The notes beneath the pieces were generated by a model. It made no database searches. It was not told the origin of the DNA and worked only from the letters and a program-made list of their open reading frames with translations. The position numbers and the translations under genes were made by a program. 59,185 bases of DNA from positions 1-59,185 of the forward strand of contig SZXX01000042.1 of NCBI GenBank assembly GCA_005843825.1, in the 5' to 3' direction. Of this stretch, positions 1 through 59,185 are shown one piece after another (within the stretch, counting starts at the first letter, position 1; each line of letters starts with the position of its first letter). Origin of the DNA: Chlorobium sp. GTDB taxonomy: Bacteria; Bacteroidota; Chlorobiia; Chlorobiales; Chlorobiaceae.

Positions 1-92
1 AAGATAGATCCCTCATTGCATTCGGGATGACGAAAGAAAGTGGGCACTGAAGAGAAAGATGGATCCTTCGCCGGGGGCTCAGGATGACGAGG
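1..92. repeat. Degenerate intergenic repeat, two tandem units
   Basis: Two imperfect units lie side by side here. Each runs roughly as AGATccctc, then a GC-rich middle, then GGATGACgA. A third, similar unit is at 32189-32229. Dispersed units of this kind sit between genes rather than inside them. No function is assigned. Confidence 0.5.
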
Positions 93-1737
93 ATTTTTTT
101 AGAACTGCGATTATAAAGAGCAAGCCTGAGAGGGCTGCTGCGGCTTTTGGAAGAAGATCGGGATTCCTTGTATAAAAGGTCAGAGTGCTTTCAAGAGGAA
201 CCTCTGCGGTCAATGTTTGCTCCTGCCACCATGGAATTTCAGCGATTATCCTGCCATATTTATTGATGACAACCGTAAGCCCTGTATTGGCACACCTGGC
301 CATTGCCCTTCGATTCTCAATACACCGCAATGTGCCGATAGCCAAATGCTGGTAGGGACCATAAGAGGTTGCATACCACCCATCGTTTGTCACAAGCGTT
401 AGAACCTCTGCTCCTTTACGGACAAACTCAGTGACAAGACCGGGAAAAATGGATTCATAACAGATAATATTGGCGATTTTCACCGTTCCATACCTTGGAG
501 AATGAAGCTGCATGATGGTTGTATCACTGCCTTTTCCCCACCCGTTGAGTCCGACAAGTGAAAACGTTAAATGACCAAGCCAGGGAAAATAATCAACATA
601 GGGAACCCGCTCAGCAAATGGAACCAAACGCATTTTACGATAGATCTGGGGAGTGCCATTGCCGGGTTCAAGCAGCATTGAGGCATTATAGGTGTCAAAA
701 AAACGGTTCATCGACCGATCGTTATTCCCTGAATGTCCAGTGTCAGTTTGAGCGGCTGCAGGATAGTAGATGATATCTGAAAAACCGGTCAGGAGTGCCG
801 CATTCCACCCACGGAGAGATGAGCGAAGGGTTTGAAGATCATCGGCATAGGCATGATCGAGAATATAAAATGGAATAGCAGTTTCAGGCCACATTACAAG
901 ATCAGGCCGATTTTCACGAACGGCCCTGCCGGTCATAGTGTAATACCGCTCCATTATATCCGCACTGTTATTGTGCAGCCATTTTTGATGCGGATCGATA
1001 TCAGGCTGAACAAGAGTCACCCGCAACTGGCGATTTTCTGCCGCCGACGAGCTCTCCCGGGGCATTACATATGAAGTATAGAGCAACGGAGCGAGAATCA
1101 TGAGGGCCATGATGGCAACAGATCGAAAAGCATCTTTGCGGCTCCCTGTCAGTGCCAGAACAATCAGCACATTAAACCATACCAGCCAGAAACTTACCCC
1201 CCATACACCGGTAAGGTCGGCATACTGAATCATGAGGTTTAAATTAGCCTGGCAATTCCCGAGAGTAAGCCAGCCGAGCGAAAGATCCTGCTGCATGTAA
1301 GCCCATTCCCAGGCAACCCATAAAAAAGGAAGAGAAAAAAGTGCAAAATGGAAACCGGCCATTTTTTTAATGGCATAAAAAAACAACAACGGCACGGTCA
1401 GAAAAAATGCCTGCGCAAGAATGGTAAGAAGTCCGCCCGGTAATGTGGCAAGAGTGACCCACCAGAGGCTGATGAGGCAAAAAAGCAGCATGCTTATATA
1501 AACCCGGCGAAAGAGCTCCCCGGCTCTCTCTACGTTACGAAGGGAGAGAAGCAAAGGCACTAGTGCAAGCCAGGCGAGCAGTTCAAGACGGATAAACGGA
1601 TAAGTTGGAAACGATACTCCAAGAAGGACCCCTGTCAAAACAGACGAGGCATAACGGGAGTGACCAAGCTGGTTAATTATCCGTGAAAAAGAGGTCATCT
1701 GAAGAGAAAAAAAAGTTAACAACAGGGAAAAAAGCAA
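79..1737 (-). CDS. lnt: Apolipoprotein N-acyltransferase
   Basis: Transfers an acyl chain from phospholipid to the N-terminal cysteine of lipoproteins, the last step of lipoprotein maturation in the cytoplasmic membrane. The 552-residue protein has an N-terminal half of hydrophobic segments (about residues 30-220) and a C-terminal nitrilase-fold domain. The catalytic triad of the family is visible: Glu285 in WPETAIP, Lys368 in KMRLVPFAE and Cys426 in CYES. Length is normal for Lnt. A second in-frame Met at residue 14 could be the real start. It is divergently oriented to fmoA across a 205-bp AT-rich gap. Confidence 0.95.
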   Translation of the reverse strand: MLFSLLLTFFSLQMTSFSRIINQLGHSRYASSVLTGVLLGVSFPTYPFIRLELLAWLALVPLLLSLRNVERAGELFRRVYISMLLFCLISLWWVTLATLPGGLLTILAQAFFLTVPLLFFYAIKKMAGFHFALFSLPFLWVAWEWAYMQQDLSLGWLTLGNCQANLNLMIQYADLTGVWGVSFWLVWFNVLIVLALTGSRKDAFRSVAIMALMILAPLLYTSYVMPRESSSAAENRQLRVTLVQPDIDPHQKWLHNNSADIMERYYTMTGRAVRENRPDLVMWPETAIPFYILDHAYADDLQTLRSSLRGWNAALLTGFSDIIYYPAAAQTDTGHSGNNDRSMNRFFDTYNASMLLEPGNGTPQIYRKMRLVPFAERVPYVDYFPWLGHLTFSLVGLNGWGKGSDTTIMQLHSPRYGTVKIANIICYESIFPGLVTEFVRKGAEVLTLVTNDGWYATSYGPYQHLAIGTLRCIENRRAMARCANTGLTVVINKYGRIIAEIPWWQEQTLTAEVPLESTLTFYTRNPDLLPKAAAALSGLLFIIAVLKKSSSS

Positions 1738-1831
1738 TAAAAAAAAGTCATAGGGAAATCTGAAACTGCCGAAAGTATAAGATATTTAAGGAAAACAGAT
1801 AATCGACTTCAAACATATTTTACTTTAATTA

Positions 1832-1861
1832 TTGATTTTTATTCTTTAAATTTATTCTAAT
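1832..1861 (+). promoter_or_regulatory. Possible promoter of fmoA
   Basis: In the AT-rich gap between lnt and fmoA, TTGATT (1832-1837) and TCTAAT (1856-1861) are spaced 18 bp apart and resemble sigma-70 -35 and -10 boxes. The leader would be about 75 nt. This is a pattern match only; the region is so AT-rich that chance matches are expected. Confidence 0.3.
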
Positions 1862-1942
1862 CTGTTATTTAACAGGAATAAGCTCCAAGTACTTTCCTGA
1901 AAATTTCCAATTTCAACGCCATCAGAAAAAGGAGAACTCACT

Positions 1943-3043
1943 ATGGCTCTTTTCGGCACTAAAGACGCAACCACCGCACACTCGGATTATGAAATCATTC
2001 TCGAGGGTGGTTCCAGCTCATGGGGCAAAGTAAAATGCCGGGCTAAGGTTAATGTACCACCTGCGCTTCCCTTGCTTCCAGCTGACTGTAACATCAAAAT
2101 CAATGTGAAGCCGCTCGATCCGGCAAAGGGCTTCGTAAGGTTTTCAGCTGTTATTGAGTCAATTGTTGACAGCACAAAAAACAAGCTGGTTATTGAAGCT
2201 GACATTGCCAATGAAACCAAAGAGAGAAGAATTTGTGTCGGTGAAGGCTCTGTTACCGTAGGCGATTTCTCCCACAGTTTCTCCTTTGAAGGCTCCGTTG
2301 TAAACCTCTTCTACTACCGTTCAGACGCAGTCCGCAGAAATGTCCCGAATCCGATTTACATGCAGGGGCGTCAGTTCCATGATATCATCATGAAAGTGCC
2401 TCTTGACAATCCTGATGTTATCGACACATGGGAAGGCACACTGAAGGCTCTCCAGACTACAGGCTCATTCAACGACTGGATTCGCGAGTTCTGGTTTATC
2501 GGACCAGCATTTACTGCACTGAACGAAGGCGGCCAGAGAATTTCCAAAATTGAAGTGAACAGCATCGGCACCCAGAGCGGCGAAAAAGGCCCTGTCGGTG
2601 TGACAAGATGGCGTTTCTCACATGGTGGATCCGGTATTGTTGATTCCATCGCACGCTGGGCTGAACTCTTCCCTGCTGACAAACTCACCAGACCTGCTTC
2701 AGTAGAAGCTGGCTTCCGTTCCGACTCACAGGGTATTGAAGTGAAGGTTGACGGCGATTTCCCTGGCGTTTCAGTTGATGCCGGCGGCGGTCTGCGCAGA
2801 ATCCTGAACCATCCTCTCATTCCTCTGGTACACCACGGCATGGTAGGCAAGTTCAACGACTTTACTGTTGATACCCAGCTCAAGATTGTTCTTCCTAAAG
2901 GATACAAAGTCCGTTATGCAGCACCTCAGTACCGTTCACAGAACCTTGAGGAATATCGCTGGAGCGGTGGGGCATATGCCCGTTGGGTTGAACATGTATG
3001 CAAAGGCGGCACAGGACAGTTCGAAGTACTGTACGCTCAGTAA
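1943..3043 (+). CDS. fmoA: Fenna-Matthews-Olson bacteriochlorophyll a protein
   Basis: Trimeric water-soluble antenna protein that carries excitation from the chlorosome baseplate to the type I reaction centre in green sulfur bacteria. The 366-residue sequence matches the family end to end. Histidines at the known bacteriochlorophyll-ligand positions are present: His111, His146, His290, His297 and His298 (Met counted), with Tyr16 near the N-terminus. Both cysteines reported to tune energy transfer with redox state are kept (Cys50, Cys353). The start is well placed after AAGGAGAA. A strong hairpin terminator follows 20 bp downstream, so the gene is probably a single-gene transcript. This gene fixes the taxonomic assignment of the window. 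Confidence 0.99.
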   Translation: MALFGTKDATTAHSDYEIILEGGSSSWGKVKCRAKVNVPPALPLLPADCNIKINVKPLDPAKGFVRFSAVIESIVDSTKNKLVIEADIANETKERRICVGEGSVTVGDFSHSFSFEGSVVNLFYYRSDAVRRNVPNPIYMQGRQFHDIIMKVPLDNPDVIDTWEGTLKALQTTGSFNDWIREFWFIGPAFTALNEGGQRISKIEVNSIGTQSGEKGPVGVTRWRFSHGGSGIVDSIARWAELFPADKLTRPASVEAGFRSDSQGIEVKVDGDFPGVSVDAGGGLRRILNHPLIPLVHHGMVGKFNDFTVDTQLKIVLPKGYKVRYAAPQYRSQNLEEYRWSGGAYARWVEHVCKGGTGQFEVLYAQ

Positions 3044-3063
3044 GCACTCTCTCCTTTTTTATA

Positions 3064-3094
3064 CAGAAAAACCGGCTTACCGCCGGTTTTTCTG
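3064..3094 (+). terminator. Rho-independent terminator of fmoA
   Basis: A perfect 13-bp stem (3064-3076 with 3082-3094) and a 5-nt loop. The GC-rich core is CCGGC/GCCGG, flanked by A-run and T-run arms. The A/T arms mean it can also end the convergent merR transcript. Confidence 0.9.
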
Positions 3095-3105
3095 TTTCTA
3101 TCCTT

Positions 3106-3507
3106 TTACCCTAGCAAGTGAAGAATATCTTCAAGCTCCTCTTTTATCTCCTGCAGAAGCACAATCCGCCTTTCATCAACTACGTTATGCCGATTCTTTT
3201 CCTTACCTATCTCTTTCTGCAGTTTTAAAATTTCCGTGGTTTTATGATCACCTTCGGTGTCTTTCAGTACTCCTTTGACAATTTCACTGGCCTTTCCAAG
3301 TTTGTAGCCTTTTTCATGAACCAGCTCCTTGATATTGAGCACCATGGCAATATCGCGATTGGTATACCGTCTGTTCCCTTTGGTATCGCGGGCTGGAGCA
3401 AGTTCATTAAAAAATGTCTCCCAGTACCTCAAAAGGTAGGCGGGAATACCAGCAATTTTACTGACCTCGCCGATGGAGTAATAGTTTTTTATTGAATCAA
3501 ATGCCAT
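3106..3507 (-). CDS. MerR-family transcriptional regulator
   Basis: A 133-residue DNA-binding protein. The winged-helix MerR domain covers about residues 9-77, with the family signatures YYSIGEVSKIAGIPAYLLRYWE and NRRYTNRDI. The C-terminal part is a charged helix suited to dimer formation. No cysteine pair for metal binding is seen in it, so it is not a classical metal sensor. It lacks the long effector domain of multidrug regulators. It is convergent with fmoA and divergent from the ABC exporter at 3586, which it may control; that link is inferred from position only. Confidence 0.85.
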   Translation of the reverse strand: MAFDSIKNYYSIGEVSKIAGIPAYLLRYWETFFNELAPARDTKGNRRYTNRDIAMVLNIKELVHEKGYKLGKASEIVKGVLKDTEGDHKTTEILKLQKEIGKEKNRHNVVDERRIVLLQEIKEELEDILHLLG

Positions 3508-3585
3508 AAAAGAGAGATAAGGGTGAGATTTTGTTTTCTCTATTTCTATTATACATTATAGCGGCACTTGAAAAAAATATCACGG

Positions 3586-5337
3586 ATGAAAAATTTACTC
3601 AGCCTGAAACCCTACCTGCTCAGGTATAAAAAAAATCTCATCGCAGGTTTTGTCTACATTCTTCTGACAAACCTGTTTGCTGTAATCGGCCCTACATATA
3701 TTGGACGAGCAATCGATACGATGAACAAACATTTCGAACTTCGGGATGTTCTTCAGGATTCTGGTCTCTATTTTCTTTATGCGCTGCTGAGCGGCTTTTT
3801 TCTCTTTCTTGTACGTCAGAACATTATTGTCGCTTCCCGGCATATTGAGTTCGACCTGAAAAACGACTATTACACACATCTTCAAAATCTGCCTCGCAAG
3901 TTTTACAATACCACGAGTACCGGTGAACTCATCTCAAGAGGCACAAATGACCTGAACGCAATCAGGGAGTTTCTGGGGCCCGGCATCATGTACTCGCTCA
4001 ACACCTTCTTCAGGCTTCTTTTCGCCCTGATCGCGATGCTTGCCCTTTCACCTAAACTGACCTTCTTTGCACTCCTGCCTGCCCCGCTCTTAAGCTATTC
4101 TGTCTATAAAATCGGCAGTTCCATGCAAAAGCGCTCAAAAAGCATTCAGGAAAGCTATGCAGCCATAACCAATCTGGTACAGGAAAACCTTTCGGGAATC
4201 AGGGTCGTCAAAAGCTTTACCCGCGAACCTTTTGAAATCAAGCGTTTTGAAACTCTCAACAAAGAGTACTTCCGTAAAAACCTTTCTCTCGGAAAACTTC
4301 AGGCACTTTTTTTTGCATTTCTCACCTCACTCACGGCAGTATCGCTGCTTCCTGTGGTGTGGGTCGGTGGAGTGAGCGTCATAGAGGGTAAAATGACTGT
4401 CGGAGGCATTGCTCAATTTATCGTCTATGTGTCAATGCTGAGCTGGCCGATCATATCTATAGGATGGGTCACCAGTATTATACAGAGAGCGGCTTCCGCA
4501 CAGATCAGACTTAATGAAATTTTCAATATCAAACCAGACAGTACAGTGCAGGATGACGGGATTGCCACTATTGAAAACTTTCATGGAGCAGTGTCATTTC
4601 GCAATGTTCAATTTCACTACCCCGGTCAAGAGAAGAACCTGATACTCAAGAACATAACCCTTGACATTGCAGCCGGGTCAAAAGTTGCGATAGTCGGAGC
4701 TACAGGTTCTGGGAAAACCACCCTTGTCAATCTGATTCCACGACTCTACGAACCTGTGGAAGGCTCTGTACTTATTGATAACCGGAACATTACAAGCCTG
4801 TCGCTGAAAACACTGAGAGAACTTATCGGGTTTGTGCCTCAGGTTAACTTTCTCTTTTCCGACACAATTGAAAACAACATCAACTGGGGCAGCAGGGACA
4901 ATGATGCTGACGAGGTAATTGAGGCGAGCAGAATTGCCATGCTTTACGATGATGTTGAGGAGTTCCCCGATGGATTTCAGACCATGCTTGGAGAAAAAGG
5001 CATCAACCTGTCAGGCGGACAGAAACAGAGGGCGTGCATTGCGAGAGCAATTGCCTGGAAACCCCGAATCCTTGTGCTTGACGATGCCCTGTCAGCAGTT
5101 GATACCGATACAGAAGCCCGTCTCTTTGATGCCCTCTTGCAGAAACTGCCGGACACCACCATCATCCTGATAAGCCACAGGATTTCAACAGTTAAAAACT
5201 GTGACCGCATCATTGTGCTCAAGGATGGCACAATTGCTGAAAGCGGCACACACGAAGAGCTGTTGCAACAGCAGCATATTTATGCTGAACTCTACAACCA
5301 GCAGTTACTCGAAGAGGAAATACTTTCCATTTCCTGA
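3586..5337 (+). CDS. ABC exporter, fused membrane and ATPase domains (MsbA-like)
   Basis: Half-transporter of the type I exporter fold: six hydrophobic segments (about residues 15-310) followed by a nucleotide-binding domain. Visible motifs are Walker A GATGSGKTT (about 371-379), signature LSGGQ (about 475-479) and Walker B ILVLDD (about 495-500). The residue after the Walker B Asp is Asp rather than the usual catalytic Glu, a variant seen in part of this family. Substrate is not predictable; lipid or drug export is usual. An in-frame TTG at 3568 gives a 589-residue version. The ATG at 3586 was preferred because the sequence then begins like relatives; neither start has a clear ribosome-binding site. 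Confidence 0.88.
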   Translation: MKNLLSLKPYLLRYKKNLIAGFVYILLTNLFAVIGPTYIGRAIDTMNKHFELRDVLQDSGLYFLYALLSGFFLFLVRQNIIVASRHIEFDLKNDYYTHLQNLPRKFYNTTSTGELISRGTNDLNAIREFLGPGIMYSLNTFFRLLFALIAMLALSPKLTFFALLPAPLLSYSVYKIGSSMQKRSKSIQESYAAITNLVQENLSGIRVVKSFTREPFEIKRFETLNKEYFRKNLSLGKLQALFFAFLTSLTAVSLLPVVWVGGVSVIEGKMTVGGIAQFIVYVSMLSWPIISIGWVTSIIQRAASAQIRLNEIFNIKPDSTVQDDGIATIENFHGAVSFRNVQFHYPGQEKNLILKNITLDIAAGSKVAIVGATGSGKTTLVNLIPRLYEPVEGSVLIDNRNITSLSLKTLRELIGFVPQVNFLFSDTIENNINWGSRDNDADEVIEASRIAMLYDDVEEFPDGFQTMLGEKGINLSGGQKQRACIARAIAWKPRILVLDDALSAVDTDTEARLFDALLQKLPDTTIILISHRISTVKNCDRIIVLKDGTIAESGTHEELLQQQHIYAELYNQQLLEEEILSIS

Positions 5338-5350
5338 ACAATGCTTCCTC

Positions 5351-5374
5351 AGGCTCTCTTTCGAAAGAGAGCCT
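5351..5374. terminator. Perfect palindrome between convergent genes, probable bidirectional terminator
   Basis: A 24-bp perfect palindrome (two 12-bp arms, AGGCTCTCTTTC and its complement) fills the 43-bp gap between the convergent ABC exporter and purT. Folded as RNA it forms a stable stem on either strand. The T-run after it is weak. Confidence 0.65.
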
Positions 5375-5380
5375 ACACTT

Positions 5381-6550
5381 TCACTCACTGATCACCTTAA
5401 CCTTTGCGGCATTGGCAATCGCTTTTTCTTTGAGTGCCTGTATATCGCTGCCCAACTGATCGGAAGCGAGCGTCACTGCCATTCTTCTGTATGGACGGGT
5501 TGTTGGTTTTCCAAAAATCCGAATATCAGTACGCGGTTCCTTGATTGCATCTTCCACACCGATGTAGTGAGGATTCGTTCCCATACTTTCGGCAAGGACT
5601 ACCGCGCTTGCTCCGGCCTGCAATAAGGTGATTTCAGGGATAGGCAAGCCTAATACTGCCCGGGCATGAAGCTCAAACTCCGACAGGTTCTGCGTACCAG
5701 CAAGCGTAACCATGCCGGTATCGTGAGGACGAGGAGAGAGTTCAGAAAAATAGAGACCATCATCGGAGAGGAAAAACTCCACACCCCATATACCTGCCCC
5801 GGTGAGCGAACGGGTAACCTTGTCAGCAATCTCCTGAGCTTCTTTCAGATGCGCATCACTGATACAACAGGGTTGCCAGCTCTCCTGATAATCGCCACGC
5901 TCCTGTCGATGACCGATCGGAGGGCAGAAAAGTGTTGTGCCGTTTTTTTGTGTAACGGTAAGCAGTGTGATTTCCGTATGGAATTTCACAAATGATTCAA
6001 CAATCACTTCAGCTATATCGCCCCGCTTGCCGCTTTGCGAATAGTTCCAGGCTTTTTCAGTGTCCTCTTCGGATTTGACTGTTGACTGGCCCTTGCCCGA
6101 TGAACTCATGAGCGGTTTTACAACACAGGGGATTCCAACCTCAATGACCGCCGCCTGTAACTCCTCAAGCGAAGCTGCATAACGATACCTCGCGGTGCGA
6201 AGGCCAAGTTCTTTTGACGCCAGATCACGAATGGCTTTCCGGTTCATGGTAAAGTTGGCTGCACGAGCAGAAGGGACAACCTGTATGCCCTCTTTTTCAT
6301 AATCGTAAAATCTTTCAGTTCTAATGGCTTCGATTTCAGGTACGATTATATCGGGCTTATGCCGGGCAACGATTGTATCAAGCGCAGTGCCATCAAGCAT
6401 GTCAATCACTTCCCGCTCATCAGCCACCTGCTGCGCCGGTGCATTATTGTAGCTGTCAACAGCTATCACATAGTGCCCGAGACGTTTTACCGCAATGACA
6501 AATTCCTTGCCCAGTTCCCCGCTGCCCAGCAGCATGATTTTTTTTGACAT
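5381..6550 (-). CDS. purT: Formate-dependent phosphoribosylglycinamide formyltransferase
   Basis: ATP-grasp enzyme that makes formyl-GAR from GAR, formate and ATP in purine synthesis, without formyl-tetrahydrofolate. The 389-residue protein has the N-terminal nucleotide-fold signature [10 protein letters not shown], the ATP-grasp lysine region [15 protein letters not shown] and the metal-binding segment [17 protein letters not shown]. Length is standard for PurT. It stands alone, convergent with the ABC exporter and directly upstream of nothing functionally related. Confidence 0.96.
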
Positions 6551-6599
6551 TATGATCTATTGTTACATCGAGTAAAGCTTTGCCAGCAATAAAGAGTGG

Positions 6600-6929
6600 T
6601 TACTGCTGAATAAGACGGTGCAGAAGAATATCCTCGACATTGCGGCGACTGTCGATTAGGGCTATTATATACACGTTGCTTCCGGCAATCCGGTACACCA
6701 ACCTCCACGGAGAGATAATCAGCTCCCGATAGATAAAAATACCTCTGTCATGAAGTTCAGGAATAACCCTGCCACGCTCGGGAGAGATAAACAACGCTGC
6801 TGCTTTATGCTTGATTTTTTCAAGAACATGCAAGGCATTAAGCGGATTATCTTTTGCAATAAAGGTAATAATCTCAGTGAGATCTTTTTCAGCGACTTCT
6901 GTCCATAAAACAGCATAGCCTGCGCTCAT
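6600..6929 (-). CDS. RelE/ParE-family toxin
   Basis: A 109-residue toxin of the RelE/ParE fold. Family features are AEKDLTEIITFIAKDNPLNAL near the N-terminus and the C-terminal WRLVYRIAGSNVYIIALIDSRRN. It is translated last in a two-gene module; its ATG overlaps the stop of the upstream antitoxin gene by 4 bp (ATGA), the usual arrangement for coupled expression. Targets of ParE (gyrase) and RelE (ribosome-bound mRNA) differ and cannot be told apart here; the sequence looks more ParE-like. Confidence 0.88.
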   Translation of the reverse strand: MSAGYAVLWTEVAEKDLTEIITFIAKDNPLNALHVLEKIKHKAAALFISPERGRVIPELHDRGIFIYRELIISPWRLVYRIAGSNVYIIALIDSRRNVEDILLHRLIQQ

Positions 6930-7207
6930 GACTTCTCGGCTCTCAACAGGCGTTCAATATCACTGAATACCTCTTCTTGCGGACGAATGTTACCTTTACG
7001 GATATCCTCTTCACCCTGAGCAAAGAGTTTCAGCAACCCAAGTACATTGCGCATCTCCTCATAACTTTTCGGGTCTTGAAGAACAGCTCTCGGCTCACCG
7101 TTCTGGGTAATGATAACCGGACGACGGGTATCATTGATCTGATCAAGAAGATCAGCTGTTTTTGCCTTGAGATAGGTAACCGGTTTGATGTCAGTGGTAA
7201 TATTCAT
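6926..7207 (-). CDS. Phd/YefM-family antitoxin
   Basis: A 93-residue antitoxin partner of the ParE-like toxin. The N-terminal Phd/YefM DNA-binding region reads LKAKTADLLDQINDTRRPV, then ITQNGEPRAVLQDPKSYEE, as in prevent-host-death proteins. The start at 7207 was chosen because AAGGAGAG lies just upstream; a longer frame reaching 7279 has no such site. A 6-bp inverted repeat (TAACC/GGTTA) 25-50 bp upstream could be the autoregulatory operator. Confidence 0.9.
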   Translation of the reverse strand: MNITTDIKPVTYLKAKTADLLDQINDTRRPVIITQNGEPRAVLQDPKSYEEMRNVLGLLKLFAQGEEDIRKGNIRPQEEVFSDIERLLRAEKS

Positions 7208-7286
7208 GTCTCTCCTTATTCGTTTTCTCTTGTAACCTAATATAGTACGAAATTCGGTTAGATAAGGCCAACATTCCATGTTGCCA

Positions 7287-7622
7287 CTATAACCCCAATA
7301 AAGTATTCAGCTTATGCAACACATCATCAACTGCTGCTTTCGGTAAACTGCAAATCAACTCAGCCTGCCTGATCTTCCAGTCAAGACTTTTTACCTGATC
7401 AGATAACACCGCTCCTTTGATCTTCAAGCCTTCAGGGAGTAACACTTCAAACGGATACCCTTTAATACGCGTGGTAATGGAGCAAAGAAGCGCCAAACCA
7501 ACTCTGGAATTGTACGCAGCAGGAGAGAGGACCAAGGCAGGGCGACGTCCTGCCTGTTCATGCCCTGCCTGGGGATTAAAGGCAAGCCATATTATATCAC
7601 CACGATTTGGAATATAAGCCAT
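7287..7622 (-). CDS. MazF-family mRNA-interferase toxin
   Basis: A 111-residue PemK/MazF toxin, typically a sequence-specific endoribonuclease. Visible family signatures are RGDIIWLAFNPQAGHEQAGRR near the N-terminus, RPALVLSP, and the later AVLSDQVKSLDW, where Arg, Ser and Asp are the usual active-site region. The start at 7622 follows the mazE-like gene by 4 bp. A longer frame upstream to 7712 overlaps the antitoxin gene and was rejected. Confidence 0.92.
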   Translation of the reverse strand: MAYIPNRGDIIWLAFNPQAGHEQAGRRPALVLSPAAYNSRVGLALLCSITTRIKGYPFEVLLPEGLKIKGAVLSDQVKSLDWKIRQAELICSLPKAAVDDVLHKLNTLLGL

Positions 7623-7626
7623 AAGA

Positions 7627-7869
7627 TCACCAGTTTTCCTTTCCGACAGCTTCACCTGTATCGCATGCATCATGCAGATTATCTTCAGTGATGCCACTAA
7701 GCAGGTGAGCAAGATCAGGCTTGATAGTGACTATTGGACGGATAACGAGTTGTCCCTCAACCAAAGAGATATCTACATCAGAATCTTTTTCAAGTTTCGC
7801 CTCAAGTGCATAGCTCATCGGTATTCTCAAGGCAAGACTATTGCCCCATTTCTGAACCTTTGTAAGCAT
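7627..7869 (-). CDS. MazE-family (AbrB-fold) antitoxin
   Basis: An 80-residue antitoxin with the swapped-hairpin AbrB DNA-binding fold at its N-terminus (KVQKWGNSLALRIP) and an acidic C-terminal tail that would wrap the toxin. The ATG at 7869 is preferred over one at 7881 because GGAG lies at the right distance before it and the protein then begins as relatives do. It is the first gene of the mazEF pair. Confidence 0.9.
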   Translation of the reverse strand: MLTKVQKWGNSLALRIPMSYALEAKLEKDSDVDISLVEGQLVIRPIVTIKPDLAHLLSGITEDNLHDACDTGEAVGKENW

Positions 7870-8056
7870 ACCTATCTCCATTTTTGTTTATACAATGTAG
7901 ATACTTTTTTCTGCCGAACTAAGCAAGGAAATTGTTGGTTGCGCTACGAAAGAGTATCGGCAGGGAGTAAAGGCACAATCAGGATGGATGAAAAAAACGC
8001 ATCAAAATAAGAACAACTGCACTGATTTTCCTTTACCTTTGAAATAATGGGAATTA

Positions 8057-8287
8057 ATGTTTAATGCAAAAGAATTCATTATGGAATTATCTGCCATAGT
8101 AACCCCCGCCACTGAAGGTGGTTATGTTGCGTTCAATCCTGAAACAGGAACGACAACCCAAGGTGAAAACATTGAAGAGGCTCTTGCGAATCTGCGGGAA
8201 GCAACTGAATTATATCTGGAAGAGTTTCCCTTGATTCAGTCAGGACGCTCTTTGCTGACAACATTCCAAGTTGCCACACATGCCTAA
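8057..8287 (+). CDS. HicB-family antitoxin
   Basis: A 76-residue protein with the HicB partial RNase H-like fold: AIVTPATEGGYVAFNPETGTT, then GENIEEALANLREATELYLEE. It should neutralise the HicA-like toxin encoded by the next gene, whose start it overlaps by 8 bp. Antitoxin-before-toxin order is one of the two known arrangements. A second ATG at 8081 would give a version starting MELSAIVTP, closer to family consensus, so the true start is uncertain. Confidence 0.85.
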   Translation: MFNAKEFIMELSAIVTPATEGGYVAFNPETGTTTQGENIEEALANLREATELYLEEFPLIQSGRSLLTTFQVATHA

Positions 8288-8501
8288 ATTACCCATTGTT
8301 TCTGGTTCGGAAGTAATTCGTGCTTTGCAACGTCTTGGTTTTATTGTGCTTCGTCAGCGCGGTAGTCATGTTATTCTTCGCAGGGGCTCGCAAGGATGTG
8401 TTGTGCCTGACCATCGTGAAGTTAAAACCGGAACTTTGGCTGGGTTACTGAAACAGGCAGGAGTTTCTGTTGATGAATTCGTTCATGCTCTTAAAACCTG
8501 A
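8280..8501 (+). CDS. HicA-family mRNA-interferase toxin
   Basis: A 73-residue toxin with the double-stranded RNA-binding fold of HicA. The segment GSHVILRRG carries the catalytic histidine, and the rest is typical: SGSEVIRALQRLGF before it and TGTLAGLLKQAGVS after it. A TTG at 8271 could extend the protein by three residues. It overlaps the end of the HicB gene. Confidence 0.9.
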   Translation: MPKLPIVSGSEVIRALQRLGFIVLRQRGSHVILRRGSQGCVVPDHREVKTGTLAGLLKQAGVSVDEFVHALKT

Positions 8502-8593
8502 AATCCCGGGAAGTAATAACCAAACTGGGCGTTTGCTGACCTAAAAATTTCAGCCCCCTGAGGGAGATATGCACAAAAAGGAGATCAACGCTC

Positions 8594-8845
8594 ATGAAAA
8601 AGAAATTCCCTGATTTCAAGACTGACGACGAAGCTGAAGCCTTCGTTGAGACTGCCGACCTGGGTGAGTATGATTTTTCAGGTATGGTACCAATGCGTTT
8701 TGAGTTGAAACGCAAAGATACGTCAATCAGTCTCCGTCTGCCTCAAGAGTTGTTGGAGGCTGTGCGCATTAATGCAAAGCGTGTTGGCATTCCCTATCAA
8801 CGCTTCATGCGGTTGGCCATTGAACGAGCAATTGAAACCAAGTAA
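8594..8845 (+). CDS. CopG/BrnA-like antitoxin without visible toxin
   Basis: An 83-residue protein whose N-terminal linker (FPDFKTDDEAEAFVETADL) and C-terminal ribbon-helix-helix (ISLRLPQELLEAVRINAKRVGIPYQRFMR) match BrnA-type antitoxins. A good ribosome-binding site (AAAGGAG) precedes the ATG. No BrnT-like toxin frame is present in the 93 bp upstream or the 60 bp downstream, so it appears to be an orphan, either cross-acting or left after toxin loss. Confidence 0.8.
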   Translation: MKKKFPDFKTDDEAEAFVETADLGEYDFSGMVPMRFELKRKDTSISLRLPQELLEAVRINAKRVGIPYQRFMRLAIERAIETK

Positions 8846-8908
8846 ACGCTTGCTTATTAACGTCAAGAAACGCATACCCGGTTTGGTTGAAGCAATTCGG
8901 TTTAAGCA

Positions 8909-10336
8909 CTAAAGTTCCCGCAGCTGGCGATGGAGGTCTTTGCGTGAGAGGCTGTACATGTGGACGTAGAGGAGATTGAACATGAGAACGGCTGAGCGTA
9001 GCTTTGGGGCGCGCATTGCCCGTTTCAGGGCGTTCTGGACGGTAAAGACGCGCTTTGTAAGACCGGTATAGCTGGGAATAAACTCTTCGAGCGCTATCCG
9101 TTGCGGTTTGTAGAGCATCTCCTGGCCCCATGAAAAACGGAAGGCATCATGATCATCTCTTGAGTGAAGCAGACGACCTTCATTGGCAAGACGATCAAAG
9201 ACTCCGGTACCGGGAATCGGGCGAAGCAGATTGATACCGGGCACATCGATTCCGGTCTCCTCGATAAACGCCTCAATCCTGCCGGGCAGCTCAAGGGTAT
9301 CCTCATCAAGACCGTAGATAAAACTTCCGTAGACGCAAATGCCTGCGTTACGGATATTTTTTATGCACTCCACCTGACGATTTGAAGGGTTATGAAACTT
9401 CTGATGGGCATGGTTGCTTCCATCATCGAGGCTTTCAATCCCGACAAGGAGCGCTCCGCACCCTGAACGGGAAAATGCATCGAGCAATTTCGGTTTTTCC
9501 CCGAGCGCTGTAGTAGCCTGACCAACCCAGTTGATTCCAAACGGCACGAGTTCAGTGAACAGTTTTTCAGCATAGGAGTCGTCGGCATTGATCGTATCGT
9601 CGAGAAAGAAAAATATTCTTTTGTCCTGTTTCAGAAAGGCTTCAACCTCTTTGAGAACCGACGGAATGCTCCGGTGACGAAGCTTGTGGCCGTTCATGAC
9701 ATGCACATTGCAAAAATCGCAGCTATAGGGACACCCACGGGTTGTCTGCACCACGTTGGTGGTAAAATAGCTCTGGATATCAAGCGCGTGTTTGTCGACA
9801 ACACGATCAACCGACAAATCGGGAAACGAAGAGACCCTGTACTCTTTTTTCAACGTCCCGGCAAGGAGATCCTGCTGCACCTCCGTCCATATATCGTCAG
9901 CCTCTCCGATAACAAGAACATCCGCATGTTCACGGCACTGCTCTGGAAAGATAGTGACATAGGGTCCGCCAAGCACAACTTTAATCCCTTTTGAACGAAG
10001 CGCACCGGCAAGCTGAAATGCAGGCTTGACCGCACCGGTCTGGACGCTGATACCGACAAGATCCCAGTGTCGCTCAAGGGGAACTTTTTCGAAACGAAGA
10101 TCGCAGATGGTCTGAGTAACGCCCGCCACTTTGAGGGAACTGAGAATCATCAGCGCAAGAGGGGGAATGGCAAATTGAGCACGGCGGATAACATTGCTCA
10201 AAAGTGTGTCTTTCAGTGAACTGAACAAACTGTGTCCAGATGAAGCACTGTCCAAAAGAGATGTTCCGTCAACACCACTGTCCGCCTGAATAAAAACCAG
10301 CAATACCTGCTTGTCATGCCCCATATCATCCTTCAT
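8909..10336 (-). CDS. B12-dependent-type radical SAM protein (BchE/BchQ/BchR-like)
   Basis: A 475-residue protein with an N-terminal cobalamin-binding-like Rossmann domain (about residues 90-160) and a radical SAM core. The iron-sulfur motif CPYSCDFC provides Cys202, Cys206 and Cys209. The layout is that of the BchE/P-methylase family, which in green sulfur bacteria includes the bacteriochlorophyll methylases BchQ and BchR. The canonical DxHxxG cobalamin motif is not seen, as is common in this family. Which substrate it uses cannot be decided from sequence alone; a pigment or lipid-type methylation or cyclisation is plausible. It lies 3 bp downstream of mutS and may be cotranscribed with it. 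Confidence 0.8.
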   Translation of the reverse strand: MKDDMGHDKQVLLVFIQADSGVDGTSLLDSASSGHSLFSSLKDTLLSNVIRRAQFAIPPLALMILSSLKVAGVTQTICDLRFEKVPLERHWDLVGISVQTGAVKPAFQLAGALRSKGIKVVLGGPYVTIFPEQCREHADVLVIGEADDIWTEVQQDLLAGTLKKEYRVSSFPDLSVDRVVDKHALDIQSYFTTNVVQTTRGCPYSCDFCNVHVMNGHKLRHRSIPSVLKEVEAFLKQDKRIFFFLDDTINADDSYAEKLFTELVPFGINWVGQATTALGEKPKLLDAFSRSGCGALLVGIESLDDGSNHAHQKFHNPSNRQVECIKNIRNAGICVYGSFIYGLDEDTLELPGRIEAFIEETGIDVPGINLLRPIPGTGVFDRLANEGRLLHSRDDHDAFRFSWGQEMLYKPQRIALEEFIPSYTGLTKRVFTVQNALKRAMRAPKLRSAVLMFNLLYVHMYSLSRKDLHRQLREL

Positions 10337-10339
10337 CAG

Positions 10340-12955
10340 TTAATTCTTCCCTGTACGCGCAAGTTCCTGCAGTTTTTTCAGCTCAAGCAGTGCCTCAATA
10401 GGGGTAAGCCGATCAAGATCAATTGACTCAAGAGCAGTTCGGAGAAGGGCATCAGACTCTTCAAAAAGACTGATCTGCAGGCTTTGGACTTTAGAGGGCC
10501 TGTCAACGGGAATTTCAATATCACGCTTTTCCATCCCAGCCAGTATCTCTCTGGCTCGGGTTATAACCTCAGCGGGCATACCTGCCATTTTAGCCACCTC
10601 TATACCGTAACTGTTGTCAGTTGAACCCCTGACAATTTTGCGTAAAAAAATAACAGTATCAGCGGTCTCAACGACAGTGGCATTGTAGTTCACAACACCC
10701 GAGAGACGAGTTTCAAGTTCGGCAAGCTCATGGTAATGCGTTGCAAAAAGAGTCCTGGCCTGAATGGAGTGTGCTATATATTCGCTCATCGACCATGCGA
10801 TCGACATGCCGTCAAACGTACTTGTTCCCCTTCCGATTTCATCAAGCAGCAGGAGACTGCCGGTTGTGGCGTTGTTGAGAATGCTGGCGGCTTCATTCAT
10901 TTCAACAAGAAAGGTACTTTCACCGGAGGTAATGTTGTCTGAAGCGCCAACCCTTGTAAATATCCTGTCTACAAGCCCGATTTCAGCCCGCTCGGCCGGA
11001 ACAAAACTACCGGCTTGAGCAAGCAGCACAATAAGGCCTGTCTGGCGCAGAAATGAGCTTTTTCCAGCCATATTCGGACCGGTTATGATCAGCATTTTCT
11101 GCTTTTCATCCATCAAACAGTCATTCGGCACATAGGGCTCATCGGCACTCATCATTCTTTCAAGTACCGGATGACGTCCATTGACAATAACAAGCTTTTC
11201 ATCTGCCTTGATCTCCGGCTTGCAATAGCCGTATTCTGAAGCGGAGAGCCCAAACGAACAGAGAGAGTCAATTTCAGCGATAATCACGGCATTTTCCTGT
11301 ATGGCAGAAGCGTGCTCAGCTATCATCGCACAAAGATCATGGAAGAGCTGCGCTTCCAGAACCAGGCTTTTCTCCTCGGAATTGAGAATCTTTGCCTCAT
11401 ACTCTTTCAACGCGGGAATGGTATAGCGCTCGGCATTGACCAGTGTCTGCTTTTTTTCATAATAAGCGGGAACCTTATCGCGATTGGCATGGCTTATTTC
11501 GATATAGTAGCCGAAAACCTTGTTGAAACTCACCTTCAGGGATGAAATCGAGGTACTGGCACGCTCCTGCTGCTGAATCTCCATAAGACGATCCTTGGCA
11601 GTCGAGGCAATAGAACGAAGCTCATCAAGATCAGCATGATAACCCATGCGGATATAACCGCCGTCACGCATTGATGCGCCTGACTCAGGATCAATCGCTT
11701 CCTCAATTCGCCCGGCAAGTTCCTGGAGAGGAGACAGCGAGGATGCAAGAACCCGTAGCCTTGGCGATCCTGCATCCTGAAGCAGCTCTTTAAGGAGGGG
11801 AATTATAGAAAGTGATATCCCGAGCTGTCGGACCTCCCTCGGAATGGTGCGGAAGGTTGCAATACGCGCCAGAGAGCGCTCAAGATCATTGATACCCGAT
11901 AACTGTTCAGAAAGGCCATTGCGCAATGCACTCAACTCGACGAGTTCCTCAACGGCATCAAGGCGCTGCCGGATATCCTCAATTCTTTTCAGAGGCCTCT
12001 GCAGCCATCGCCGGATAAGGCGTGCACCCATTGGATTTCGCGTACGGTCCATCACCTGAAGAAGGCTGCCGTTCAAGGTGCCATCCTGCATGGAAGAGAT
12101 GATTTCAAGATTTCTCTTCGTCTGCAGATCGAGAGTCATATACTCACTGCTGTGCAACTCACCGATCCGCGTAATATATGCAAGGCTGTTCTGCCTTGTC
12201 TCCTCCAGATACTGAAGAATAACACCCGCAGCAACTTTGCCTGCCCGGTTGCCGTCAATGCCAAAGCCTTTCAGGGAGTGGGTCTTGAACTGGCGCGAAA
12301 GAACCTCCCCGGTCTGATCTTCACTGAACATCCATGCATCAAGTTCAGTAACAAGAGCCTCACGGGAGAGACCCTTTTTCATCAGTTCCACCCGCTCTTT
12401 ATCTGCTGAAGAAACGAGGATTTCCGAAGGGTGAAGGGACAGGATAAACTGGGTAAGCTCATCCGGCTGGAACGAGGCAATCCGAAATTCAGCTGTAGTA
12501 ACATCTATAAAAGCCAACCCGGCCAAAAGCGTCCTGCCCTCTTTGAGAAACGCAACAGCACAAAGGTAGTTGTTGTGACGATCGTCAAGAATCTTGTCGC
12601 TGTAGGTAATGCCCGGAGTAACAATATCGGTGATTTCACGCCGGACAATTCCCTTCGCCGAGGCTGGATCTTCAACCTGGTCACAGACAGCCACCTTGAA
12701 TCCTTTTTTTACCAGTTTGGCAATATACCCTTCACTTGCATGATGAGGGAATCCGGCCATCGGCACTTCAGCCGAACGTTTTGTCAGAACAATATTCAGA
12801 GCAGCAGAAACGAGCTCGGCATCTTCGAAAAAGGTTTCATAAAAATCACCGACCCGGAACAGCAGCAAAAAATCGGGGTACCGCTCCTTTACCTCCAGAT
12901 ACTGGCGCATCATGGGAGAGTGCTCTTTCTCGGCAATACCCTTTGCTTTACTCAT
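10340..12955 (-). CDS. mutS: DNA mismatch repair protein
   Basis: Recognises mismatches and starts repair with MutL. The 871-residue sequence is full length: mismatch-reading motif GDFYE with Phe38 and Glu40, connector, clamp and lever domains, then the ATPase with Walker [14 protein letters not shown] and the downstream [12 protein letters not shown] block. The C-terminal tail has the short helical dimer region. The start codon lies directly before [19 protein letters not shown]; the conserved PMMRQY follows soon after, as expected. Confidence 0.98.
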
Positions 12956-13435
12956 AGCCTATTCATCTACATTTCTTGTGGTTACAGCAAAAAAAATTAC
13001 CGCTATAGAACATACAAAAAAGCTTTCTCTCAGTGATAAAAAAAGCCGGAGAATAGTCCGGAATTGTGCTCTTAATCACTCTCTCAACCTGTTCAGACCG
13101 GGATACTAAATTGTGCCTTAATAATAAAGGGCACATCTCTTTATTACTGAGATAAACGATGGAAGGCATAACTTTACCTGCGGGCTGAAAAGAACTATCC
13201 CTCACAGAACAACTTTAGTTTTGTTGGGGTTCAGGAATCACCCCAACCTACATAGAGGCCCAACAACTCCTGAAGATTATCTCTTCAAGTTCAAATCACC
13301 CAAACCGATACATAGATGCACCATATGAAACTTAATAAACAATAGGCGGAATTGCGCTTGCGGGCTTGATATGTGGTTTAGAAAAAAGTATGTTCAGAAA
13401 AACGTTTACGGGAAAATGCTTCGATTTTTGAACCT
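12956..13435. other. 480-bp gap with hairpins, no gene recognised
   Basis: This gap separates mutS from the next plus-strand gene and should hold promoters for both. Frames within it show no coding signature. Several inverted repeats cluster at 13221-13287: GTTGGGG with CCCCAAC (13223-13229/13241-13247), TTGTTGGG with CCCAACAA (13221-13228/13259-13266, mutually exclusive with the first) and TGAAGA with TCTTCA. This could be a structured leader or small RNA, but no known family was recognised. Confidence 0.45.
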
Positions 13436-13873
13436 ATGGTTTTTCATACAATACTGAGGTTTGTGCACATCGTCTCTTTTGCGGCCTGGTTCGGGACTAT
13501 TCTTGCTTCGCTCTTTTTCCTGAAAGCCATTGAAAGCAAACTTACAGGCAATGATAACAACACTGCAGAGTATGCCCAGCTGCTGCAGCGGTTTCTCAAG
13601 CTGGAAACAAAGGTTGCCGACGTTGCTGTCATAGGAGTCATCCTCTCAGGCATACTGCTTGCCGTTTTGTACCACGGATGGACACTGTGGGTTTTTGTAA
13701 AATCCATCCTTATTGTGCTTCAGATTGCCCTGACCATCGGTTATATCATCCGCTCAGTCCGCACACTCACCTATCCATGTTCAACGCAAGATTATAGCAG
13801 CTGGTACCGACTCTTTGGAATTTCACTCACCATGTTTGCACTGGTACTTTTTGTCAGCTTTTTTCTTCTCTGA
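13436..13873 (+). CDS. Small integral membrane protein (DUF2269/CopD-like)
   Basis: A 145-residue protein with four predicted membrane segments (about residues 5-30, 55-78, 83-103 and 122-145). A histidine in the first helix (His11 in RFVHIVSFAAWFG) and the overall pattern resemble small heme- or copper-handling membrane families such as DUF2269 or CopD, but similarity is by eye only. The gene lies 89 bp upstream of rplU. Function is unknown. Confidence 0.7.
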   Translation: MVFHTILRFVHIVSFAAWFGTILASLFFLKAIESKLTGNDNNTAEYAQLLQRFLKLETKVADVAVIGVILSGILLAVLYHGWTLWVFVKSILIVLQIALTIGYIIRSVRTLTYPCSTQDYSSWYRLFGISLTMFALVLFVSFFLL

Positions 13874-13962
13874 AACCATTCGTGCGATATGCGTTGAGTA
13901 ATTTGATTTTCAACGAATTAATAGTATATTTGAGACCTTTATCACTAAAATATTTGTATACG

Positions 13963-14253
13963 ATGCAGGCGTTGATCAAGATTTCCGATAAACAATTTCT
14001 GGTAAGACAAGGGGATACCCTTTTCGTCCCCAAACAACAAGCTTCAATTGGCGATACCCTGGAGATCAAAACCCTGGCTGCCATTGACGGTGCAAATACA
14101 AAACTGAACCCTGCCGGCAGCATTCAGGCAAAAGTTCTTGGTCATGTCAAGGATGACAAGGTCATCGTTTTCAAGAAAAAACGCAGAAAACGTTACCAGT
14201 CAAGAAATGGACACCGTCAGCAGATGACCCAGATCGAAATTATTTCGCTTTAA
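13963..14253 (+). CDS. rplU: 50S ribosomal protein L21
   Basis: A 96-residue protein of the large ribosomal subunit that binds 23S rRNA. Family blocks seen are ALIKISDKQFLVRQGDTL, AKVLGHVKDDKVIVFKKKRR and the C-terminal YQSRNGHRQQMTQIEI. A longer frame reaches 13882, but the ATG at 13963 gives the standard N-terminus. It is followed by rpmA, the widely conserved order. Confidence 0.97.
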   Translation: MQALIKISDKQFLVRQGDTLFVPKQQASIGDTLEIKTLAAIDGANTKLNPAGSIQAKVLGHVKDDKVIVFKKKRRKRYQSRNGHRQQMTQIEIISL

Positions 14254-14289
14254 ACACAAGTTCAGGATCTTTAACGTTAATTTTTTCTC

Positions 14290-14544
14290 ATGGCTCATAA
14301 AAAGGGTGGCGGGTCGACTAAAAACGGTCGCGACAGTAATCCGAAATATCTCGGAGTTAAAGCTGCAGGAGGTTCCACTGTAGCTGCAGGCACAATCATT
14401 GTTCGTCAGAGAGGCACCGTTATCAAGCCGGGCGACAATGCAGGATTAGGACGTGATCACACGATATTTGCTCTCGCTGATGGTGTTGTTACCTTCCGTA
14501 ACGGGCGCAATAACAAGAAAAAGGTCAGCATCCTTCCTTGCTAA
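14290..14544 (+). CDS. rpmA: 50S ribosomal protein L27
   Basis: An 84-residue protein whose N-terminal tail reaches towards the peptidyl transferase centre. The start [16 protein letters not shown] and the core [17 protein letters not shown] are diagnostic. There is no cleavable N-terminal extension as in Firmicutes. It follows rplU by 36 bp and ends before a hairpin terminator. Confidence 0.98.
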
Positions 14545-14563
14545 TACTACTGCAATGAATTAA

Positions 14564-15601
<1,038 letters not shown>

Positions 15602-15637
15602 AGTCTGAAACGTTGTTGATATAATTCTATAAATGAG

Positions 15638-15663
15638 AAAAGCGGCTGTAAAGCCGCTTTTTT
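15638..15663 (+). terminator. Rho-independent terminator of mdh
   Basis: A perfect 10-bp stem (AAAAGCGGCT, 15638-15647, with 15652-15661), 4-nt loop and a run of six T. Confidence 0.9.
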
Positions 15664-15924
15664 CATAGTCAGGTGTCCCCCATTACACCTGACAAATCTC
15701 ACTGGCGTGAGAGGTTTCATAGATAAAGAAACAACTCCCGTGCCAAAAGTATATAAATTTCGTCTCTCATCGCATATATCTCACATTAAAACAATGACTT
15801 AGAAATAATTTGAGTTCGAAAAGCAAGAAAACGCAATGAGCGGCATATTGTCTCATTTTATTGCCAACATCTCTTCTCTCTATGCAAATGTGGAACACTG
15901 TCTCAAAATTGAGACAACAGAAAT
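15664..15924. other. Gap between mdh and the agu operon end, with inverted repeat
   Basis: No gene is seen. An 18-bp inverted repeat, TGTCTCAAAATTGAGACA (15899-15916), lies 9 bp beyond the stop of the agmatine deiminase gene, and another copy of its half-site TGTCTCA is at 15849-15855. The repeat may be a weak terminator for the minus-strand operon or a protein-binding site; there is no T-run. Confidence 0.5.
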
Positions 15925-16977
15925 TCAGCGTTGATAGAGCTCCGGCTCTTCATGCGTGAGACAGTGAATAGCTCCAAGCCCCCAGACAAGATCAGAACAA
16001 TCAATACCAACAACATTTCTGCCGGGGAAACATTTCTGAAGTATTTCCAGAGCTATCAGGTCCTGAGAGCAGCGGTAGGTCGGTACAAGAACAACTGTAT
16101 TGGCGATATAGAAATTTGCATAACTGGCGGGCAGGCGATCGCCGTTGAAACAGACCGGAGAGGGCATGGGTAGTTTCAACACCTTCAATGGATTGCCACT
16201 GAGATCAGTATAGCTCTGCAGCCTTTGGTAATTCTCCTGCAACGCCGCATAGTTCTCGTCAGAGGGATTTTCTTCAAGAGCGATAACAATGGTCGTTTCA
16301 TTGACAAATCGAGCCATATCGTCCACATGGCCGTCCGTATCGTCGCCAACAATACCATCGCCAAGCCAGAGAACTTTTTCGATACCAAGATAACGCCCGA
16401 GTTCACGCTCGATATCCTCCCTTGTCAGGGAAGGATTGCGGTTAGGATTGAGAAGACAGGCCTCGCTCGTGAGGAGAAGTCCTTTTCCATTCACATCAAT
16501 GGAACCTCCTTCAAGAACCATTCCGGGAGAAACTATATCCAGCTGCTGCAACGATGCAATTCTTTCAGGAACAGCACGATCTTCATCATAAGGCTTATAC
16601 TTTTCACCCCAGGCATTGTAATCCCAATTGACGATAATTTTCTCAACACGGCCAGCTGTGCGGCGGAAAACAAAATTCGGGCCATGATCGCGGCACCAGG
16701 TATCATTGGTAGGAATCCGGTGCAGAAAAATACGCTCCAATTGAATCTCGTGATGGCGGGAATTGCGAAGCAGTGCAGATACCTCACGCTCCATCGCCTC
16801 ATCAAGAACATTGATATGCACCTCCTCAGATGAACTCAGCCACGAAATAATTTCAACAAACACTGCAGGAATCGGGCCAAAATTTCCGGGCCATGTTTCA
16901 AGCCTGTGAGGCCAGGAAAGCCAGGTTGCCTTATGCAATGCCCACTCAGGAGGCATGAAATAACTAGACTCTGTCAT
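15925..16977 (-). CDS. aguA: Agmatine deiminase
   Basis: Hydrolyses agmatine to N-carbamoylputrescine and ammonia. The 350-residue protein has the guanidino-modifying fold. Visible signatures are TWLSWPHR, NDTWCRDHGPNF, the DGHVDDMARF histidine region and the catalytic Cys339 in GAIHCLTHEEP near the C-terminus. Together with the N-carbamoylputrescine amidase gene two positions upstream it completes the agmatine route to putrescine. It is the last gene of the minus-strand operon starting at 21511, with a 10-bp gap from the protease gene. Confidence 0.94.
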   Translation of the reverse strand: MTESSYFMPPEWALHKATWLSWPHRLETWPGNFGPIPAVFVEIISWLSSSEEVHINVLDEAMEREVSALLRNSRHHEIQLERIFLHRIPTNDTWCRDHGPNFVFRRTAGRVEKIIVNWDYNAWGEKYKPYDEDRAVPERIASLQQLDIVSPGMVLEGGSIDVNGKGLLLTSEACLLNPNRNPSLTREDIERELGRYLGIEKVLWLGDGIVGDDTDGHVDDMARFVNETTIVIALEENPSDENYAALQENYQRLQSYTDLSGNPLKVLKLPMPSPVCFNGDRLPASYANFYIANTVVLVPTYRCSQDLIALEILQKCFPGRNVVGIDCSDLVWGLGAIHCLTHEEPELYQR

Positions 16978-16987
16978 AAAAACTCAA

Positions 16988-18238
16988 TCAGCTCAGGGAT
17001 TTGGCAGAAATTTCTCTTATTCGCGTAATTCGCTGCAGCACCGGTGGATGCGAATAATTGAGAAAGACATAGAGTGGATGGGGTGTCAGGTTCGACAGGT
17101 TATTGCGTGACAACTTTTTCAGAGCATCGGCAAGAGAAGCACCTCTATCGAACGTTGTTACAGCAAAATAATCAGCCTCATACTCATGCTTTCGTGAAAG
17201 AGCCTGTATAACAATAGAAAGAATCCACTCCACAGGGCTATAGAGCAGCGAAAAGAAGATCAAGCTCCCATAGACAGAGATATCGTGCATGAAAAACGCA
17301 TCAAACAACGCACGGTTATTCATGAACAGGGAGAGCAGAAAAAAAAGAACACCAAGATTTCCCATACTGAGAATCATGTTGACGATAATGTGCTTTTTTT
17401 TGAAATGACCTATTTCATGGGCAAGAACGGCAACAAGTTCATGGACGGGATGAGCCGTAATAAGCGTATCGAAAAGAGCAATCCTCTTGCGCTTTCCAAA
17501 GCCGGTAAAAAAAGCGTTTGCCCTGGCAGAACGTTTGGATCCATCAAGAACATAAATACCTGTAAGAGGGAAGCGCACCTTATCGGCATATTGCATAATG
17601 GCGCTCTTCAGCTCTCCCTCTTCAAGCGGAACAAACTTGTTGAACAGGGGCATAATCCAGGTTGGAGCAACATACTGAAGCACAAGAGAGAAGAGGGTAA
17701 TTCCACCCCAGGCCCATACCCAGGCCATCGGCCCGGTTTCCTGAAAAAACCAGAGCACCGCAAAAAGGAGAGGAGTGCCGATAAGAAGAGTAAGTAAGAG
17801 CGTTTTGAGGATATCAGCAGCAAAAACTTTTGGAGTGGTTTTATTAAACCCGAATTTCTCTTCGATGACAAAGGTTTTATAGAGGCTGAAAGGAAGATCG
17901 ATCAAGGATTGCATCAGCAGCAAAAGACCTATATAGAGCACCCCTGTTGCGATCGGATAAAATCCGAACCCTCTTAAAAAATGGTCCAGCAGATTAAATC
18001 CACCTAGAAACCAGAAAAGAAGAAGCACAGAAAGATCTACAGTTGCACCAAACAATGAAAAAACGGTTGAAACACGCAGATAGTCCCGTGATTTACTGTA
18101 AGCATCCTCATCATAGACTCCCGTGAACTCAACAGGAAGCGGGGCTCCAGCCGCCTTGAGATTGAGCAGTTCCGAAACCAGTTTCACCAGAAAAGTAATG
18201 ACGAGCGTAAAAAAAACAACGAATCCAAAAATGTTCAT
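16988..18238 (-). CDS. M48-family membrane metalloprotease (Ste24/CAAX protease-like)
   Basis: An integral membrane zinc protease of about 416 residues with several hydrophobic helices in the N-terminal half. The zinc site HEIGH lies at about residues 274-278, and the third ligand is in EYEADYFA further on. This is the bacterial Ste24 homologue layout; substrates in bacteria are mostly unknown and include damaged membrane proteins. The ATG at 18238 (MNIFGFVVFF) was preferred over a TTG at 18265. It is embedded between aguB and aguA, which is probably an operon accident rather than a pathway link. Confidence 0.9.
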   Translation of the reverse strand: MNIFGFVVFFTLVITFLVKLVSELLNLKAAGAPLPVEFTGVYDEDAYSKSRDYLRVSTVFSLFGATVDLSVLLLFWFLGGFNLLDHFLRGFGFYPIATGVLYIGLLLLMQSLIDLPFSLYKTFVIEEKFGFNKTTPKVFAADILKTLLLTLLIGTPLLFAVLWFFQETGPMAWVWAWGGITLFSLVLQYVAPTWIMPLFNKFVPLEEGELKSAIMQYADKVRFPLTGIYVLDGSKRSARANAFFTGFGKRKRIALFDTLITAHPVHELVAVLAHEIGHFKKKHIIVNMILSMGNLGVLFFLLSLFMNNRALFDAFFMHDISVYGSLIFFSLLYSPVEWILSIVIQALSRKHEYEADYFAVTTFDRGASLADALKKLSRNNLSNLTPHPLYVFLNYSHPPVLQRITRIREISAKSLS

Positions 18239-18299
18239 AACAAGCAGTGAAAATTTATAACACAAGAACGGTCAACAATCCAGGGCCGCTCATAACTCT

Positions 18300-19175
18300 T
18301 TATTCGTCAAGAAACCTCTTCTGCAAATCCCCATAGGTCTCGATACGCCGGTCACGCAAAAAAGGCCAGTGCGTCCTGTAATATTCTATGCGACTTCTGT
18401 CGCACTCTGCAAGCAGAACTGTTTCATCGAGATGCGAGGCTTCAGTCATGATTTGCCCAAAGGGATCACAGACAAAACTGTTTCCCCAGAATTCCAGCTC
18501 CCCTTCTGTTCCGACACGGTTCGCTGCAGCTACAAAGACACCATTGGCTACAGCATGGCTCATCTGTATAGTTTTCCATGCCTCTTGCTGGGTTCGGCGC
18601 ACTTCCGTGGAGTGCTCTGTGGTTGACCACCCGATTGCTGTAGGATAAAACAGAATTTCCGCCCCTTTAAGCGCCGTCAGCCTTGCAGCTTCAGGGTACC
18701 ACTGATCCCAGCAAATCAAAACGCCAATCGTGGCATAGCGTGTTTTAAAGACCTTATAGCCAAGGTCTCCCGGTGTAAAATAAAATTTTTCGTAAAATCC
18801 GGGATCATCGGGAATATGCATTTTACGGTACTTGCCAAGAATGGCACCACCGGCATCAATAACAGCTGCAGTATTGTGATATAACCCCCTTGCCCTTGCT
18901 TCAAAAACCGAGGCAACAAGCACCACCTCAAGCTCACGCGCAAGCTCCTGCATCACCTGAATTGATGGACCGGGGACCGTTTCAGCATAGTCAAAGGCCT
19001 TATAATCCTCTGTCTGACAAAAATAGAGCGTCGTAAAGAGTTCCTGTAAACAGATAATCCGCGCACCTCGAGAGGCCGCTTCCCTTATTTTTTCACAGGC
19101 TTTGAGAAGATTTTCTGCCGGATCACGCCGAGCGGAGGTTTGAACGAGCGCAATGGTAACCGTATCGGAATGCAT
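18300..19175 (-). CDS. aguB: N-carbamoylputrescine amidase
   Basis: A nitrilase-fold carbon-nitrogen hydrolase that converts N-carbamoylputrescine to putrescine, CO2 and ammonia. The catalytic triad is visible: Glu45 in LQELF, Lys118 in KYRKMHIP and Cys155 in LICWDQWYPE. The segment GFYEKFYFTPGD and the WDQWYPEA context are typical for AguB rather than other nitrilases. The 291-residue length fits. It lies 13 bp after menA and 61 bp before the protease gene, in the same direction as aguA, so the polyamine pathway is supported by both enzymes. Confidence 0.94.
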   Translation of the reverse strand: MHSDTVTIALVQTSARRDPAENLLKACEKIREAASRGARIICLQELFTTLYFCQTEDYKAFDYAETVPGPSIQVMQELARELEVVLVASVFEARARGLYHNTAAVIDAGGAILGKYRKMHIPDDPGFYEKFYFTPGDLGYKVFKTRYATIGVLICWDQWYPEAARLTALKGAEILFYPTAIGWSTTEHSTEVRRTQQEAWKTIQMSHAVANGVFVAAANRVGTEGELEFWGNSFVCDPFGQIMTEASHLDETVLLAECDRSRIEYYRTHWPFLRDRRIETYGDLQKRFLDE

Positions 19176-19188
19176 AGAAAAAGAGCGA

Positions 19189-21160
<1,972 letters not shown>

Positions 21161-21511
21161 TTACTGGATATTGTCCTGTCCTGGAGCTTTTTCAGACCCC
21201 GAATTTTTCAGATAAATCATTCCTTCAGGATCAACCATGCCATAAAGGATGGTCATCAGATGCCCTGCAGCATCAAGCTCGTGAATCTCGACATGTATTG
21301 CATCCCGTTTGCGGACCTGGTTTCCTTCGTTATCCTTGAAATAAAAAAGAGCCTTGACGCCTCCATGGGGAGTGGTTCCCTCAAACTGGTAGTTACCGTC
21401 CTCCAGTTCGTCAAGAGCGCAACCTGCTGAAGAGGAATCTATAGGACAGGAAGCACACTGGGAGTAAAAGCCTTCGGCTGAATCAGCAAATTCACAAATG
21501 GGAAATTTCAT
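21161..21511 (-). CDS. Cys-rich conserved small protein, function unknown
   Basis: A 116-residue soluble protein not recognised as any named family. The N-terminal part carries four cysteines, Cys6, Cys19, Cys22 and Cys31 (pattern C-x12-C-x2-C-x8-C), suited to binding a metal or an iron-sulfur cluster. The C-terminal part looks like a small beta domain. It is the first gene of the operon and ends 18 bp before the ferredoxin-NADP reductase gene, so a redox-related role is a reasonable guess only. Confidence 0.75.
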   Translation of the reverse strand: MKFPICEFADSAEGFYSQCASCPIDSSSAGCALDELEDGNYQFEGTTPHGGVKALFYFKDNEGNQVRKRDAIHVEIHELDAAGHLMTILYGMVDPEGMIYLKNSGSEKAPGQDNIQ

Positions 21512-21643
21512 AATCTCTCTGTTATTTTCGTCAGGATACTGGTGCCTGCAAATATATACATTTAAAAAATATTGTTGTAGAGTTGGAAGTTTATTGATTT
21601 CTTATGTCTCGGATTTCAACAACGGAATTAAGCTCTATACGGA

Positions 21644-22399
21644 ATGTTAGCAAAGCGGATCATACCATGTCTTGATGTTCGTGACGGACGGGTAGTAAAA
21701 GGAATAAATTTCGAAGGACTGCGAGATGCCGGTTCCATCCTCGAACAGGCACGGTTTTATAACAATGAACTGGCTGACGAACTGGTTTTTCTTGATATTT
21801 CAGCATCACTTGAATCCCGTAAAACAACACTGGAAGAGGTGTTGAAAGTTTCCGGAGAAATTTTCATTCCTCTCACTGTTGGAGGCGGCATAAACTCAGT
21901 TGAACGCGCCAAAGAGGTTTTTCTGCATGGTGCCGACAAGGTTTCTGTAAATACAGCGGCTGTCAACGATCCGGCACTCATCACCCGCATTGCTGAAAAA
22001 TATGGTTCACAAGCCGTTGTGGTTGCCATAGACATCAAAAAAATAGGTAACGATTACCTCGTTCATACCCACTCCGGGAAAACACCGACCCGCTATGAAG
22101 CACTTGAATGGGCGCATATTGTGCAGGAACTCGGTGCAGGTGAAATCCTTTTGACCAGCATGGACAGGGATGGCACAAAAGAGGGGTATGATAACGATAT
22201 TCTCAGCAGGGTATCAACGTCTGTTCATATTCCAGTCATCGCATCCGGTGGAGCCGGCAGTCTGGAACACCTCTATGATGGCTTTACCAAAGGCCACGCT
22301 GACGCGGCTCTTGCAGCATCCATATTCCACTTCCGGCAGCACTCCATCCGTGAAGCGAAAGAATATTTACGGGAAAGGGGCATTGCTGTCAGACTGTAA
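21644..22399 (+). CDS. hisF: Imidazole glycerol phosphate synthase, cyclase subunit
   Basis: A TIM-barrel subunit that closes the imidazole ring and releases AICAR, fed with ammonia from HisH. The 251-residue protein shows [12 protein letters not shown] with catalytic Asp11 and a second Asp in VVAIDIKK, plus phosphate-binding GGGINS and IASGGAGS. No hisH or other his gene is adjacent, so the pathway is dispersed in this genome. Confidence 0.97.
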
Positions 22400-22414
22400 A
22401 CAACCCGCCTTACC

Positions 22415-23284
22415 TTACTCTTCCTCAAGCCGTCTGCGGATGCCCTGCAACTCCTGACGACGTTCGGCCGTCGTTTCAGGATATGATAACTTCATATCCT
22501 GAAACGTCTTAACAATAAGGCTGGAAACAATAAGCCTTGCATTTTGTTTATCGTCAGCCGGCACAATGTACCATGGTGCATGTTTTGTGCTGGTTGCGCC
22601 AATGCATTCCTCATAGGCATGCATATACTCCTTCCAGTATTTTCGCTCTTCAAGATCTGCGATACTGAATTTCCAATTCTTTGCCGGTGCATCTATTCTA
22701 TCCAGAAATCTTTTCCGCTGCTCCTCTTTTGAAAGGTGGAGAAAAAATTTCACAATCCTTGTCCCGTTCCTATAGAGATGATTCTCCATGTCGATAATTG
22801 ATCGAAAACGGCTATCCCAAACCTTCTCTCCAATCAGCTCATCCGGTATACCCTGCCCGGCCAGTATTTCAGGATGTACCCGAACAATAAGCACCTCTTC
22901 ATAATAGGAGCGGTTAAATATCCCGATATGGCCTTGCTCCGGTAAAGAACGGTAACTCCTCCATAGAAAATCGTGATCAAGCTCCTCGGTCGAAGGATGC
23001 TTGAAACTGAACACCTGACACCCCTGGGGATTAACGCCGGACATCACATGCTTGATGACCCCGTCTTTTCCTGCAGCATCCATGGCCTGAAAAATAAGCA
23101 GCACGGCATACCGGTTATCAGCATAGTGAATCTGCTGCAGCTTGCTCAACTGCTCGACATGAGTGGCAAGCATCTCTTTATACTCTTTTTTTGAACTGTA
23201 CACCGGATCGACAAGCGTAGGCCGTTTTCCAAGATGTACCTTTTCACCTTCATGAATCCGAAGAGCTTCAAGATCAAACCGCAT
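22415..23284 (-). CDS. Polyphosphate kinase 2 family protein
   Basis: Transfers phosphate between polyphosphate and nucleotides. The 289-residue single-domain protein has the Walker A-like loop [13 protein letters not shown] (Lys73, Asp74), the lid/Walker B region [16 protein letters not shown] and the downstream [16 protein letters not shown] of the PPK2 family. Whether it phosphorylates AMP, ADP or both is not decided by eye. It is convergent with hisF with a 15-bp gap. Confidence 0.93.
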
Positions 23285-23415
23285 AGCAATGAGATTGAGA
23301 ATTTTACACTAAAACCGCTTTAGAAATATACCTGAAGAATCAGGAGAAGCGGAGGTTTTTTTAAGCCAATTTTAAGTTTCAGCTTATTCTTCTTTAAGAA
23401 TCAAGAAGCTACCTT

Positions 23416-24021
23416 ATGAAGCCAGTAACATCACAGTTACATCAACGGGAAATATTACTTAAATTTACTGAGACTATGAAGACGGGATCCTTGAAAACCT
23501 GGGCCACCCCTTTTGCAACCGGAGCATTTACTATTTCAGCAGTCACAGGGCTTCTGATGTTTTTTCATATTGAAATCGGCATGGTTGAACCAGTGCACAA
23601 GTGGTTAAGCTGGCTCCTGGTTGGCAGTATTCTTGTTCATATACTCTCAAACTGGAAACAGTTCACCGTATACTTGTCACAAAATGCCGGCAGAGGAGTT
23701 ATTGGTGCAGCAATAGCGGTTACCATTCTTTCACTGCTGCCTCTCTTCGGACAGAACAAAAAAGAGCATGGAAAAGAACATCAGGGAAAAATTGCCTTAC
23801 AGGCACTTGAATCATCATCACTGGAAACGGTTGCGCTTGTTGTAAAAACAACACCACAGCAACTTGTTGAGAAGCTTGAAAAAAGCGGCATCACTGTAAA
23901 AGACAAATCATTGACGGTTAAGGAAATTGCAAAAATCAATGGTAAAATCGACAAAGCAGTGCTTGGTGTTCTCCTGGAGCAAACAAGGGGTTCCGCATCG
24001 AAAGAGATCGATAATGATTAA
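23416..24021 (+). CDS. Membrane protein with DUF4405-like heme-binding-type helices
   Basis: A 201-residue protein with three to four helices in the first half (about residues 30-112) and a soluble C-terminal tail. Histidines in or near helices (His51, His61 and His75 in VHILSNWKQF) follow the DUF4405/cytochrome b561-like pattern. The tail contains a small helical region, VKTTPQQLVEKLEKSGI, like those in other DUF4405 proteins. It lies 18 bp upstream of a two-component regulator and probably shares its transcript. An alternative start is the ATG at 23476. Confidence 0.7.
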   Translation: MKPVTSQLHQREILLKFTETMKTGSLKTWATPFATGAFTISAVTGLLMFFHIEIGMVEPVHKWLSWLLVGSILVHILSNWKQFTVYLSQNAGRGVIGAAIAVTILSLLPLFGQNKKEHGKEHQGKIALQALESSSLETVALVVKTTPQQLVEKLEKSGITVKDKSLTVKEIAKINGKIDKAVLGVLLEQTRGSASKEIDND

Positions 24022-24039
24022 TAGTTAAAACCAGAGCAC

Positions 24040-24708
24040 ATGAGACTTCTTATTATCGAAGATGAACCTGGAATAGCCGGTTTTCTCAAAGATGGACTTG
24101 AGGAAGAGTACTTTGCCGTCGATGTTGCTTACGACGGTAAAAGCGGTCTTGATCATGCCATGACCAACGAGTATGACCTGATCATCATTGACTGGATGAT
24201 TCCTGTCATAAGCGGCATAGAAGTATGCCGGCAGATACGCAAATCAGGAAGTGTGGTGCCGATAATGTTTCTGACAGCAAAAGACACCCTGGAAGATGTG
24301 CTGTTCGGCCTTGAAGCCGGAGCTAATGATTACATAAAAAAACCATTTGCCTTCGAAGAGCTGCTTGCACGAATCAGGGTCCAGCTCAGAAGTAAACATC
24401 AGGGTGACGACTCGTTACGTGCCGGTCACCTGAACATCAATCCGGGAACCCATCAGGTATTCTACGAAACGAGCGAAATAACTCTCACTCCCAAGGAGTT
24501 TGCCCTGCTTGAATACCTTGTCCGCAATAAAGAGAAGGTGTGTACCAGAAGCCGCATCATCGAACACGTCTGGGACATCCATTTTGATTCAGATACCTCG
24601 GTGATTGATGTCTATATCACCTTTTTGCGCAGAAAACTTGAACATGCAGGATGCGGAAACCTCATTCAAACCATTCGAGGTGTAGGCTATATCATTCGTG
24701 AATCCTGA
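24040..24708 (+). CDS. OmpR/PhoB-type response regulator
   Basis: A 222-residue two-domain regulator. The receiver has the acidic pocket IEDEP, phospho-acceptor Asp51 in IIIDWMIP and the conserved Lys in YIKKPF. The C-terminal winged helix has the usual TPKEFALLEYLVRN and the last beta-hairpin RGVGYIIRES. The histidine kinase encoded just downstream overlaps or abuts its stop, so the two form a cognate pair. Target genes are unknown; the upstream DUF4405-like gene suggests a membrane or redox role. Confidence 0.95.
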   Translation: MRLLIIEDEPGIAGFLKDGLEEEYFAVDVAYDGKSGLDHAMTNEYDLIIIDWMIPVISGIEVCRQIRKSGSVVPIMFLTAKDTLEDVLFGLEAGANDYIKKPFAFEELLARIRVQLRSKHQGDDSLRAGHLNINPGTHQVFYETSEITLTPKEFALLEYLVRNKEKVCTRSRIIEHVWDIHFDSDTSVIDVYITFLRRKLEHAGCGNLIQTIRGVGYIIRES

Positions 24709-24718
24709 AGTAAAACGC

Positions 24719-26197
24719 ATGAATAGAGAAGTAAAGCATGTACTCAGGAATACCGCCATCCGCTTAAAGAAATGGACGGTCATGAGTTTGCGCAACCGTA
24801 TAGCCTTATACTATACCATTGCCACAGCATTTCTCATTGCCCTTGTCTTTGCGATACTTTATTTCATGGTTGAAAGCATCGTTTATAAGCAATTCGATGA
24901 CGAAGTCAACAATGAGGTTTCTGAAGTTTTTGCAGATGCACACGTAACAAGTCACGATTTCACAAGTTTCTCGCGCTTTAAAACTTTTATTGACGATACA
25001 GCAGTCAATTCCAGCGAGGCAAAAAAAGATCCGAAAGAAGCAGCAAAAGTTGACACTGAATTTATTCAACTGGTCAACACCGAGGGAGAGGTCATCAATA
25101 AATCAAATAATCTTGCCCGGAACGTCCTGATATTCAAACCCGGAGAAACAAAAACGATCTACTTCAACAGCACTATCAACAATTCAACGATTCGTCAGGG
25201 ACAGCTTCCTCTTCTCACTCGCGATGGCATCATCAAAGGATATCTCATTGTTGCGGTCCCCATGAAAAAAGCAATCATTGTCCTGCAAGACCTGGAAACC
25301 GTTTTTCTATTTTCATTTCCCACAATTATTCTTACGCTTTTTGTCCTTACGCGGTTAATTGCCGGAAAAAGTATACTCCCCATCGAAAATGTTATTGCAA
25401 CTGCTGAAAAAATGACGCAGGCAAATCTTAGTCAACGTATTGGGCTTCCCTATCATCATGATGAATTGTATCGCCTGGCATCAACCATAAACGCCTTGCT
25501 TGACAAGATGCAGGATGCTTTTCAGCGCGAAAAACATTTTACAGCCGATGCTTCACACGAGTTGAAAACACCGCTTGCTGTGGTTAAAGGCACCCTGGAA
25601 GTTCTGGTTCGCAAACCGCGAGAGAGAGAACAGTACGAAAACAAAATTCAGTTCTGCCTAATGGAATTAAACCGCATGGCACGACTGATTGAACAGCTTC
25701 TGATGCTTGCCCGATTCGAAAGCAACAAAATAAATCCACATATCGAGGAGGTATCGCTCCCCCTTGCTCTCGAGGCTGTTACGGCAAGACTTCAGCCTGT
25801 TGCTTTGGAAAAAGAGATCGAACTCAAGGTTACGGGCATGGCAAAAGCGACAGTAACTGCGGACAGTGCAATGCTTGACATGATTCTTGAAAATATTCTT
25901 TCAAATGCAATCAAGTATTCTCCGGCCGCATCTGTTGTAACAATAACCGTAGAGCAAAAAGAGAGAAAAATCATGTGCAGTATTACAGATCAGGGAATAG
26001 GGATTCCTGAAGAAAAACTGCATGCTGTTTTTGAGCGGTTCTACCGGGTTGATGAGTCAAGAAACTCCGGCACAGGAGGATTCGGGCTGGGATTGTCTAT
26101 TGTAAAAAGACTTGCAGATCTGCAAAAGATAACGGTATCAGTGAAAAGCGAAAAAAACCTCGGCACTACCTTTTCCCTGACATTTCCTTCCACGTAA
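24719..26197 (+). CDS. Membrane sensor histidine kinase
   Basis: A kinase of about 492 residues that partners the response regulator upstream. Order: first membrane helix (about residues 30-55), periplasmic sensor region (about 60-190), second helix (about 195-215), HAMP linker, phospho-acceptor His in DASHELKTPLAVV (about 280), and an ATPase domain with N-box NAIKYSPAA, DQGIGIPEE and GLGLSIVKRLA. A GTG at 24698, overlapping the regulator gene, could also start it. The sensor region has no recognised domain. Confidence 0.93.
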   Translation: MNREVKHVLRNTAIRLKKWTVMSLRNRIALYYTIATAFLIALVFAILYFMVESIVYKQFDDEVNNEVSEVFADAHVTSHDFTSFSRFKTFIDDTAVNSSEAKKDPKEAAKVDTEFIQLVNTEGEVINKSNNLARNVLIFKPGETKTIYFNSTINNSTIRQGQLPLLTRDGIIKGYLIVAVPMKKAIIVLQDLETVFLFSFPTIILTLFVLTRLIAGKSILPIENVIATAEKMTQANLSQRIGLPYHHDELYRLASTINALLDKMQDAFQREKHFTADASHELKTPLAVVKGTLEVLVRKPREREQYENKIQFCLMELNRMARLIEQLLMLARFESNKINPHIEEVSLPLALEAVTARLQPVALEKEIELKVTGMAKATVTADSAMLDMILENILSNAIKYSPAASVVTITVEQKERKIMCSITDQGIGIPEEKLHAVFERFYRVDESRNSGTGGFGLGLSIVKRLADLQKITVSVKSEKNLGTTFSLTFPST

Positions 26198-26346
26198 CCA
26201 TTATTCAAACCCAGGGCGCAACCGCAACTTACCCACCGACAAAGAAAGCTCTTTCAGCGACATCGGAGATACCTTCAAGTTTCCCATACCATGGCGGAGC
26301 GACGATTTGCCCAGTTTTTGAGGCTTAATTACATAGCAGAGCGCAG

Positions 26347-27543
26347 TTAATCCTCTGAGCCAGGAGGATTATAGGGGAGTGTGAAAAAGAATCTGCTTCC
26401 GCAGTCCTTTACTGATTCAACTCGTATAGCTCCGCCCAGCATTTCTACGAATGCTTTGGAAATGCTCAATCCGAGCCCATAGCCTTCATATTTTCGGACT
26501 GAGGAGTCCTGAACCTGCAGAAAACGATCGAAAATCCTCTCTCGCATATCAAAAGGAATACCGATTCCTGAATCAATAACATAAAATTCAAGAAAAAGAT
26601 CTTTTCGAGAGTATCCGAAATCAATAGATCCAGAGCTCGTAAATTTAAGGGCATTCTGGATAAGGTTTGTCAATATCTGGATCAGCTTTGCACTGTCTGT
26701 TGTAATGATGCTTGCTCCATCAGGAAGTCCCACTGTACAATGTAAACCTATCCCTTTTGTTTTGGCTTCATGTTTGAAAAAAGCATTGAGTTCACGCAAC
26801 AATTCGTTGACCGGAGTTTCACTGATCTGCACCCTGAGCTCGCCAGATTCTATACATGAAATATTACCAAGGTCATTAATGAGATGAAGTAACCGCTGGC
26901 CACTTCGATGAATAAGGTCAATATATTCGACCTGTTCCTCACTGGAGAGAAGACGAGTTTTCAAAAGCTCTGAAAAGCCGATAATACCAGTCATCGGGCT
27001 ACGTATTTCATGACTGATATGGGCCAGAAACTCCGTTTTCAACCGGTCGTTTTCCTCAACTTTTTCTTTTGCTGCAGTCAATTCACTCAACTGCAGCTTC
27101 AACTGATTTTCAGCAAGCTTTCGATCGGTGATGTCATCAAAAATTGCTACGCTGTACCCCTTTTTTGGGCTGTAGAGCGAACTGCTATACCATTTGTTTA
27201 ATTCTTTGAGGAAGATTTCGAAATGATCGGGTATTCCAGATTCGACCACCCTTATATGTTTTGCAAGAAACTCCGGATTTGACTCAGAGATTCCAGGAAG
27301 CACTTCAGATATGCTCCGACCAACAACGTTCCTTAACCCGGTCAGTTGCTCATAACCATCATTGATTTCCTCATGGATAAAATCAACAGGTTGACCATCT
27401 TCGATAACCATCCGGCAGTATGCGTAACCACTTCGCATGCCTTCGATAATTTTACGATGATGAGTTTCGAAGACTATTGATCCTTGTTTTTTCGACATTG
27501 AGGCATTTTTTGGTTCAGGACAACTTAACTGATGCTTTGTCAT
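26347..27543 (-). CDS. PAS-domain sensor histidine kinase, soluble
   Basis: A kinase of about 398 residues without membrane helices. A PAS domain (about residues 25-140, ending in FDDITDRKLAE) leads through a coiled coil to the phospho-acceptor His in AHISHEIRSPMTGIIG (about 178) and an ATPase domain with NALKFT, DSGIGIP and GYGLGLSIS. No receiver domain is attached and no regulator gene is adjacent, so its partner lies elsewhere. The ATG at 27543 has GGAGG at 9 nt; a GTG two codons earlier has it too close. Confidence 0.92.
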   Translation of the reverse strand: MTKHQLSCPEPKNASMSKKQGSIVFETHHRKIIEGMRSGYAYCRMVIEDGQPVDFIHEEINDGYEQLTGLRNVVGRSISEVLPGISESNPEFLAKHIRVVESGIPDHFEIFLKELNKWYSSSLYSPKKGYSVAIFDDITDRKLAENQLKLQLSELTAAKEKVEENDRLKTEFLAHISHEIRSPMTGIIGFSELLKTRLLSSEEQVEYIDLIHRSGQRLLHLINDLGNISCIESGELRVQISETPVNELLRELNAFFKHEAKTKGIGLHCTVGLPDGASIITTDSAKLIQILTNLIQNALKFTSSGSIDFGYSRKDLFLEFYVIDSGIGIPFDMRERIFDRFLQVQDSSVRKYEGYGLGLSISKAFVEMLGGAIRVESVKDCGSRFFFTLPYNPPGSED

Positions 27544-27636
27544 GTTCACTTGCCTCCTGACAGCTAGTCACGATTGTGACGTTGAACGAAATACTACGAA
27601 CTACTCCAGTGTTCAACAATCACCAGTTCATCCATA

Positions 27637-27653
27637 ATACATATAATATGTAT
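27637..27653. repeat. 17-bp near-perfect palindrome ATACATATAATATGTAT
   Basis: Eight-base arms ATACATAT and ATATGTAT around one base, 94 bp upstream of the PAS kinase start. A close variant (ATGTATATTATATGTAT, 42664-42680) lies upstream of the disrupted CHASE3 HD-GYP gene. It may be an operator; AT-rich chance occurrence is not excluded. Confidence 0.45.
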
Positions 27654-27816
27654 ACAAAAAGACAACTATTCGCGTCAATTAAATATCATGCGCTTTTTTT
27701 ACATACGCCTCGTATATGATCAGACGTTTATCCTCAGCCGCGGCGCAACAAGGATAGTACTGCTTTCTAAAACTTAACATGGAGTGGCAAGTGTGTTGTG
27801 CGATGGATGCCGGGAA

Positions 27817-28467
27817 CTATCGGCTAATGCCAAAAAAACTTGCTGTCGGCATGGTTTCGGGTAGGATATAAATGTAGCCGTTTGCTGTATCAAATAAAGG
27901 ACTGAGTACGTTCTGGTAAAATTCCTTTGTCGTATTAACACACCCAAAGGTTACCCTGTGGTCTTTTATATTCTTTGACTGCATTTGACTCAGCCGTGAT
28001 GCTTCAGATTTACCCGCAGGAACAGCGTGTATTGCCAGAGCCGCTTCAAAGTCAATCCAGAGCACCTTTCCACCATCTAAATTAAGCCCGTGTCGCAACA
28101 GAAACCTGCCGGCTGCGGTGGTACGATCTTTTAGCGGTATCTGGGAAAGCTTAAGGTTTCCAGTTCCAGGGGTTGTCAAGTCGCCAACTGCAAGGCCCAG
28201 GAGAACGGCAGTAAGAGCGATTATTCGACCGTCTTTGTCAAACACAAAGAGTTTCGCCTGTTTTTTGTCAACGATTACAAACGGCATTCCGTGATTGTCA
28301 TTGTTCCTGACCACCCAGTCTGTAACAAGAAGCACATCATCCGATTTTTTCTCGGATCCCAAAAAAGCACTTTTTCCTTTCTCTTCCTTTTCAACTGAGG
28401 GTGAAAATATGGTCAGACTCAGCACAATGAGCACGAGAGAAAAAAATGTATGGCGGGAAAACTTCAT
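27817..28467 (-). CDS. L,D-transpeptidase-like exported protein
   Basis: A 216-residue protein with an N-terminal signal helix (about residues 5-23). The YkuD-like catalytic region is recognised from IHAVP (His147) and the later HRVTFGCVNTTKEFY, with His170 and Cys176 in place of the usual HGC motif context. Enzymes of this fold make 3-3 cross-links in peptidoglycan or attach proteins to it. The residue after the catalytic Cys is Val-Asn rather than the common Ile-Arg, so activity needs testing. Neighbours are a kinase and a Sel1-repeat protein. Confidence 0.72.
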   Translation of the reverse strand: MKFSRHTFFSLVLIVLSLTIFSPSVEKEEKGKSAFLGSEKKSDDVLLVTDWVVRNNDNHGMPFVIVDKKQAKLFVFDKDGRIIALTAVLLGLAVGDLTTPGTGNLKLSQIPLKDRTTAAGRFLLRHGLNLDGGKVLWIDFEAALAIHAVPAGKSEASRLSQMQSKNIKDHRVTFGCVNTTKEFYQNVLSPLFDTANGYIYILPETMPTASFFGISR

Positions 28468-28480
28468 ACGACTTTTTTAA

Positions 28481-28545
28481 GTGCTGAGTGAAATCAGTTG
28501 GCAGTGGGCAGTTGGTAGTCGGCTGTCGGCTGTGAGTACTTACTT
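28481..28545. repeat. Dispersed GGCAGTGGGCAG-type repeat
   Basis: A stretch with repeated GGCAGT-like units, AGTTGGCAGTGGGCAGTTGG at its core. Related copies are at 32159-32180, 55415-55450 (inverted) and 55982-56000. All are intergenic or inside a dead gene. No coding capacity. Confidence 0.5.
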
Positions 28546-28645
28546 GCCAAGTGAGGAATGAGTGCTGGGTTTAAAGAGATATCCCTCTCAGGAGTTCGGA
28601 ATGAGAGAGAGTGAAGAGGAGCCTGGCCTGATATAGCTCTGTTGG

Positions 28646-30640
28646 TCATTGTTTCAGGCGTTTAATTGCTTCTCTGGCTTGCGGGAGACCACGATCGGCA
28701 GCTAATTTATACCATTGCAGGGCGTCTGTTTTGCTTGCTGTTACTCCTTCTCCCTTTTCGATCATCACGCCTAAGTAATACTGTGCGTTGGGGTTGCCTT
28801 GCAGTGCTGAAAAACGATACCATTTCATGGCTTCGACATTGTTTTTCAAGACACCAAAACCGTTAGAGAACATCCAGGCGAGATGACACTGGGCATGCGC
28901 ATTGCCCTTATCTGCAGCCAGTCGGTACCATTTGACTGCCTCAGCGTTGTCTTTTTTGACTCCCTCACCGTTATAGTACATCCATCCAAGGTTGTACTCT
29001 GCGACAGCAAGCTTCTGCAAGGCTGCAAACCGGTACCATTTGACCGCTTCAGCGCTGTTTTTAGTGACGCCCTGACCCTTGTAGAGCATGGCCCCGTAGT
29101 TGAACTGACTGATTGCAAGGCCATTTTGAGCCGCCATCCGGTACCACTTCGCTGCTTCTGTATAGTTTTTCGGGACTCCCTCTCCATTATAACAGGCGTT
29201 GGCGAGATTAAACTGAGCCTGTGACAGACCCTTTTCGGCGGCTATCCGATAGTGCTTTACTGCTTCTGTAAAGCTTTGTGCAACTCCCTGGCCCTGATAG
29301 TACATCCATCCGAGATTGTAATGACCAACCGCTAATCCTTGTGCTGCCGCCAGACGAAACCATTTTTGAGCTTCAGTATAATTTTGTTTAACTCCTTCGC
29401 CTTTGTAGTACATCAATCCAAGATTGGACTGGGCCAGTGATAATCCCTTGTCAGCCGCCTGACGATAGTACTTTACCGCCCTGACGTAGTCCTGCTTGAC
29501 GTTAAGGCCCTGATATAATATTTCAGCAATGCTGTATTGAGCTTGTGGAAGACCTTTCACCGTCGCGTCATAATACCATTTCAACACTTCCTTATCGTTC
29601 TGATCAAATGCCTGTGCCGGATTGTTGTAGTATCCGACACTGAAATCATAGTAAGGCTTCATACGCCCCTGTTCGGCGGCCAGACGATACCATCTGGATG
29701 CTGTAACTATGTTACGCGGAACCCCGCGACCATCCTGATACAAGACACCCAAATTGAACTGGGCCCTTACAAACCCGCGCTGAGCAGCTAAACTGTACCA
29801 TTTCAGAGCCTGGACATCGCTTTGCGGGACACCCTGACCCATTGAGTACATCCATCCGAGGCTGTACTGGGCAATTGGAAGATTACGGGCCGCCGCAAGA
29901 GTGTACCAGCGAACAGCTATCGTATCATTTTGGGGAACACCAAGACCACGTTCGTACATCGAGCCGAGGTTATACTGAGCCATTGCCATTTGCTGCGCGG
30001 CAGCCAGACGATACCAGCGAACGGCTTCAGTATAGTTTTTAGGAACTCCCTCCCCCATCTCATACATGGCTCCGAGATTGTTCTGAGCAACTGCAAAACC
30101 CTTTGCCGCCGACCGAAGATACTCCTTCAAGATCTCACCGGCGCTCGAGGTTATCCCATCACCGGTGGAGGATATGATTGCATAATTCGGGCGAATTGCA
30201 ATATCAGTCTGCGCTGCTGCAAGCCGGTACCATTGCACTGCCAGATCGAAGTTTTGCGGAACTCCCAGACCGCGCTCGTACATGATGCCCAGATTGTATT
30301 GAGCCTTTGCAAACCCATGCTGTGCAGCCAGACGGTACCATTTAACGGCCTCCTGATAGTTTTTAGTGACTCCCCTGCCATTGGCATACGCTTCCCCAAG
30401 ATTGTTCTGACCAAGGGCAATTCCAGAAGCCGCCATAAGCCGAAACGTTTTTACAGATTCGACATCGTTATTTTTTTCTAAAACATTGTCATTCTTGATT
30501 ACCCCGCAATTGAATTGAGCCTGAACAACGCCCTGTTCAGCAGTTAGATGAGGGTTTTCTATGGGAATGGTTGAAATCTCAGCCCTTAGCGATGTAAAAA
30601 AAAGGAGAACTGAAATAACGGAGAACAGGAGCTTTTTCAT
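28646..30640 (-). CDS. Exported Sel1-like repeat protein
   Basis: A 664-residue protein with an N-terminal signal peptide (about residues 1-20) followed by about sixteen Sel1-like repeats of 36 residues, each close to AQYNLGxMYxxGxGVxxNxxEAVKWYRLAA. Two segments (near residues 150-180 and 330-365) are irregular insertions between repeats. Such repeats form alpha-solenoids that bind other proteins, often in signalling or envelope stress. The nearly identical repeats make the DNA internally repetitive, which can mislead assembly. No enzymatic motif is seen. Confidence 0.93.
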   Translation of the reverse strand: MKKLLFSVISVLLFFTSLRAEISTIPIENPHLTAEQGVVQAQFNCGVIKNDNVLEKNNDVESVKTFRLMAASGIALGQNNLGEAYANGRGVTKNYQEAVKWYRLAAQHGFAKAQYNLGIMYERGLGVPQNFDLAVQWYRLAAAQTDIAIRPNYAIISSTGDGITSSAGEILKEYLRSAAKGFAVAQNNLGAMYEMGEGVPKNYTEAVRWYRLAAAQQMAMAQYNLGSMYERGLGVPQNDTIAVRWYTLAAARNLPIAQYSLGWMYSMGQGVPQSDVQALKWYSLAAQRGFVRAQFNLGVLYQDGRGVPRNIVTASRWYRLAAEQGRMKPYYDFSVGYYNNPAQAFDQNDKEVLKWYYDATVKGLPQAQYSIAEILYQGLNVKQDYVRAVKYYRQAADKGLSLAQSNLGLMYYKGEGVKQNYTEAQKWFRLAAAQGLAVGHYNLGWMYYQGQGVAQSFTEAVKHYRIAAEKGLSQAQFNLANACYNGEGVPKNYTEAAKWYRMAAQNGLAISQFNYGAMLYKGQGVTKNSAEAVKWYRFAALQKLAVAEYNLGWMYYNGEGVKKDNAEAVKWYRLAADKGNAHAQCHLAWMFSNGFGVLKNNVEAMKWYRFSALQGNPNAQYYLGVMIEKGEGVTASKTDALQWYKLAADRGLPQAREAIKRLKQ

Positions 30641-30714
30641 GAATAACCGGCATTTTCAAATCGATTGCACTCAAAATAAGCTGTAACCTCTTTTATTGTG
30701 TTCATTACAAGGAA

Positions 30715-32082
30715 TTATTGTTCAAGAGCCGGAGCTGTGTAGAGCGTAACGAAATTACCTCCATGACTCTTCGATGCATTCATGGCATCTTCAGCATTTT
30801 TCATAAGAGTCAGTTCATTCTCCCCATGATCGGGAAATACAGCGATACCAATACTGCATGTAATATTGATAAGATGACCATCAATGTCGAAAGGCTCTTG
30901 TATGGCTTTCAGGATTTTCTCTGCAATGAAAACAGCATTTGCTGTTTCAACAATCGGGGACGCCAGCACAACAAACTGATCACCTCCAAGACGAGCCAGA
31001 GTATCGCTGCTTCTCTGCAGGATTCCGAGAGTACGGACTGCAACCTGCTGGAGCAGCAAATCACCAATTCCATGAGAGAGTACTTCGTTAACGGCCGGGC
31101 TTTTATCAAGATCAAATATCATCAACGCCGCTTTCGTTTTGCTCCGTCGACACAGGCCGGTAAACATGTTTATCCGCTCCGTGAGAAGACGGCGATTTGC
31201 AAGACCTTTCAACTGCTCAGCACCATTGTTCCAGGTAATCACATCTCCCTGCGGATTGAGCATGAACATGGCGTATTCTTTGGTAGCATCCAGCAGCAGA
31301 CGGAAATGTTCTTCACTCAATCGCAGTTTTTCGGTATAATCGCGCAATGCTAAAGTGCGCTCTTCAACGCGCTGATCGAGTTCGCCGTTGAGTTGCTGCA
31401 ATGCATCTGAAGCCAGCCTCCGTGCAGCGAATTCACGACTGAGCAGAATTAATGACAGCAACAGCAGAAGGCTTCCCCCTACTCCGCCTGCTGCTATTGA
31501 GACTATCGAGTATTGCAGGCTTGCAGTAGCGTCAGTGGTGGCCTGCTGAAGAATCCTTGTCTGGCGCTGTTTCATCGTATCAATAAGACTCAGGCTCGTT
31601 TTCATCATGTCATTTTCGATATTGCTCGTTATCGATGCCTTGGCGGCATCAAACCCTTTGGCTACCCTCAAATTAATGACGTGCTCCATAAGAAGGATTT
31701 TTTTTGAAACAAGCGGAACAAGCGAGCCAAGGGAGCTTAGCAGTACAGGATCACCTGCACTCAATTGACGAAGGTCGAAGAGCTGCTGCTGTATGCCGTC
31801 AGGTGAAAGCTCGAAAAAATAGGGTTCGAGATAGTGCTCATCGCCTGTAATGACGTACCCTCTCTCGGTTGTTTCAAGCTCTGTAAGGTGCGTAAGGAGA
31901 TGTTCAAGGCTGTTGATCGTTTTGAGCGTATGGCTGACTTTCTGGTTACTCTCGATGAGTGTGCTTAAACTGAAAAAAATAAAGGTTCCTGTCCCCAGAA
32001 TAATGATGACTGCCAATGCGAACGCTATTTTTGAAAGATTGCGATTCACATGTTTTGTTTCCAGCTTTATATCCGTTTTCAT
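30715..32082 (-). CDS. CHASE3 receptor with degenerate GGDEF domain (GGDQF)
   Basis: A 455-residue membrane receptor. Order: first helix (about 18-40), periplasmic CHASE3 domain (about 45-190, with TTERGYVITG), second helix (about 193-214), coiled coil, a truncated PAS domain (about 257-292) and a GGDEF domain (293-450). The active-site motif reads GGDQF (366-370) instead of GGDEF, and the metal-site region DLDKFKPVND of the paralogue at 35949 has become DLDKSPAVNE. The RxxD inhibitory-site motif (RSSD, five residues before) is kept. PAS and GGDEF are joined within about five residues, as if about 550 residues of a longer ancestor like the 35949-38999 protein were deleted. It is more likely a c-di-GMP sensor than a cyclase. 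Confidence 0.88.
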   Translation of the reverse strand: MKTDIKLETKHVNRNLSKIAFALAVIIILGTGTFIFFSLSTLIESNQKVSHTLKTINSLEHLLTHLTELETTERGYVITGDEHYLEPYFFELSPDGIQQQLFDLRQLSAGDPVLLSSLGSLVPLVSKKILLMEHVINLRVAKGFDAAKASITSNIENDMMKTSLSLIDTMKQRQTRILQQATTDATASLQYSIVSIAAGGVGGSLLLLLSLILLSREFAARRLASDALQQLNGELDQRVEERTLALRDYTEKLRLSEEHFRLLLDATKEYAMFMLNPQGDVITWNNGAEQLKGLANRRLLTERINMFTGLCRRSKTKAALMIFDLDKSPAVNEVLSHGIGDLLLQQVAVRTLGILQRSSDTLARLGGDQFVVLASPIVETANAVFIAEKILKAIQEPFDIDGHLINITCSIGIAVFPDHGENELTLMKNAEDAMNASKSHGGNFVTLYTAPALEQ

Positions 32083-32158
32083 GGAGAATCAGTTTTTTTT
32101 AAAAAAACACATACTAAAATTAACTATTGTCACGCGCAATAACGATACTGCGAGTTAA

Positions 32159-32235
32159 ATAGTTGGCAGTGGGCAGTGATGAGTTGCAGGAGAGATCCCT
32201 CACTGCGTTTCTGGATGACAAAGAGTGGAGTTGAC
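32159..32235. repeat. Composite of two dispersed intergenic repeats
   Basis: The first part (GTTGGCAGTGGGCAGT) matches the repeat at 28481. The second part (about 32189-32229, AGATCCCTCACTGCG and GGATGAC) matches the units at the window start. The gap is only repeat DNA. Confidence 0.5.
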
Positions 32236-33408
32236 TTAGCTTAAAGGGGATGGACTAAAGGCGAAAGAGAAGCCTTTTTCTTCAAAAAGCAGTACGCATG
32301 CATCCACTACAGCCGGATCATAAAGAGTTCCACGGCCTTGCCTGATTTCAGCTAATGCTGCATCAATCCCAAGCTCAGAGCGATAAGGACGACGCGATAC
32401 CATAGCTTCAATGACGTCTGCCACTGCAATAATTCTTGCCCCAAGCAAAATTTCTTCGCCCTTCAGCCCCTGCGGATATCCGCTGCCATCCATCCTCTCA
32501 TGGTGCTGCAAGATCAGAAGAGCAATCGGCCAGGGAAATTTGATTTTTTTGATAATGTCATAGCCTGCCTCGGTATGGGTTTGAATCAACAGATATTCGA
32601 CCTTGCTGAGCTTTGCCGGCTTCGTTAAAATTTCAACCGGAATACTGATTTTCCCTACATCATGAATAGTTGAGGCCAACTCAATACCATGGATAGTTTC
32701 TTCCGATAAACCAAGCTCCCTTGCAATCGCCGGGGCCAACTGTCCGACACGACGCATGTGACCGGCAGTATATTCATCACGGGATTCAACGGTATTGGCT
32801 ATCGCTTTGATTGACTCTTCAAAGCTCTCCTGCAGTTCTTGAGATGCGGTTAAAGCCGCCAATGCCATTTTTTTTGCAGCTACGATAGCCTCGATATGCT
32901 TTACCTCGGTCAGGTCGGTAGCTACCAGACAAAAAATATCGGCCTCTTTACCAACTCTAACTTTAGCAATGGAAATATAAATGGGGACGCGATCTCCATT
33001 TACGGTAACTAACAGCAATTCACCGCGATGTTTTTCCTTTGAATCTTCGCTCAAGAGTGATTCAAGAATTTTTAGATGTTCAGGATCCAGCCATTTTTGA
33101 AGGTTGCAGCCAATCACATTTTTCAGGGGAGACTTTACCATCTCCGCAAACCGCTTGTTAGAAAATAAAATAAGACCATCAGGCGTCACGGTCAGAGCAC
33201 CTTCGCTCATCTCTTCAAGCAATATCCGATAGGGTTGATCAGTATTAATCAGGGAAAAGATCTGTTCACCCGATTTTCCAGATACCACCAAAGCATCAAC
33301 AGCACCATTGCGAATGGCATCCAGGGTTGCATGGGCTTCCTGCAATTCAGTGCGCAACTCATCTACTTCGTGAGAGAGCTTCGCTTGAGATTTCAATGAT
33401 GCTTTCAT
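32236..33408 (-). CDS. PAS-HD-GYP c-di-GMP phosphodiesterase candidate
   Basis: A 390-residue soluble protein. An N-terminal coiled coil (about 1-40) and a PAS domain (about 55-170, ending LVATDLTEV) precede an HD-GYP domain (about 195-380). The metal-binding and signature residues are intact: HD at 249-250, HHE at 302-304 and GYP at 310-312. HD-GYP enzymes degrade cyclic di-GMP. The gene starts 2 bp after kaiB ends, in the same direction, so kaiC, kaiB and this gene almost certainly form one operon. That is what makes it notable: the timer proteins are linked to a second-messenger hydrolase. Confidence 0.93.
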   Translation of the reverse strand: MKASLKSQAKLSHEVDELRTELQEAHATLDAIRNGAVDALVVSGKSGEQIFSLINTDQPYRILLEEMSEGALTVTPDGLILFSNKRFAEMVKSPLKNVIGCNLQKWLDPEHLKILESLLSEDSKEKHRGELLLVTVNGDRVPIYISIAKVRVGKEADIFCLVATDLTEVKHIEAIVAAKKMALAALTASQELQESFEESIKAIANTVESRDEYTAGHMRRVGQLAPAIARELGLSEETIHGIELASTIHDVGKISIPVEILTKPAKLSKVEYLLIQTHTEAGYDIIKKIKFPWPIALLILQHHERMDGSGYPQGLKGEEILLGARIIAVADVIEAMVSRRPYRSELGIDAALAEIRQGRGTLYDPAVVDACVLLFEEKGFSFAFSPSPLS

Positions 33409-33410
33409 AG

Positions 33411-33746
33411 TTATAACGATTTCAAATCCAACCCTTCAAGTACCTTCTCTGTATCTGACAGGTCGCCAATAATGCGGCGAAGGGGAGGTGGAAGCTCTCG
33501 AATGAGTGTCGGTATTGCAATGATCTGATGCCCGGCAGCCAGCAAGGGCTGCTGATATAAATCAATAACCTCCAAAACGTACCGCCCATTGAGTTTTTCT
33601 TCGCATATCTTCTTGATATTTGAAATTGCAGACATCGAACGAGTCGTCGTTCCAGCCACATACAACCGCAAAATCCATTTTTTGGATTGAGCGTTGGCTG
33701 TTTCTTTTTTTTGATGAACTCTTAAATCAATCGGTTTATCAGTCAT
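33411..33746 (-). CDS. kaiB: KaiB-like clock protein
   Basis: A 111-residue protein with the thioredoxin-like KaiB fold. Family blocks are seen: ILRLYVAGTTTRSMSAISN, CEEKLNGRYVLEVIDLYQQP and IIAIPTLIRE followed by PLRRIIGDLSDTEKVL. In cyanobacteria KaiB switches fold and binds the KaiC CI ring to drive dephosphorylation. The gene follows kaiC by 12 bp. A short N-terminal charged extension (residues 1-22) is longer than in cyanobacterial KaiB. Confidence 0.93.
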   Translation of the reverse strand: MTDKPIDLRVHQKKETANAQSKKWILRLYVAGTTTRSMSAISNIKKICEEKLNGRYVLEVIDLYQQPLLAAGHQIIAIPTLIRELPPPLRRIIGDLSDTEKVLEGLDLKSL

Positions 33747-33758
33747 TTGCAGCCCCTT

Positions 33759-35519
33759 TCATTTTGACCGCCTTTTGGCTTTTACAGGGGTATGATGTTC
33801 ATCAACGTTACGTACTTTCCCCATTGCAGTTCGATCTGCGCTTACTTGCGCTCGACGGGTTTTTTCCTGTGCAATCATTTTGAGATTGCTTGCTTCCTGA
33901 GCAGCGAATTCAGCTCGCATGGCAGCGATCCTGGAGTCTAAAACATTACGCTTATTTTCCAGATCAAACTGCCGGAGCTCAATTTCTTCCTGCAGTTTGA
34001 GACCTAATGCCTTTTCCTGAGCCAGCATATTCAAGCGTGCTCCACCTGTTGCGACCCCACCAGCGCCAATATAGACATCGCATATTTCCACGCCGTGATC
34101 TGAAATCAAAAATTCCCGAACCTGGTTGGAGTGGTTCATGCCCCGTGACTTGAGAATATAGATACCACGATTTCGCTCCCCATCACTCTCAGGATCCCTT
34201 AATGAAATCCATGAATCAATGAGTGATGAAATATTAACTGCGGCAACGTCTGTCGGCAATCCACTCGGCGTCAAGCTGCCAAACATAGCGGTAATGCCAA
34301 GAGATTTCATATTGTCAACAAACTTCATTAACATTCTTTTTACGTCTCTGGGATTTGCAATATTTCCAAAGCTTGTGACAGGATCCATGATGACAATTTT
34401 GGGAGCATGCTCCTCAATCACCTCTTGAGCCAAAAAGAGATGCATATCCAACCCACATTGATTAGGCCACTTAGATTCCATGACCAGAAGACCTTTTTTT
34501 ACCCACTGGTCGAGACTTAACCCAACTGAGTTCATATTTCTTATGATTTGAGCTGGCGACTCCTCGAAGGAAAAATAGACAACGCGCTCATTACGCCGAC
34601 AGGCTGCATCCGCAAAATATGACATGAAGGTGGTCTTACCCGTACCGGACGGGCCGGAAATCAAAATTACACTACCCTGGAAAAAGCCTGCGCCCCCAAG
34701 CATAGTGTCTAACCTTTGAATTCCGCTGGAAATTCTCGTAGTTGAGACTTTGTGCTCAAGTCTTGAAGATGTAATAGGTACGAGAGAAATGCCCTTTTCG
34801 TCAATTACGAAAGGGTACTCATTGGTGCCGTGAGATGAGCCACGATACTTCACGATACGTAATCTTCGTGAGGCAACCAGACCCTCAATGCTGATAGTTA
34901 AATTAATCACACAGTCAGAAACGAACTCTTCTATACCCTTACGAGAAAGGGTATCTTTGCCAGCTTCTCCAGTAATTACCGCAGTAACACCCTTCTCCTT
35001 GAGCCAACGAAACAGACGGTGTAATTCAGCACGCAAAACAGCTGGATTGGGCAGGTTGCTAAAGAGTGATTCAATCGTATCAAGAACTACGCGTTTGGCG
35101 CCAATGGCATCAATGGCGGCACCCAATCGAATAAACAGGGCATCCAGGTTGTACTTCCCTGCTTCAACTATTTCATCCCGATCGATATAAACAAAATCAA
35201 CAACCACCTTTTTGCTTGTAATCAACCCTTCCAGGTCAAAGCCGATCGAGGCTACATTGGCGATTAAATCGTTAGTCGATTCTTCAAACGCCATAAATAC
35301 GCCTGGCTCATTAAATTGCCTGGCACCTCTGAGCAAAAACTCCATAGCCATCAACGTTTTTCCGGTACCTGTTCCTCCGCAAATGAGTGAGGCTCGAGCC
35401 TTCGGCAGACCGCCATCGGTAATTAAATCTACTCCCTCAATCCCCGTTAACACCTTAGGAAGTTGCCGCCTGTTTTCCGGCATCAACTTTTTCTTTAGAT
35501 TAACTTTAGCTATTGACAT
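33759..35519 (-). CDS. kaiC: KaiC-like double ATPase with C-terminal coiled coil
   Basis: A 586-residue protein with two RecA-like domains. CI: Walker A GGTGTGKT (48-55), catalytic Glu79-Glu80. CII: Walker A GPSGTGKT (289-296), Glu319-Glu320. The phosphorylation site pair of cyanobacterial KaiC (Ser-Thr at 431-432) is Ser431-Ser432 here, within NISSLIDSW; serine pairs occur in KaiC homologues of non-cyanobacterial type. From residue about 495 the protein departs from the KaiA-binding tail and has a long charged coiled coil instead, ending in a basic tail KAKRRSK. No kaiA is in the window. In vitro KaiC of this kind can show timed phosphorylation with KaiB, but activity here is inferred only. 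Confidence 0.95.
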   Translation of the reverse strand: MSIAKVNLKKKLMPENRRQLPKVLTGIEGVDLITDGGLPKARASLICGGTGTGKTLMAMEFLLRGARQFNEPGVFMAFEESTNDLIANVASIGFDLEGLITSKKVVVDFVYIDRDEIVEAGKYNLDALFIRLGAAIDAIGAKRVVLDTIESLFSNLPNPAVLRAELHRLFRWLKEKGVTAVITGEAGKDTLSRKGIEEFVSDCVINLTISIEGLVASRRLRIVKYRGSSHGTNEYPFVIDEKGISLVPITSSRLEHKVSTTRISSGIQRLDTMLGGAGFFQGSVILISGPSGTGKTTFMSYFADAACRRNERVVYFSFEESPAQIIRNMNSVGLSLDQWVKKGLLVMESKWPNQCGLDMHLFLAQEVIEEHAPKIVIMDPVTSFGNIANPRDVKRMLMKFVDNMKSLGITAMFGSLTPSGLPTDVAAVNISSLIDSWISLRDPESDGERNRGIYILKSRGMNHSNQVREFLISDHGVEICDVYIGAGGVATGGARLNMLAQEKALGLKLQEEIELRQFDLENKRNVLDSRIAAMRAEFAAQEASNLKMIAQEKTRRAQVSADRTAMGKVRNVDEHHTPVKAKRRSK

Positions 35520-35948
35520 GATGCATTCACTTTCATGATTTCAATTGACCAAGATGCGATGTAGAGGCAACACATGTCATTAATACCATCGCGACTGAGG
35601 ATAGGGAAAGCTCATTATAATGAATTTAATTATTGCGGGCCGCCTAACGCATATAAATTATATCTATATTCAAAATATTCAAAATTTTTACACGGCCAGC
35701 ATGTTTGCTTCGTCTGTTTTATCGATGCCGTACCTGACAACAAAATAAGTATTCTATCCTTAAAGCCGCAACCTACCTCTCTATCCCCCTTCTTTCCGTA
35801 GTAGAACGACTGCGATTTTTAATATCCATTATAAGTATATACAGTAATAGCAATCTAATTCGCTCAATTCACCATATACTTTTATTCGCTATGGCTAACG
35901 TGGAACATGAGGGGATTATCAGGCAGGGCATGAATGTATGGAACAAGC
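35520..35948. other. kaiC upstream region with AT-rich near-palindrome
   Basis: A 429-bp gap that must hold the kai promoter (minus strand). No gene is seen. An AT-rich segment at 35647-35672 (ACGCATATAAATTATATC) resembles a segment at 42407-42429 beginning TACGCATATA and, inverted, one at 54380-54410, all in non-coding DNA near regulatory genes. Confidence 0.5.
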
Positions 35949-38900
35949 CTATGGATGAAAGACCGTAACGCAACTCCTCCCATGACTCTTCGAAAAGTAC
36001 ATGGCATCATCAGCATTTTTGATCAGCGTCAGTTCATTCTCGCCATGATCTGGAAAAACAGCGATACCGATACTGCATGAAATATTGATGGCATGGCCCT
36101 CAATCTCAAAAGGTTCTTGCAGGGCGTTCAGGATTTTCTCTGCAACTGCAACAGCATTTGCTATTGCAGCAATCTGCGGCAGCAGCACAACAAACTCATC
36201 GCCACCAAAACGAGCCAAAGTGTCGCTGCTTCTCTGCAGTATTCCGAGAGTACGGTTTGCAACCTGCTGAAGCAGCAGATCACCAATTCCATGGCCGAGT
36301 GTATCGTTAACCGGTTTGAATTTATCCAGATCAAATATCATCAACGCCGCCATTGTTCTACTCCGTTGACACAGGGCAATGGTCAATTTTATCTGCTCTG
36401 AAAGAAGTCGACGGTTTGGAAGACCCGTCAAAGAGTCGTGCATTGCCAGGTTTTCAATGGCATATTTCTGGGCTTGAAGTATTTTCCGTTCCTCCTCTCC
36501 CATCTTTTTAGCTACAATATCCCAGGCAATATCGGCAACAATACTCACCCATTTTATATCACGTTCATCATAATGAGCCAGCTTGTTGCCGACACCCAGA
36601 ATCGCCACAACCTTATCTCCCCGCAAAACCGGAACAACCACTTCACGCTTCACCTCAGCATGACCCTCCGGCATTCCTTTGCGATCCTTGACGGCAACAT
36701 AGTCATTATGTATCACCGCTTTTCGTTCCCGTGCCGCATCAGCCCATACTCCAGCGCTGTCAAGCGCATAGTGCTGGCCCTCTCCCTCAGCCTTGCACAT
36801 ATTTTTTTCAGTGTTGGTTGACCACGCATGAAGTGATAGTGTTATCTGATCTTCAGCTACGAAATGGAAGAAGCCGATAGAGCTTTCGGTCAGCTGTTCG
36901 GCTTTATCGAGTGACAACTGCAGCAGCTCCGTTATCGAATGGTTCTCCGCCATCTCAAGAAGAGCGAGATGCAGCTCAGTGGCAATTTCGTAGTCCTTTC
37001 GTTCAGTGACATCATGAACAATGGTATAGACAAACGATCTGCCATCCGTCACAATCGTCCGGCTATATACCTCTACATCACGGATGCTTCCGTTCGCCCT
37101 GCTATGACGGAACAGAAAATGGTTTTTCTCGCCTGTTTTGGTTTGTTCAATGGCACGCTCTACCTCCTCAGGAGTCAACGTATTGATATCATGAATACGC
37201 AACTTACGGATTTCATCGATCGTCCATCCATAAAACTCAATTGCAGCCTTATTGGCCTCCATAATAAAGCCTGTATCAGGATTGAACGTGAGCATAATGG
37301 CTGAATGCTCTTCAAACATTTCCTTAAAGCGCTTTTCGCTCTGTATCAGCGATGCTTCTGTTTGCTTATGCAGCTCTGCCAAATGCAGAGTATCTAATGC
37401 AAACGACACATCCTCGCCGATTTCTTTAAGAAGATTGATCTCTTCCTGATTAAACAAATTCACTTCTGTTGCATAGACATTAAGCAATGCAACGATTACT
37501 CCGCACTGCCGAACAGGCACTGAAATGGCTGAGTGAAAACCGCCGGCGACTGCCATATTCCGCCAGTGCTGCATGGCAGGATCAGTCTGGATGTTATTGC
37601 ATGAAATAACGTCTCCTGTTGCCACAGCCTTACTGAGGATTCCATTGCTGAAGGGCGCGTCATTTATGCTGAACGTATTAAAGGGCAGAATATTCTCTAT
37701 TTTACTGTATACAACTGTCGGTGTAATAACACCGGATTCAAGGTCAAGCATCCCGATCCAGGCCAACCCGAATTTGCCGGACTCCACTGCAACCCGGCAA
37801 ATAGCCGGGAACAATTGCTCTTTATCTTTGACACGCACAAGAGTTTCATTAATCTGCGAAAGCGTTGCGTAAATCCTGTTCAGGTTGGCATTTCTTGACT
37901 CGTTTTCTTTCCGGACGGTAATATCACGGGTGACTTTAGCAAAGCCTGTCAATTGATGATTTGCATCATAGGTGGAGGTAATGACAACATCCGCAAAGAA
38001 TCGCTTTCCATCCTTGCGTACCCGTAAACCCTCATCTTCCACTTTTCCCTGCTCAACAGCAGTTCTCAGTAAAAGAGATGGCTTGCCTGCAGCAATATCC
38101 TCTTCAGTAAAAAACCGCGAAAAGTTTTCCCCGATAATCTCTTCAGCCTTGTAGCCCTTCAAAAATTCAGCACCTTTGTTCCAGCTCAAGACCTCACCGT
38201 TCCGGTCGAGCATATAGATGGCATAGTCCTTAACGCTTTCCACCATCAGGCGAAACGTCTCTTCGCTTTTGCGCAGCTCTTCGATGCGCTTCTCAATACG
38301 AGAATTCAGCTCGCTATTGAGTTGAAGGAGCTCTTCCTCGGCACGCTTCCGTTTACCGACTTCCCTGTTGACGACAATAAAAGAAAACACCAGCAGTGAA
38401 ATACCCGAGCCAACCCCTGTTATCAAGGCAAAAACTGTATCCTGCAGGTTTATGGCTGCATCGTTGGAGCGTTGCTTGAGAAGCACACTTTCGATGTTGT
38501 GCATCTCAAGCAGTTCATGACGGACTTCAACCATCTCCTGCCTGCCGATATCGGTTGCAATCAACTCCTTCGCAGCTTCAAACCCGCTACCCCTTCTTTT
38601 CTCAACGACTTTGTTCATAAAGTCAAGCTTATTGCTGACAAGAGGATCAAGCTTGTCTAACAGTTGTTGTTGACGCGGGCTGTCAAATGTCAATCGACGC
38701 AGCTCCTGCAAGTGCGGGATAATGCCGTCTGTTGATGATATGGCGGTGAAATAGGGTTCAAGAAAAACCTCCTGGCCCATAATGACGTAACCGCGCGGAC
38801 CGGTTTCGGCGTCAGTCACCAGAGAAAGCGTTTCATCAAGTTTGTGCTCAACCTGAAGCGAGCGCTCTACCTGCCGTGTTCTTTCATTGAAAGCCTGAAG

Positions 38901-38999
38901 ACGAAGACCCATATAGACGCTGGAGCCGAGAATCATTACAAAAGCCAAAGCAAATGCATTTTTTGGAACGCGGCTTGTCGTGGTTTTATTCATAAACAA
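35949..38999 (-). CDS. CHASE3-PAS-GAF-PAS-GAF-GGDEF diguanylate cyclase
   Basis: A 1016-residue membrane receptor. Order: helix (about 14-32), CHASE3 (about 35-185, with ETGPRGYVIMG), helix (about 188-210), coiled coil, PAS (about 245-360), GAF (about 380-545), PAS (about 560-675), GAF (about 690-840) and GGDEF (about 855-1012). GGDEF active-site motif and the inhibitory RxxD (RSSD) five residues before it are intact, so it should make cyclic di-GMP under product feedback. The C-terminal domain is very close to that of the degenerate paralogue at 30715-32082. It is in the same direction as the kai operon, 429 bp upstream. Confidence 0.92.
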   Translation of the reverse strand: MFMNKTTTSRVPKNAFALAFVMILGSSVYMGLRLQAFNERTRQVERSLQVEHKLDETLSLVTDAETGPRGYVIMGQEVFLEPYFTAISSTDGIIPHLQELRRLTFDSPRQQQLLDKLDPLVSNKLDFMNKVVEKRRGSGFEAAKELIATDIGRQEMVEVRHELLEMHNIESVLLKQRSNDAAINLQDTVFALITGVGSGISLLVFSFIVVNREVGKRKRAEEELLQLNSELNSRIEKRIEELRKSEETFRLMVESVKDYAIYMLDRNGEVLSWNKGAEFLKGYKAEEIIGENFSRFFTEEDIAAGKPSLLLRTAVEQGKVEDEGLRVRKDGKRFFADVVITSTYDANHQLTGFAKVTRDITVRKENESRNANLNRIYATLSQINETLVRVKDKEQLFPAICRVAVESGKFGLAWIGMLDLESGVITPTVVYSKIENILPFNTFSINDAPFSNGILSKAVATGDVISCNNIQTDPAMQHWRNMAVAGGFHSAISVPVRQCGVIVALLNVYATEVNLFNQEEINLLKEIGEDVSFALDTLHLAELHKQTEASLIQSEKRFKEMFEEHSAIMLTFNPDTGFIMEANKAAIEFYGWTIDEIRKLRIHDINTLTPEEVERAIEQTKTGEKNHFLFRHSRANGSIRDVEVYSRTIVTDGRSFVYTIVHDVTERKDYEIATELHLALLEMAENHSITELLQLSLDKAEQLTESSIGFFHFVAEDQITLSLHAWSTNTEKNMCKAEGEGQHYALDSAGVWADAARERKAVIHNDYVAVKDRKGMPEGHAEVKREVVVPVLRGDKVVAILGVGNKLAHYDERDIKWVSIVADIAWDIVAKKMGEEERKILQAQKYAIENLAMHDSLTGLPNRRLLSEQIKLTIALCQRSRTMAALMIFDLDKFKPVNDTLGHGIGDLLLQQVANRTLGILQRSSDTLARFGGDEFVVLLPQIAAIANAVAVAEKILNALQEPFEIEGHAINISCSIGIAVFPDHGENELTLIKNADDAMYFSKSHGRSCVTVFHP

Positions 39000-39620
39000 T
39001 GTTGTTTACAACCTCCAGACAGAAACTCCTTTTTCGATTATGGCCTCTTCATCAAAATGAGTGTTAATCCTATGATCTAAAAAAAGTCTATGCGATTTAA
39101 CAGTTCATCTTCACCAAACACTTCAGCACGTTGTGCTGCAAGAATGGTGTCGTCACGTGCGGACTTATTTTCTAGCTGATCCTAGCGGGTGATGCAGGTG
39201 AGGGGCGACAATTGCCTCAAGGTGCACCATGCGGGGGAGTGAACAGAGCAGAATCAATATTCATGTCACGGTCGTACAGACTTACAGGCAGTAGTGAAAT
39301 GCAATGCTCATAGAGTTAATATATTAATTTTTCAGGATTTCAGGATTAATACCCATGTCTCCATACGATTAACGATACAATGATATTCATTACGCTGTCA
39401 TAACATTGTCTCGTTTTCAAATATTGCTGGTATGGCCTTTAATGGTTAATGGTTCTTTTATTTGCTGCATTCGATTGTGCAACTAAAGCTTATTTCGGAA
39501 ATGCATTACAATCTGGAAGATTATCGCTACATTTAATACGTATAAACCACAAATATTTTAGAGAATCTGTCACCAGCCAATTGATAATTAGCGTTCTCCT
39601 TAACAGCAAGTTGCCCCCCA
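39000..39620. other. 621-bp divergent intergenic region
   Basis: It separates two divergently transcribed sensor genes and must hold both promoters. No coding frame shows family similarity. Only a small hairpin CAGCACGTTGTGCTG (39123-39137) was noticed. The last 300 bp are AT-rich. Confidence 0.5.
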
Positions 39621-42359
39621 ATGGCAAAGAAACCGAAAAACATCAGCCTTGCCGATTCCAGTGACTTACGCTCTCTGGCTGAAGAGCGCCTGAAGAATAA
39701 ACACCTCGCCACTCAGTACTCCCGACTCAGCACTACGCCTTCACCTGAAGAAAGACTCAGGTTTGTCCATGAGCTCGAGGTACACCAAATAGAGCTTGAA
39801 ATGCAGCAGGAAGAGCTGGCTCGAACCAGGGTTGAGCTGCAGGATAATCTAACCCGGTACACTGAACTTTATGACTTTGCTCCAGTCGGGTATTTGACGT
39901 TGGGCCATGACAGTAAGATCCAGCAGGCAAACCTGACCGCCACCAAACTTCTTGGCATTGATCGCTCCCGTTTAGTTGGCATGCATTTCAAACATTTTGT
40001 ATTGCCAGAGGATTATCTCGCAATTGATTCCATGCTCGAAACAGTGTTCTCTAAAAGATTGCCGGGTAACTGCGAGGTGAAGCTTTTAGCACCCGCTTCC
40101 CAGCCAGCCAGGGGTCATAATGATCACTCTCTTCGCACTTTTCGCATTGAAGCAGCAGTAAGTGATACTGAATATGCATGCCGGGTTATTCTCTCTGATA
40201 TTACGGAGCAGAAACAGATAGAAGAGGAGCTCCTTGAAAGTAAAACAAGATTCAGCCAGGCACTTGAAGCCGCTTCTGCCGGTGTTTGGGAATGGCACTT
40301 GAAAACCAATGAGCTGTTCTGGTCAGACGAGTTATGGCAATTGTCCGGCTTGAAAAGGGGCGGTGAAAAACAAACGTTCAAACTATGGGAAGATTCCATT
40401 CATCCTGATGACCGGGAGTTGGTACTCCAATCCGTTACAGCTGCTGTGAAAAATGAAATAGAGTCACAAGTCGAGTATCGCGTCTGTTACCCCGACGGTT
40501 CTGTACACTGGCTCCTGTCACGAGGCAGGCCTTTACGCGATCACACTGGCAAGGTCGATCGTTATATCGGTACTGTTATCGACCTCACTGAACGAAAGCA
40601 GGCCGAGCAGGCATTGCTTGAAAGCGAAATAAAATTTCGTTCCATTACCGAACAAATATCAGAATTGGTTTTTGTTGCAGACTCCTCTGGAATTGTTAAC
40701 TATGTCTCCCCTGTTATCGAAAAATTGTCTGGCTATTTGCCTGATGAAGTAATTGGTCATTCCTTCATTGAATATTTAGCAGAAGATGAAATTTCCAAAG
40801 TTGTTGAACTGTTTGATGATGCCCTCGCACATCAATTGAAAAATCAGGTCGTCGAATTCAGGTACAGGAAAAAAAACGGCACCTTCCTGGATGCAGAAGT
40901 TCATTCGCAATATTACCATGCCTCCGGTTATTCCGGAGTAATCGGTGTAATCCTTGATGTTACTGACCGCAAGCTGGCTGAGAATCAGATAAAAAAACTG
41001 AGTACTATCGTAGAGCAAAGTCCTGCTATTGTGCTCATTACCGATCGTCTCGGTAAAATAGAGTATGTCAACCCCGCATTTACACAAATCACTGGTTATA
41101 CATTTGACGAGGTAAAAGGGAAAAATCCCCGCTTCCTTCAGTCAGGCCATACACCAAAAGCACTTTATGAAAAGCTTTGGCAGACAATACTCGCAGGTAA
41201 TATCTGGCGAGGTGAATTTCAAAACAGAAAGAAAAACGCTGACCTCTACTGGGAAAGAGCGGTAATCTCAGCTATTCTGAAAGAGGATGTGATAACCAAT
41301 TTTGTTGCGATCAAAGAGGATATAACCGAACACAAGAAGGAGGAACAACTTATTGTAGAAAGCAGGGGAAAACTGGAGGCTGCTCTTGCAAGTATGAGTG
41401 ATGCAGTCTTTATCTCTGATACAAAGGGAAACCTCATCCACTTTAATGACGCTTTTGCAACATTTCACAGGTTCAGGAATAAAGAGGAGTGTGCCAAGAC
41501 GTTTGATGAGTATCCTAAGTTTCTCGAAGCTTACCTGCTCTCGGGAGAACTTGTTCCCGTGGAACAATGGGCTCTACAGAGGGCTCTCGGAGGTGAAACC
41601 GCTACAGGAGTTGAACTTAGACTGCTCCGAAAGGATAGCGGTGAAACATGGTTTGGAAGCTATAATTATGCACCGATACGCAACACGGATGGACGTATCG
41701 TTGGCTCAGTAGTCACGGGTCGAGACATTACCAAAAAGAAAGCTGCGGAACAAGAGATAAACAGTTATGTAAAACAGTTGCAAGCAGCCATGCAAAGCAC
41801 GCTTCAAGCGGTAGCAAACGTCGTGGAAGCACATGATCCTTACACCGCAGGTCATGAACGGCGTGTTGGCATCATTTCGGCGGATATAGCAAGGGAAATG
41901 GGGTGGAGCGAAGAGAAGTGCCACTATCTGCAACTCATCGGATTGGTGCATGACATCGGCAAAATGAGCATTCCTGCCGAAATACTTTCCAAGCCAAGCC
42001 TATTGTCGGAAATCGAGTTTGAGCTCGTCAAGACTCATGCTGAACAAGGCTATCAAATCCTCAAGGATGTCGAGTTCCCTCTGCCGATTGCAGAAATCAT
42101 CCGGGAACACCACGAGCGTATGGACGGCAGCGGCTATCCGCAGGGCCTGAAAGGAGAGGAGACACTTATTGAAGCTCGCATACTTGCCGTAGCCGATGTA
42201 CTTGAATCCATGGCCTCACATCGCCCTTACCGGGCCTCATTAGGCATCGAAGAAGCCATTAATGAAATTGAGAGTTATCGGGGGAAGCATTTCGATCCGG
42301 AAGTAGTTGATGCCGTGCTGCGACTGTTTCGCAAAAAAGGCTATCAGCTCCCGGCTTGA
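39621..42359 (+). CDS. Multi-PAS HD-GYP phosphodiesterase candidate
   Basis: A 912-residue soluble protein. A short coiled coil (about 40-75) leads into five PAS domains (about 75-195, 205-325, 330-450, 455-575 and 585-710), several ending in the PAC-type sequence DLTERKQAE or DVTDRKLAE, then an HD-GYP domain (about 730-905). Key residues are intact: HDIGK, HHERMDGSGYPQG and DVLESMASHRPYR. The domain is close to that of the kai-linked protein at 32236. No membrane segment is seen, so it senses a cytoplasmic or diffusible signal; which PAS domains bind a cofactor is not decided. Confidence 0.93.
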   Translation: MAKKPKNISLADSSDLRSLAEERLKNKHLATQYSRLSTTPSPEERLRFVHELEVHQIELEMQQEELARTRVELQDNLTRYTELYDFAPVGYLTLGHDSKIQQANLTATKLLGIDRSRLVGMHFKHFVLPEDYLAIDSMLETVFSKRLPGNCEVKLLAPASQPARGHNDHSLRTFRIEAAVSDTEYACRVILSDITEQKQIEEELLESKTRFSQALEAASAGVWEWHLKTNELFWSDELWQLSGLKRGGEKQTFKLWEDSIHPDDRELVLQSVTAAVKNEIESQVEYRVCYPDGSVHWLLSRGRPLRDHTGKVDRYIGTVIDLTERKQAEQALLESEIKFRSITEQISELVFVADSSGIVNYVSPVIEKLSGYLPDEVIGHSFIEYLAEDEISKVVELFDDALAHQLKNQVVEFRYRKKNGTFLDAEVHSQYYHASGYSGVIGVILDVTDRKLAENQIKKLSTIVEQSPAIVLITDRLGKIEYVNPAFTQITGYTFDEVKGKNPRFLQSGHTPKALYEKLWQTILAGNIWRGEFQNRKKNADLYWERAVISAILKEDVITNFVAIKEDITEHKKEEQLIVESRGKLEAALASMSDAVFISDTKGNLIHFNDAFATFHRFRNKEECAKTFDEYPKFLEAYLLSGELVPVEQWALQRALGGETATGVELRLLRKDSGETWFGSYNYAPIRNTDGRIVGSVVTGRDITKKKAAEQEINSYVKQLQAAMQSTLQAVANVVEAHDPYTAGHERRVGIISADIAREMGWSEEKCHYLQLIGLVHDIGKMSIPAEILSKPSLLSEIEFELVKTHAEQGYQILKDVEFPLPIAEIIREHHERMDGSGYPQGLKGEETLIEARILAVADVLESMASHRPYRASLGIEEAINEIESYRGKHFDPEVVDAVLRLFRKKGYQLPA

Positions 42360-42860
42360 CAGATCACCGACAAAAGGCTGAGAAGACCGGAGTTAATAAG
42401 ACCCCATACGCATATAAAATATATACGTAATCTTCGAATATTCAGGCCCCCCTTCTTCCCCAATTGAAAGACAATTACTTGACAGCAATGAGTTGTCTCA
42501 CGCTACAATAAGGGGAATAAATGTCCTGATCATCAACCTTTTCATCAGCACCTGAATCGCAAAAGTGCTTAACATCCCTTTTGCCTCCCGAGTCACACCA
42601 AACAATAGCCATGACAGTGCAGAAGCAATTCTCATATAAAATTCTTTTATATACAGAAGAAAGATGTATATTATATGTATATGAAACTTTTATGATTGAT
42701 TATTGCATCGAAAATCTTTTCATGATCAGTGCAACCATGAAATAGAGCCCGATAGCGGCTACGATTTTATCGATTCTATGCGAAAGGGTTATGCTTACAG
42801 CCAGATGATTACTGCAAATTACCATACTGATCAGTGAATTAACAATTATGCGACTCCATC
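42360..42860. other. 501-bp intergenic region with AT-rich palindromes
   Basis: No gene is seen. Two AT-rich near-palindromes occur: 42407-42429 (23 bp, beginning TACGCATATA and ending TATACGTA) and 42664-42680 (ATGTATATTATATGTAT). The second resembles the palindrome upstream of the PAS kinase at 27637. The region should hold the promoter of the CHASE3 HD-GYP gene. Confidence 0.5.
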
Positions 42861-43289
42861 ATGAAACGCAACTTGTCCATTTTAAGTTTTCTCTCAGCCG
42901 TTCTGATAATAGTCAGCATTGGAATATTTACAGCCGTCAATCTGAGCTCCTATGTTGCAACCAACAAAATGGTCAACCATACACTGATCGTTAAGGAGAA
43001 ACTCAAAAACACACTTACTCTGCTTCTTGATGCCGAAACAGGTCAACGCGGTTATCTTATCACAGGGAATAAACTTTTTCTTCAACATTATAATGCAACT
43101 ACTGACACTGCCACCGGCATTAACAAGAATTTAAAAGCCCTTCGAAAACTTACGGCTGACAATCCCAATCAACAGCAACGCCTTGATCTTCTTGATGTAT
43201 TATGTACCGCTAAACTTGATAGGTTACAAAAAACTATAAACCTTAAAAACAATTCAGCGCTTGATCTTGCGAATACAGATACCATCTTT
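42861..43289 (+). pseudogene. 5' part of CHASE3-GAF-HD-GYP gene, split by insertion
   Basis: Encodes the first 143 residues of a membrane receptor: helix (about 8-30) and most of a periplasmic CHASE3 domain with DAETGQRGYLITG. The reading frame runs into the insertion element and stops after 17 foreign codons. Joining codon 143 to position 44996 gives an uninterrupted frame of 606 residues, so the gene was intact before insertion. It is the third CHASE3 receptor of the island. Confidence 0.9.
43256..43289 (+). repeat. Left copy of 34-bp target-site duplication
   Basis: Identical over 34 bp to 44962-44995. The two copies flank the insertion element exactly at its terminal inverted repeats. 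Perfect identity points to a recent insertion. Confidence 0.95.
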
Positions 43290-44961
43290 CCTGACTTCTG
43301 CCAAATTAGTGCGGAAGCTCATGGTTTAAGAATTTTAAGATAGAGTTGTTCGCTAATTTGCTGGTGTTCATACTCACGGTGTGTAATTCTCCTGTTCGCT
43401 CATCATAGATATTGGCCTCCTGAACTTGCCACAGTTCATCCCGAATCTGCCGTAACGAACGATCCGTTTTGATCTCAAGGTATTTGCCCATCATTAAGGC
43501 CATGAAGCAAACGAGCATATGGGCTCTGATGGCTTCCTGCGTGTAATGGAAGATAGGCCTGGCTTTCAAGTCTGACTTACTCATCCGAAACGCCTGCTCC
43601 ACATGCCAGAGATCTCGATAGTAGGCAACGACGTCAGCACTGGGCAACTCTATCTCCGGGATGTTGGTGACATAGCCCTTGATGCCCAGAAGCTTTTCTG
43701 CCTTTGCCTGGAGAGCAGTATCAAAGACGAAAGGCTTATTTTTCTCTTGAGACTTCTTGACAAACTTTGCTCGTCGCCCTGCTTCATTTCGCTCAAGTAG
43801 TTGAAAGGCACGCTTTACCTGCTTGTCAAACTCGCGTTTGTCTTTCTTGTAGCGGGCTTCGGAGAACTCACAGATGACCGAGGCGTTCTTGACACCGCTC
43901 GAATAGCTGAAGCGCCTTGGTGCCTGATTAGTGCGGGGTAGCTCTGTGTAAATTGTATCGATGAAGGCGCTTGCTGTGCTCGCCAATCGTGCTCCCACAA
44001 TGTAGCGGTATCCATCTGCCTCCAACTGCTGCATGTTGTCTTTCGAGAGCATTCCGGCGTCAGCCACAATAACCGGCTTGGTTTCTCCAACCCGTTCATG
44101 GAAGCGGTGCAAGACAGCCAACATTGTTTTCCCTTCGAAGGTATTGCCTTCAAACACTTCGTGCATTACTGGAAAACCAGATCGGGTGGTGATCAGGCCA
44201 ATAACGATTTGCGGCTGTTGCGGTTTGTTGTCTTTGGAGAAACCTGGTTTCTGAAAGTCGTACTCTTTGAAGGATTCGAAGTAGAGCGTGGTGACATCGT
44301 ACAATACAAGGCTGAAGCTCTCCTGCAGTGCATCGCGAGCCGTCTGGATGGCTGCAGTCTCGATCTCTTTCTGATACGCAAGGAGCTTTGGCAGCAACCG
44401 ATAAACGGTTCGTTCGGCATACCGCACATTGAAGTACCGCTGCAAAAGCTCGAGAGTGCGCAATTTGGAGGCGGGCTCAATGATGCGCATAAGGGCAAAA
44501 TCCAGATACAACTCAGGCAGGGCTCCCAATCCACACCTCTTGGCGGCAGAAAGCAGTGCGGTGCGGGCAAACTGATGAGTTACATCGACAAGCTCGGCAT
44601 GAGAGAAATCCAGATGCTGCTGTGGAGAACTTGCCGGGGGGTGTATTTCGGGTAAAAGGTATGGCTGTCTGCGATGAGCTTCAGCGTACTTCACCGCCTC
44701 AGCCATCAAAAGATCACACTCGCTCTCGCTATGAGCACTGCCTACATGCTTGATGATTGCACGCCTCTTTCCCTCATTGCGAACCACCTGAACGGCGGTT
44801 GCCCCTGAGGCTGTCTTAACCTTTCGGATTGTCAAGTCTCCACGCATGTTGTAAAGATACCATTAGTGCGGAAACTGATGAATCTGAAAATGCTAACTAA
44901 CTGAAAAATAATGACTTATTTTTCATACTCAAGGAATTGGTCAAAGTTGGCAGAAGTCAGG
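43290..44961. mobile_element. IS1634-like insertion sequence
   Basis: A complete element of 1672 bp with perfect 15-bp terminal inverted repeats, CCTGACTTCTGCCAA at the left and its complement at the right. It carries one transposase gene on the minus strand. A 34-bp direct duplication flanks it; IS1634 and IS1549 relatives are known for unusually long and variable duplications, which agrees. A 12-bp direct copy of ATTAGTGCGGAA also lies near both ends inside the element (43305 and 44862). Confidence 0.95.
43306..44847 (-). CDS. IS1634-family DDE transposase
   Basis: A 513-residue transposase of the IS4 superfamily, IS1634 group. The middle region has DVTTLYFESFKEYDF, then QPQIVIGLITTRSGFPVMHEVFEGNTFEGKT and IVADAGMLSKDN, which carry the first two catalytic acids (Asp in DVTTL and Asp in VADAGM). 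The later YRDLWHVEQAFRMSKSDLKARPIFH holds the YREK-like Glu region typical of IS4 enzymes. The frame is intact and reaches close to both element ends, so the element may be active. Confidence 0.94.
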   Translation of the reverse strand: MRGDLTIRKVKTASGATAVQVVRNEGKRRAIIKHVGSAHSESECDLLMAEAVKYAEAHRRQPYLLPEIHPPASSPQQHLDFSHAELVDVTHQFARTALLSAAKRCGLGALPELYLDFALMRIIEPASKLRTLELLQRYFNVRYAERTVYRLLPKLLAYQKEIETAAIQTARDALQESFSLVLYDVTTLYFESFKEYDFQKPGFSKDNKPQQPQIVIGLITTRSGFPVMHEVFEGNTFEGKTMLAVLHRFHERVGETKPVIVADAGMLSKDNMQQLEADGYRYIVGARLASTASAFIDTIYTELPRTNQAPRRFSYSSGVKNASVICEFSEARYKKDKREFDKQVKRAFQLLERNEAGRRAKFVKKSQEKNKPFVFDTALQAKAEKLLGIKGYVTNIPEIELPSADVVAYYRDLWHVEQAFRMSKSDLKARPIFHYTQEAIRAHMLVCFMALMMGKYLEIKTDRSLRQIRDELWQVQEANIYDERTGELHTVSMNTSKLANNSILKFLNHELPH

Positions 44962-44995
44962 AGCGCTTGATCTTGCGAATACAGATACCATCTTT
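44962..44995 (+). repeat. Right copy of 34-bp target-site duplication
   Basis: Identical to 43256-43289. It lets the original gene be reconstructed in frame by removing 43290-44995. Confidence 0.95.
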
Positions 44996-46387
44996 GTTCA
45001 AGGCAAGCAGATCATGGAACATATTCGTCAGGTTCTTGCATCATTTGAAAATGAAGAGAACACTTTACTTCAAGGGCGCCTTAATGAAGCAAACAACCGG
45101 TTACAAAACTTAGAGACGGTGACCGTGTCAGGGCTCGTGATGAGTATTTTATGTCTTCTGTTTTCATTTTCTCTCACAAAGCGGGAAGAGAAAAAGCGGC
45201 AGGCTGCCGAAAAGGATTTAATCCAGACCAACAGTGAACTGGATCTTCGAGTCAAGGAACTTGCCAGTTCAAAAGAACTGATAAAACAACAGCTTAATCG
45301 ACTTGATTCACTCCATGCGATAGACCTTGCTATTCTCAGTTCAACAGATTTACTGCTGGCACTCAATACCGTTTTAGCAGAGGTAACGAGCTGTCTGCAT
45401 GTCGATATTGCCGCCGTCTTTGTTTTCAATCCTGATAGTCTCATGCTCAAAATAGCCGCGCTCACCGGCAATATAATTCCAGGGACGAAACATATATCTA
45501 TGCGTCTTGGCGATGGAATATCTGGAAAAGCCGCACTGGAACGCGGAACTATTGCAGCTCCTGTACTGGCCAATATTGAGTTATCAGCGGCACTGAAGGA
45601 TAGTGCAAGCAAAGAAGGAATCCAATCGATCTATGTAACTCCGCTTATCGCGAAAGGGGTTCTTGTCGGAGTTCTCAGTACCGGTTTTCGTACACCATTC
45701 GACGCCGATGCGGATTGGGTTGACTTTTTTGAAGCGCTCGCTGCTCAGACCTCAATGGCTGTTGAAAGCATTCAATCGTTTACAAATGTCCAACGCTCTA
45801 ATCTTAATTTAAAACTGACGTATGACACCACAATCGAAGGGTGGTCGAAAGCACTGGATTTACGGGATGATGACACTGAAGGACACACGCTCAGGGTGAC
45901 AGAGATGACGATGAAAGTTGCAGAGTTGGCAGGAATGAACGATGCACAACTGGCACATGTACGGCGAGGCTCCCTGTTGCATGATATTGGAAAAATGGGT
46001 GTTCCTGACACGATTCTGCTCAAACCCGGAAAGCTCACCGATGAAGAGTGGGCTGCCATGCGTAAGCATCCAGGCTATGCACATGATCTGCTTTCGCCAA
46101 TTATCTATTTACGTCACGCCTTGGATATTCCATACTGTCACCATGAACGATGGGATGGCAGCGGCTATCCAAACGGACTGAAAGGTGATCAAATCCCATT
46201 GGCAGCACGCTTGTTTGCTGTTGTGGATGTCTGGGATGCCCTCCGCTCTGACCGTCCTTATCGCAAAGGCTGGCCGGAAGAAAAGGTCATTGAGCATATT
46301 AAAGCAGGCAGTGGCAGTCACTTTGACCCTGATGCTGTAGAATTATTTTTGAAGACACTTCAGAAAGACGAAAAAGATGCTGAGTGA
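44962..46387 (+). pseudogene. 3' part of CHASE3-GAF-HD-GYP gene
   Basis: Carries the remainder of the disrupted receptor: end of CHASE3, second membrane helix (about residues 40-58 of the piece starting at 45014), coiled coil, GAF domain (about 95-255) and HD-GYP domain (about 270-450). HD-GYP residues are intact: LLHDIGKMGVP, HHERWDGSGYPNG and DVWDALRSDRPYR. An ATG at 45014 could start a 457-residue product lacking the sensor, if a promoter exists in or near the insertion element. The first 34 bp are the right copy of the target duplication (44962-44995). Confidence 0.9.
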
Positions 46388-46392
46388 AATTG

Positions 46393-46539
46393 ATGTTAAA
46401 CATTCAATTGAGCAATGAAGTGAACCAAACTGATTTTAAAAAAGAAATGGTACGCAATCACATGGAAGACTGGAAAGAAAAAAGGGGAATCATGTCAGAT
46501 CTATTCTTTGAAGAGAGTCCTTATGGACAGCGATTATGA
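46393..46539 (+). CDS. Short ORF translationally coupled to the cyclase gene
   Basis: A 48-codon frame from ATG at 46393 to TGA at 46537-46539. Its stop overlaps the ATG of the downstream GGDEF gene (ATGA at 46536-46539), and its start is 5 bp after the HD-GYP stop, so the three frames are packed without gaps. The peptide is polar with an acidic-basic middle (MEDWKEKRGIMSDLFFEE) and no membrane segment. No family is recognised. It may be a real small protein or serve only to couple translation. Confidence 0.45.
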   Translation: MLNIQLSNEVNQTDFKKEMVRNHMEDWKEKRGIMSDLFFEESPYGQRL

Positions 46540-47819
46540 CAATACAGGTCATAAAAAAAATATCCCCCATACATACCATCGCCATTACCGGCCTGATAAG
46601 CCTGCTGATTGTTTTTTCCGGAACAGCATGGGTGCTTGTTCTGCATAACAAGACGCTTGAAGAGGCCGATCAAAAACAGACATATTATCTGGACCTTCTT
46701 GATTTCAGAGAACAAATAGTTGAATTCGATCTGAAACGTAACCAGACAAGCACGCTCAATGCTCCTTTTGAAAGAAGTGCTGAGACACAGAAAATAGCCG
46801 CCGCTAAACTGCTTTTCTTCTACCAGAAGCTCCTCGTTCAAATGCAGAACGCTGGACTGAAAGATCTTCCCACACTGCATCAAAAGAGTCAAAACAGCAT
46901 ACCTGTACTTTCCGGAGAAAACCTTGAGCTTTTCAGGCTTGTACTTGAACGCTCCATTGAAAAAGCAAGGATTGAATCAAAAAATGCTGTTAAACAACTG
47001 GTGTTCATAAACCAGTTGTTTCTTTTTTTTATTGTTGCACTTATCCTGACTCTGGGAATCTCAGGAGGGTGGCTGCTGTATAACAAGTACCGCCATACGC
47101 TTATACCTCTCAGGCAATTGGCAGGCAAACTGAAGCGGTTAAACAGTGAGATTCCGGAAAGCGTTATTGATACTACTGATGAAATGAAAAAGGAGCTTAC
47201 TGAATCAGATCACTCCAGCGATATTATTCAAGTCATAACGTCATTCATCAGTATTTGTGATCTGATCCAGATTAAAAACAAAAAACTTGATGAGATCCTT
47301 ATTCGTGACGAAAAGACCAATCTCTTTAACTACCGTCATCTTCAGGAACACCTCATTACCGAGATAGAACGAGCCAAGCGCTATAGCGAAACAGTCTCCC
47401 TGGTAATGCTTGATATCGATAATTTTGCACAATACAACGAGGTCAACGGCCATATTTCTGCTGATTATGTGCTCAAAAATCTTGCCGGTATCATCTCTGC
47501 TCAATGCCGGATTTCTGATATACCCGCAAGATTTGGAGGTGATGAATTCGCCATCCTTTTTCCCAAAACGGATTCAATGACAGTATGGGATATTGCTGAA
47601 CGTCTGCGCAAGATTGTCAATGACACACAATTCCGTACTGAGAGCGGTGTGCTGATCAGTAAGCTGACCATCAGTATCGGAACAGCTACCTTTCCACTTG
47701 ACGCACATGACTGGAATAGTCTTATTTCGCATGCTGATAAAGCAATGAACAGGGCTAAATCGGCCGGAAAAAACAAGGTGATCTCATTCTTAAAACATGA
47801 TGAAACTGTTACGAAATAA
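46536..47819 (+). CDS. Membrane diguanylate cyclase (GGDEF)
   Basis: A 427-residue protein with two membrane helices (about residues 13-36 and 157-181) around a periplasmic helical sensor region, then a HAMP-like linker and a GGDEF domain (about 255-420). The active-site motif GGDEF is at 334-338 and the inhibitory RxxD (RISD, 325-328) is exactly five residues before it. It should make cyclic di-GMP. Its end overlaps the start of the YaiO-like gene by 23 bp, so it is coupled to the polysaccharide genes and probably is their dedicated cyclase. Confidence 0.94.
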   Translation: MTIQVIKKISPIHTIAITGLISLLIVFSGTAWVLVLHNKTLEEADQKQTYYLDLLDFREQIVEFDLKRNQTSTLNAPFERSAETQKIAAAKLLFFYQKLLVQMQNAGLKDLPTLHQKSQNSIPVLSGENLELFRLVLERSIEKARIESKNAVKQLVFINQLFLFFIVALILTLGISGGWLLYNKYRHTLIPLRQLAGKLKRLNSEIPESVIDTTDEMKKELTESDHSSDIIQVITSFISICDLIQIKNKKLDEILIRDEKTNLFNYRHLQEHLITEIERAKRYSETVSLVMLDIDNFAQYNEVNGHISADYVLKNLAGIISAQCRISDIPARFGGDEFAILFPKTDSMTVWDIAERLRKIVNDTQFRTESGVLISKLTISIGTATFPLDAHDWNSLISHADKAMNRAKSAGKNKVISFLKHDETVTK

Positions 47820-48678
47820 GGAAAGGCTAAACTTACAAAAGTGCCTGGCTTATTTTGCTCAAGCAGGAGTCGCGCTGTGTGGCCTGCTGTACAGTAACAA
47901 TGCTTTGTCATTAGAGACTACTACGGGAGAGATGAATTCTGCAACTGCTCCCGCAGTCTCATCTGCACTTACAAGGCCTTCGATTTTTGATTCATCACCC
48001 TATGTTGAGGCTGGCTATACTGAGGACCGCTTGACGAATAGCGCTCCCTCATGGAAGAGTCAATATATAAATCTCTTTATGCCCCTCAAGGCTTACGGGC
48101 TATTGAATGTCCGTATTGAAAATGTTGACCGGTTTCTGTTAACGGATCAGGCAATATCGTTTTCTTATGCCTATCCGTTTGCTTTGGGAGTGATCAATCT
48201 GGATGGAGGGTATACGGCAAATGCTGAATTTCTGGCAAAAAACTCGGTTGGACTGGGTTGGAATGGAAACCTTCCTGATGGTTTCGGCTACACACTTGGG
48301 GCTGCACAACGGAACTATTCTGACGCATTATTAAATATCTACAGCCTTGGGGTGGAAAAAAATGCCGGCCAGTTTCGAATTGCCTATACCGCATATATCT
48401 CAACAATCGATAACTCTCAGGGTGAATTTGCAGGGAGAGTGCAGGCTCAGTGGATCAGCCGAAAAGATAATCGACTTGGATTGACCTATGCCGAAGGCAA
48501 AGAGCCCTCAGTTGTATCTGCCGGTAATCTAACTACCATACAGACCCAATACCTGCAACTTGACGGCTTGTATCGGGTTACAAAAACAACAGCGGTAACT
48601 GCCGCTTTCTGGCATAGCAAGGAGGGTAATTACTACCAGCGCAATGGCGGGCAGCTTGGGCTTCGTATTTCGTTGTAA
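47797..48678 (+). CDS. YaiO-like outer-membrane beta-barrel protein
   Basis: A 293-residue exported protein. The signal peptide runs to about residue 38 (GVALCGLLYSNNALS, cleavage after ALS). The mature part has alternating beta-strand pattern and an aromatic end, RNGGQLGLRISL, as expected for an outer-membrane barrel. Similarity is to the YaiO family, which in enterobacteria lies beside a GT2 glycosyltransferase (YaiP). Here too a GT2 gene is three genes downstream, so a role in polysaccharide passage through the outer membrane is likely but inferred. Confidence 0.8.
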   Translation: MMKLLRNKERLNLQKCLAYFAQAGVALCGLLYSNNALSLETTTGEMNSATAPAVSSALTRPSIFDSSPYVEAGYTEDRLTNSAPSWKSQYINLFMPLKAYGLLNVRIENVDRFLLTDQAISFSYAYPFALGVINLDGGYTANAEFLAKNSVGLGWNGNLPDGFGYTLGAAQRNYSDALLNIYSLGVEKNAGQFRIAYTAYISTIDNSQGEFAGRVQAQWISRKDNRLGLTYAEGKEPSVVSAGNLTTIQTQYLQLDGLYRVTKTTAVTAAFWHSKEGNYYQRNGGQLGLRISL

Positions 48679-48710
48679 ACGAAAATAACAATTTAGAAAC
48701 GGAGGATATA

Positions 48711-49688
48711 ATGAATGTACTCATCACCGGTGGTGCCGGATTTATTGGCTCTAACCTTGCTTCTTTTTATCTGGAGCGAGGCGACTCAGTCTATGTCGTT
48801 GACAATCTCTCTACCGGCACTATCCAGAATATTTTATCCATGCTCCATAATCCGGCCTTCCGTTTTGCAGAAGCCGATATCATGGTATGGAATGACTTGA
48901 ATGATGCAATCAACTGGGCGGATAGGGTTTATCATATGGCCGCTATTGTTGGCGTAAAAAAGGTGCTGGAAGATCCAAGGCACGTTATAGAAATAAACAT
49001 TGCAGGTGCAGAAAAGATCTTTCGGGCAGTCGCAAGGGTTCGACCAGATACACAAATAATTGTTGCTTCGAGTTCTGAGGTCTATGGATTTAATACGAAC
49101 ACCAGTTATGCTGAAACAGACGATATTGTTCTCCGATCAGGCGCCCGCTTACGCTGGTGTTATGCAGTCACGAAACTTGCTAACGAGTATCTTGCCTACT
49201 CATATATGTTCAAGTCTGGAATCAAAGTTGTTATTGCACGTCTTTTCAACACTATCGGTCGTCATCAAACAGGAAAATACGGCATGGTGGTGCCTACTTT
49301 TGTTCGTCAGGCAGTGCAGAATCTGCCAATCACTGTTTACGGTGACGGAACCCAGACCCGTTCTTTTTGTGATGTGCGCGACACGGTAACAGCCCTCGAT
49401 CTTCTGGCCTCGCACCCTTTGGCTAATGGTGAAATTGTGAATGTCGGTAATGACAAGGAGATTTCCATCCTTGATCTGGCGAATCTTGTCGTGGAAAGAG
49501 CGGGAAGCAGCTCCAAGTTGCAGTTTCTTACTTATGCGGAAGCCTATGGCATGGAAATCGATGAAATAATGCGCCGCAGGCCTGTGCTCGACAAGCTGCA
49601 TACCATGACGGGATTTCAACCAAAATGGTCGTTGGTGAACACCATTGATAGCCTGATTACCCTGGAACGAGCACACGATTTAACGTGA
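48711..49688 (+). CDS. NAD-dependent sugar-nucleotide epimerase/dehydratase (extended SDR)
   Basis: A 325-residue enzyme of the extended short-chain dehydrogenase family. The NAD-binding GGAGFIG lies at 7-13, the Ser region SSSEVYG at about 120-126 and the catalytic pair Tyr151 and Lys155 in YAVTK. Closest in style to UDP-glucuronate decarboxylase or UDP-glucose 4-epimerase type enzymes; the exact sugar is not decided. A ribosome-binding site (GGAGG) precedes the start. The stop overlaps the GTG start of the next gene. Confidence 0.92.
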   Translation: MNVLITGGAGFIGSNLASFYLERGDSVYVVDNLSTGTIQNILSMLHNPAFRFAEADIMVWNDLNDAINWADRVYHMAAIVGVKKVLEDPRHVIEINIAGAEKIFRAVARVRPDTQIIVASSSEVYGFNTNTSYAETDDIVLRSGARLRWCYAVTKLANEYLAYSYMFKSGIKVVIARLFNTIGRHQTGKYGMVVPTFVRQAVQNLPITVYGDGTQTRSFCDVRDTVTALDLLASHPLANGEIVNVGNDKEISILDLANLVVERAGSSSKLQFLTYAEAYGMEIDEIMRRRPVLDKLHTMTGFQPKWSLVNTIDSLITLERAHDLT

Positions 49689-50785
49689 AAACTTTTCTTC
49701 TTATTGCTTATGCCATTGTTCTTTTGACTGGCATCGTCATCCTTTTGTCACTATGGATTCTCATTTTTAATAACAGGTCGATTCGTCAGGAGGAAACAGC
49801 TACAAATAATCGTTCAACGTTGCGCCTGACTCTCATGAGTTATCTGAAGGAAGAGATTGATGTAACAACAGTCCGGAGGAGTATTGCAGGAAAAGAGAGT
49901 CTTCTTACCGGTCTTGTGTCCCAACTTGCTGAAGAGTTTGGTGAACCTGCACAGATAAAGCTTATCGGGCTTTTTGAGGTTCCGGAGTTAGCGGGAATAG
50001 TTCAAAAAGAGCTTCGAACGCTTTCGGGTGCTTATAACTGGCGCAAGCGGCAAAGGGCTGCAACCTATCTACCTTATATTGCAAAGGATAGTATCATAAT
50101 AGCCCCGTTAATGCATGCGCTCGAGGACAGCGTTTTCATGGTAAGGTTTTCGGCTGCACATTCCCTTGCAAAAATCAAGGCTACTCAAACAATCATCCCC
50201 ATTCTGGAACATCTCTCTTTACCCGCCGAGTGGCCTATTGAGCGAACGATTGAGATTATCTTCGCGATGGGAAAAGAGGCTATCACTCCCCTTTTAAACT
50301 ACCTGTTTCTCCCCACAGCAAAGAATGAGTGCAAAGTGTTTGCTATCAGTGCACTTGGTCTGCAGCATGTAAGTGAAGCAGTTCCCGTCATACTCACTCA
50401 CCTTAATAATCCCGATAAAGAGCTGCGCATACAGAGTGCAAAAGCACTGGGAAACATTGGAGCGACCGAAGCAACTGGGGCCCTCTGTAATTCCATGAAA
50501 GAGAGCGCCTGGGAAGTAAGAGCAGCCGCGGCAAACGCTTTAGGGTTATTGAAAAACAATAGTTCCATTCCGACGCTTCTGGGCAGCCTTCGGGATTCGG
50601 TCTGGTGGGTTCGATATAATTCAGCCAATGCATTGGCTGAACTTGGAGATGATGGCATATCAGCATTGAAAAACGCCCTGACTTATGCCGATAAGTTCGC
50701 ACGGGAGGTCAGCCGGCTTGTGCTTCAGGAGCGAAGTTTGATAACAATTGATCAAAATCAGACTTCACCATGGCTATCGACATGA
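49685..50785 (+). CDS. HEAT-repeat protein with N-terminal membrane anchor
   Basis: A 366-residue protein starting at GTG, overlapping the upstream stop (GTGA). One membrane helix (about residues 4-27) is followed by a helical region and several HEAT repeats (about 120-345), recognised from units like VRFSAAHSLAKIK, LRIQSAKALGNIGA, VRAAAANALGLLK and VRYNSANALAELGD. HEAT solenoids bind partner proteins. Overlap with the GT2 gene by 16 bp suggests that the two products work together, perhaps as synthase and co-polymerase scaffold. Confidence 0.9.
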   Translation: MKTFLLIAYAIVLLTGIVILLSLWILIFNNRSIRQEETATNNRSTLRLTLMSYLKEEIDVTTVRRSIAGKESLLTGLVSQLAEEFGEPAQIKLIGLFEVPELAGIVQKELRTLSGAYNWRKRQRAATYLPYIAKDSIIIAPLMHALEDSVFMVRFSAAHSLAKIKATQTIIPILEHLSLPAEWPIERTIEIIFAMGKEAITPLLNYLFLPTAKNECKVFAISALGLQHVSEAVPVILTHLNNPDKELRIQSAKALGNIGATEATGALCNSMKESAWEVRAAAANALGLLKNNSSIPTLLGSLRDSVWWVRYNSANALAELGDDGISALKNALTYADKFAREVSRLVLQERSLITIDQNQTSPWLST

Positions 50786-52194
50786 TGATTGTTCTGGATA
50801 TCCTCATCAGGATCATCCTCATCTATTTCATTATGATGCATGGCATCTATCTTTTGCTCATTATACTTGGTTCGCAAGAGCAAAAACGATACCATCAGGG
50901 AATTCAGTTTCAGGAATTTATTCACATCAGCCAGTCCCCGTTGACCACGCCGGTATCTATTGTCATTTGTGCTTACAACGAAGAGAAGGTCATTGTGAAT
51001 ACTCTCCTCAATGTTCTGCAACTTCGTTATCCGGAGTTTGAAGTTGTTGTAGTCAACGATGGATCAGAAGACCGAACAGTGCAGCTGTTGATTGATGTCT
51101 TTAAGCTGCAGCCTATTGACAAGGTATTCAAGAAGCATTTTGAGACAAAGCCGGTGCGCGCCGTCTACCAGTCGGCGGATTATCCAAACCTCATTGTGGT
51201 TGACAAGGAGAACGGCCGGAGGGCAGATGCCAATAATGCCGGAGCTGATCACGCACGCTATCCGATAATCTGCCAGATTGATGCCGATTGCGTCCTTGAA
51301 AAAGATGCCTTGCTCTACATGATCCGACCCTTTCTTTATAACTCCAAGGTTATTGCTGCTGCTGCGATTATTCGTCCGGCAAACGGACTGATTGTGGAAA
51401 AAGGACAAATCATCAAGCGTAATCTGCCTGACAATTGGATACCCTTGTTTCAAGCGGTTGAATATCTCAGATCTTTCCAGTGGGCCCGACTGGGTTTGAC
51501 GCGTCTGAAGAGTATGCTTTGCATGTCGGGAGCTTTTACCATGATCAGAAAAGATATCTTTATTGCCGTTGGGGGTGCGAAAACAATGGCAGTGGTCGAT
51601 GATTTTGAACTTACGGTTTCACTTCACCGATACATCCATGAGCATGAAGAGGCACGAGATTTTGAGATTGCCTTTATTCCAGACCCCGGGAACTACAGCC
51701 AGGTACCGGAAACGCTCAAAGCCTTTGCTTCACAGCGCAATTTCTGGCAGCGGGCAATTCTTCAGTCGCTCCTATGGAACAGGGTAATGGCGTTTAACCC
51801 CCGTTATGGTATGGCCGGGATGTTCGGCTTCCCCTTTTACTTCATATTTGAAGCTCTTTCAGCTGTTGTTGAAGCATGCGCATATGTTATAGCGTTAGTG
51901 GTATTAGTGTTACGAATAGACAGCCCGACTATCCTTATGCTTCTTTTTATTTTCGGAGTTGTCTTAGGAACGTTTGTCTCGATTTGCGCAGTACTGCTGC
52001 AGGCAACAACAAGAATGCGTCAGGAAAACACCCGTGATATTGTCCGCCTTTTTCTTGCGGCCTTAGCAGAACATTTCGGGTTTCACCAGTTTCATGTATT
52101 CTGCCGGCTTGGAGGTATCTATGATTTGCTGATAAGGCGCAGGTTAGCTTATGGTTACAGGGAACGTTCTGAATACAAGTCACCGACGCCATAA
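50770..52194 (+). CDS. Membrane GT2 glycosyltransferase, polysaccharide synthase-like
   Basis: A 474-residue enzyme with an N-terminal helix (about 7-34), a cytoplasmic GT2 domain and three or four C-terminal helices (about 345-415). Catalytic motifs are CAYNEEKV, Asp97 in VVNDGSEDRT, Asp171-x-Asp173 in DADC, Asp277-Asp278 in VVDDFEL and QRNFWQR (322-328), which takes the place of the QxxRW motif of processive synthases. No PilZ domain is attached, so any control by cyclic di-GMP must go through another protein. It probably makes a cell-surface polysaccharide. Confidence 0.92.
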   Translation: MAIDMMIVLDILIRIILIYFIMMHGIYLLLIILGSQEQKRYHQGIQFQEFIHISQSPLTTPVSIVICAYNEEKVIVNTLLNVLQLRYPEFEVVVVNDGSEDRTVQLLIDVFKLQPIDKVFKKHFETKPVRAVYQSADYPNLIVVDKENGRRADANNAGADHARYPIICQIDADCVLEKDALLYMIRPFLYNSKVIAAAAIIRPANGLIVEKGQIIKRNLPDNWIPLFQAVEYLRSFQWARLGLTRLKSMLCMSGAFTMIRKDIFIAVGGAKTMAVVDDFELTVSLHRYIHEHEEARDFEIAFIPDPGNYSQVPETLKAFASQRNFWQRAILQSLLWNRVMAFNPRYGMAGMFGFPFYFIFEALSAVVEACAYVIALVVLVLRIDSPTILMLLFIFGVVLGTFVSICAVLLQATTRMRQENTRDIVRLFLAALAEHFGFHQFHVFCRLGGIYDLLIRRRLAYGYRERSEYKSPTP

Positions 52195-52241
52195 ATGGAT
52201 GAATGATCAACCAATGAATATTATCTGAAAGGAGCAAAGGT

Positions 52242-52397
52242 ATGAACACTCTGGCCGTTATTCATAAGCAGTTTCTGGACAGATCTCTTTTGGAGCTTTT
52301 GGCAAAAGTCAAACAGGGAGGATGTTTTATAGACCTTAACAGCCATTTTGATGCTGAAGCCATAGGCAAAAACGGGGTTTCGGTATGGAGGTTGTAA
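52242..52397 (+). pseudogene. C-terminal remnant of a nucleotide-sugar dehydrogenase
   Basis: A 51-codon frame preceded by a strong ribosome-binding site (AAAGGAG). The peptide AVIHKQFLDRSLLELLAK followed by GGCFIDLNSHFDAEAIGK and ending VWRL matches the last 45-50 residues of UDP-sugar dehydrogenases (WbpA/TviB type: substrate-loop histidine, FIDxKS and terminal WRL). The N-terminal about 380 residues are absent. The family match is by eye. Despite truncation it still has a start and ribosome-binding site, so a short peptide may be made. Confidence 0.6.
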
Positions 52398-52415
52398 CCA
52401 TAAAATTATAATGCC

Positions 52416-54263
52416 ATGTGCGGAATTGTTGGTTATATAGGTTGGAAGGAAGCTGTTCCGATACTTTTGCAGGGGTTGACGCGGCTTGAATACCGTGGTT
52501 ATGATTCAGCCGGGTTAGCTCTTTTGAATGGCAGCATCATTTCTGTTATCAAGCAGAAAGGGAGTGTAAGCGGGCTTGAAGCTGCAACTGTCAGCCTTCC
52601 GGAAGAGATGCGAAATGCCACCATTGGTATTGGCCATACCCGGTGGGCTACCCATGGTGAACCAAGCGACCGGAATGCTCATCCTTTTTTGAGCGCTTCT
52701 GGAGATATCGCTCTTATTCATAACGGCATTGTCGAAAACTTCTCGGCGCTGAAACAGGAGCTGATCTCCCAGGGTTATATATTTTCAAGCGACACCGATT
52801 CCGAGGTACTGGTTCACCTGATCGACAGGATATGGAAGAGTGATGCCTCGCTTGACCTTGAATCGGCTACCCGTAACGCTCTTCGTCATGTTGACGGAGC
52901 ATACGGTATCTGTGTGATCTCTTCGCGGGAACCAGACAAGATTGTCGTTGCACGTAAGGGGAGCCCTCTGGTAATCGGTATCGGTACCGGGGAATATTTC
53001 ATTGCATCTGATGCTGCTCCGATTGTGGAGCATACCAATAAGGTGGTTTATCTCTCTGATGGTGAGCTGGCTGTGGTGAAAAGGGATGGGTACACTGTAA
53101 AGTCAATTGAGAATATCGAACAGGCAAAGATTGTAACTGAACTTGATTATTCGCTTGATAAAATAGAGAAAGGAGGCTTTGAGCATTTCATGCTCAAGGA
53201 GATTTTTGAACAGCCTGAGGTGATGAAGAATGTAATGCGGGGCCGTGTGCATCCCGAAAAAGGCATGATTCGACTAGGAGGAATAAGCGAGTATCTCGAC
53301 CGGCTGAAACAGGCGAAGCATATAGTCATCTGTGCCTGCGGAACAAGCTGGCATGCAGCGTTGATCGGAAAATATCTTATTGAGGAGTTTGCCCGTATTA
53401 AGGTGGAGGTCGATTATGCTTCAGAGTTCAGGTACCGCAATCCCATTGTCGGTGTTGATGATGTGGTAATTCTGATTTCACAGTCAGGAGAGACTGCGGA
53501 CACTCTTGCTGCTCTTCATGTAGCGAAGGAAAAAGGTGCCCTTGTGATAGGAATATGTAACGTTGTCGGCTCCACTATAGCCCGTGAAACTCTGTGTGGT
53601 ATGTATACCCATGCAGGGCCTGAGATTGGTGTTGCTTCGACCAAGGCTTTTACAGCTCAGGTAGTTATGCTTTATATGCTCGCCCTGTCGCTCAGCAAGG
53701 GGAGAACCATTTCTCACGATGAAATTGCTTTGCATCTTAGAGAACTTTCAACTCTTCCTGAAAAAGCCGCACGTATTCTTGAACTCGACAGTCAGATTAA
53801 GGGTATTGCCGAACGCTTCAAGGATGCCAAGAATGCTCTTTATCTAGGACGGGGTTACAATTTTCCGGTCGCTCTTGAGGGGGCCCTGAAACTTAAGGAA
53901 ATCTCTTATATCCATGCAGAGGGTTACCCTGCAGCTGAAATGAAGCACGGCCCAATTGCCTTGATTGACAAAGACATGCCGGTTATTTTTATCGCCACCC
54001 GCGACGGGACCTATGCTAAAATTATCAGTAATATTGAGGAGGTGCGCAGTCGAAAAGGCAGAATTATCGCTATTGCCAATGAAGGTGACGAGGAGATGAG
54101 TCGTCTGGCAGAGCATGTCATTTATATCCCTCAATCTTCAGCGCCGCTTTCACCTCTCTTGACGGTTATCCCCCTGCAGCTCCTTGCCTATCATATTGCC
54201 ACACTCCGCGGATGCAACGTTGACCGGCCAAGAAACCTTGCAAAATCGGTTACTGTGGAATAA
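52416..54263 (+). CDS. glmS: Glutamine-fructose-6-phosphate aminotransferase
   Basis: Makes glucosamine 6-phosphate from fructose 6-phosphate and glutamine, the entry to UDP-GlcNAc for peptidoglycan and polysaccharides. The 615-residue protein starts with the catalytic Cys2 (MCGIVGYIG), then the glutaminase domain with HTRWATHGEPSDRNAHPF, and two sugar isomerase domains (SQSGETADT, STKAFTAQ) with the C-terminal RNLAKSVTVE. It follows the dehydrogenase remnant by 18 bp, in the same direction as the polysaccharide genes, so it may supply amino sugar to them. Confidence 0.97.
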   Translation: MCGIVGYIGWKEAVPILLQGLTRLEYRGYDSAGLALLNGSIISVIKQKGSVSGLEAATVSLPEEMRNATIGIGHTRWATHGEPSDRNAHPFLSASGDIALIHNGIVENFSALKQELISQGYIFSSDTDSEVLVHLIDRIWKSDASLDLESATRNALRHVDGAYGICVISSREPDKIVVARKGSPLVIGIGTGEYFIASDAAPIVEHTNKVVYLSDGELAVVKRDGYTVKSIENIEQAKIVTELDYSLDKIEKGGFEHFMLKEIFEQPEVMKNVMRGRVHPEKGMIRLGGISEYLDRLKQAKHIVICACGTSWHAALIGKYLIEEFARIKVEVDYASEFRYRNPIVGVDDVVILISQSGETADTLAALHVAKEKGALVIGICNVVGSTIARETLCGMYTHAGPEIGVASTKAFTAQVVMLYMLALSLSKGRTISHDEIALHLRELSTLPEKAARILELDSQIKGIAERFKDAKNALYLGRGYNFPVALEGALKLKEISYIHAEGYPAAEMKHGPIALIDKDMPVIFIATRDGTYAKIISNIEEVRSRKGRIIAIANEGDEEMSRLAEHVIYIPQSSAPLSPLLTVIPLQLLAYHIATLRGCNVDRPRNLAKSVTVE

Positions 54264-54485
54264 AGCGAGTAACTACCAATGTTCCGAAGGCAGCTTCATC
54301 CTGCAACTGATTGTGAGATAATTGATTGATGGATCCATTTTAACAACTATATTAAGCTGTTAATGCCGCTCCTAAAAGACGTATTATATATATTTTTAAT
54401 ATATGCGATATTGTTTTATATTATGAGTGCGCTATGCAAAGAATTTGAATGAACCACCAGCCTCCAACATTCAAAGGGGTCATGC
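54264..54485. other. Short AT-rich gap before the Nif11-like gene
   Basis: No gene seen. The region 54380-54410 (GACGTATTATATATAT and on, ending ATATATGCGAT) resembles, inverted, the AT-rich segments at 35647 and 42407. It probably contains the promoter of the next small gene. Confidence 0.4.
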
Positions 54486-54668
54486 ATGTGTCAGGAACTT
54501 GCCAAAGCTTTCGTCGAAAAGTTGAAGCGTGATGAGACGTTCAGGGATACTGTGGTCATGATTGAAAATGTTGAAGAAAAGCTCGAGTATATCAATCAAG
54601 AGGGGTTTATCTTTACATCGGATGAGCTTGATATTGCGGCATCTTCAATTCTTGATTACAATTACTAA
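54486..54668 (+). CDS. Nif11-like leader-type small protein
   Basis: A 60-residue protein. Residues 3-52 follow the Nif11 leader pattern: ELAKAFVEKLKRDETFRD, a helical middle, then NQEGFIFTSDELDIAAS. In many bacteria Nif11 domains are leaders of ribosomally made, modified peptides. Here no double-glycine cleavage site is seen and only about eight residues (SSILDYNY) follow, so either the core is tiny or the protein has another role. AAAGGGG lies before the start. No modification enzyme gene is adjacent. Confidence 0.7.
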   Translation: MCQELAKAFVEKLKRDETFRDTVVMIENVEEKLEYINQEGFIFTSDELDIAASSILDYNY

Positions 54669-54710
54669 TCGATATAACTCCCGTTCTCTTCCGGCTCGTT
54701 TCTTCTCTTA

Positions 54711-55100
54711 TTAACTCCTTTTCCTGTATCCCAAACCTGAGAACGAGGCTATCAGCGTTCCATCTTCATCTTTTATATCTACGTGATACCCGCTAATTTT
54801 TTTGTTTTTACTTTCTTCTCTTGCTTCTGCCCTTAGATATGTCCCTACGGGTGCCTTGAAATAAGATATCGACGCATTTATTCCTACAGTGGTACTTCCG
54901 TCAGCATTACTCGCTATAGCAAAGGCATAATCGGCCAGCGTAAATATTGCGCCACCCTGGACAATATTGATTCCGTTCTTATGCTTGTCCTCTATTTTCA
55001 TTTCAACCAAGGCATACCCCGGAGATGCTTCAACTATCTCAATACCCAACAACTGGGCGAACCTGTCGTTTTTCACATTTTTTAGAATGTCTTTGTCCAT
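54711..55100 (-). CDS. PaaI-family hotdog thioesterase
   Basis: A 129-residue hotdog-fold protein, probably a thioesterase on acyl- or aryl-CoA. The family blocks are LGIEIVEASPGYALVEM, the active-site region NIVQGGAIFTLADYAFAIASN (with Gln-Gly-Gly in place of the common His-Gly-Gly) and TVGINASISYFKAP. Change of the His to Gln is found in some subfamilies. Substrate is unknown. Neighbours give no clue. Confidence 0.85.
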   Translation of the reverse strand: MDKDILKNVKNDRFAQLLGIEIVEASPGYALVEMKIEDKHKNGINIVQGGAIFTLADYAFAIASNADGSTTVGINASISYFKAPVGTYLRAEAREESKNKKISGYHVDIKDEDGTLIASFSGLGYRKRS

Positions 55101-55485
55101 CTGTATTCCTGATAAGAATTATTGCCTGCGCCAGCTTACTCACCAATATATAATAAAATAAGGTCTTCATCCGCCAGAGCCGAGTGCTGTGCAAAGGTAC
55201 CCACTTTTGCAAATAACTGAATGGGTTCGTTTTGTAAATTTTAAAATAACGCCTCAGATCGGCAAGCCCTTGCTCTGCCTGGTTAACTTATTGGCTACTC
55301 GCCTGATAATAAAAAAGCCCCATGAGCACTATCCTTTTCAGGCACACCCATGAGGTTTTCAATATATACAGCAAAGGCCATTCTTTCTTCTCCTCAGCCA
55401 ACTGCCTTCACGTTCTTTCCTGCCCACTGCTGACTGCCAACTCTCACCTTCTCAGCACTCGGCACTCATCACTTTCTTTTCATGC
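55101..55485. other. 385-bp gap with inverted copy of dispersed repeat
   Basis: The part at 55415-55450 is the inverted form of the GGCAGTGGGCAG repeat of 28481. The rest shows no reliable coding signal; a short minus-strand frame near 55150-55250 (ADLRRYFKIYKTNP) vaguely recalls transposase ends but was not accepted. Confidence 0.4.
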
Positions 55486-56267
55486 CTACTCTTTACTTTT
55501 CCTCGGAGCCGCTGCGGTATGGAAAACTGCGTCCAGTGTTGGTGCGCTAAGAACGGCTTCGCCCCAGGCTTCTAATGCCGGTTCGGAAGCATTGCTTAAC
55601 AACTCTATTGCCCAGACAGGTAATGCGCCAAAACGACGTTCCAATAGTCTTTTCAGAAGCTTCGATTCACCTTCTACGCGACCTTTAGCAATACCTTCGA
55701 CTCGGCCTTTAGCTATACCGATTCTTTCTACGCTGGTAACGTATTTCATGTTTTTGTGCTCCTCAATGGTTTCCATTTCTTGCCAGATTTTTGTTTCCAA
55801 CCAGGCGGGTAGTGTCATTAACCAATCGACGATAGTAAACAAGTCGATGACTCGTTGCTTATCCCAGTGTCGCTTATAGAGCATTCTTACCAAACTGAGT
55901 TTGGCTTCATAGCGTTCCTGATTCTCCTTTCGGGTTTGCCTGGTCAGAATATGTGCTGCTGTAATTAAACCAAATGCGTTATCCGAAGCAAGAAGTGAAA
56001 TCAGTGGGCAGTAAAGAAAAAAAGCTTTCAGTTCCCAATTTTTTCTTTACTTCAGCACGTCTCAACACTCTCTCCCTGGCAACTGCCCTCTCTGTTCCGC
56101 TCGGCATCCTGCACAACGGCCCGCAGCTCCTGATCGAGAAATACATGTTCCTTTGTCCAATCTATCTCAGCATTTGCATCAGGGAAATAAAAAGTCATAA
56201 ACTCCGGGAAATAGTGCTCAATGGCTTCTTTCCACGGGCTGTCCAAATGATCATTAGGGGGCTCCAT
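55486..56267 (-). pseudogene. Decayed Rpn/PD-(D/E)XK nuclease-transposase family gene
   Basis: The start of the gene (56267 to about 56100) encodes EHYFPEFMTFYFPDANAEID and FLDQELRAVVQDAE, the N-terminus of this family. The C-terminal part (55973 to 55486) carries SLVRMLYKRHWDKQRVIDLF, IDLFTIVDWLMTLP and MKYVTSVERIGIAKG. About 100 residues of the nuclease middle are missing and replaced by about 100 bp that include a GGCAGT-type dispersed repeat and an 11-bp inverted repeat (TAAAGAAAAAA). A 24-bp tandem duplication (GIAKGRVE twice) is also seen. No full-length product is possible. Confidence 0.75.
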
Positions 56268-56297
56268 GTACGTGCAATGCTTCCAGCATCTTATGCA

Positions 56298-56339
56298 ATC
56301 ATTAATAAATTACAATAATAAACGTAATTTATTAATGAT
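56298..56339. repeat. 16-bp perfect inverted repeat, 10-bp spacer
   Basis: Arms ATCATTAATAAATTAC (56298-56313) and its exact complement (56324-56339). There is no T-run typical of a terminator. It lies in the gap between a dead nuclease gene and an HTH relic, upstream of the Fic gene, where an operator would be expected. Confidence 0.8.
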
Positions 56340-56395
56340 ATAATACATCTTATTAATTTATTTGTGGAGTTGATGTAAAATCCAACACTGAAAAC

Positions 56396-56539
56396 ATGTC
56401 CCTATCTATTACGGCATTCAGAAAATATGCTGAAGCTGTTGGCTGCGAACTGGAAATCAAACTGACTCCCCCTTTCTTGCGCCGTCCTCTTTGCAATTTC
56501 TCAATGATTTAGTTAAATTAATTTTCGCGACAAATATGA
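56396..56539 (+). pseudogene. Relic of an HTH-type antitoxin
   Basis: A 47-codon frame. Its first half, SLSITAFRKYAEAVGCELEI, matches the last turn of the helix-turn-helix domain of XRE-type antitoxins (typical wording SLxTLRKYAEALGxxLEI). The DNA-binding part upstream is missing. It lies 38 bp before the Fic gene. Short length makes the call tentative. Confidence 0.45.
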
Positions 56540-56577
56540 CGTATTAAGATAAATAACACGACAAACCGACCGAATTC

Positions 56578-58077
56578 ATGAAGCCATCGCTAAAAAACAC
56601 GACAGCCGATGATTCACTGATCCTGTACGCCGAACTCAATGATGCTGAGGTTAGAGCTGCACAAAGGCGATTGAAAATAGGGAGGTTAAAGCGTATTGTC
56701 CCTGGCGTTCTCAGCGCCAGCCCTGAAAAAGAGTGGCCGGCAATTATTGCGTTGCATAGAATGCGAGTCCTCGCCGCTCTTTTTACTGGTGCAGTTATTG
56801 GCTATAGAAGTGCCTTCAGAGGCGGCATGCCCGTCGACGGTGTAATACACCTCAGCTACAGCTACAACAGAATCGTCGAGTTACCGGGTTTAAAAGTGGT
56901 TTTGGTCAAGGGTACCGGAAAAACTGCTGGCGACCTTCCAATGTCAGGGCGAGACCTTTATTTTCCCTCTCAAGCCCGCATGCTGATGGAAAACCTAACC
57001 CCGAGTCGTGGAGCGATCAGAAAATCCGTTGGGCGAGTTGCCGTCGAAGAAAGGCTGGTCAGTATTTATGAATCAAGAGGTCCAGACACTCTCAACCGCA
57101 TCAGGGAAGAAGCTCGCGATATTGCTGCTCACCTAGGGTTTGAAAGGGAGTTTCAGGTTTTGAATGAACTCATCGGAAGCATTCTCGGAACAACAAGTGC
57201 GCAACTCGCTACGGCTGCAGGACAAGCATTGGCCGCAGGGATACCTTTTGACGCCGGGCGTATAGCCCTTTTTGAAAAGTTGGCCGCTGCATTGCGTGCA
57301 ATGCCTCTGACACAAAAAGCATCACCTGCCACAACCGAAAGAGCACGCATCAACTTTGCTTTCCTGGAGTCCTATTTCAGCAACTTCATCGAAGGAACGG
57401 AATTTGATGTTTCTGAAGCACGGCAAATTGTGCTTGAGGGAAAAATTATCGAACAACGCCCGAAAGACTCACACGACATCCTCGGTGTCTTCAGGCAAGC
57501 CATCAATCTCGGGTGGTCAATCCAATCGATTGCACCAGGTGAAGGCATATTGCACCAATTGCAGCAGCGCCATCTGGATCTCATGAAAGAACGACCGGAA
57601 TCAGCTCCTGGTGATTTTAAAGACAGGGAGAATTTTGCGGGGAACACCACGTTTGTCTCACCGAGAAATGTACGCGGAACTCTGATTGAGGGAAGCAAGC
57701 TCTTGCCGTCAGTTCATCCTGGAATGTCCAGGGCATTGCTGGCGATGTTTATAGTCTCGGAAGTACATCCCTTTATTGATGGAAACGGCCGATTAGCGCG
57801 TCTCGTCATGAACGCAGAGTTGTCGGTTGTCAATGCATGCAGAATGATTGTGCCAACACTCTTCAGAGAGGAATATCTGGATTCCCTGCGCGTGCTAACA
57901 CGGCAGGGAAAACTTGAACCGTTCATTTCCGCCATGCAGAAAATCCAGCAATGGACCGCCGCATTCGACTTCACCGATCTGGACCGGGTGATTGAGCAGA
58001 TGAAAGCCTGCAATGCATTCGAAAAATCCCGCAGGCAATACCAACTGCTTAACCTTTCCGACTTGACCGGTTCTTAA
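56578..58077 (+). CDS. Fic-domain protein with AbiEi-like N-terminal domain
   Basis: A 499-residue two-part protein. Residues 1-150 look like the winged-helix part of AbiEi-type transcriptional antitoxins (RLKIGRLKRIVPGVLSASP, then IGYRSAFRGG). The C-terminal part is a Fic AMP-transferase domain with catalytic motif HPFIDGNGRLAR (His397) and the inhibitory motif SNFIEG (268-273; Ser and Glu272) N-terminal to it, as in class II Fic proteins. The protein may be a self-inhibited toxin with built-in DNA-binding and autoregulation. The fusion is seen; its role is inferred. Confidence 0.85.
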   Translation: MKPSLKNTTADDSLILYAELNDAEVRAAQRRLKIGRLKRIVPGVLSASPEKEWPAIIALHRMRVLAALFTGAVIGYRSAFRGGMPVDGVIHLSYSYNRIVELPGLKVVLVKGTGKTAGDLPMSGRDLYFPSQARMLMENLTPSRGAIRKSVGRVAVEERLVSIYESRGPDTLNRIREEARDIAAHLGFEREFQVLNELIGSILGTTSAQLATAAGQALAAGIPFDAGRIALFEKLAAALRAMPLTQKASPATTERARINFAFLESYFSNFIEGTEFDVSEARQIVLEGKIIEQRPKDSHDILGVFRQAINLGWSIQSIAPGEGILHQLQQRHLDLMKERPESAPGDFKDRENFAGNTTFVSPRNVRGTLIEGSKLLPSVHPGMSRALLAMFIVSEVHPFIDGNGRLARLVMNAELSVVNACRMIVPTLFREEYLDSLRVLTRQGKLEPFISAMQKIQQWTAAFDFTDLDRVIEQMKACNAFEKSRRQYQLLNLSDLTGS

Positions 58078-58203
58078 TGCACATAGGCTCATGTGGCTCA
58101 TCATAGGCATGAACATGCTCAACTCGGAGTTCAATTCAGAGCTCAATACTGCGCCTGTAGTTTCCCCTGAAAAATTAACGGGACGCTCATGACTATCCAT
58201 ACT

Positions 58204-59178
58204 TCAACCCAAAGGATTTCGGCGAAAAATTTGATTCACGGCCGAAGCTGATATACCAAGCATTCGAGCAGTATCAGCAAACGATAACCCTAACTCCATC
58301 ACAAAATGACGAGAAAGTTCTTTACGTACATCAGTGCACTCACGGCGCTTACTCCCTGATTGCAATGCCTGCGATGTAATACCTGCCACTTCACACCTCT
58401 CTTCCAAAGCTTCCATGGCATTTACTTTGCTCGAGGTATCTGGGACAAGGGTTTTCACCGTTTCTTCAACTTCATCGAGTATTTCCTTTACAAACTCCCC
58501 GCTACCGAGTATCCGCTCATCGCTGAATTGCTTCTGACCTCGCTGACGCAACGATAACACTTCCGACCATCCGCCTGCGGAGCGCACCAAACCGCCTCCG
58601 GTCAGCTCAGACTGCTTTCCTAGACTGCTCTGCTCTAACACAAATTGAAGATATGCACTTCGCGCCGCTCTCTCTCTTTTGCCAAAATAAAGGAGTACAT
58701 ATTCCCGATCCTGCCAATCACGCTTGATCCTGTTTATCACAGTGGCATGACCGCTCCAAGGGTAGTTGGCCAGTTCATCCAATGAGCCGACAAGTCCGGC
58801 CCTCAGTGGATTGATATGGATATAACTGACCAGTTTCAGAAAATACGGTTCCTCTTCGCAGATAATTGACTTATATCGATTCTGAAACAAATGCCCGTGA
58901 CGATGGTGTCGGGAATTATACAAGATGGCATAGCTGGTCAAAAACTTTCGCATAAATATGGAGAGACCGGCCTCTCCGCTTTTCAACAACAGATGAGCAT
59001 GATTAGTCATCAGCGCCCATGCATAGATTTTTGTACCTGTTGCTGCGGCAGCAATACCCAAACGGGACACAAACAGATGACGATCATCATCATCCACAAC
59101 GATCCGATTCCCTTCGATTCCCCTAACCATCACATGATGCAGGGTTCCCGGTGAATCCAGTCTTGCTCCTCTCGGCAT
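58204..59178 (-). CDS. REP-associated tyrosine transposase (RAYT, IS200-like Y1)
   Basis: A 324-residue single-strand transposase-like protein. The HUH pair is His60 and His62 in MTNHAHLLL, the nucleophile Tyr is about 119 in LVSYIHINPLRAG, and HLFQNRYKSIICEEE precedes it. The C-terminal third ends in a DnaA-like helix-turn-helix (SFADTARMLGISASAVNQIFRRN), known in the larger RAYTs. RAYTs move or maintain REP-type palindromes and are usually domesticated single-copy genes. No clear REP element is visible in the 126 bp downstream. Confidence 0.93.
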   Translation of the reverse strand: MPRGARLDSPGTLHHVMVRGIEGNRIVVDDDDRHLFVSRLGIAAAATGTKIYAWALMTNHAHLLLKSGEAGLSIFMRKFLTSYAILYNSRHHRHGHLFQNRYKSIICEEEPYFLKLVSYIHINPLRAGLVGSLDELANYPWSGHATVINRIKRDWQDREYVLLYFGKRERAARSAYLQFVLEQSSLGKQSELTGGGLVRSAGGWSEVLSLRQRGQKQFSDERILGSGEFVKEILDEVEETVKTLVPDTSSKVNAMEALEERCEVAGITSQALQSGSKRRECTDVRKELSRHFVMELGLSFADTARMLGISASAVNQIFRRNPLG

Positions 59179-59185
59179 TATATGC

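Follow-up and report, generated by a model that had tools for sequence, protein, structure and literature searches.

An insertion sequence of the IS1634 family lies within a CHASE3-GAF-HD-GYP gene in the window, i.e., the whole 59,185-nucleotide stretch of Chlorobium DNA that was analysed (Table 1). The 5′ frame of the split gene reads into the element and meets a stop at 43343 (160 aa), while in the 3′ part an ATG at 45014 opens a frame of 457 aa (45014-46387) holding both the GAF and the HD-GYP domain. The sensor part of the gene is now separate from its catalytic half.

Table 1. Coordinates of the interrupted gene, the insertion sequence and the adjoining upstream gene in the window.
Feature	Position	Strand	Details
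PAS-HD-GYP gene, just upstream of the split gene	39621-42359
Split gene, 5′ part: signal anchor and CHASE3	42861-43289	+	CHASE3 E 3.9e-26
34-bp target duplication, left copy	43256-43289		exact repeat
Insertion sequence, IS1634 family	43290-44961	-	1,672 bp
Inverted end, 3′ side of transposase gene	43290-43304		15/15
Transposase, 513 aa	43306-44847	-	D184-D263-E417 intact; NF033559 match
Inverted end, 5′ side of transposase gene	44947-44961		15/15
34-bp target duplication, right copy	44962-44995		exact repeat
Split gene, 3′ part: GAF and HD-GYP	44996-46387	+	open frame

The insertion sequence and its target site

The ends of the element (CCTGACTTCTGCCAA) match each other in inverted orientation at 15 of 15 positions and are directly abutted by the two identical copies of the 34-bp repeat; an exact repeat of this length at both boundaries would arise by chance with a probability of about 4^-34, which is negligible. 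The earlier note had described an IS1634-like element with 15-bp perfect inverted ends and an identical 34-bp duplication at 43256-44995, a span that comprises the element plus both repeats, and this description is borne out by the sequence and by the NCBIfam IS1634 model NF033559, which matched the transposase with 360.6 bits (cut-off 100, E 1.6e-107). Members of the family are 1,500-2,000 bp long and have C-----YT ends, as does the window element (1,672 bp, CCTGACTT). They also share a DDE triad whose second spacer is long and a Y..E..K motif usually devoid of the R; in the window transposase the triad spacers are 78 (D184-D263) and 153 (D263-E417), and the motif consists of Y410, L413 replacing R, E417 and K424. 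Repeats of 5-6 bp are typical of the family, although not defining, whereas the repeat measures 34 bp here and 21-680 bp in the clade described below; long repeats differing from copy to copy, which characterize the IS1549/IS1634 subgroup, are found both here (34 bp) and among the clade insertions. A search of solved structures with the window transposase gave no match, and the phage records searched contained weak relatives only.

Deletion of the element together with one repeat (1,706 bp) restores a CHASE3-GAF-HD-GYP frame of 606 codons. As 1,706 is not divisible by three, the insertion shifts the frame as well, so that the statement that the gene was split in frame holds for the restored 606-codon gene and fails for the insertion itself. 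G060, a genome of the same genus and the only relative found to carry this region, has an uninterrupted 606-aa ortholog (about 87% DNA identity) in which the target region is single-copy, flanked by the same neighbours as in the window (PAS-HD-GYP before, GGDEF after). This intact ortholog in the same surroundings indicates that the insertion hit an ancestral intact gene, and together with the restored frame it supports the proposed insertion into an intact gene. An insertion shared by all relatives and flanked by decayed repeats was not seen, the one relative (G060) having an empty site. The term “recent”, which had also been proposed, is bounded weakly, by the split from G060 alone, since a stretch of 34 identical bases is too short for dating the event.

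Duplication lengths in the transposase clade

In its own genome (a 57-contig assembly) the window element is present as a single copy, no further one having been found, and copy-to-copy variation was therefore examined in relatives. These were drawn from samples at the family, phylum and class level, from one genome collection and from a plasmid collection, some being metagenome assemblies and others closed genomes and complete plasmids. Each element was anchored at its ends before the repeat was measured; the false ends that the automatic end-finder proposed for elements that were truncated or only distantly related (e.g., L003, L011 and L013) were left out.

Thirty-one insertions of this transposase clade were collected with a repeat of at least 21 bp, ranging from 21 to about 680 bp with a median of 131. 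They come from Chlorobiota, Bacteroidota, Actinomycetota and Campylobacterota, as well as from a Burkholderiaceae MAG. The shortest repeats measure 21 (G060), 32, 34 (window), 45, 49 and 53 bp, followed by 56 (Actinomyces oris), 72, 75, 75, 80 (Burkholderiaceae MAG), 88 and 93 bp; lengths of 108, 127, 131, 150, about 152 (Rhodococcus pyridinivorans), 152, 156 and 171 bp occupy the middle, and about 197, about 217 (diverged), 281, 325, 406 (Persicobacter plasmid), 407 and 513 bp the upper middle of the range. The longest are 608 bp (Mycobacterium riyadhense plasmid, one mismatch), 629 bp, where the repeat stops exactly at the contig end, and about 680 bp (Aliarcobacter plasmid, one mismatch). 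Exponential and log-normal distributions fit the 31 lengths about equally, and no helical phasing was found among them. The genome of the window also holds a second, different IS1634-family element (G000 contig 34, locus L086), whose duplication measures 72 bp. In the plasmid of R. pyridinivorans (NZ_CP113799.1, L137) one half of the duplication (roughly 152 bp) was later interrupted by an IS3-family element.

A maximum-likelihood tree of 50 transposases, rooted at the midpoint only, places all of the long-repeat rows (26/26) within one clade of 34 rows with a support of 100/99. Several residues of the window transposase, S204, K205, E238, R332 and G391 among them, are fixed throughout the long-repeat clade but not beyond it. 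The Geobacillus and Mesorhizobium rows (5 bp) lie outside this clade; in all, five of the seven short-repeat rows do so, and more distant members of the family have repeats of 4-6 bp or none. The other two short-repeat rows lie inside, both from Actinomycetota. Since L142 and L143, two actinomycetotal elements inside the clade, show repeats of 5-7 bp only, the long stagger is not obligatory. The confinement of the long rows to one clade identifies the long repeat as a trait of the clade, with possible loss, and not of single elements, and we hold both this and the IS1634-family identity to be nearly certain.

Four elements of the long-repeat clade (L136, L153, L154 and L155) have intact-looking ends and no target duplication in the flanks that were read (one flank of 556 bp in the case of L154), which may be due to deletion, to recombination or to a longer repeat. 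Among the transposase-bearing elements with both flanks read, duplications outnumber repeat-less insertions by 30 to 4 (p about 3e-6 against even odds). Two copies in the closed genome G166 (L151, contig 1, 2013391-2015054; L152, 2056513-2058176) were considered as repeat-less insertions and rejected as such, because their flanks are exchanged: 156 bp of the left flank of one copy recur in the right flank of its partner, the opposite pairing extends over 281 bp, and both repeats lie exactly at the element ends. The copies face in opposite directions at a distance of 41-43 kb, and a roughly 41-kb inversion by recombination between them fits the exchanged repeats. This genome carries the same related element in four copies, the remaining two with repeats of 131 and 325 bp, so that one element has yielded four different long duplications (131, 156, 281 and 325 bp).

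A Corynebacterium element that also seemed to lack a repeat proved to be part of a composite transposon and was likewise rejected as repeat-less. This 5,352-bp unit on a Corynebacterium faecale plasmid (NZ_CP047205.1, L191, 6319-11670) carries SMR-family transporter and TetR genes on a 2-kb segment that has an identical IS1634-family copy on either side, and the entire unit is bordered by a direct repeat of 513 bp, which indicates that the composite transposon moved as one. At the other extreme, a non-autonomous element of 347 bp in G060 (contig 45, L024, 1334-1680) has the same ends and a 21-bp repeat, showing that the interior of the element is unnecessary for a repeat above the family norm. 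Short matches of this kind, restricted to the ends, were also observed in G041, G069 and G077, and suggest a small family of short non-autonomous elements in this genus.

According to a review of the IS1634 family, direct repeats normally measure 5-6 bp, with IS1549 and IS1634, the prototype, named as two exceptions that have repeats of 8-514 bp and for which, it says, no mechanism had been put forward (PMC2266710); a fresh IS1549 insertion was reported with a 13-bp repeat (PMC10066036). The earlier note had mentioned these long variable duplications, and both the review and the clade studied here agree with it: the copies in relatives carry duplications that are long and variable, not short and fixed. 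Compared by their published descriptions, IS1549 (Mycobacterium smegmatis) and IS1634 (Mycoplasma mycoides) resemble the window element in transposase family and in their long variable repeats, although their hosts differ from its host and the longest repeats of the present survey, 608-680 bp, go beyond the published range of 8-514 bp. ISPfe2, ISGka5 and Acidiphilium IS1634-1 share with the window element the long spacer before the E and the C-----YT ends, but their published repeats are 6 bp, unlike its 34 bp. The clade-wide spread, the junction motif described below and the cases of 608-680 bp appear to be new in the literature searched; ISfinder may list other long-repeat members.

Long variable target duplication is thus a trait of a whole branch of the family instead of two odd elements. 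In practice, annotation software that screens for short repeats will overlook these insertions. Where an element is bordered by direct repeats of hundreds of bases, precise excision, gene duplication and rearrangement could become more likely.

Junction motif and possible mechanism

Sixty-one strand-transfer points were aligned, each read on its own strand from outside into the repeat. The first base of the repeat (+1) is A in 46 of the 61 points (p 3e-14), a purine is present at +2 in 54/61 (p 1e-10) and at +3 in 48/61 (p 2e-6), and C or G precedes the junction (-1) in 43/61 (p 2e-5), although in a few elements that have C before CTGA the boundary may be off by one base. The resulting weak motif, S|ARR, is alike at both element ends, while the spacing between the points is free; the motif could come in part from base composition. 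In the window the two junctions read C|AAA and C|AGC. The presence of the same motif at both points, with a free distance between them, suggests that each end picks its own site.

Chance or artefact as the source of the 34-bp repeat was rejected on the basis of its exact abutment, the empty site in G060 and the shared junction motif. More broadly, the repeats might not stem from transposition and might represent older tandem duplications, recombination products or assembly errors, as the draft is broken into 57 contigs, one of which is the window, and several of the relatives are known from metagenome assemblies; such an origin is very improbable, however, given that the repeats abut the ends exactly at 31 separate sites, complete plasmids and closed genomes included, that the target region is single-copy in the G060 ortholog, that the junctions share a motif and that the exchanged repeats of G166 fit an inversion. 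Taken as a whole, the best explanation (probability roughly 0.8) is that a DDE transposase of its own type moved an IS1634-family element into the CHASE3-GAF-HD-GYP gene.

DDE transposases are expected to cut their target with a fixed short stagger. For the clade studied here, the two 3′ ends would keep the usual polarity and attack a single target duplex on opposite strands, at sites chosen independently, each with a weak S|ARR preference and no fixed stagger, and captured, e.g., through a DNA loop. Host synthesis, probably by strand displacement, would then copy the stretch between the nicks, in which case the length of the duplication would equal the distance between the two sites. We consider the odds of this mechanism with two independent sites to be evenly balanced. 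An attack by both ends on a single duplex, in fixed polarity, would be expected to give such an excess of duplications over repeat-less elements as was seen (30 versus 4).

A more inclusive joint reading is put forward tentatively, at somewhat less than even odds: strand transfer may proceed without fixed stagger throughout the clade (at least four to five phyla), using independent S|ARR sites that lie on the two strands of a single duplex and are separated by as much as about 700 bp, and the duplication may be made by host strand-displacement synthesis, also in composite transposons and non-autonomous derivatives. The IS1634-type transposase of Acidiphilium has been reported to bind the beta clamp, i.e., the replication sliding clamp (PMC4549789), and this fits with recruited replication; since this clamp-binding element makes 6-bp repeats, the clamp alone cannot explain the length.

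Alternatively, the two ends could be joined to the two sister duplexes that trail a replication fork, with the offset of the joining points giving the duplication. This would account for lengths that vary freely from tens to hundreds of bp, and the binding of the sliding clamp by an IS1634-family transposase (PMC4549789) would be in keeping with it, but deletions would be predicted about as often as duplications, against the 30 duplications and 4 repeat-less cases observed, and the clamp-binding Acidiphilium element gives 6-bp repeats. Because it also predicts deletions, the sister-duplex model is less favoured and is judged improbable. The clade trait, the motif at both cut points and the short-repeat sister group together offer a testable comparison.

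Neighbourhood and possible effect on the host

The catalytic half of the split gene carries the canonical HD-GYP signature (HDIGK, HHE and GYP) and aligned to PDB 4mcw, a solved HD-GYP protein (E 5.8e-46). This protein, PmGH of Persephonella marina, has the HD and GYP motifs in common with the split gene, which differs from it in having CHASE3 and GAF input domains and in being interrupted by an insertion sequence. Downstream, on the same strand, follow genes for a GGDEF protein, a YaiO-type barrel, an NAD-epimerase, a HEAT-repeat protein and a family-2 glycosyltransferase, so that the earlier note was right in placing polysaccharide-type genes (NAD-epimerase, family-2 glycosyltransferase and YaiO-type barrel) downstream.

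It had also been proposed that loss of this phosphodiesterase could raise c-di-GMP and polysaccharide output. The splitting of an HD-GYP gene with a canonical signature, and the GGDEF, YaiO-type, epimerase and glycosyltransferase genes that follow it on the same strand, would be compatible with such an effect. It nevertheless seems unlikely, as the catalytic part is still open (457 aa), another HD-GYP gene adjoins the split gene, and an outward promoter scan for the downstream fragment gave 8 sites versus 7.2 expected in shuffled sequence, which is not above chance. Moreover, the insertion could be polar on the downstream GGDEF gene, and this would push c-di-GMP in the opposite direction; in Microcystis an IS1634-family insertion has been reported to lower expression downstream (PMC11448079).

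The split gene belongs to a signalling cluster (window 33759-47819) that includes a KaiC-type ATPase, a CHASE3-PAS-GAF-GGDEF protein, the PAS-HD-GYP protein, the split CHASE3-GAF-HD-GYP protein and another GGDEF protein. Farther along the window (56578-59178), a gene for a Fic/DOC-family protein adjoins an IS200-like (Y1) transposase gene.
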